Part shown: positions 1-28,543 of the stretch, piece after piece
Position numbering within the stretch: the first letter of the stretch is position 1
Layout of the letters: the number at the start of each line of letters is the position of its first letter
Assembly (NCBI GenBank): GCA_001783035.1
Contig: MFQK01000007.1
Location: forward strand, 19,669 to 48,211
DNA: 28,543 bases
DNA from: Candidatus Magasanikbacteria bacterium RIFCSPLOWO2_02_FULL_44_11
Lineage (GTDB): Bacteria; Patescibacteriota; Patescibacteriia; Magasanikbacterales; GWA2-37-8
Reading direction: 5' to 3'
Position numbers and translations under genes: made by a program
Notes under the pieces: generated by a model
Database searches by the model: none
The model's input: the letters and a program-made list of their open reading frames with translations, nothing else
Told to the model about the DNA's origin: nothing

Positions 1-493
1 TTTATATCCGGCGAGCCATTGTACGGCAGTTCGTTTTGGAATAAGCTTATATGGACTACACCCCGACGCGGTAACCACATCACTGGTCCGGCTAAAACCG
101 GTCCTTACTTGGAAAACAACGGTCATCCAGGTTAAAACTATCCCCACAAGCAGCCGGATAAGCTACGGTGGAACTTATATCGCAAAAAGAGAGACTAAAC
201 TAGCAATTTTACCAATTGGCTATTGGGACGGACTGCCGCGCCATCTCAGTAACCGCGCCGACGTTCTTATTAGGGGAAAACGTTGCCCCATACGCGGCCG
301 TATTTGCATGAATTTAACTATGGTCGACGTATCTGACCTCTTGAATATTAAAGCGGGGGAGACGGCTACTATTATTGGTCGGGACAAAAAAGAAACCATC
401 ACAGCCGAAGAATTGGCTGGCTCGGCCGGGACGATTAACTATGAAATAGTTTCTAGAATCAATCCGCTTATTCCAAGGCAAGTTGTTGCTTGA
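1..493 (+). CDS. alr: Alanine racemase, C-terminal part (partial, runs off the window start)
   Basis: The open frame read from base 2 ends at TGA (491-493) and gives about 163 residues matching the C-terminal half of PLP-dependent alanine racemase, which converts L-Ala to D-Ala for peptidoglycan. Visible family landmarks, in order, are VRFGISLYGL, ISYGGTY (which carries the tyrosine that acts as the catalytic base in the family), GYWDGLPR (equivalent of GYADG), GRICMNLTMVDV (equivalent of GRxCMDQ) and ITAEELAGSAGTINYEI near the end. The PLP-lysine half lies upstream, outside the window. The next gene, ftsQ, starts 1 base after the stop, so the two are probably cotranscribed. An internal ATG at 308 gives a 61-residue frame, but this is only the tail of alr. 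Identification is firm. Whether the full gene is intact cannot be judged here. Confidence 0.93.
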   Translation, partial: LYPASHCTAVRFGISLYGLHPDAVTTSLVRLKPVLTWKTTVIQVKTIPTSSRISYGGTYIAKRETKLAILPIGYWDGLPRHLSNRADVLIRGKRCPIRGRICMNLTMVDVSDLLNIKAGETATIIGRDKKETITAEELAGSAGTINYEIVSRINPLIPRQVVA

Positions 494-494
494 T

Positions 495-1439
495 ATGCGT
501 TATTACCAATCACCAAACAGCTATCGGTCAAACCAACCTAAAAGGGGACTGTGGTTTCGTCTTTTTGGACATAAAAAAAGAAAAATAGTAACTCCCGAAA
601 CCACCCGCTATAACAATCCTTATTTAAAAAACAAAAAAAAATCATGGCGCATCCCTTATACTTTGATTGGTTGTCTGCTTATTTTTTTCGGCTGGGTCAG
701 TTTGATAATCTGGTTGCCATATTTCAAAATAAATAATATTACGGTCCAAAGTCAAAAAATTATTAAATCCGAAGAAGTAATTTTATTAGTCTCAGATTTC
801 ATTGAACCGAAATATTATTGGCCGAAAAATAATTACTTTCTAGTAAACCAAAAAAAAATCGCCGATTTATTAATGGGAAAGTTTGTCTTACAGGGAGTCG
901 ACGTTCAAAAGACATTCCCCAACACTATAAATATTACCCTACAGGAAAAAATTTCCTCGATTATTTATGATGATGGCCACGATTATTATTTGCTGGATCA
1001 AAGCGGATCCATTTTAAGACAAATTGCCGGAGCAGGGGAGTCGGTGGCAGTCTCGACCAGCACTTCCCCCACCTCAACTCCAGAACACTCACCGGACCTT
1101 GTTTTTCTAAAAAAAGAGTACGGTTCATACCCGATTATTTATGACTTAAGAAAAAATGAAGAACTTGATCAGACGTCTATTCTGTTTCCGAATAATTTCA
1201 TAAAAGGAGTCATAGAATTTTATAATAGCTTCAAACAAGCCAAATTAGGCACTATTAAGTACGGCGTCCTCGATGAATCTGGTAAATTAACCATCTTAAT
1301 CGATAAACCGTGGATTATTTATATGCAGCCAACCCACGATATCCGCGAACAAATTGAAAACCTCTCCATCATCACCAAACAATCCAAGCCAACGGAATAT
1401 ATTGATGTTCGTTTTGGAGAGCGCGTATATTGGAAGTAA
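495..1439 (+). CDS. ftsQ: Cell division protein FtsQ/DivIB-like (POTRA domain)
   Basis: This is a single-pass membrane protein of about 314 residues. It has a basic cytoplasmic N-terminus (about residues 1-55, rich in K/R), one transmembrane helix (about 58-80, containing LIGCLLIFFGWVSLIIWL) and an extracytoplasmic POTRA/FtsQ region. The POTRA signature runs from FKINNITVQ through VDVQKTFPNTINITLQE to YYLLDQSGSIL, typical of FtsQ/DivIB, the divisome scaffold that links FtsB/FtsL to septal synthesis. A Ser/Thr/Pro-rich insert (about residues 185-200) follows the POTRA region. ATG 495 is preferred to the upstream in-frame TTG at 483 because 483 lies inside alr, while 495 follows directly after its stop. 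No clear Shine-Dalgarno is present. The family call is strong although FtsQ diverges quickly. Confidence 0.85.
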   Translation: MRYYQSPNSYRSNQPKRGLWFRLFGHKKRKIVTPETTRYNNPYLKNKKKSWRIPYTLIGCLLIFFGWVSLIIWLPYFKINNITVQSQKIIKSEEVILLVSDFIEPKYYWPKNNYFLVNQKKIADLLMGKFVLQGVDVQKTFPNTINITLQEKISSIIYDDGHDYYLLDQSGSILRQIAGAGESVAVSTSTSPTSTPEHSPDLVFLKKEYGSYPIIYDLRKNEELDQTSILFPNNFIKGVIEFYNSFKQAKLGTIKYGVLDESGKLTILIDKPWIIYMQPTHDIREQIENLSIITKQSKPTEYIDVRFGERVYWK

Positions 1440-1510
1440 TTTTATGAGTCGAATGCGTTGTGGAAGGAGATAACCGGTCAAACCGGATCTGAATAGATAA
1501 GAATTACATA

Positions 1511-1538
1511 ACGTCGCATAATATAGATTAAGCGATTA
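1511..1538. other. Putative dif-like Xer recombination site
   Basis: A 28-base element has an 11-6-11 layout: left arm ACGTCGCATAA, centre TATAGA, right arm TTAAGCGATTA. The inner eight bases of the arms are inverted copies (TCGCATAA against TCGCTTAA, 7 of 8). The left arm shares CGCATAA with the XerC half of E. coli dif; the right half is less similar. It lies 42 bases upstream of the tyrosine recombinase start. Single-recombinase systems such as streptococcal XerS/difSL also place the site next to the gene. It could instead be an operator for the recombinase promoter. Confidence 0.45.
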
Positions 1539-1543
1539 TAGTA

Positions 1544-1564
1544 TGGTATACTACTAAGGTATAC
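1544..1564 (+). promoter_or_regulatory. Extended -10 promoter with a GGTATAC direct repeat upstream of the recombinase
   Basis: TATACT at 1547-1552 is preceded by TGG (extended -10). The heptamer GGTATAC occurs twice, at 1545-1551 and 1558-1564, with a 13-base period. Each copy contains the self-complementary GTATAC. The first copy covers the -10 box and the second would cover the start of transcription, so the pair may be a repressor site. No good -35 box is seen. The predicted leader is about 22 bases and lacks a Shine-Dalgarno. Confidence 0.45.
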
Positions 1565-1580
1565 ATATCTACATAATTTT

Positions 1581-2552
1581 ATGTTCAAACAATCCTCCCA
1601 GCCCATCATTGGTCATATAATTGACTTCCTGGAATATTGTGACGTTGAAAAAGGCCTCTCTTCGGTCACTGTCCATAACTACGACAACTTTTTAAAAGTT
1701 TTTTCCGAATGGCTTACCATCAACAAACTGGAAAATTTGAAACCTCACCAGCTTAGCGCCGACCATATTTGGGATTATCGCGTCTATTTATCCAAAAAAG
1801 AAGACCAACGCGGCCGACAGATAAAAAAAACCACCCAAAACTACTATCTCATCGCTCTGCGCAATCTGGTAAATTATTTTGCCGACAAAGATATCCGTTG
1901 TTTGCCGGCTGAAAAAATAAAATTACCAAAATTAACCGCCAAAGACAAAATGATCAAATTTTTGAAATTTGACCAAGTCATCCGATTATTTGAAATGCCT
2001 GACGTATCAAAGCCGGATGGCTTGCGCGATCGAGCGATACTTGAAGTACTCTTCTCCACCGGTTTGCGAGTATCGGAACTAACGTCGCTTAATATTACAA
2101 CTTTCAGCTCTCCCGAAGTATGGAAGGTAAAAAAAAATGATTTGGAAATAAGCGTCAGCGGCAAAGGCGGCTCTGTTCGTGTAATTTATTTTTCAGAAAG
2201 GGCTCTCGGCTGGCTCCAAAAATACTTAAAAACCAGAAAAGACCTCTACTCTCCCCTCTTTATCAATTACCGAAAAGACGAAGATGATAACGAACACCGC
2301 CTCACTTCCCGCTCGGTTGAGCGACTAGTAAGAAAATATACGACCATGGCCGGTTTGCCTGTCAACGCCACTCCGCATACTCTCAGACACAGCTTTGCCA
2401 CTGATCTTTTAGAGCAAGGGGCGGATATGCGCTCGGTCCAGGAACTTCTTGGTCACAAAAATATTGTCACCACTCAAATTTACACGCACGTGACCAACCC
2501 TCAATTGCGAGAAATCCATAAAAAATTTCACGGCGGAAACAATAAACAATAA
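1581..2552 (+). CDS. Tyrosine site-specific recombinase, XerC/XerD family
   Basis: The protein has 323 residues, slightly longer than typical XerC/D (about 300). An N-terminal SAM-like core-binding domain (about 5-110) precedes the catalytic domain. All catalytic residues are visible: R163 in GLRVSEL, K195 in SGKGG, H266 and R269 in PHTLRH, H292 in LLGHKN, and the nucleophile Y301 in QIYTHV. It should therefore be an active strand-exchange enzyme, probably resolving chromosome dimers at dif with FtsK. It stands alone with its own extended -10 promoter, and a dif-like palindrome lies 42 bases upstream. Position next to ftsQ fits a role in division, but an integrative element origin is not excluded. 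No phage or integron genes are nearby. XerC, XerD, XerA or XerS-type assignment cannot be made from sequence alone. Confidence 0.93.
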   Translation: MFKQSSQPIIGHIIDFLEYCDVEKGLSSVTVHNYDNFLKVFSEWLTINKLENLKPHQLSADHIWDYRVYLSKKEDQRGRQIKKTTQNYYLIALRNLVNYFADKDIRCLPAEKIKLPKLTAKDKMIKFLKFDQVIRLFEMPDVSKPDGLRDRAILEVLFSTGLRVSELTSLNITTFSSPEVWKVKKNDLEISVSGKGGSVRVIYFSERALGWLQKYLKTRKDLYSPLFINYRKDEDDNEHRLTSRSVERLVRKYTTMAGLPVNATPHTLRHSFATDLLEQGADMRSVQELLGHKNIVTTQIYTHVTNPQLREIHKKFHGGNNKQ

Positions 2553-2572
2553 TGAACTCCCAACTGAATAGC

Positions 2573-2619
2573 GCTGTATTAATCTGTAAGAGTATCCTCC
2601 TCTGTCTGTCGAATACAGC
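2573..2619. repeat. Inverted repeat/hairpin between recombinase and next gene
   Basis: GCTGTATT (2573-2580) and AATACAGC (2612-2619) form a perfect 8-base-pair stem with a 31-base loop. The stem starts about 20 bases after the recombinase stop (2550-2552) and ends 2 bases before the next ATG (2622). No U-run follows, so it is not a normal intrinsic terminator. It might sequester the start of the next gene or simply be a weak transcription barrier. Confidence 0.35.
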
Positions 2620-2621
2620 AT

Positions 2622-3083
2622 ATGCGCATTAGTCAACAATTACCAAGATTTCCCAAGAAAACAATGTTTATTGTTACCGGAAAACAAGATGCCCGATTCT
2701 ACATCGCCTACAATGACATCATTGAACGAGTAGCGTCATTCCGCATCAGAAAACCAAACTATTCCGATCGCGAAGGTTTTCGACAATTCACTCCGGCTGG
2801 AATTCGCGGTATGATATCCGGCTCGGTGCTAAATCCGGTCGACCGAGCTATACGCCTGGAATTTCGCCACACTATCGCCGCTACAGCCGCAGCACTTTTT
2901 CGCCTGAACCAAATCAAGCGAGTGATCTTATTTGCGCCACGGCAATTCATTTCAGACACAAAATTATCATTACCAAAAAATGTCCAAGCGATTATCACCC
3001 ATATTATCGCCGCCAATCTTTATGAAAGTCACCCCTTTGAATTAATTAAACGTTATCAACTCACTCGCATTAAACATCTATAA
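2622..3083 (+). CDS. Host-attachment-protein / baeRF-like protein
   Basis: This 153-residue protein has no signal peptide or membrane segment. The layout resembles the Host_attach (PF10116-like) and bacterial archaeo-eukaryotic release factor (baeRF) families: an N-terminal strand FIVTGKQDARFYIAYND (where the families begin with a short hydrophobic strand and a DxxxARxF-like run), then a C-terminal segment VILFAPRQFISD followed by LSLPKNVQAIITHIIAANLYESHPFELIKRY, which parallels the vvaPprfLgxLRxxL...vaxxlxkdLtxxpxxel tail of the family. The biochemical function of such proteins is not established. An alternative start at ATG 2664 would begin exactly at the FIVTG strand and also fits; the 2622 start is kept because it gives a longer basic lead-in. 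The assignment rests on remote pattern similarity. Confidence 0.5.
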   Translation: MRISQQLPRFPKKTMFIVTGKQDARFYIAYNDIIERVASFRIRKPNYSDREGFRQFTPAGIRGMISGSVLNPVDRAIRLEFRHTIAATAAALFRLNQIKRVILFAPRQFISDTKLSLPKNVQAIITHIIAANLYESHPFELIKRYQLTRIKHL

Positions 3084-3108
3084 ATTCAATATTTGACTTG
3101 AAAAATAG

Positions 3109-3114
3109 TATAAT
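3109..3114 (+). promoter_or_regulatory. Likely -10 box (TATAAT) for the transglycosylase gene
   Basis: A perfect TATAAT lies 18 bases before the ATG at 3133, giving a predicted leader of about 12 bases without a Shine-Dalgarno. The nearest -35 candidate at proper distance is weak (TTCAAT, 3085-3090, 18-base spacer). Confidence 0.5.
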
Positions 3115-3132
3115 AGACGGTATCATATATGA

Positions 3133-4476
3133 ATGCAGGTAAACATCAGAAAATTGGCCATTACCGGTATTTTACTAATTACCTTGGCCCTACCGACCGG
3201 GTTTGGCGCGCAAGCCCAAACCTCGGTTATTAACGTTTCTGAAAAAGAAAAACTAGAGAAAGAACTGGCCGACATCGAGATCCAAATTAAAGCCTTCGAA
3301 GATGAACTGGCCAATACGCAAGGCGAAAAAAAGACATTAGAACAAGCCATTAAAAGACTTCGCGGCCAGGAAGATAGTCTTCGCTTGCAAATTAAATCGA
3401 CCAACCTAAAATTAAAAGACCTCGACAAAAAATTGGATTATACCGAGCAAAATATCACCAAAACAAAAGCGCAAAGCGCTAAACTAAAAAAACAATTGGT
3501 CGAGGTCATCCGTTTAATAAACCAAAAAGACCAGGAATTATTAATCGAAAGTTTGTCGGCCAAAGATGGTCTTTCCGAAGTGGCCCAAAATATTCAAAAT
3601 TATACCAAGATTTTCAGCCTTCTCCAAGCTATCGTCGCAAAAACCAGGTCGGTGCATGAAGATTTACAAAAACAACAAACCGCTCTCGAAGACCAGCAAG
3701 ACGACGCCCGAAAATTACTGGAGATAAAAGCCTCCCAACAAGAATTGTTGCTTTCCACGCTAGCCGAGAAAAAAGAGCTTTTGACAGAAACAAAAGGAAA
3801 AGAGAACACTTTCCAAGATATGTTAGCTGACGCGAAAAAACGCGCAAATCAGATCAGAAACCGCATTTATGAAACGATTGGCGGAGGCACTCAAGTGACT
3901 TTTGAAAAGGCCGTGGAAATTGCCGATTGGGCCGGCAAACAAACCGGCATTCGCACGCCTTTTCTTTTAGCTGTGTTAACGCAAGAATCAAACTTAGGCA
4001 AAAACGTCGGCACCTGCAATCGCTTGGGCGATCCCTCCGAAAAAAGCTGGCAAGTTATTATGAAACCGACACGAGATCATGAACCTTTCAAAACAATTAC
4101 CTCTGAGTTGGGGCTAGACATCGACATCACGCCTGTTTCTTGTCCGATGCGCCAAGGCGGCAAACAAATCGGTTGGGGTGGCGCCATGGGTCCGGCACAA
4201 TTTATTCCCTCGACCTGGATGGGGTATCGTTCGCGAGTTTCAGCCATAACCGGTCGGCCGGCAAATCCCTGGGACATCAAAGATGCCATGCTGGCGGCAG
4301 CAATAAAGCTCCGTGCCGACGGCGCAAACGGTACCTATGATAGTGAATGGAAAGCGGCGATGAAATATTTTGCCGGTTCCGTTAACCTCGCTTATCGTTT
4401 TTATGGCGACAATGTAATGAAAATAACCGCCAAATACGAAATCGATGTTGAAGCCATCAAAACCGCGAGCTTCTAA
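3133..4476 (+). CDS. Exported coiled-coil lytic transglycosylase (PcsB-like N-terminus, SLT/MltB-like C-terminus)
   Basis: The 447-residue protein has a signal peptide (about 1-29, ending in AQA), a long coiled coil (about 35-240, heptad-rich in E/K/L/Q as in PcsB/EnvC-type proteins) and a lysozyme-fold transglycosylase domain (about 255-440). The putative catalytic glutamate is E285 in LTQESNLG. The downstream GGAMGPAQFIPSTW (349-362) is the hallmark seen in MltB/SLT_2 enzymes. Two cysteines (C295, C337) inside the domain could form a disulfide outside the cell. It would cut the glycan strand of peptidoglycan, with the coiled coil controlling access, possibly through FtsEX-like partners (inference). 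It ends 8 bases from the end of the convergent M23 gene. This enzyme cuts glycan and its neighbour would cut peptide, so they may act together at the septum. Confidence 0.88.
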   Translation: MQVNIRKLAITGILLITLALPTGFGAQAQTSVINVSEKEKLEKELADIEIQIKAFEDELANTQGEKKTLEQAIKRLRGQEDSLRLQIKSTNLKLKDLDKKLDYTEQNITKTKAQSAKLKKQLVEVIRLINQKDQELLIESLSAKDGLSEVAQNIQNYTKIFSLLQAIVAKTRSVHEDLQKQQTALEDQQDDARKLLEIKASQQELLLSTLAEKKELLTETKGKENTFQDMLADAKKRANQIRNRIYETIGGGTQVTFEKAVEIADWAGKQTGIRTPFLLAVLTQESNLGKNVGTCNRLGDPSEKSWQVIMKPTRDHEPFKTITSELGLDIDITPVSCPMRQGGKQIGWGGAMGPAQFIPSTWMGYRSRVSAITGRPANPWDIKDAMLAAAIKLRADGANGTYDSEWKAAMKYFAGSVNLAYRFYGDNVMKITAKYEIDVEAIKTASF

Positions 4477-4484
4477 TTTATTAC

Positions 4485-5702
4485 CTATGGCGTAATATAA
4501 CCTAGAGGATTAACTGGAATACCGTTTAATCGAACTTCAAAGTGAAGGTGAGAACCGGTTACAAATGGCCCGGCACCGACCGTGCCCGGGCGGCCTCCGG
4601 AATAACCGATTATATCTCCTTTATTTACAAATTGGTCGTTGATCACGATTATTTCGCTCATGTGACCATAAAGAGTGGATAAACTGCCGGTGTGGATAAG
4701 CAAAACATAAGCATAACAACTGGCTAAAGTACAGGTACGCGCTCGGGCAACATAACCAGACGAAACGGCCCGCACGGGTGTACCTTGCGCTGCCCGAATA
4801 TCGAGGCCGCTATGTTCGAAAACATTGCGATAGGGGTAATCGATATCATGAAAATAAGAGCTGATATAACGGCTTATAACCGGCCAAGTCATTAGTACGC
4901 TGCCGCCATCGCTAATTTTATCTTGTTGCTGTAATTTCTTGCGTACGCGGTCTTCAAAAGCTCGCACCTCCCCCTCCGTAACTTGGTATTGCTGTTTTAG
5001 GCTGCTGAGGAGTACCTGGTATTTAGCTTCCGATGATTTTGTTTGCACTAAAAGATTTTGTTTAGCTCCAATTTGATTATTGAGGTTGACGCGGATATTT
5101 TCCAATTCACCGCGTAATTCTGCTAAATCTTTCCGTTTAATCTCCACTTGTTTTTTTCTTGATACCAAATCCTCTTTAGCTAAACGAAGCGTCTTAACCG
5201 ATCTGCCCAGATCAATATAAACATCTTCAGTTTGTTTAAGTTCATTATAAAAATCGGCGAAATTTTCATAAGTCAACATGATTTCAAAATAATTTTTCTG
5301 ATCGGCATCGTGAATCTGTTTGATCATCTGCGCGACTATCTTTTTTTGCTTACCCATCGCGCTGTTTTTGTCACCAATCGACAGCGTCAATTGTTGAATT
5401 TCTAATTCAGTTTTGACTATTTTTTCCTTAGTAAGTTCGATATCCGCGTTAAACTTATCCACTTGTGTATCAAGAATTTTAAGTTGATTACCAAGCGAAG
5501 CCGCTTCTGTTTTTCGATTCGCAATTTCCCGATTATACTTGGCAATCGACTCCTCCAAAATCTTAATCTTTTCTTTCCGAACCGCTATTTCTTTGTTTAA
5601 AACTTGAACATCATCGCTGCTAACCTCGGCAGAAACAAAAGAACCACTACCAACAATAGTGAAAATAATAAATGCTACAACAATTAACTTGGCCCTTTTC
5701 AT
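4485..5702 (-). CDS. Exported coiled-coil M23 peptidoglycan endopeptidase (EnvC/NlpD-like)
   Basis: The 405-residue protein has a signal peptide (about 1-25, ending SAE), a coiled coil (about 30-260) and a C-terminal LytM/peptidase M23 domain (about 290-403). The zinc and catalytic residues are all present: H297 and D301 in HSGLD, H347 in LYGHMS, and H385 and H387 in HLHFE. It should therefore be an active endopeptidase and not a degenerate activator like E. coli EnvC. Two cysteines (about 324 and 329) lie in a small loop insert. The start at 5702 is supported by an extended -10 box only 7 bases upstream, in the 19-base gap after gltX. The gene can thus be transcribed alone as well as by read-through from gltX. 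It converges with the transglycosylase gene, which has the same architecture. Confidence 0.92.
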   Translation of the reverse strand: MKRAKLIVVAFIIFTIVGSGSFVSAEVSSDDVQVLNKEIAVRKEKIKILEESIAKYNREIANRKTEAASLGNQLKILDTQVDKFNADIELTKEKIVKTELEIQQLTLSIGDKNSAMGKQKKIVAQMIKQIHDADQKNYFEIMLTYENFADFYNELKQTEDVYIDLGRSVKTLRLAKEDLVSRKKQVEIKRKDLAELRGELENIRVNLNNQIGAKQNLLVQTKSSEAKYQVLLSSLKQQYQVTEGEVRAFEDRVRKKLQQQDKISDGGSVLMTWPVISRYISSYFHDIDYPYRNVFEHSGLDIRAAQGTPVRAVSSGYVARARTCTLASCYAYVLLIHTGSLSTLYGHMSEIIVINDQFVNKGDIIGYSGGRPGTVGAGPFVTGSHLHFEVRLNGIPVNPLGYITP

Positions 5703-5718
5703 GCTATTTAGTATAGCA
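5703..5718 (-). promoter_or_regulatory. Extended -10 promoter giving a leaderless M23 mRNA
   Basis: On the minus strand TGC-TATACT (hexamer 5715-5710) lies 7 bases before the ATG at 5702. A weak -35 TTCATA is found 17 bases further upstream (5738-5733), inside gltX. Transcription would start at about 5703, leaving a leader of about 1 base. GCTAT and ATAGC around the -10 also form a small inverted repeat. Confidence 0.6.
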
Positions 5719-5721
5719 CAC

Positions 5722-7218
5722 CTAAATAACTTTATGAATTGCCGCTTTTAAACGAGTAACCACCTCAGCTTTACCCAATACCGCGGCGATTTCAAATGGA
5801 CCGGGTGATTTTTCCAGTCCCGACAAAGCGACCCGAAATGGCCATAAAACACTGCCGACCTGAAAACTATTAGCTTCAATCCAGGTTTTAATGTTATCCT
5901 CAAGTGTTTTGGTATGCCAATCAATATCTTTTAACGTCTCTAAATATGCCAACAAATCAGGAATAACCTTTTTAACTTCTTCCCGCGTGCCTTTTTTCCA
6001 CACCAACATCTCCACCGGATAATCGGGCACGGAAAAAATAAATCTTATCGCAGCTGGCAATTCACTCAGAGTCGTAACGCGTTCTCGTTCCAGCATCAAG
6101 ACCCGCGCCAACCAATCACTATACTTTTTATCCTCAAGTTTCTTCTCATCAATCAGTTTAGCCTCCACCAACCATGGCCAAGCCCTCTTCAATAACGCCG
6201 CGGGATCCAGTCGTTTTAGATATTCCTTATTGAACCAGTCCAATTTTTCTATATTAAAAACCGATCCGCCTTTGCCTACTTTTTCCAAACTAAAGGCCTT
6301 TATGAGTTCATCAAGCCCAAAAATTTCTTGTTCACCACCGGGATTCCAACCCAAAAAAGCGACAAAATTAACCAAAGCTTCCGGCAAATAGCCTTTTTTC
6401 TGATAATCAACCACTGCCACATCACCTTGGCGTTTACTTAATTTCGATTTATCGGTATTAAGCAATAATGGCAAATGGGCAAATTCGGGCGGCTTCCAAC
6501 CAAAATTAAGATAAAGTTGTAAATGTTTGGGAGTGCTGCTAATCCATTCCTCGCCACGAATAACATGAGATATTTCCATAGTATGATCGTCAACCACCAC
6601 CGCCAAATGGTAAGTTGGAAAACCATCCGACTTAATTAGAATTTGGTCATCAACAAGTTCATTTTTTATTCTGACTTCCCCGCGAATGAGGTCAAAGAAA
6701 ACCGTTTCACCGATTTTTGGCATAGCCAAACGAACTACATGCCTCTCCCCCGCCTTTACGCGTTTTTGCGCCTCTTCCGGCGGTATCGTTTTTAGACAAT
6801 GTTGATCATAACCGGTCGGCATTTTATTTTTTGTTTGTTGATCACGCAATTCCTCCAACCTTTCCGGCATACAAAAACAATAATAAGCGGCTTTTTTTTG
6901 AAGTAGTTCCTCGGCATATTTTCGGTAGATCGACAAACGCTCTGATTGTATGTAAGGACCGCGATCGCCTTTTTGATCTATTTGATTTTTATCCTTAGCC
7001 AAACAAACTCCCTCATCTTGAACAATACCGGCCCAATCGAGCGATTGCAATATATTAAGCGTGCCATCAGCCACTAACCTCTCTCGATCGGTATCTTCAA
7101 TCCGTACCAAAAACTTTCCCTTTTGTTTTTTAGCAAATAAGTAAGAATATAGAGCCGTGCGCAGACCACCTACATGCAAATAACCGGTGGGGCTCGGAGC
7201 AAAACGGGTACGAATCAT
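5722..7218 (-). CDS. gltX: Glutamyl-tRNA synthetase
   Basis: The protein is a 498-residue class I aminoacyl-tRNA synthetase. The N-terminal FAPSPTGYLHVGGLRTA contains the HIGH-type motif, IEDTDRER is the family motif following it, and KLSKRQG is the KMSKS loop. A CFC pair followed by YDQHC around residues 115-145 matches the bacterial GluRS zinc-binding insert. The C-terminal anticodon-binding helical domain is complete and ends in a helix. Length is normal for the family. It charges tRNA-Glu and, in organisms without GlnRS, also tRNA-Gln; which type this is cannot be read here. The start overlaps the end of the upstream glycosyltransferase gene by 4 bases (ATGA), so the two are translationally coupled. 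Confidence 0.97.
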   Translation of the reverse strand: MIRTRFAPSPTGYLHVGGLRTALYSYLFAKKQKGKFLVRIEDTDRERLVADGTLNILQSLDWAGIVQDEGVCLAKDKNQIDQKGDRGPYIQSERLSIYRKYAEELLQKKAAYYCFCMPERLEELRDQQTKNKMPTGYDQHCLKTIPPEEAQKRVKAGERHVVRLAMPKIGETVFFDLIRGEVRIKNELVDDQILIKSDGFPTYHLAVVVDDHTMEISHVIRGEEWISSTPKHLQLYLNFGWKPPEFAHLPLLLNTDKSKLSKRQGDVAVVDYQKKGYLPEALVNFVAFLGWNPGGEQEIFGLDELIKAFSLEKVGKGGSVFNIEKLDWFNKEYLKRLDPAALLKRAWPWLVEAKLIDEKKLEDKKYSDWLARVLMLERERVTTLSELPAAIRFIFSVPDYPVEMLVWKKGTREEVKKVIPDLLAYLETLKDIDWHTKTLEDNIKTWIEANSFQVGSVLWPFRVALSGLEKSPGPFEIAAVLGKAEVVTRLKAAIHKVI

Positions 7219-7964
7219 ATGGTCGAACGCAAAGCTAAATAACTAAAACGTATTATGGCATTAAAAATCCGGCCGATTCGGGTCGGCTGCCGGATCAAAC
7301 GATAAAGCCATTCTAAACCAAGCTTTCTCAAAAGTAAAGGCGCGCGGGGAATCTTTTCTGAAATAAAATCAAAGGCCCCACCCACTCCCATAGCCACCCC
7401 GACAGACGGCAGTTTAGTTATATATTTATCAATCCATTTCTCTTGCTTTCCCATACCAAAAGCCACAAAAAGGATAGCCGGCTCAGATGTGGCAATCTTT
7501 TTGAGCACCATTTCATTAGCCTCGCTATCAATCATCAGTTCACCGACATCATTTTCTTTCATGATCGGCCCCTTATCAAAACCGGCGACCGATAGTTTTG
7601 GAAAACTCCGTAATAAATTCTTTTTTGTTTGAGCGACAACATTATCATCCCCGGAACCTAATAAATAAATCGACCGGTTTTCACTTTCGGCTAAAGCGCA
7701 AATACTAAGCATCAGATCTACCCCAGAAATTCGCTCAATCTTTTCGCTAGCGAAAAATTGAATACCGCGCCCATCACAAATATTTAAATCCGCGGCGTTC
7801 AGAATATTTCTAAAATAAACGTCTCCTTGTGCTTTGACCAACATTTCGGGATTGGGTGTGTACAATTTGAACTGTTTTTTTTCAACCAAAGCCTCTTTAA
7901 TTATTCTAATAGCGTCCGCCGAAGATATTTTTTCAATGCGTACACCCAGTAAACTAAATGACAT
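7215..7964 (-). CDS. WecG/TagA/CpsF family glycosyltransferase
   Basis: About 249 residues with the full family pattern: an N-terminal LLGVRIEKIS, YTPNPEMLVKA, the LNICDGRGI segment carrying the conserved aspartate, IYLLGSGDDNV, ILFVAFGMGKQEKWI, GVGGAFDFISEKIPRAP and the C-terminal GLEWLYRLIRQPTRIGR. GT26 enzymes of this family transfer an N-acetylhexosamine such as ManNAc onto undecaprenyl-PP-GlcNAc during teichoic-acid or polysaccharide assembly; the substrate here is unknown. The C-terminal basic/hydrophobic tail suggests membrane association. ATG 7964 is chosen over a TTG at 7970 because the upstream ThpR-like frame ends at 7967, leaving a 2-base gap. It is cotranscribed with gltX and works in the same general process as the Wzx/Wzy/GT genes further on. 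Confidence 0.92.
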   Translation of the reverse strand: MSFSLLGVRIEKISSADAIRIIKEALVEKKQFKLYTPNPEMLVKAQGDVYFRNILNAADLNICDGRGIQFFASEKIERISGVDLMLSICALAESENRSIYLLGSGDDNVVAQTKKNLLRSFPKLSVAGFDKGPIMKENDVGELMIDSEANEMVLKKIATSEPAILFVAFGMGKQEKWIDKYITKLPSVGVAMGVGGAFDFISEKIPRAPLLLRKLGLEWLYRLIRQPTRIGRIFNAIIRFSYLALRSTI

Positions 7965-7966
7965 AA

Positions 7967-8245
7967 TCAAGAACCTAGATGATTGTAAACGTTTGGAAAA
8001 GACACCAACCCCAGAGTGTTAAATAAGAATAAGGGTACTTTCTTCGTCAGATATATAAGAATCTCACGGACCGTTTGGACCTGTTTTTTGTGTAATGAAC
8101 CAAGGAACTCCAAGCTCACATGAACATTGTGCGGTTGAATCCAGCGGGCCAGCAGTAACGGGTACTTTTTTTGCCCCAATTGACAGGCCTCTATGGTTAA
8201 GCGCCTAACGGTTTCAGGTACTGGAAATGCGATAAAAAGCCGCAT
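7967..8245 (-). pseudogene. Truncated RNA 2',3'-cyclic phosphodiesterase (ThpR/LigT-like)
   Basis: Only 92 residues are present, whereas ThpR proteins are about 180. The N-terminal half is clear: MRLFIAFPVPETVRRL, RWIQPHNVHVSLEFLGSL with the first HxS motif (H42-S44), then a partial GLVSFPN segment. The second HxT motif, which completes the two-histidine active site, is absent, because the frame stops and wecG begins 2 bases later. There is no room for a hidden frame carrying the second half, so this is a deletion and not a simple frameshift. An extended -10 box still drives it with a 3-4 base leader, so the remnant may survive as promoter and first cistron of the wecG-gltX operon. It is unlikely to be active as a phosphodiesterase unless it dimerises. 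Confidence 0.75.
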
Positions 8246-8248
8246 AAC

Positions 8249-8264
8249 TAAGGGCAGTATACCA
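8249..8264 (-). promoter_or_regulatory. Extended -10 promoter for the thpR'-wecG-gltX operon
   Basis: On the minus strand TGG-TATACT (hexamer 8261-8256) lies 10 bases before the ATG at 8245, giving a leader of about 4 bases. No strong -35 is seen. The site is divergent from the clpB promoter, whose -35 begins only 7 bases away at 8268, so the two may compete for polymerase. Confidence 0.55.
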
Positions 8265-8267
8265 TAT

Positions 8268-8295
8268 TTGACAAATAAATAAAGTGTGTTATACT
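8268..8295 (+). promoter_or_regulatory. Sigma-70-type promoter of clpB
   Basis: A consensus -35 TTGACA (8268-8273), a 16-base spacer and -10 TATACT (8290-8295) are present. The predicted start of transcription is about 8302, at the left edge of the CIRCE palindrome, which gives a leader of about 59 bases before ATG 8361. Confidence 0.75.
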
Positions 8296-8299
8296 TAAA

Positions 8300-8326
8300 T
8301 TATCACTCTCACTATTAGAGTGCTAA
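8300..8326. promoter_or_regulatory. CIRCE operator (HrcA binding site)
   Basis: TTATCACTC, a 9-base spacer, then GAGTGCTAA. This matches the CIRCE consensus TTAGCACTC-N9-GAGTGCTAA at 17 of 18 arm positions (G to T in the left arm). It overlaps the predicted transcription start of clpB, the usual position for repression by HrcA, which is released on heat shock. hrcA itself is not in the window. Confidence 0.9.
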
Positions 8327-8360
8327 AAGTAACGAATCTCCCAGCGAGTAAAACCCACAT

Positions 8361-11027
8361 ATGATGCCCCAAAATTTTACCAATAAATCACAAGAAGCCA
8401 TCCAACAGGCCGCCCGCATCGCCCACGAAAACGGCCAGCCACAGGTAGAACCGGCACACCTGTTTTTAGCTTTTCTCCAAGATAAAGAAGGTCTGATTAT
8501 TTCAGTCCTCCAAAAACTAAACTCTTCTATACCAGAAATTGAACAAGCGGTACAGAGAGTCGTCAACCGACTAATCAAAGACGACATGGTTTTCAACACC
8601 TCGACCGGTCAGGTCATGATCTCACAAGCCATGTTGCATATTTTCCACGTCGCCGGGCAGGAAGCCAAAAAAATGGGTGATGAATATATAAGCGTTGAAC
8701 ATTTGCTCCTGGCTTATCTGGCCGGAAAAAACGCCATTAATGATATACTGTCCGCTCACGGCGTCCAATATGACGCCATTCTTAAAATTTTAGCCAGCAT
8801 CCGCGGCAGCCAGAAAGTCGACTCGCCGGAGCCTGAAAGCAAATACAATGTACTCGAAAAATACGGCAAGAACCTGACCGACTTGGCCCGTAAAGAAAAA
8901 ATTGATCCGGTAATCGGCCGTGACGATGAAATCCGCCGTGTTATGCAGATCTTGACCCGACGAACCAAAAATAATCCCGTCCTGATCGGCGAACCTGGCA
9001 CCGGTAAAACAGCGATCGTGGAAGGCCTGGCCCAACGTATCGTCAATGGCGATGTACCGGATTCTTTGCGCAATAAAGAAGTTATTTCACTGGATATCGG
9101 ATCACTAATCGCCGGAACTAAATTTCGCGGCGAATTTGAGGAACGTCTTAAAGCCGTGCTTCGTGAAATTAATAATGCCACCGGCCGGATCATATTATTT
9201 ATCGATGAATTGCACACCATCGTAGGCGCTGGCGGTTCTGAAGGCGCTATCGACGCTTCCAATATGCTGAAACCAATGCTAGCCCGCGGTGAATTGCACA
9301 CCGTCGGCGCCACCACATTAAAAGAATACCAAAAATATATCGAAAAAGATGCCGCTTTAGAGCGCCGCTTTCAACAAGTCTACGTTAGCGAACCCACCGC
9401 CGATGATACCATCGCCATCCTGCGCGGTATTAAGGAAAAATACGAAATTCACCACGGCGTCCGCATTACCGATCCGGCGATTGTTGCGGCTGTAAAATTA
9501 TCGGAACGGTATATTACCGACCGTTTCTTGCCTGATAAAGCCATCGACCTAATCGATGAAGCCGCGGCGGCGCTTCGTCTGGAAATTAATTCCATGCCCG
9601 AAGATTTGGACAAGATGAACCGCACTATGATCAAACTCGAAATTGAAAAAAACGCTTTGTTGCAGGAAAAAGACGAAGAATCTAAAGAACGATTGCAAAA
9701 ACTGGAAAAAGAATTGGCCGATTTACAAGAGACATCCGGTGTCTTGTCTGCTAAATGGAAAAATGAAAAAGAAATCATTACCAAAATCCATAATTTGAAA
9801 CGTGAAATTGACCATCTCCGTCAACAGGCGGATATTTTCGAACGTCGGGGCGAGCTGCAACGCGTCGCGGAAATCCGCTATGGTCGTATCCCCTCTCTCG
9901 AGCGATCTCTGCATGAAGAAGAAAACAAATTGGTCGAACTCCAAAAAGAGCACGGCATTTTAAAAGAGGAGGTCAAAGAAGAAGATATCGCTTCGGTGGT
10001 TTCGCGTTGGACCGGTATTCCCGTCAGGAAAATGCTTCAAACGGAAGGTGAAAAATTAGCCCGCTTGGAAGATATCCTGGCTAATAAGATCATCGGACAA
10101 GAAGAAGCAATTACCGTTGTTTCAAACGCCATCCGACGCTCTCGTGCTGGCGTGTCTGAACCAAACCGGCCAATAGGGTCGTTTATCTTCCTTGGTCCAA
10201 CAGGTGTCGGTAAAACCGAACTCGCCAAAACCTTGGCTGAATTCTTGTTCGATACCGATCAGGCGCTGATACGCGTCGATATGAGCGAATACATGGAAAA
10301 ACACAGCGTCTCCAAAATCATGGGTTCGCCGCCGGGATATGTCGGTTTTGAAGAAGGTGGGCAGCTCACTGAAAAAATCCGCCGTCGCCCCTATGCTGTT
10401 ATCCTTTTCGACGAAATTGAAAAAGCCCACCCCGACGTCTTTAATATTTTGCTGCAAATTTTGGATGATGGACAAATTACCGACGCCAAAGGCCGCAAAG
10501 TAAACTTCAAAAATACGGTCATTATCATGACTAGCAATGTCGGCAGTCAAATCATTCTCAACCTCAAAAAACGCGGAGAATTTGGCTTCCAGGGAGCTCG
10601 CAAAGACAAGGCGGTTAGCGAGAAAAATGTGAAAGATAAAGTCATGGAAGAGCTGCACAACCACTTCAAACCTGAATTTTTGAACCGCATTGATGAAATC
10701 ATAATTTTCCATTCTCTGGCTGAATCTGATATTGAAAAAATAGTCGAACTCCAACTCGAAAGGACGCAACATCGCCTGGCCGAAAAGAAAATAACTCTTG
10801 TGGTCGACGAAAAGGCCAAAAAATATTTAGCGAAGGAAGGTTACGACCCCGACTATGGCGCTCGGCCTCTCAAACGCGTACTCCAAACCAAATTGCTTGA
10901 TCAATTAGCGTTGAAATTGATTGAAGGTTCGATCAATGAAGGTGACACCGTGTCTGTGAGCGTCAATAAAGATGTAATCACACTTGAAAAGATCGAGAGT
11001 AAAGTGCCGGTAGGAACAGCACTATAA
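8361..11027 (+). CDS. clpB: ATP-dependent disaggregase ClpB
   Basis: At 888 residues this is a full-length ClpB. It has a Clp N-domain (about 5-150), a first AAA+ module with Walker A GEPGTGKT (210-217), a long coiled-coil M-domain (about 405-530), which is diagnostic of ClpB against ClpA/C, and a second AAA+ module with Walker A GPTGVGKT (612-619) and the [11 protein letters not shown] pore loop. With DnaK it extracts polypeptides from aggregates in the cytoplasm. The ATG at 8361 is followed directly by a second ATG at 8364; no Shine-Dalgarno separates them. A sigma-70 promoter with a CIRCE operator precedes it, so heat-shock control by HrcA is expected. A large structured element follows 10 bases after the stop. 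Confidence 0.98.
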
Positions 11028-11037
11028 AAAGTAGGAA

Positions 11038-11146
11038 AATACCACTCTTGATAGACTTTGAGCGGGTTCAACGACCGATGTCGCTGCCCTGAGGCCTCGC
11101 GGCCGAAGAAAGCGAAAAGCCTATCAAGGGTGGTATTATTTTTATT
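11038..11146 (+). ncRNA. Large structured 3' element/terminator after clpB (element A)
   Basis: A 17-base-pair closing stem (11038-11054 with 11121-11137, one G-U pair) encloses about 66 bases and is followed by a T-rich stretch (ATTTTTATT, 11138-11146). Inside are CGAC-CGAT-GTCG (a 4-bp hairpin near 11080-11092) and GGCC-TCGC-GGCC (11094-11105), then GAAGAAAGCGAAAAGC. It starts 10 bases after the clpB stop. The closing stem and T-run support intrinsic termination, but the nested branches go beyond a simple terminator. It may be a stable 3' RNA. It resembles element B at 22196-22329. Confidence 0.6.
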
Positions 11147-11155
11147 GTAAAGATG

Positions 11156-11164
11156 TGCTATACT
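11156..11164 (+). promoter_or_regulatory. Extended -10 promoter giving a leaderless S11-fusion mRNA
   Basis: TGC-TATACT (hexamer 11159-11164) lies 9 bases before ATG 11174. The predicted start at about 11171 leaves 3 leader bases. No -35 consensus is seen. The same TGTGCTATACT string precedes the M23 gene on the other strand. Confidence 0.6.
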
Positions 11165-11173
11165 AAGGCACAT

Positions 11174-13384
11174 ATGCATCGGAAAATAATTTCTTATTTT
11201 ATCGTCGTCGTATCAATCCTATCCCCTTTCCACGTACTGGCACAAACGGATTTTAATCCGCATTTTATTATTTCCGATCCCGAATTGGAAGACTACCAAA
11301 GTTGGACGCGCCATGATATCCAACAATTCTTGATCAGTCGTGGCAGCTATTTGAAAAATTACGCGGCAGAAAATGTAAGTGGTACCATTAAAATGGCGTC
11401 GGATATTATCTACGACGCCGCGCAACGTTATAAAATTAACCCAAAATTTTTACTCGTCACCCTCCAAAAAGAACAAAGCTTAATTACCGACGATACCCCG
11501 GCTGAAAAACAACTCAATTGGGCTACCGGTTACGCCGTCTGCGACAGCTGCAACCTGGAAGATCCTAAAATTCTGAAATTTAAAGGATTTGGCAAGCAAG
11601 TCGACAACGCCGCCGGCATCATGCGCTGGTACTACGACAACCGCGATAAAGATTTCATAAAGAAAAAAGATCTGGCCACGACCATCGATAACCAGCTCAT
11701 CTCGCCGCAAAGTTGGGCCACGGCTTTTTTGTATACCTACACACCCCACATCCACGGCAACCAAAATTTTTGGCGCATTTGGAACACGTGGTTTGAACAA
11801 GTCTACCCGAATGGCACCTTGATCGTTTCAGCTTCCAGCACTGAGTATTGGCTCATTGACAATGGCCAGCGTCGTAAGTTCAAAAATAAAACCACGCTCA
11901 TCACTCGCACCGACCCGAAAACTGCCGTCACCATGAGCGAGGTTGATTTGAGTAATTATAAAATCGGCGCCGAAATCAGCTTCCCTAATTATTCGCTGCT
12001 CCATACCACCGATAAAACGTTCCTCCTTGATCACGACACCTTGCGACCATTTGCTTCCGAGGCTATAGTTGGAAAACTTGGTTTTAATCCCCAAGAACTT
12101 ATCGACGTCGATGAATTTGAGCTGGCCGGATTAACAATTGGCTCGACTATTACCGCCACCTCAACCGCTCCTCAAGGAGTTGTATATTATATTCCCGAAA
12201 TCAAATCGTATTATTTTTTAAAAGACAATATTCTTTACCCGATAGTCGACAAAGCAATTCTGACATCTGCTTATAAAAACGTCCCCATCGAAAACCATAA
12301 GCTAAAGGATCTGGCAAAATTTGAAACAGCTGAGCGACTAGCTATGTTTAACGACGGCACACTGCTCAAAGACAAAGAGAATCAGACTATCTATGTCATG
12401 GATCAAGGTAAAAAAAGACCAATCGCCGACGATGACACTTTTATCGCCCTCGGCTACAAGAGCTCGAACATTACGACCGCCGCCCATTTGACGCTCGCCA
12501 ACATTCCGACCGGTGAAACGATATTTTTGAACGCCAGTTTACTATCATCAAGAAATAAATATTTAGGTGATAGCAGGGCTGAAATTCCAGATATCTATAC
12601 TAAAAATAACCTATCCGCCTACCTGGTGGCTGAATATCCTTCCAGCCGGATAATTTCCGGAAAGAATATCGACAGTCGCCAACCGATCGCTTCCTTGACC
12701 AAAATCCTCACGGTAAATGAAGTCTTGAATAATAACGTTTCACTTGACCAAACAACTATTTACAATCCTAAACTGCACGCGACATACAGTAACCCACTGC
12801 GCTTTCAGACCGGCGACAAATTAAAAAATAAGGACTTGCTCAATGCCATGATGGTTGTTTCCAACAACACCGCTTCTCGCATGTTGGCCTTGGCCACAAA
12901 AATGGATGAAACCACCTTTGTTGAAAAAATTAACAAGCGCCTGGAAGAATGGGGCGCGGATAACACGACTATTGCCGACGTCACCGGTCTCGACGAAAAC
13001 AATAAATCAACCGCCCGCGACCTGTTGAAGATATTTACAAAAGTCTTGAATAATGACACTATACGTGTGGCTTTGGGCCAAGCAACCTATCCGTTTAGCA
13101 AGACCTCCGCTAAAAATAAGACAGAAAAATGGACTTTGCATAACACCAACCAAATTATTTTCAAAATTCCTTTTGCTAAACGGCACTATAAAGTCGTGGC
13201 CACAAAAACCGGCTACACCGACGAAGCGAAGGCAACCCTGCTCATGCTCATCGAGGATAAGGTCACCAAAAAACAATATATTGTCGTGACACTCGGCAAC
13301 CCCGATTATGCCAAGCGATTTCAAGAACCTCATAAAATCGCCGAATGGATTACCACCTCTAAAGTTTCCGTTGCCGGCAATTAA
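11174..13384 (+). CDS. Lysozyme-like domain fused to S11 D-alanyl-D-alanine carboxypeptidase
   Basis: This exported protein has 736 residues. It has a signal peptide (about 1-23, ending LAQ) and then a lysozyme-like domain (about 30-215) with FLLVTLQKEQSLIT, whose E100 is the likely catalytic acid; the same string occurs in actinobacterial lysozyme-like proteins. A run of about four degenerate 50-70-residue repeats follows (about 215-455: YWLIDNGQRRKF, FLLDHDTLRPF, YYFLKDNILYPI, IYVMDQGKKRPI). The C-terminus is a penicillin-binding S11 peptidase (about 465-730) with SLTK (507-510), SNN (563-565) and KTG (678-680), so its active site is complete. It would trim terminal D-Ala from stem peptides and may also cleave or bind glycan. 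The repeat region probably binds the wall. ATG 11174 is chosen because the promoter -10 covers the upstream ATG at 11153. Confidence 0.88.
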   Translation: MHRKIISYFIVVVSILSPFHVLAQTDFNPHFIISDPELEDYQSWTRHDIQQFLISRGSYLKNYAAENVSGTIKMASDIIYDAAQRYKINPKFLLVTLQKEQSLITDDTPAEKQLNWATGYAVCDSCNLEDPKILKFKGFGKQVDNAAGIMRWYYDNRDKDFIKKKDLATTIDNQLISPQSWATAFLYTYTPHIHGNQNFWRIWNTWFEQVYPNGTLIVSASSTEYWLIDNGQRRKFKNKTTLITRTDPKTAVTMSEVDLSNYKIGAEISFPNYSLLHTTDKTFLLDHDTLRPFASEAIVGKLGFNPQELIDVDEFELAGLTIGSTITATSTAPQGVVYYIPEIKSYYFLKDNILYPIVDKAILTSAYKNVPIENHKLKDLAKFETAERLAMFNDGTLLKDKENQTIYVMDQGKKRPIADDDTFIALGYKSSNITTAAHLTLANIPTGETIFLNASLLSSRNKYLGDSRAEIPDIYTKNNLSAYLVAEYPSSRIISGKNIDSRQPIASLTKILTVNEVLNNNVSLDQTTIYNPKLHATYSNPLRFQTGDKLKNKDLLNAMMVVSNNTASRMLALATKMDETTFVEKINKRLEEWGADNTTIADVTGLDENNKSTARDLLKIFTKVLNNDTIRVALGQATYPFSKTSAKNKTEKWTLHNTNQIIFKIPFAKRHYKVVATKTGYTDEAKATLLMLIEDKVTKKQYIVVTLGNPDYAKRFQEPHKIAEWITTSKVSVAGN

Positions 13385-13393
13385 TTAAATATT

Positions 13394-14188
13394 ATGTCAC
13401 TAGTCTTCGCCGCAGTCACCCCCCATACACCGCTACTCATCCCGTCGATCGGAAAAAACAATTTGAAAAAAATTACCAAAACTAAAGAAGCTTTGCAAAA
13501 AATGGAAGAAGAGCTTTATTTGTCGCACCCTGACACGATTATTATAATTTCTCCCCATGGTACGGTTATGTCGGATGCTTTCACTGTTAATTTTTGCTCC
13601 GAATACTCTATCGATCTAAAAGAATTTGGCGATTTATTAACCAAACAACGCTTTCGCGGCGAATCACATCTTCCCTATCACATTCGCCAGGCCAGCTATG
13701 AACATGACATTAAAACAGTCCTCATCAGCAAAAGTGAGCTTGATTACGGCTCGGCCGTGCCGCTAACATACCTTACTGCTCATCTGCCAAATGTTTCTAT
13801 AATGCCAATCGGCTTTTCGGATCTCGAATGGAAACAACATCTGGATTTCGGATATATTTTGAAAGAGCAAATTATGCGGACCAACCGCCGCATCGCGGTT
13901 ATCGCTTCGGCCGACCTATCCCACGCCTTAACATCCGAAGCGCCGGCCGGTTATCACGCCAAAGGTAAAGAATTCGACGAAATCATGCAGGCCTTATTGT
14001 CATCGCATAATACGGCAGGTATGTTGAAACTAGGACCGCAATTTTTGAGCGATGCGGCCGAATGCGGATTCCGATCATTACTTATCATGATGGGTGTTTT
14101 ACGCGACATGAATTACAACTATCAATCCTACGCCTACGAATCACCTTTTGGCATCGGTTACCTGACCGCCGAATTTAATCTCGCTTAA
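13394..14188 (+). CDS. LigB/MEMO-like metalloprotein (class III extradiol dioxygenase subunit B-like)
   Basis: The 264-residue cytoplasmic protein follows the S11 gene after 9 bases without a visible promoter. It shows the class III extradiol dioxygenase B-subunit layout: VTPHTPLL with H11, IISPHG with H55, a PLTYL segment after DYGS, ASADLSH with H177 and a C-terminal YESPFGIGYL with E249. These fit the metal-binding H, H, E and catalytic H positions of LigB, though DYGS replaces the usual DHG, so a histidine of true ring-cleaving enzymes is lost. Such proteins and the related MEMO family are widespread in reduced genomes without aromatic degradation pathways, so a real dioxygenase role is unlikely. 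Nearby genes give no substrate. The true role is unknown. Confidence 0.75.
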   Translation: MSLVFAAVTPHTPLLIPSIGKNNLKKITKTKEALQKMEEELYLSHPDTIIIISPHGTVMSDAFTVNFCSEYSIDLKEFGDLLTKQRFRGESHLPYHIRQASYEHDIKTVLISKSELDYGSAVPLTYLTAHLPNVSIMPIGFSDLEWKQHLDFGYILKEQIMRTNRRIAVIASADLSHALTSEAPAGYHAKGKEFDEIMQALLSSHNTAGMLKLGPQFLSDAAECGFRSLLIMMGVLRDMNYNYQSYAYESPFGIGYLTAEFNLA

Positions 14189-14199
14189 CTTCACGGGCT

Positions 14200-16059
14200 A
14201 TGATCGCCCATGTTATTCTGGCAAAGCGAGGGACTCTTCATCTTCCCTATTTTGATTATAACGTCCCGCCTGAACTTGAAAAAACCATCTGTGCGGGCCA
14301 ACTTGTCACCATACCCTTTCGAACGCGTATTGAATGGGGAATTATTTTATCACTCGCAAAAACCGAGGCTGGTTCAAAAACCAAAGACATCATAAAAATT
14401 ATTTCACCGTTCCCCCTCATACCCCCGCCGCAACTCGCCTATTTACAAGAAATAAGCGAGCTCTACCACATTTCCTTGGGATTCCTCGTCAAAAGCAATC
14501 TTTTACCTCTTAAAAAAAGAAAGCTGGCCACTCTTGATGAACGAAAACCAAAATTTAAACCTACCAAAATCAAACCAACCACCAAACCATCTAATTTTAT
14601 TTATCGAAGTGATTTAGAAAAACAAAACTATCTTCTCCAAACTATTAAGAAAAACGAGCAAACCCTTATCTTGGTGCCGGAGGTAAATGATTGTTTACCA
14701 CTCCAAGCACTGATTGAAAAAACACACCCGGGCTCGAGTGTCGTCATCACCAGCAGTTTAACCGAAAAAGAATTATTCGAACGCTGGATCGCCGTCTGGT
14801 TAAACGAAAAAACCGTTATTATCGGCACGCGAGGAGCTATTTTTTTACCGTTTAATAAACTTCATACTGTCATAATCGATAACGAGGGGCACGACGGCCA
14901 CAAAAGCTGGGATATGGCCCCGCGCTATCATGTCCGCGATGCCGTCTTTTTCATGGCCAAACACCATGGCGCGAACGTCCATCTCTTATCACATACGCCA
15001 TCCATCGAAACCTACTTTTTTGCCAAACACGGTGTCTACCAATCAGAACCTATCGCTCTACTACCTTTTGAACACAAAAAGTATTCATTGCTTAATGTTA
15101 GCGCGGAGAGACGTGGCGGCAACACCAGCCAATTAAGCGCCGATGTTATTGAAACACTCCAAGCTGGCGGCACAGTTTTTTTGTTTTGCCACCGCCGAGG
15201 CACGATGAGCTACATCAGCTGTCGCGATTGCCAAAAAGTTATTACTTGCCCAAAGTGTGAGCGTTCACTCACCTTTCACCGCCCTACCAATAATCTGCGC
15301 TGTCATCATTGCGCCTATAACCAACCCATGCGGCCAAACTGCGAAAAATGCAACGGCATCAACCTCGCCCTCTATGGAATTGGTACGGATTATGTCGTGC
15401 AGGAAATAAAAAAATTACTTCCCAATGATAAAAGGCCAATTATCACCATAGACCAAGATAGCGAAAACATCACTATTCCCGACACCGCTGGCCTGATTGT
15501 AGGCACACAATATGCTTGGCGTTTTATTCCCTGGGAAAAGTTAGCGGCGATGGTCATAGTCGATGCCGATACGCCGCTTTTTGTACCCGAATACCGAACC
15601 GCCGAACGCCTGTGGCTCGAGCTTAGAGATATGCTCTATCGCCTACCGAAAAAATCGCCGCTTTTAATCCAAACCAATCATCCGGAACATCCGCTTTTTG
15701 CCGCCTTATCCGAGCCTGACATTTTTTATCAACAAGAAATCGCCCAAAGAAAACTGCTCAAATATCCACCTTATCGCTATCTATTAAAACTAGTTTTTGG
15801 ACACCTGGAGGAAACAATCGTTAAAAAAGAAACCCTACAAGCGTTTGAGACACTCACCCGATTGACGAAAGACATTCCTGATTGTACAATAACGTCGCCT
15901 TATTCACTTGAACCGGCCTACAACAAAGGTCGGCATTGGCAAGCCATTCTTATAAAACTCCCCTATAGCGCCTACAAGAAATATTGGCGGCAAATTGTGG
16001 CGCTTTTGCCGGATTCTTGTAAAGTCGACCCCAATCCCCTGACCATTTTTACCTTATGA
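14200..16059 (+). CDS. priA: Degenerate primosomal protein N' (PriA-like, helicase motifs lost)
   Basis: The 619-residue protein aligns by landmarks along PriA: an N-terminal 3'-DNA-binding domain (about 1-95), a helicase core, a zinc module and a C-terminal domain. All eight zinc cysteines are kept (C341, C344, C350, C353, C368, C371, C381, C384), as are LVPEV (158-162), IIGTRGAIF (207-215) and GIGTDYV. The ATPase motifs are gone. The Walker A region reads FIYRSDLEKQNY (133-144) instead of GxTGSGKTE, motif II is DNEGHD (227-232) instead of DEEHD, motif III has SHTPS for SATPS, KGHDFP is missing after GTQ (435-437), and there is no QVAGRAGR. It should bind forks or recruit partners but not unwind. 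The frame is open and long, so it is maintained and not a decaying pseudogene. def starts inside its end (ATGA overlap). Confidence 0.85.
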   Translation: MIAHVILAKRGTLHLPYFDYNVPPELEKTICAGQLVTIPFRTRIEWGIILSLAKTEAGSKTKDIIKIISPFPLIPPPQLAYLQEISELYHISLGFLVKSNLLPLKKRKLATLDERKPKFKPTKIKPTTKPSNFIYRSDLEKQNYLLQTIKKNEQTLILVPEVNDCLPLQALIEKTHPGSSVVITSSLTEKELFERWIAVWLNEKTVIIGTRGAIFLPFNKLHTVIIDNEGHDGHKSWDMAPRYHVRDAVFFMAKHHGANVHLLSHTPSIETYFFAKHGVYQSEPIALLPFEHKKYSLLNVSAERRGGNTSQLSADVIETLQAGGTVFLFCHRRGTMSYISCRDCQKVITCPKCERSLTFHRPTNNLRCHHCAYNQPMRPNCEKCNGINLALYGIGTDYVVQEIKKLLPNDKRPIITIDQDSENITIPDTAGLIVGTQYAWRFIPWEKLAAMVIVDADTPLFVPEYRTAERLWLELRDMLYRLPKKSPLLIQTNHPEHPLFAALSEPDIFYQQEIAQRKLLKYPPYRYLLKLVFGHLEETIVKKETLQAFETLTRLTKDIPDCTITSPYSLEPAYNKGRHWQAILIKLPYSAYKKYWRQIVALLPDSCKVDPNPLTIFTL

Positions 16060-16553
16060 TCTACGACATCGTTTTTGACCACAATCCAATGCTTCATCGA
16101 CGAAGCGCCGATATTGATATCAAAACAATCACTTCTCGCCAGATGCAAAAATTCATTAAAGACATGATCGAAACCATGTACGTCAAAGACGGCGTTGGGT
16201 TGGCTTCGGTCCAAGTCGGCAAACCCATCCAGCTATGTGTCATTGCCAAAAATTACAATACACTCAATCAACGCGATGACCTGGTACTCATCAATCCAAC
16301 CTGGGAAAAATTATCAACTCATACCAATATCGACGAAGAAGGCTGCCTGTCGGTACCCGGACTCTATGGCAAAGTAAAACGGTACAGCCAAATTAAAGTT
16401 AAGGCCTTTGACCACAAGGGCCGCGCCCTCGATTTTGTGGCCGAAGATTTCTTCGCCCGCATCATCCAGCACGAATACGACCATCTCGACGGCCATTTAT
16501 TTATTGAAAAAACCAAAGACGTACACCAGTTTGACAAGACAAAAGCTATTTAA
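16056..16553 (+). CDS. def: Peptide deformylase
   Basis: The 165-residue enzyme removes the N-formyl group from nascent proteins. The three family motifs are present: GVGLASVQVG (46-55), EEGCLSVPG with the metal ligand C97, and IIQHEYDHLDG with ligands H139 and H143 and catalytic E140. Motif 1 is slightly off consensus (ASVQ in place of AAPQ), which lines the active site and could alter inhibitor binding. It overlaps the end of priA by 4 bases and is followed by fmt after a small hairpin. This is the common def-fmt pairing, with priA upstream as in many bacteria. Confidence 0.97.
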   Translation: MIYDIVFDHNPMLHRRSADIDIKTITSRQMQKFIKDMIETMYVKDGVGLASVQVGKPIQLCVIAKNYNTLNQRDDLVLINPTWEKLSTHTNIDEEGCLSVPGLYGKVKRYSQIKVKAFDHKGRALDFVAEDFFARIIQHEYDHLDGHLFIEKTKDVHQFDKTKAI

Positions 16554-16576
16554 ATCCCCTGCTGACGGGGATTTTA
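16552..16576 (+). terminator. Intrinsic terminator/attenuator hairpin between def and fmt
   Basis: AAATCCCC (16552-16559), a 7-base loop, then GGGGATTT (16567-16574), running into TTTTATACT. The stem begins at the def stop codon and the T-run ends just before the fmt ATG (16583). The T-run is short (4), so partial termination lowering fmt relative to def is plausible. Confidence 0.6.
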
Positions 16577-16582
16577 TACTCT

Positions 16583-17506
16583 ATGCCAAAAATTATTTTT
16601 TTCGGGACGCAACATTTCGGGGCGGGTATGCTCGATGCCCTTATTGATAGTAAACAATATGAAATTGCGGCAATTGTGACCCAACCGGACCGACCAGTCG
16701 GTCGAGCGCATGAAATCGAAATGTCACCGGTAAAAAAATTAGCGCTGGCTCGAGGCATTAAGACAATTTTACAGCCTGAAACGCTTAAAAATTTCACGGA
16801 AACTACCAAACTTCCCGAGGCTGATGCTTTTGTCGTTTGCCAATATGGCCTCATTATCCCCCAGGCCGTCCTTGACCTGCCTAAAAAAGGAACCATCAAC
16901 GTCCACACATCTCTTTTACCAAAATATCGCGGCGCTTCCCCCATCCAAACTGCCTTGATCAATGGCGAAACTGAAACCGGCGTTACGATCATGCTTATGG
17001 ATGCGAAAATGGACCACGGACCGATCTTGGCACAAGAAAATATACTAATCACTGCCGATGACACCGCGGTGACCTTGGCCGAAAAAATGATCCCCATAGC
17101 TAAAAAATTACTCATCCAAACCCTGGCCGGCTGGTTGAACGGCATGGTATCGCCCCAAGAACAAAATCACACCAAGGCCACCTTGTGCACGACCCTATCC
17201 CGCGCTGACGGCAAACTTAATTTTTCTAAAACCGCTTCGGAATTATATAATATGTATCGCGGCACCTATCTCTGGCCCGGTGTTTGGACCACTTGGAAAG
17301 GCAAACGACTTAAACTATTAAACATCCGCCCAAGCGACAGACCAGGAAAACCCAGACAGGCCATTATTGACCAGAAAAAAATTTTAGTTGGCGCTGCCTA
17401 CGGATCCCTGGAAGTGCGCGAACTTCAGCTCGAAGGTAAAAAAGCTATGTCAACCGAACAATTCATCGCCGGCTACCCGGACTTTAATAACGCCACTCTC
17501 GAATAA
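16583..17506 (+). CDS. fmt: Methionyl-tRNA formyltransferase
   Basis: The 307-residue protein formylates Met-tRNA-fMet using 10-formyl-tetrahydrofolate. An N-terminal Rossmann domain begins KIIFFGTQHFGAGML. The catalytic INVHTSLLPKYRGASPIQ carries the Asn and His of the active site, and MDHGPILAQ carries part of the catalytic aspartate segment. The C-terminal OB-like tRNA-binding domain runs from about residue 205 to the end. Length is normal. It acts before def in the formylation cycle. A hairpin precedes it, and its stop overlaps the start of the next gene by one base (TAATG). Confidence 0.96.
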   Translation: MPKIIFFGTQHFGAGMLDALIDSKQYEIAAIVTQPDRPVGRAHEIEMSPVKKLALARGIKTILQPETLKNFTETTKLPEADAFVVCQYGLIIPQAVLDLPKKGTINVHTSLLPKYRGASPIQTALINGETETGVTIMLMDAKMDHGPILAQENILITADDTAVTLAEKMIPIAKKLLIQTLAGWLNGMVSPQEQNHTKATLCTTLSRADGKLNFSKTASELYNMYRGTYLWPGVWTTWKGKRLKLLNIRPSDRPGKPRQAIIDQKKILVGAAYGSLEVRELQLEGKKAMSTEQFIAGYPDFNNATLE

Positions 17507-18921
17507 TGCCCAATCGAACCCGTCTCACTTGGCTACTTCTCGGTTACGCGGCTCTCCGCGTGTTTTCATATTTCTTCGGCCCGGCCACACCGCTTTTTGT
17601 GGCTCACCCTTTGAACACGGCGGTGACAGGTGTAATCGTCGCCTTGGTCACTCTCCTCCTTCTTAAAAACGATCGTCGCGGCTGGTTCATCATCGCCGGA
17701 GAAATAATTCTTGGCGGTGGCGGCAATTATTTGGAAGCTTTTAACTTATCAATCCGAACTTGGCTGCTGCTTGCTTCTTTAGCCGTTTTTTTTGGCAAAC
17801 TTTTATACAACCACCGAATAAAATCCCTGTGGACATCAGAAAAATTAGCCATCATTACCATTACCCTTCTTTATATTGCCATTGCTTGGGGAAGCCTCAA
17901 CGGCCTTCTCCAAGACCATAACTACAAACTTATCATCAACGACGCCTTGCCTTATCTATTCATTCTCTATTATTTCCCCCTGCGCCAGCTTTGGACAGAT
18001 GAATTAAAATCGTTTATCTTCGACTTAATTGTCGCGGCTATCATTGGCAATTTTTTGTTAATTATTTTTACGTTTGTCGGTTTTTCATCGCACCTCTTTA
18101 TCTTGCAAGACAACTACTACCATTGGTTTCGCGATATCGCGCATGGAAAAATTACCGAGCTGGGTTTTTTTTATCGGTTGGTCATCAACGAACATCTACT
18201 CCTCATTCCCCTCCTAATTTATTTCGCCGCCGCCATTATTAAAAAAGAACACGCGCGCCTCTTTACCGGCCTCGCCTTACTTTTGCTCATCTTACTATCA
18301 ATAAACCTTACCCGCATTTATTTGGTAGCCTTGGCGATAAGTTTTTGTTTCTTATTTACCAAAAAATATTGGCGGCGTTGGCTGGCCGTCGGCCTCGGTG
18401 GCGCGGTTATCTTTATTATTTCCTTTACCAGCATCCATCTGACCGCGAGCCGCGGCGCGAGCCTGGGTTGGGAACTATTTGGCATCCGCTTATCAAGCAT
18501 TGTTGCCCCGAGTACGGAAAATAGTTCGCTCAGTCGTCTACTATTATTGCCAAAAATAATTACCAAAATACAAATGAACCCGTTTCTCGGGTGGGGGCTT
18601 GGCGAGACGATAACCGTCTATAGTCCGGTCTTCAAAAAAGAAGTTACAACTCCCCACTTTGATTGGGGTTATCTGGAAATTCTAACCGAGCTGGGGATAA
18701 TCGGCTTTTTTGCCTGGTACAAACTCCTACAATTAGTCAATAAGCGCATTAAAGCGGCTCCTAGACCCTCTTGGCAGCTCGCTTCGCTCATTGCCCTCCT
18801 CGTGATAAATATCACCTCCCCGGCCTTATTTCATGTCTTTGGGATAATCTGGTTAACAATTCTTCTTTACCACAAACCAACTCAATCGGTCGTTACGTCA
18901 ACCGATGTTTTTTCAAAATAA
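17506..18921 (+). CDS. O-antigen ligase/polymerase-like membrane protein (Wzy/WaaL family)
   Basis: This polytopic membrane protein has 471 residues and about 10-12 hydrophobic helices spread over the whole length. The C-terminal third has the O-antigen-ligase pattern: a large loop with SRLLLLPKIITKIQMNPFLGWGLGE followed by HFDWGYLEILTELGIIGFFAWY, matching the NP-F-G-G...H-N--L--L-E-G--G-- features of the family. Enzymes of this type polymerise or ligate undecaprenyl-linked glycans on the outer face of the membrane. The likely partners are the flippase and two glycosyltransferases encoded convergently downstream. Its last 29 bases overlap the end of the GT2 gene on the other strand. Whether it polymerises repeats or ligates glycan to an acceptor cannot be decided. 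Confidence 0.8.
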   Translation: MPNRTRLTWLLLGYAALRVFSYFFGPATPLFVAHPLNTAVTGVIVALVTLLLLKNDRRGWFIIAGEIILGGGGNYLEAFNLSIRTWLLLASLAVFFGKLLYNHRIKSLWTSEKLAIITITLLYIAIAWGSLNGLLQDHNYKLIINDALPYLFILYYFPLRQLWTDELKSFIFDLIVAAIIGNFLLIIFTFVGFSSHLFILQDNYYHWFRDIAHGKITELGFFYRLVINEHLLLIPLLIYFAAAIIKKEHARLFTGLALLLLILLSINLTRIYLVALAISFCFLFTKKYWRRWLAVGLGGAVIFIISFTSIHLTASRGASLGWELFGIRLSSIVAPSTENSSLSRLLLLPKIITKIQMNPFLGWGLGETITVYSPVFKKEVTTPHFDWGYLEILTELGIIGFFAWYKLLQLVNKRIKAAPRPSWQLASLIALLVINITSPALFHVFGIIWLTILLYHKPTQSVVTSTDVFSK

Positions 18922-19606
18922 TTGCTTGGGCGGCTTCGTAGCTCTTCACCTGTTTCGTCTTCCAAGGTAAATGATACAAAAAGCCGGGCAGCCAACTGCT
19001 CATCCCGCGTCGCCGGCCGACAATTTTTTTATACAGTGTTTCAGGCAAAAAAATCCCCTGCTTACCGCAACTAGCCAGCGTCAACCACAGGTCCCAATCT
19101 TGAAAGCGCTTTAATTGTTCATCAAAGCCGCCAAAAACCTCGCGACGCATAAGCGATGTCGTATCAATATAGTTAAATTTTTTCAAAGCTTTGAGATCAA
19201 ACTCACGGCTTTTCATTTTCTTCCAACCAAAACAATATTTGGAATAAACATACGCGGCTTCATCATGCACCAATAATACCGCCATCATCTTTTCGAGCAT
19301 CTCCGGCTTGGCGACCGTATCGGCATCCCAAAAAATAATAAATTGACCGGTTGATTCTTTAAAACCACGGTTCCTGGCGGCCGCGGCACCCTGGTTATTT
19401 TGGCAAAAAACTTTACCATGCAAAGATACGAACGGCTCGCGGTGCTGAATGCGTTTCATGACTTCCAAAAAATTATCGGTACTGCCGTCATTAACAATTA
19501 CCACCTCAAGCGGTCGGTAAGACTGGTTGGCGAGCGATAACAAAATCCGCTCCAACAGGTGGGCATGGTTGAATATCGGAATGATAACGCTAATTAGCGG
19601 TCTCAT
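18893..19606 (-). CDS. Glycosyltransferase family 2
   Basis: The protein has 237 residues with a GT-A fold. The N-terminal ISVIIPIFNHAHLLERIL and VVIVNDGSTDN are the nucleotide-sugar-binding motifs, GAAAARNRGF is the family helix, DAD (94-96) is the metal-binding DXD, and FQDWDLWL matches the acceptor-side ED-type motif. No transmembrane helices are evident, so it would be a soluble or peripheral enzyme adding one sugar to a lipid-linked intermediate. It starts inside the end of the GT4 gene (4-base overlap) and ends inside the convergent O-antigen-ligase-like gene. Donor and acceptor sugars are unknown. Confidence 0.93.
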   Translation of the reverse strand: MRPLISVIIPIFNHAHLLERILLSLANQSYRPLEVVIVNDGSTDNFLEVMKRIQHREPFVSLHGKVFCQNNQGAAAARNRGFKESTGQFIIFWDADTVAKPEMLEKMMAVLLVHDEAAYVYSKYCFGWKKMKSREFDLKALKKFNYIDTTSLMRREVFGGFDEQLKRFQDWDLWLTLASCGKQGIFLPETLYKKIVGRRRGMSSWLPGFLYHLPWKTKQVKSYEAAQAIILKKHRLT

Positions 19607-20715
19607 AGCTTCACTAATTGTTTATCCCAGGTAAATTCATTAAGAACCCGGGCTTTGCCGGCGGCACCAATGGCTTTTGCTCGCGATGGATCTTTAAGTA
19701 ATTCTACAATTTTATTGACGGCTTGGTCGGCATGATGCGCTTCAACGACATATCCGGTCACGCTATTTTCCACAGCTTCTTCCACTCCCCCAGACATGCC
19801 GGCAACTACCGGGATACCACTGGCCGAAGCTTCCAAAAATACCGTGCCCCACCCCTCTTCCACTCCGCCATCCGGATGCGTCAAAAGAACAAAGGCATCA
19901 GCCGCCTGATATAATGGCGGCAATTGCTCCGGCGGCAACTCACCCAAAAATCTCACGGCATTTTGCAAATTATTTTTCTGGACCATAGCAATAATTTCGT
20001 CACGTTTCGGCCCGCTTCCGACCATGACCCAAACAATATTAGGTATTTGCTTTAATAACTCCGGTAAAAGACCAATGCCTAAAGGAAACCCCTTGCCATC
20101 AACCATCCGACCGACAGTCAATAATACTTTTTTTCCGCTCAGGGCCAAATGAGCTCGTAGCTTTTGAATAAATTCCGGATTCGCTTGTTCTAAAAAGTAA
20201 GGGGCGGGACAAGGATTCACCACGACCATAGGAGTCTCATCATTATATTCACGTACCCGGCGCTCCAAAAATCGGCTGTTAACGACAATTTTTTCGGCCT
20301 GCTGGCAGATTTTCTTAAACCAAGACAGCTTACGACTTTGACTGGTCGCCCGAGCAATATCCGTGCCATGCAAAAAGACCGTATATGACCGCAGTATATT
20401 AAATTTATTTAGAAAATAAGCCACATAGCCAACCGGCAAAACATGGTGCACATGCATGGTCGTAATCCCCTCTTGTTTAATTATTTTCCGAACGATAAAA
20501 AATAAACGCAGCCAATGCGGCCAAACAAACGAATAAAATAATTTGGCCCGAATAACCTTCCAAGGATACGCTCCGTCAAAATCCGCTCCCTTTATAACCG
20601 ACGGCGCCAAAACTACAACTTCTTCGGGTTTGAAATGCCCGGCATATTGGCTCACGTAACCAGAGATGCCACCAATATTCGGCGGATATTCGAGCGTAAT
20701 GATTAATATCTTCAT
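19603..20715 (-). CDS. Glycosyltransferase family 4
   Basis: The protein has 370 residues with a GT-B fold. The N-terminal domain begins MKILIITLEYPPNIGGISGYV, with the glycine-rich acceptor loop. The C-terminal domain has LLTVGRMVDGKGF and the E-x7-E donor motif in GVEEGWGTVFLEASASGIPVVAG. It transfers a hexose from a nucleotide sugar with retention of configuration. It overlaps the flippase end by 4 bases and the GT2 start by 4 bases, so the three genes form one operon for a surface polysaccharide. It may be close to the PimB/WcaL-type group, but substrate cannot be assigned. Confidence 0.93.
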   Translation of the reverse strand: MKILIITLEYPPNIGGISGYVSQYAGHFKPEEVVVLAPSVIKGADFDGAYPWKVIRAKLFYSFVWPHWLRLFFIVRKIIKQEGITTMHVHHVLPVGYVAYFLNKFNILRSYTVFLHGTDIARATSQSRKLSWFKKICQQAEKIVVNSRFLERRVREYNDETPMVVVNPCPAPYFLEQANPEFIQKLRAHLALSGKKVLLTVGRMVDGKGFPLGIGLLPELLKQIPNIVWVMVGSGPKRDEIIAMVQKNNLQNAVRFLGELPPEQLPPLYQAADAFVLLTHPDGGVEEGWGTVFLEASASGIPVVAGMSGGVEEAVENSVTGYVVEAHHADQAVNKIVELLKDPSRAKAIGAAGKARVLNEFTWDKQLVKL

Positions 20716-22154
20716 AACGAACGCTGCGGCAATAATTTTAACTTAAATTCCTGAACTAATTCTTTGGTTAATCCTCCCGAGACGTATAATAACACCACAT
20801 ACAACAAAACACTAATGGCTATAACCAGCCAAAGATTCATGATTTTTAGCAAAACCAAGGCCGCTATACCCATGACTGCAGCCGGCCAGAAAGCATTGAA
20901 ACCATAATCCCACAATTCGGAAGTTTTAATGGCGACGGTCTTTTTCACCAAAACAAACCCGCCAACTGCTAAAATAATATTACCGATAAGCGCCGCAAAC
21001 GCCGCCCCTCGAATCGTAAACAACGGAATCAATAACAAATTCAAGAGAACATTGGTAACCAGTGTCACTGCCAAAAGAGTGGTCTGTTTTTTTTGATTAT
21101 TCGTAGCGTTGAGAGTGGCCCCGGTAACAAAACTCAAGAACCCAAAAACCAAACTAAACAACAATATCCGCAAAACGGTGACTGAAGGCAGGTAAGCCGC
21201 GCCATAGAGCTTCACGATAAGCGGTTCGGCAATTGCCCCCAAACCAAAAGTCAAAGGAAAGACAATCAAGAACAAATAACGCCAGGCTTTCACGAATAAC
21301 TCACCGATTTTTTCACGGTTAGTGATCATCCACGAACTCATCACCGGATAAATACTCGCGGACAAGGCGACCGGTAAAAATTGAAAAGCAAAAGTGATTT
21401 TATACGACACGCTCCACCAGCCCAAATAAACCGGGTCAAGCAACTTTGACATGATAATCGAATCGGCATAGGAATATAACCTCAACAAAATGCCGGCCAC
21501 TCCGAAAGGAATGGCAATGTTTATAAATGATTTTAAAATTGCCGTATCAAACGCCAAACGATAGTGCAACTTGTAGACGCGCTGAGCGGCAATAGCGGCA
21601 AAAATAACGGTTGTAGCGCTCGCTATCGTGTACGCGGCAATAAGGGACCACAACGGCCAATGGTTCCAGAGCGCGAATAAACCGACCGCCATTGTAATCG
21701 TCTGTGACATGATAATTCCGATTGATTCAATCAGTAAATTTCGGTGAGCCCGAAACACCCCAAAGAAAACATTATGCAAATTATCAAAGACCATGGTTAG
21801 ACCAGCCACCAAAATTAACTTTTTCAAAATAGGATCATAACCAAGCGCGTAGGCCGCGCCAATCATCAAAACCCACGAGCCAAGACCAAAGGCAATTTTC
21901 GTCCATAAAACCGTCGTTAAATAACCTTCTGTCTGATCGGGATAACGCGCCGTTTCGCGAGTCAGAACCGCCGCCAAGCCAAAATCCGCGATAACCGTAA
22001 AAATAGCGGCAAATGATAATGCAAAAAAATAATGCCCAGTATTCTCGACTCCTATAAGCCGCGCGACAATCGTGAAATAAATAAAAGAAACAGCTTTCTG
22101 TAAAATAGAAGCTGTCGTGTAAAGGGAAGTATTTTGCGAGACTGTGTAGGCCAT
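20712..22154 (-). CDS. Polysaccharide flippase (Wzx-like, MOP superfamily)
   Basis: This polytopic membrane protein has 480 residues and about 12-14 hydrophobic helices. The N-terminal ILQKAVSFIYFTIVARLIGVENTGHYFFAL is the classic Wzx/RfbX opening, and LTRETARYPD is the loop after helix 2. It flips undecaprenyl-PP-linked oligosaccharides across the membrane for polymerisation by the Wzy-like protein. The start is set at ATG 22154 rather than at 22193 because a strong promoter (TTGCCA-17-TATAAT) lies between them. From there the mRNA would begin about 4 bases before ATG 22154. It heads the flippase-GT4-GT2 operon. Confidence 0.92.
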   Translation of the reverse strand: MAYTVSQNTSLYTTASILQKAVSFIYFTIVARLIGVENTGHYFFALSFAAIFTVIADFGLAAVLTRETARYPDQTEGYLTTVLWTKIAFGLGSWVLMIGAAYALGYDPILKKLILVAGLTMVFDNLHNVFFGVFRAHRNLLIESIGIIMSQTITMAVGLFALWNHWPLWSLIAAYTIASATTVIFAAIAAQRVYKLHYRLAFDTAILKSFINIAIPFGVAGILLRLYSYADSIIMSKLLDPVYLGWWSVSYKITFAFQFLPVALSASIYPVMSSWMITNREKIGELFVKAWRYLFLIVFPLTFGLGAIAEPLIVKLYGAAYLPSVTVLRILLFSLVFGFLSFVTGATLNATNNQKKQTTLLAVTLVTNVLLNLLLIPLFTIRGAAFAALIGNIILAVGGFVLVKKTVAIKTSELWDYGFNAFWPAAVMGIAALVLLKIMNLWLVIAISVLLYVVLLYVSGGLTKELVQEFKLKLLPQRSL

Positions 22155-22164
22155 AATTACAGAT

Positions 22165-22193
22165 ATTATACCTTTATAACCGTCAGCTGGCAA
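22165..22193 (-). promoter_or_regulatory. Promoter of the flippase-GT4-GT2 operon (leaderless)
   Basis: On the minus strand -35 TTGCCA (22193-22188), a 17-base spacer and -10 TATAAT (22170-22165) are present, 10 bases before ATG 22154. Both boxes match consensus at 5 of 6 and 6 of 6 positions. Transcription would start at about 22158. Confidence 0.75.
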
Positions 22194-22195
22194 TT

Positions 22196-22329
22196 GTTCA
22201 ATAAATCATAGTACAATTTTAAATACACAGCATAAAACCGCCGGCGGGCGGTTTTTGCTTCCATCTCGGTCGCACGCGAGTGCTCCCTGCGATGAGGTAT
22301 TTAAAATTGCACTATGATTTTATTGAAAC
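22196..22329 (-). ncRNA. Large structured 3' element after the cupredoxin-like gene (element B)
   Basis: The arms 22297-22329 and 22196-22226 pair over about 31 bases with one mismatch and two single-base bulges; the inner 24 pairs have a single mismatch. They enclose 70 bases. Read on the minus strand, the interior holds GCAC-TCGC-GTGC (a 4-bp hairpin), then GAGATGGAAGCAAAAA, then a GC-rich hairpin AACCGCC...GGCGGTT ending in TTTT. It begins 3 bases after the stop of the upstream gene and ends 2 bases before the -35 box of the flippase promoter. It probably insulates the two units by termination in both directions. The core resembles element A after clpB although the outer stem sequence is different. 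Confidence 0.6.
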
Positions 22330-22332
22330 AGA

Positions 22333-22839
22333 CTACGGCTGCACGTTGATAAAACCGGATCCGCCACCATCACACGTAATATTAATTTTACCTTCGGCAG
22401 ATATCGAAACCGCCACCCAGCCGTAGGCGGCTAATTTATATGAAGCGGTGCCGACGCCAATCGTATGAGGTTTGTCGTTGCGGTTGTCGAGCATGAATTT
22501 AACACCCTTTTTCACCGTCATAGAACCGGGCACCGCACTACAACCGATAAATTGCATGCGATAACCTGAACCTCCGTATTTTGCAACCGCTTCATTATAG
22601 CTCAACTCTGCCGCCGGCGAACTAATATTAGTAGTTGGAGACGTTGTCTTCTTGATCACTTTCGGAGCAGCCTTAGTCGTTGTCGGCGAAGTAGTAACCG
22701 GTACCGTAACCGGTACCGTAACCGCGTTATTTTGAGGTGTCGTTGTTGTCACCGGAGCCGGTTCGCTTTTCTTGCAACCCCAACCCGCCAAACTAAGGAC
22801 CATGATCATCGCCACGATACTCCCCAAAGATTTACGCAT
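22333..22839 (-). CDS. Exported cupredoxin-like protein, probable lipoprotein
   Basis: The protein has 168 residues. Its N-terminal hydrophobic signal ends at LSLAGWGC (C22), an imperfect lipobox because tryptophan replaces the usual residue before GC. A Thr/Pro/Val-rich flexible linker (about 25-75) follows, encoded in part by a repeated GGTACCGTAACC unit. The C-terminal domain (about 88-168) is a small beta fold resembling cupredoxins: PGSMTVKKGVKFMLDNRNDKPHTIGVG, then ITCDGGGSGFINV. One histidine and one cysteine occupy possible copper-ligand places, but no second histidine or methionine ligand is evident, so metal binding is uncertain. It stands alone between two regulatory regions and would sit on the outer face of the membrane. 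Function is not known. Confidence 0.65.
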   Translation of the reverse strand: MRKSLGSIVAMIMVLSLAGWGCKKSEPAPVTTTTPQNNAVTVPVTVPVTTSPTTTKAAPKVIKKTTSPTTNISSPAAELSYNEAVAKYGGSGYRMQFIGCSAVPGSMTVKKGVKFMLDNRNDKPHTIGVGTASYKLAAYGWVAVSISAEGKINITCDGGGSGFINVQP

Positions 22840-22894
22840 AAAAAAACAAAGAAATAGGTTAATATAATATTACTCTACCATACTTCTATTACTT

Positions 22895-22956
22895 TTGACA
22901 GGGGGTGGATATATTAGGACATTTCCACTTTGGATTGACAGTGGGTAGGCATATTA
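22895..22956. repeat. Direct repeat, 22-base unit with 40-base period
   Basis: Two copies, 22895-22916 and 22935-22956, match at 18 of 22 positions: both begin TTGACAG, continue GGGT after one variable base, and end ATATTA. The second copy overlaps the stop of the YgjP-type peptidase gene. They lie upstream of the cupredoxin-like gene. A 40-base period is about four helical turns, so two regulator molecules could bind on one face. Confidence 0.5.
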
Positions 22957-23484
22957 AATATGCAAACCGACGTTTCGAATTTTTTTTCGCCGCTCACGGT
23001 AATCGGGAATAGTTTGTGATACCAATTTCCAAAATAAATGAGAATGGTTTAAAAATTCAAGATGACAAAGCTCGTGCACGACAATATAATCAGCCAATTC
23101 TTCCGGTAACAAGGCAATTCGATAATTAAAATTCATATTACCCTGCCTCGAACAGCTTCCCCAACGCGTCCGCTGATTGCGAATGGTAACCCGCCGATAC
23201 GGGTAGTTATACACCCGGTTGAAATGAGCTAAACGCGCCATAACCAAGCGCCGGGCATCCAGGTATAGTTTTTGCAGCTCAGCCTGGCTGCGTTTAATCG
23301 GCGCCACCGTAGGCAACGACTTAAAATGATGAAGTTTTTTTGTTATCCAGGCCATTTTCGCCCGAACAAAATCGTCTACAAAAGGCCGGTACCAACGACT
23401 GCGGACAGTCACGATCACACGGCCATCGCGATATACGGCTAACCTCAACCCTTTTACTCGCCGATTATAACGGACAGAATACAT
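22954..23484 (-). CDS. YgjP/DUF45-type zinc metallopeptidase
   Basis: The protein has 176 residues. The C-terminal domain carries RTRWGSCSRQGNMNFN (about 105-120), the family signature, then HELCH (137-141) with catalytic E138, and NHSHLFW with a third histidine ligand. This matches the YgjP-like (DUF45, SprT/M48-related) zincin family, whose substrates are largely unknown. The N-terminal half (about 1-50) is a beta-rich RRVKGLRLAV...GRVIVTVR region, as in the family. No signal or membrane helix is seen, so it is cytoplasmic. Its ATG follows the ATPase stop by one base, so translation is probably coupled to the ATPase. Confidence 0.9.
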   Translation of the reverse strand: MYSVRYNRRVKGLRLAVYRDGRVIVTVRSRWYRPFVDDFVRAKMAWITKKLHHFKSLPTVAPIKRSQAELQKLYLDARRLVMARLAHFNRVYNYPYRRVTIRNQRTRWGSCSRQGNMNFNYRIALLPEELADYIVVHELCHLEFLNHSHLFWKLVSQTIPDYRERRKKIRNVGLHI

Positions 23485-23485
23485 A

Positions 23486-26191
23486 CTAAACCGCTCCCCG
23501 CCTCTCTAAGCGACGCCAAAGAGCCTTATACACTTCCATTACTAACAACAGCGAAGCGGCAATACCCAAGAGCGTCATCCAGACACTGAAAGAGACCGGT
23601 TGAATTCCCAAAACTTTCTGAGTAGCCGGAATATACATCGCCATAATATGCACCAGCTGCGATACCACGATGCCAATCATCAAATACGGATTACGCTTGA
23701 ACGGTAACGAGAAGATAGACAACCGTTCGGAACGGCAATTCATGGCGTGTATATTTTCAAACAATACCATCAGTAAAAATAAAGCATTACGCGCGACCGA
23801 CTCGTCAATCCCCAATTTAATGAGCATGGACCAGATGCCGAAGGCCGTCAGCCCGATATATAACCCGGAAATAATTGTTTCATTGACCAACAACCGATTA
23901 AACAAACCTTCATTCGATGGTTGCGGTCGGCGCGACATCACTCCAGGCTCCCCGGCTTCAAAAGCGAGCCCCATATCTTGGACACCGTTCGTCACCAAAT
24001 TAAGCCATAAAATTTGCGCCGCGAACAAAGGCAGCGGCAACCCGGTCGCTAACGATAAAATAAATAGAATGATTTCCGCAAAACCGGTCGAAACCAACAA
24101 ATAAATAACTTTACGGACGTTTTCATTGGCAAAGCGCCCTTCCTCCACCCCGGAAACGATAGACGCAAAATTATCATCGGCAATAATGAGCGAGGACGTT
24201 TCTTTGGCGACATCAGTCCCCGACCCCATCGCGACACCGATGCTAGCTCTCCGGAGCGCGGGTCCATCGTTTACACCATCGCCGGTCACGGCCACAAAAT
24301 GGCCGGATTTCAATAACGCGTCAACAATCTGCAATTTTTGAACAGGCGACACTTCGGCGAATACTCTAAAATCTGGGAGCATTCCCATAACTTTCTCTCC
24401 AGCTGCCGCAATTCTTTCACCGGTAATAACTTGTGTCTTATCTTCGGCAATTCCTAATTCTACAGCAATCGCCAAAGCGGTCGCCGGATGATCACCGGTG
24501 ATCATGACCACATCAATGCCGGCACTGCGACAAGTCGACACGGCCGCCGCCGCTTCCGGTCTAAGCGGATCAATAAAACCAACTAACCCGAGCAAACTCA
24601 AATTCTTGACATCTTTTTCAGAAAAAACTTCTTTGTTTTTAGGCGCTACTCCTTTACCTTGCGCGACGGCCAAAACACGATGACCACTCTCGGCCAAGGC
24701 AATAGCCGCTTGGCGGATCATCGGCACATTCAATGGTATTTCCTTGTCACCGTGGCGCATATTTTTACAATACTGCAAAACAGTTTCCACAGCGCCTTTT
24801 AGGGCAATATGAGTATATCGGCCCTTGCGATATAAAATCGCGGCATGCCGCTTTTCAGATTCGTAGGCAATTTCTCCCAACTTCTCAATCGATTGGCGCA
24901 GCGCTATCGGTTGGATCTGTATTTTATATGCCAAAGCTAAAAAAGCGATATCGATAGCATCGCCGCGGTGCTTCCATTTTCCTTGCTCTTTATTTAATTC
25001 CGCTTCATTGCAAAGCGCGCCGGCTTCGGCCAGCGCCCGCAGCTGATTTTCGATGGCCTCATTCCGCCTTTTACCAGATAAAACCTGCACCGCGCCAACT
25101 CCATCGTACCCTTCACCGGAAACATTAAACACCTCACCAGACGGCAAAACAATTCGTCGAGCGGTTTGGGCATTTACAGTCAACGTGCCGGTTTTATCGC
25201 TAGCAATCATCGTGCAACTCCCCAAACCTTCCACCGCCGTCAATTTACGCACAATAACCTGACGACGGGCCATCCTCGTTGAAGCAACCGAGAGTGCTAC
25301 CGTGACCGCCACCGGCAGGCCTTCCGGAATAGCCGCCACTGCCAAAGCTACAACCAAAAAGAAGACATCATGGTACGGGATTCCTTTGCTCAAAGCAAGC
25401 GCCGCGACAATCGAACACAAAACCATGATTATCAAACCAATTTGCATCGTAAAACGTTCCATACGCATGATCAACGGCGTTTTTTGCGCTTTCGTCGTGG
25501 CGATAGCTTTGGCAATTTTACCGACTTCAGTATTAATTCCAGTCGCTATAACTACACCTTCACCCCGCCCCGTCATCACGGTGGTTGCGGTAAAAACCAT
25601 ATTCGTATGTTCCCCAATCGTCACACATTTCGTCAGCGAACCGCTTACTTTTTCCACCGCCGTCGATTCCCCGGTCAAGAGAGATTCATTGATGGTAATA
25701 TTCCTTTCGCTGAGCAGCCGAATATCGGCCGGCACTTTGTTCCCAGCCGCGAGAAGTACGATATCGCCAGGCACTAATTCTTCGGCAGTCAGGTCGACCG
25801 TAACGCCATCACGCTTGGCGAGGACCATGATGCGCAACAATTTACGCAAAGCGGCGGCATTTTTTTCCGCTTTTAATTCTTGCCAAGCGCCGACCGAAGT
25901 ATTAATACCCACGGCAATAAGGACAAACCAGCCATCGTTGAAATTACCTAAAGCAAAAGCAATGCCGGCGGCAGCCAACAAGATATAGACGAGAGGGCTT
26001 AAAAATTGTCGAAAAATAACCGCCGCTATCGAGGGAACCTTTTGTTCGGGCAATATATTTTTACCGTAACGAATTTGCCGTCGCGAAACCTCACTGGCGG
26101 TCAAGCCCTTGAATGAAGTAGAAAGTTTTTGGATGACTAGATCGCCGGATAATTGGCACCACGCGTTATCGTGCTGGAGAGATGCGGACAT
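23486..26191 (-). CDS. Cation-translocating P-type ATPase (P2-like)
   Basis: The protein has 901 residues, a full-length P-type pump. It has an N-terminal cation ATPase segment, about ten transmembrane helices, TGES in the actuator domain (173-176), AAIPEGLP in helix 4 (PEGLP at 289-293), the phosphorylated D332 in SDKTGTLT, the hinge GDGVNDGP and, in helix 6, LWLNLVTNGVQD. The PEGLP and NLVTNG motifs place it with P2 Ca2+-type and related bacterial pumps, but helix 6 has Asn where SERCA has the Asp of NLVTDG, so the ion is not assigned. An extended -10 box 9 bases upstream predicts a leaderless message. The peptidase gene follows in the same operon. Confidence 0.93.
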   Translation of the reverse strand: MSASLQHDNAWCQLSGDLVIQKLSTSFKGLTASEVSRRQIRYGKNILPEQKVPSIAAVIFRQFLSPLVYILLAAAGIAFALGNFNDGWFVLIAVGINTSVGAWQELKAEKNAAALRKLLRIMVLAKRDGVTVDLTAEELVPGDIVLLAAGNKVPADIRLLSERNITINESLLTGESTAVEKVSGSLTKCVTIGEHTNMVFTATTVMTGRGEGVVIATGINTEVGKIAKAIATTKAQKTPLIMRMERFTMQIGLIIMVLCSIVAALALSKGIPYHDVFFLVVALAVAAIPEGLPVAVTVALSVASTRMARRQVIVRKLTAVEGLGSCTMIASDKTGTLTVNAQTARRIVLPSGEVFNVSGEGYDGVGAVQVLSGKRRNEAIENQLRALAEAGALCNEAELNKEQGKWKHRGDAIDIAFLALAYKIQIQPIALRQSIEKLGEIAYESEKRHAAILYRKGRYTHIALKGAVETVLQYCKNMRHGDKEIPLNVPMIRQAAIALAESGHRVLAVAQGKGVAPKNKEVFSEKDVKNLSLLGLVGFIDPLRPEAAAAVSTCRSAGIDVVMITGDHPATALAIAVELGIAEDKTQVITGERIAAAGEKVMGMLPDFRVFAEVSPVQKLQIVDALLKSGHFVAVTGDGVNDGPALRRASIGVAMGSGTDVAKETSSLIIADDNFASIVSGVEEGRFANENVRKVIYLLVSTGFAEIILFILSLATGLPLPLFAAQILWLNLVTNGVQDMGLAFEAGEPGVMSRRPQPSNEGLFNRLLVNETIISGLYIGLTAFGIWSMLIKLGIDESVARNALFLLMVLFENIHAMNCRSERLSIFSLPFKRNPYLMIGIVVSQLVHIMAMYIPATQKVLGIQPVSFSVWMTLLGIAASLLLVMEVYKALWRRLERRGAV

Positions 26192-26193
26192 AT

Positions 26194-26209
26194 GCCACCT
26201 ATTATACCA
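26194..26209 (-). promoter_or_regulatory. Extended -10 promoter of the ATPase-peptidase operon (leaderless)
   Basis: On the minus strand TGG-TATAAT (hexamer 26206-26201) is 9 bases before ATG 26191, giving about 3 leader bases. It lies in the 35-base gap after the alkylation-repair gene. No good -35 is seen. Confidence 0.6.
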
Positions 26210-26226
26210 TAAAAAAATTGCTTTTC

Positions 26227-26955
26227 CTAAGATCGAGCGAGATATTTTTTACGTTCCTTTTCTGGAAACCGTTCAATAGCGTAGCGCACCGTTGTCCGCG
26301 GTAATATTTCTTTATATTCATTCAAAAATTGGCGTAAAACAGGCGAAGAGCGCTTACCGATTTCACGCAGCATCCATCCCATCGATTTATGGATCAGGTC
26401 GTGCCGATCATTTAATAATAATTTAATGATGGCTACAGTGGTTTCAAAATCATTTTGCTTGATAAAATAAAACGTAGCAATAATGGCAATGCGCCGCTCC
26501 CAAATATTTTTTGAACGGGCCAAAGTAAACAATTTTTGACGCGAATGATTAAAAAGATACCGGCCCACTATTTTATCGGCCGACAAATCAACCAAGTCCC
26601 AATTATTAATGCGTGTCGTCGAAGCTATGTACAAAGTATAGATGTCTCGTTTTACTTTTTCATTCCCTTTATCGAACCGCTCCACCATCATAAGTAAAGC
26701 AATCAATCTTTCTTCATGGATGGACGAGGTTAATAATTTTTGAATATCAACAACCCGCAGCGCGGCGAATTTATTGGCAATCCGCCTGGAAATGGGCACG
26801 GTTAATCCCATAAACCGATCCCCTTCTCCGTAATCGCCTTTTCCGGTCTTGAAAAAGCCCTTAAGCACCACGGCCTTGGCGGGATCGGCTTCAGAGCGGA
26901 CCATTTTTTTAAGAGCGGCTAGCGATACTGGCATACTAAATAATGGTCGTGACAT
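26227..26955 (-). CDS. AlkD-like DNA alkylation repair protein
   Basis: The 242-residue, all-helical HEAT-repeat protein matches the DNA alkylation repair (AlkD/AlkC) superfamily, monofunctional glycosylases that excise alkylated purines such as 3-methyl- and 7-methyl-adenine or guanine. Key positions are recognisable: GDRFMGLTVPISR near residue 45, NNWDLVD (117-123), which supplies the Trp and Asp equivalent to AlkD W109 and D113, and WERRIAI (152-158), which holds the Arg equivalent to R148. All active-site residues are therefore present. A weak TATATT 8 bases before the ATG could give a leaderless start. It is divergent from the orphan gene at 27051. Confidence 0.9.
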   Translation of the reverse strand: MSRPLFSMPVSLAALKKMVRSEADPAKAVVLKGFFKTGKGDYGEGDRFMGLTVPISRRIANKFAALRVVDIQKLLTSSIHEERLIALLMMVERFDKGNEKVKRDIYTLYIASTTRINNWDLVDLSADKIVGRYLFNHSRQKLFTLARSKNIWERRIAIIATFYFIKQNDFETTVAIIKLLLNDRHDLIHKSMGWMLREIGKRSSPVLRQFLNEYKEILPRTTVRYAIERFPEKERKKYLARS

Positions 26956-27012
26956 TCTTGAAAAATATAGCGTTTTCGGGTAGGGTAGCTTTATAAGGAA
27001 AAAGGAGTAATG

Positions 27013-27054
27013 ATGGAACGCTTACCATCTAAACCTATAAGGAGGTACATGTGA
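27013..27054 (+). CDS. Leader mini-ORF overlapping the start of the orphan gene
   Basis: ATG GAA CGC TTA ... ATG TGA encodes MERLPSKPIRRYM (13 residues). It is preceded by AAAGGAG (27001-27007, 5 bases from the ATG). Its reading frame runs through the Shine-Dalgarno of the next gene, and its stop (27052-27054) overlaps the GTG start at 27051. Ribosomes ending here would be placed at that start. An ATG at 27010 in the same frame would add one residue. Confidence 0.45.
   Translation: MERLPSKPIRRYM
27041..27046 (+). promoter_or_regulatory. Strong Shine-Dalgarno (GGAGGT) that sets the GTG start at 27051
   Basis: AAGGAGGT (27039-27046) is nearly full complementarity to the 16S tail. It is the strongest ribosome-binding site seen in the window, where most starts have none. 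It fixes the GTG at 27051, since the ATG at 27049 runs at once into TGA. Confidence 0.75.
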
Positions 27055-27347
27055 AAGATGTTTTGAACGATACGCATTTCACGAACCTCTGCAAACAGAT
27101 GTTTCCAGAAGAGACAATCATCCATCCTGCCAAGTTAGTTGTTGGACCAGTGAAACATCTGGAAGCAAATCTCATCTACCTTTGCGTTAAATACCGCGTT
27201 ACGCTGATTCAAAAAACCTCGAACGACTGGGATGCGGATATCTACGACGCTAAAGGGTGTAAAAAACTGTATGTCGTGTGCAAAGCCAGCGCGTACATCG
27301 CCATTGAAGAGCTGGCGCTGCGCTTCAAGAAAATGTTAGAAGTGTAG
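27051..27347 (+). CDS. Hypothetical protein, 98 residues
   Basis: I do not recognise a family. It is a small soluble protein with mixed alpha/beta character (strand-like LIYLCVKYRVTLIQ and KKLYVVCK, then helix IAIEELALRFKKML) and four cysteines (14, 45, 70, 77). No signal or membrane helix is seen. It starts with GTG behind a strong Shine-Dalgarno and a 13-codon leader frame, and ends with a good terminator, so it is a free-standing unit. Its initiation signals and its richer use of codons such as CTG and GCG differ from its neighbours. This suggests acquisition from elsewhere or high expression. Confidence 0.75.
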   Translation: MKDVLNDTHFTNLCKQMFPEETIIHPAKLVVGPVKHLEANLIYLCVKYRVTLIQKTSNDWDADIYDAKGCKKLYVVCKASAYIAIEELALRFKKMLEV

Positions 27348-27370
27348 ACACAAGTAAGCGTACCATCATC

Positions 27371-27415
27371 AAGCCCTGGCGAATTTCTGCCGGGGCTTCA
27401 TGTTTTTATTTTTGT
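27371..27415 (+). terminator. Intrinsic terminator of the 98-residue orphan gene
   Basis: AAGCCCTGGC (27371-27380), an 8-base loop, then GCCGGGGCTT (27389-27398) form a 10-bp stem with one G-U pair, followed by a T-rich run TGTTTTTATTTTT. The run overlaps the 3' end of the convergent 84-residue gene (27406). The stem could also work for that gene on the other strand. Confidence 0.85.
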
Positions 27416-27660
27416 TCCGCTTTAAATAAACCAATATAAAACCGTTTTCCATCAACCGTCAATTCTTCCGAGCCGACTACCAAAGTTGGGTCGGATGAAA
27501 GCCACAACTCACCGGAGCGATGACCAAATTTTATGCTTATAATTTTATCATTAGGATTCCCTAATAGCTCCTTCGCGGCCTGTTTTGCCAATTCCAAAAC
27601 TTCCGGCGCATAGGTCGAAGTTTCTTTTGGTGGTTCTCCTTTTCTTAGAAAATCTGACAT
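27406..27660 (-). CDS. Hypothetical protein, 84 residues, cotranscribed with the kinase
   Basis: I do not recognise a family. The protein is soluble and has no signal or membrane helix. An N-terminal polar stretch precedes a helix (about 18-34, VLELAKQAAKELLG) and then beta-strands (KIISIKFGHRSGELWLSS, LVVGSEELTVDGKRFYIGLFKA). It begins 12 bases after the kinase stop on the same strand, so the two are probably one operon. It could be a substrate or regulator of the kinase (inference). Ser and Thr residues are plentiful in the N-terminal part. Confidence 0.6.
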   Translation of the reverse strand: MSDFLRKGEPPKETSTYAPEVLELAKQAAKELLGNPNDKIISIKFGHRSGELWLSSDPTLVVGSEELTVDGKRFYIGLFKAEQK

Positions 27661-27672
27661 ATATTTAAAAAA

Positions 27673-28383
27673 TTAAGCTGCCTTTGTTTTTAAAAAAGTT
27701 TCCAGCTTTGAAAAAATGGTGTCAATCTTCTCAAAATCTTTATCTTTTAATCGTTCGTTTTCATTTCCTTTATCAGTCAACACGATCGACCGACCAAAAT
27801 CTATGACCCGGGCCTGGCCGGTTTTTTGGTCAACCATGACATTTCGAGCTTCAAGGTCGTTGTGGACAATCTTAAATTTATCATGCATTTCTTCAACGTA
27901 GGCATACAAACCATCGAAAAACGCATCCAAATTAAAATTTTCGGGTAGCTCGGCTTTTTTATTTATGATTTCTTGCAGATTAACCGCTTCCAGACGTTCC
28001 ATAACAATCGCAGCAGACTCTTTGCCGGCGTAATAGCCGACAATATGAGGCACAAACACTCCCTGCACTTCAAAATCTCGAAGTCTGTTTTGAATTTCCG
28101 CTTCAACACTGACGCTATTGCCTAGATTATACAGCTCCCTATTTGGGTCGGCATGTCGGTTGCGCATCATTTTTATACAAACATTATTGCCTAGGTCAAA
28201 CACTTTCCCCGCTCCACCGTGACCTAAGTATCGTTCAGGATTCGTGACCTCATCCTTAATTCGTTGCGACAAATCAATATTCGGATTAAAACTGTGTTTA
28301 ATGAAATCAACCACCTCAACCCAAACCTTCTTTTCCCACGATTTTCCCGATTCAACAAGATGAAACTCACCACTTCTTTCCAT
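27673..28383 (-). CDS. Eukaryotic-type protein kinase (ePK-like)
   Basis: The 236-residue protein has one kinase fold and no membrane segment. Visible catalytic parts are a glycine loop LGHGGAGKVF (53-62), the ATP-anchoring K71 in VCIKMM, a helix-C acid (E94 or E96), the catalytic loop IVHNDLEARNVMV (172-184) with D176 and N181, and DFG (195-197). HND replaces HRD, as in RIO/Bud32 and other atypical or small-molecule kinases. It has a short C-lobe, so a compact kinase is likely. All catalytic residues are present, so it should be active on a protein or small molecule. It heads an operon with an unknown 84-residue protein. ATG at 28383 lies 26 bases downstream of a TATACT box. Confidence 0.88.
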   Translation of the reverse strand: MERSGEFHLVESGKSWEKKVWVEVVDFIKHSFNPNIDLSQRIKDEVTNPERYLGHGGAGKVFDLGNNVCIKMMRNRHADPNRELYNLGNSVSVEAEIQNRLRDFEVQGVFVPHIVGYYAGKESAAIVMERLEAVNLQEIINKKAELPENFNLDAFFDGLYAYVEEMHDKFKIVHNDLEARNVMVDQKTGQARVIDFGRSIVLTDKGNENERLKDKDFEKIDTIFSKLETFLKTKAA

Positions 28384-28409
28384 AACTGCAATATTAAAAT
28401 TACTTCGTA

Positions 28410-28415
28410 AGTATA
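28410..28415 (-). promoter_or_regulatory. -10 box (TATACT) for the kinase operon
   Basis: On the minus strand TATACT lies 26 bases before ATG 28383. A -35-like TTGCAA lies about 15-16 bases upstream. The leader of about 20 bases has no Shine-Dalgarno. Confidence 0.45.
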
Positions 28416-28456
28416 CACGATTTAGTATTCATTGCAAATTCTAGTCTTGTACAATA

Positions 28457-28514
28457 CAAAATGAGCCTCAAACCACTCCCCATTTCCAACGCAAAATGAG
28501 CCTGTAAGGGCTCA
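28457..28514. repeat. Direct repeat CAAAATGAGCCT plus hairpin upstream of the kinase
   Basis: CAAAATGAGCCT occurs at 28457-28468 and 28492-28503 (35-base period). The second copy opens a TGAGCC (28497-28502), 6-base loop, GGCTCA (28509-28514) inverted repeat. The stretch has no recognised gene and reaches the window edge, so its partner gene is unknown. Confidence 0.4.
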
Positions 28515-28543
28515 CTAGCGTAAAAATGTGGGATCGTTCATAC

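Follow-up and report, generated by a model that had tools for sequence, protein, structure and literature searches.

The window analyzed here, a 28,543-nucleotide stretch of contig MFQK01000007.1 from Candidatus Magasanikbacteria bacterium RIFCSPLOWO2_02_FULL_44_11, carries a priA homologue in an open frame that occupies exactly positions 14200-16059 of the plus strand and encodes 619 residues. A first-pass annotation made from the sequence alone had described a long open frame for a PriA homologue without its helicase motifs, and both parts of that description hold: family, domain, and fold matches identify the protein as PriA, and the motor motifs are missing. The features of the locus, in window coordinates, are as follows.

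11153-13384, plus strand: 743-residue protein with a D-Ala-D-Ala carboxypeptidase domain in its last third only (domain search)
13394-14188, plus strand: LigB/Memo-like gene, just before priA (PF02900, 120.8 bits)
14200..16059, plus strand: predicted PriA pseudohelicase, 619 residues, ATG start (open frame, TIGR00595, and Foldseek)
14248..14493, plus strand: 3'-DNA-binding domain, residues 17-98 (PF17764, E 4.8e-14, 52.4 bits against a cut-off of 22.7)
14590..14634, plus strand: motif I site, residues 131-145, with a short unrelated stretch in place of the P-loop (aligned with intact CPR PriAs; Walker A absent from the protein)
14872..14892, plus strand: degenerate motif II at the DEEH position, residues 225-231 (alignment with E. 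coli PriA)
14902..14940, plus strand: conserved loop at the place of the PriA aromatic loop, residues 235-247 (K235, P241, and R242 invariant in 16 family members)
15220..15351, plus strand: zinc module with eight cysteines, residues 341-384 (PF18319, E 1e-7, over cut-off; all eight invariant in 16 family members)
15493..15540, plus strand: degenerate motif V, residues 432-447 (alignment with E. coli PriA)
15628..15648, plus strand: site of the lost motif VI, the QVAGRAGR arginine finger (alignment with E. coli PriA)
15769..16011, plus strand: PriA C-terminal domain, residues 524-604, a weak match (PF18074, E 0.14, 13.5 bits, below the cut-off of 26.9)
16056..16553, plus strand: def, peptide deformylase (TIGR00079, over cut-off), its start overlapping the priA stop
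16583..17506, plus strand: fmt, methionyl-tRNA formyltransferase (TIGR00460, over cut-off)

By its family score, 3' domain, zinc module, and whole-length PriA fold, the protein belongs to the PriA orthologue group. Its full-length score in the TIGR00595 family profile search is 271.1 bits against a cut-off of 230.35, so that automatic annotation would label this motor-less protein a helicase. The predicted model, built from an alignment of 62 rows of which 6 were intact PriAs, is confident (pLDDT 92, pTM 0.90), has both helicase lobes folded in the prediction, and aligns with E. coli PriA through to the C-terminal end; its nine best Foldseek matches are all PriA structures. At the positions aligned to E. 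coli F16, D17, Y18, and K61, which we take to be residues of the 3'-end pocket, the window PriA has F, D, Y, and K, and the loop at residues 235-247 is presumably the aromatic loop of PriA. The eight zinc cysteines that were said to be kept are all at ligand positions (341, 344, 350, 353, 368, 371, 381, and 384), and mean column identity across the 16 family members is 50%. With the active PriA helicases of known structure (8fak, 6dcr, 6dgd, and 4nl4), the window protein has in common the 3' domain, two lobes, zinc module, C-terminal domain, and overall fold; unlike them, it has no ATP-site motifs, no arginine finger, and no room for a winged helix. These structures are from E. coli and Klebsiella.

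Alignment and string searches bear out the reported absence or alteration of Walker A, DEEH, the motif V block, and QVAGRAGR. Compared with E. coli PriA, DEEH has become DNEG, the motif V block (KGHHFP in its E. coli form) has become RFIPWE, and QVAGR has become DMLYR followed by a gap. On either side of the P-loop, the sequence can still be aligned with intact CPR PriAs, and the P-loop itself is swapped for a short unrelated stretch; the P-loop and Q motif are thus gone, and the lobe has not been removed. Walker-type strings (GxxxxGK[ST] with A or G first, GxGK[ST], and GK[ST]), D[EN]x[HDQ], and GRxGR occur nowhere in the protein, which means that the motifs have not moved elsewhere in it, as the first-pass annotation had allowed they might. 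Parts of motif Ia, the GTR motif, the aromatic-loop region, and motif IV remain in the alignment. Judged by its sequence, then, the protein has none of the Walker A, DEEH, motif V, and QVAGRAGR elements that mark an active PriA helicase, and there are strong grounds to expect that ATPase activity and unwinding are absent.

The same selective pattern was seen when retention was scored in 91 motor-less PriAs (the other 17 of 108 being very divergent or of separate origin) at 98 positions conserved in at least 85% of 71 intact CPR PriAs. Mean retention was highest in the 3' domain (0.86), the zinc module (0.86), the stretch after motif VI (0.85), and two C-terminal positions (0.85). It took middle values in the GTR motif (0.69), motif IV (0.59), motif V (0.45), motif Ia (0.35), motif III (0.34), and motif II (0.32), and was lowest in the Q motif with motif I (0.12) and in motif VI (0.05); within motif V, K544 was kept at 0.14 and G545 at 0.02. 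Loss is therefore heaviest at the ATP-binding and ATP-sensing parts. A winged-helix domain of the E. coli type has no room in the window PriA, where about 30 residues separate the 3' domain from the aligned lobe 1. Walker A lies at residue 116-170 in 28 of the 31 intact CPR PriAs measured (at 214, 220, and 322 in the other three, and at 224 in E. coli), and given this equally short spacing in intact proteins, the shortening of this region seems to be older.

With the window protein as query, matches came from 89 of the 114 genomes searched, among them its own, and 25 gave none. We examined 68 of the 88 other matched genomes and 110 further genomes of the phylum, that is 178 relatives, or 180 sequences with the window and E. 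coli. These relatives were chosen from search hits, with intact ones picked higher up the list than motor-less ones, and the proportions among them are not frequencies. Of the 180 sequences, 72 have Walker A (E. coli and 71 relatives) and 108 do not. Within the window's class, all 71 relatives examined (68 from the window-protein search and 3 from the phylum-wide set) have no Walker A, with frames of 502-703 residues, which answers in the affirmative the question, raised with the first-pass annotation, of whether related genomes share the loss; outside the class, in the same phylum, 71 examined relatives have Walker A and 36 lack it. Strict QxxGRxGR occurs in 67/72 sequences with Walker A (one of the other five contains unknown letters) and in 0/108 without, and DExH in 64/72 and 5/108. 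At least eight cysteines are present in the zinc stretch of 88/108 motor-less sequences and 63/72 with Walker A; fewer than eight are found in 20/108 (4 with none) and likewise in 9/72.

On the scale of the phylum, 103 of 285 genomes score over the TIGR00595 cut-off, 83 of them at 430 bits or more. Of the 20 genomes between the cut-off and 430 bits, 18 were examined (the window's included; G033 and G140 are the other two), and all are without Walker A. The PriA 3' domain was found at E <= 0.001 in 155 of the 285 genomes and not in the other 130, a count in which very divergent PriAs may be missed. Several side observations concern these relatives. Nine PriA-like frames (L060 and L063-L067 of family f7, with L061, L062, and L068) are shorter, at 502-585 residues, with zinc cysteines partly or wholly lost in the alignment, and are perhaps a further step of reduction. 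One relative, G109, has a stop codon inside its match to the window protein, a point against the reading favored below. A 373-residue protein on a 1608-base contig (P0095) combines a RuvC domain with a PriA 3' domain and represents either a fusion or a chimeric contig. A search of the open literature on PriA in Patescibacteria, the candidate phyla radiation, and Parcubacteria found no study of it; the one paper that came up appears to use priA as a marker gene.

The number of motor losses was assessed with trees built without the motif columns: one of 124 rows (16 very divergent rows of 140 left out), one of 127 rows (18 very divergent and 35 close rows of 180 left out), and one of 65 rows (61 hand-picked rows and 4 Bacteroidota). 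The motor-less label needs 3, 3, and 4 changes on them, respectively, and the starred branches force at least two in each. One motor-less sequence, L109 of family f94, groups with intact sequences of its own family with support of 99-100 (1, 8, and 4 intact rows in the three trees). A single origin of all 31 motor-less rows in the 65-row tree was rejected (p-AU 0.0167), in a test limited by long branches and a quick search. When L109 was omitted, as was decided once the tree had been seen, the one-clade constraint was not rejected and scored better than the free tree, again with long branches and a quick search. We infer at least two losses, the minimum that fits being an old loss, covering the window's class, together with a second, separate one; the rest of the count is uncertain because of the long branches. 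L109 itself (positions 1493-3412, plus strand, genome G304) is such a separate motor loss, and eight other examined members of f94 keep Walker A. In three further f94 genomes (G219, G280, and G366), the PriA 3' domain was not found.

Selection was examined by the Nei-Gojobori method in six motor-less pairs of more than 68% identity, two from the window's family and none including the window's own gene. The dN/dS values are 0.178, 0.050, 0.127, 0.175, 0.137, and 0.080, ratios that are rough since dS is near or above 1 in five of the six pairs (it is well under 1, at 0.36, in the other). Eight of 13 intact pairs gave 0.042-0.113, and the other five had no defined dS. The values in the motor-less pairs are somewhat higher, which leaves room for some relaxation, and at 0.05-0.18 they agree with purifying selection, for which the first-pass annotation had proposed a test. 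The window PriA itself keeps 118 of the 129 sites conserved among its 15 relatives (0.915), within the relatives' own range of 0.857-1.0. Gene order is also retained: def lies downstream of priA in 81/107 motor-less and 32/71 intact loci, and fmt in 79/107 and 29/71. Taken together, the open frames, low dN/dS, confident PriA fold, and priA-def-fmt order argue for a protein in use. Upstream of priA, a match to the LigB/Memo-like gene was observed in 63/107 motor-less and 4/71 intact loci, and one to the 743-residue carboxypeptidase-domain protein in 64/107 and 0/71; many intact loci were taken with shorter flanks, and both contrasts may be inflated by this.

The genome of the window (983 kb, 56 contigs, 95% complete) was searched for other parts of a restart system. 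It has one PriA over cut-off and two weak hits that are UvrB and RecG, so neither a second PriA nor the separate active copy that could have made this one redundant was found in the 95% covered. DnaB is present (550 bits), as is an SSB with a tail ending DIPF. The first-pass annotation had named DnaC as the loading partner; this did not stand, as DnaC was not found and the sole match to PF01695, the DnaC/IstB ATPase family, is DnaA. The PF01695 search thus gave no DnaC-type loader of the kind that belongs to PriA-PriB-DnaT-DnaC restart. The loader found is DciA (33.5 bits, 97 residues), encoded on the window's contig about 9 kb before the window. Homologues of DciA are described as having no ATPase domain (PMC5720831). 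Among 57 genomes (G000-G056), the window's own included, DciA was found in 51; it is missing in 5 of the 11 genomes without a PriA match versus 1 of the 46 with one. Four genomes of a single family in the window's order (G029, G034, G037, and G040; family f6) have neither a PriA nor a DciA match, and as four of the five co-absences come from this one family, they may represent one event. The DciA open frame (G000:C7:10204-10428; L145:1444-1737) has a 4-base overlap with the end of another frame, which by eye resembles the C-terminal part of a UvrD/RecB-type helicase-nuclease.

A PriA without ATPase activity has a precedent. The PriA of D. radiodurans shows no ATPase activity (assayed with dT36 as the DNA) and no unwinding, and has been called a pseudohelicase; it binds single-stranded DNA and forks about two-fold more weakly than E. 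coli PriA and forms a complex with DnaB (PMC4504706). It still has a Walker A box, in which arginine replaces the lysine of GKT, its Walker B is poor, and the motif changes hold across the Deinococcus-Thermus phylum (PMC4504706). Broken ATPase motifs, retained DNA-binding parts, and a lineage-wide distribution are common to that phylum and the window PriA. However, the Walker A box is altered in Deinococcus, whereas the window PriA, which belongs to another phylum, has lost all of the P-loop and motif VI along with part of motif V; moreover, fork and DnaB binding were measured for the D. radiodurans protein and are predicted for the window PriA. An ATPase-dead PriA pseudohelicase is therefore already known (PMC4504706), and what is new is that part of the CPR has lost the P-loop entirely. 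The proposal of an unusual restart design has to be toned down in view of this precedent. A further comparison is with Actinobacteria. Actinobacterial PriA is described in databases as lacking helicase motifs, and the actinobacterial PRK14873 models of NCBIfam have matches to parts of residues 147-525 of the window PriA; the likeness between the two would lie in the loss of motor motifs. A review calls mycobacterial PriA both a helicase loader and a primosomal helicase.

From its sequence, the window protein is most likely a conserved PriA pseudohelicase that would serve as a fork-binding platform for DnaB reloading. We consider it probable that this priA has had its motor dismantled and its fork-recognition parts kept, and that the protein acts at forks without ATP. 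It would bind stalled or repaired forks with its 3' domain, its zinc module, and what is left of the helicase lobes, and would offer a platform, independent of ATP, for returning DnaB to DNA, probably with DciA. Fork binding, contact with DnaB, and a role in restart are what we infer for it, and the scaffold role first proposed for the protein would fit. That a large part of the CPR has ATPase-free restart, in which a P-loop-less PriA marks the fork, DciA delivers DnaB, and DnaB is the sole restart motor, is a more tentative idea, to which we give rather less than an even chance.

The gene could instead be decaying towards disappearance in the course of genome reduction, in keeping with the many CPR genomes that have no recognizable PriA (130/285 without the 3' domain, 25/114 without a match), with the zinc ligands that are also gone in some motor-less homologues, and with dN/dS values slightly above those of intact pairs. 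This we hold to be very unlikely, as frames are long and Walker A is absent in all 71 examined relatives of the class, a class-wide constraint, the loss is selective rather than random, and low dN/dS goes together with the column identity seen in the family; selection values and gene order speak against simple decay as a general explanation. Less easily set aside, and in our judgment unlikely, is a PriA-derived binder of forks or 3' ends that works outside restart, for example in fork protection or the marking of nascent 3' ends, and has no part in loading DnaB. The retained 3' domain and zinc module would suit such a protein, and the gene has no positional tie to DnaB, its neighbors being def and fmt; since 130 of 285 genomes have no PriA 3' domain, PriA appears dispensable in much of the phylum, and a retained protein could do something else. 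Yet DnaB is still bound by the D. radiodurans pseudohelicase (PMC4504706), and the conserved positions after motif VI are kept as well as those of the 3' domain. The folding of both lobes in the predicted model would also suit ATP hydrolysis through a rebuilt site, but no P-loop-like string is found throughout the protein and the arginine-finger motif never occurs without Walker A in the 180 sequences, so that this is scarcely to be expected.

For genome annotation, the label "replication restart helicase PriA" can be wrong, as in all 18 of the 18 low-scoring TIGR00595 genomes examined. For the biology of restart, ATPase-dead E. coli PriA still assembles primosomes and E. coli with such mutants live (PMC4504706), and it is for this reason an open question why PriA needs helicase activity. 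A single phylum now offers a natural series from intact to motor-less to PriA not found, with at least two inferred losses, and makes this question testable by comparison. On the more tentative idea of an ATPase-free restart, motor loss on at least two occasions would point to unwinding as the half of PriA that can be spared, and to the marking of forks as the half that is conserved.
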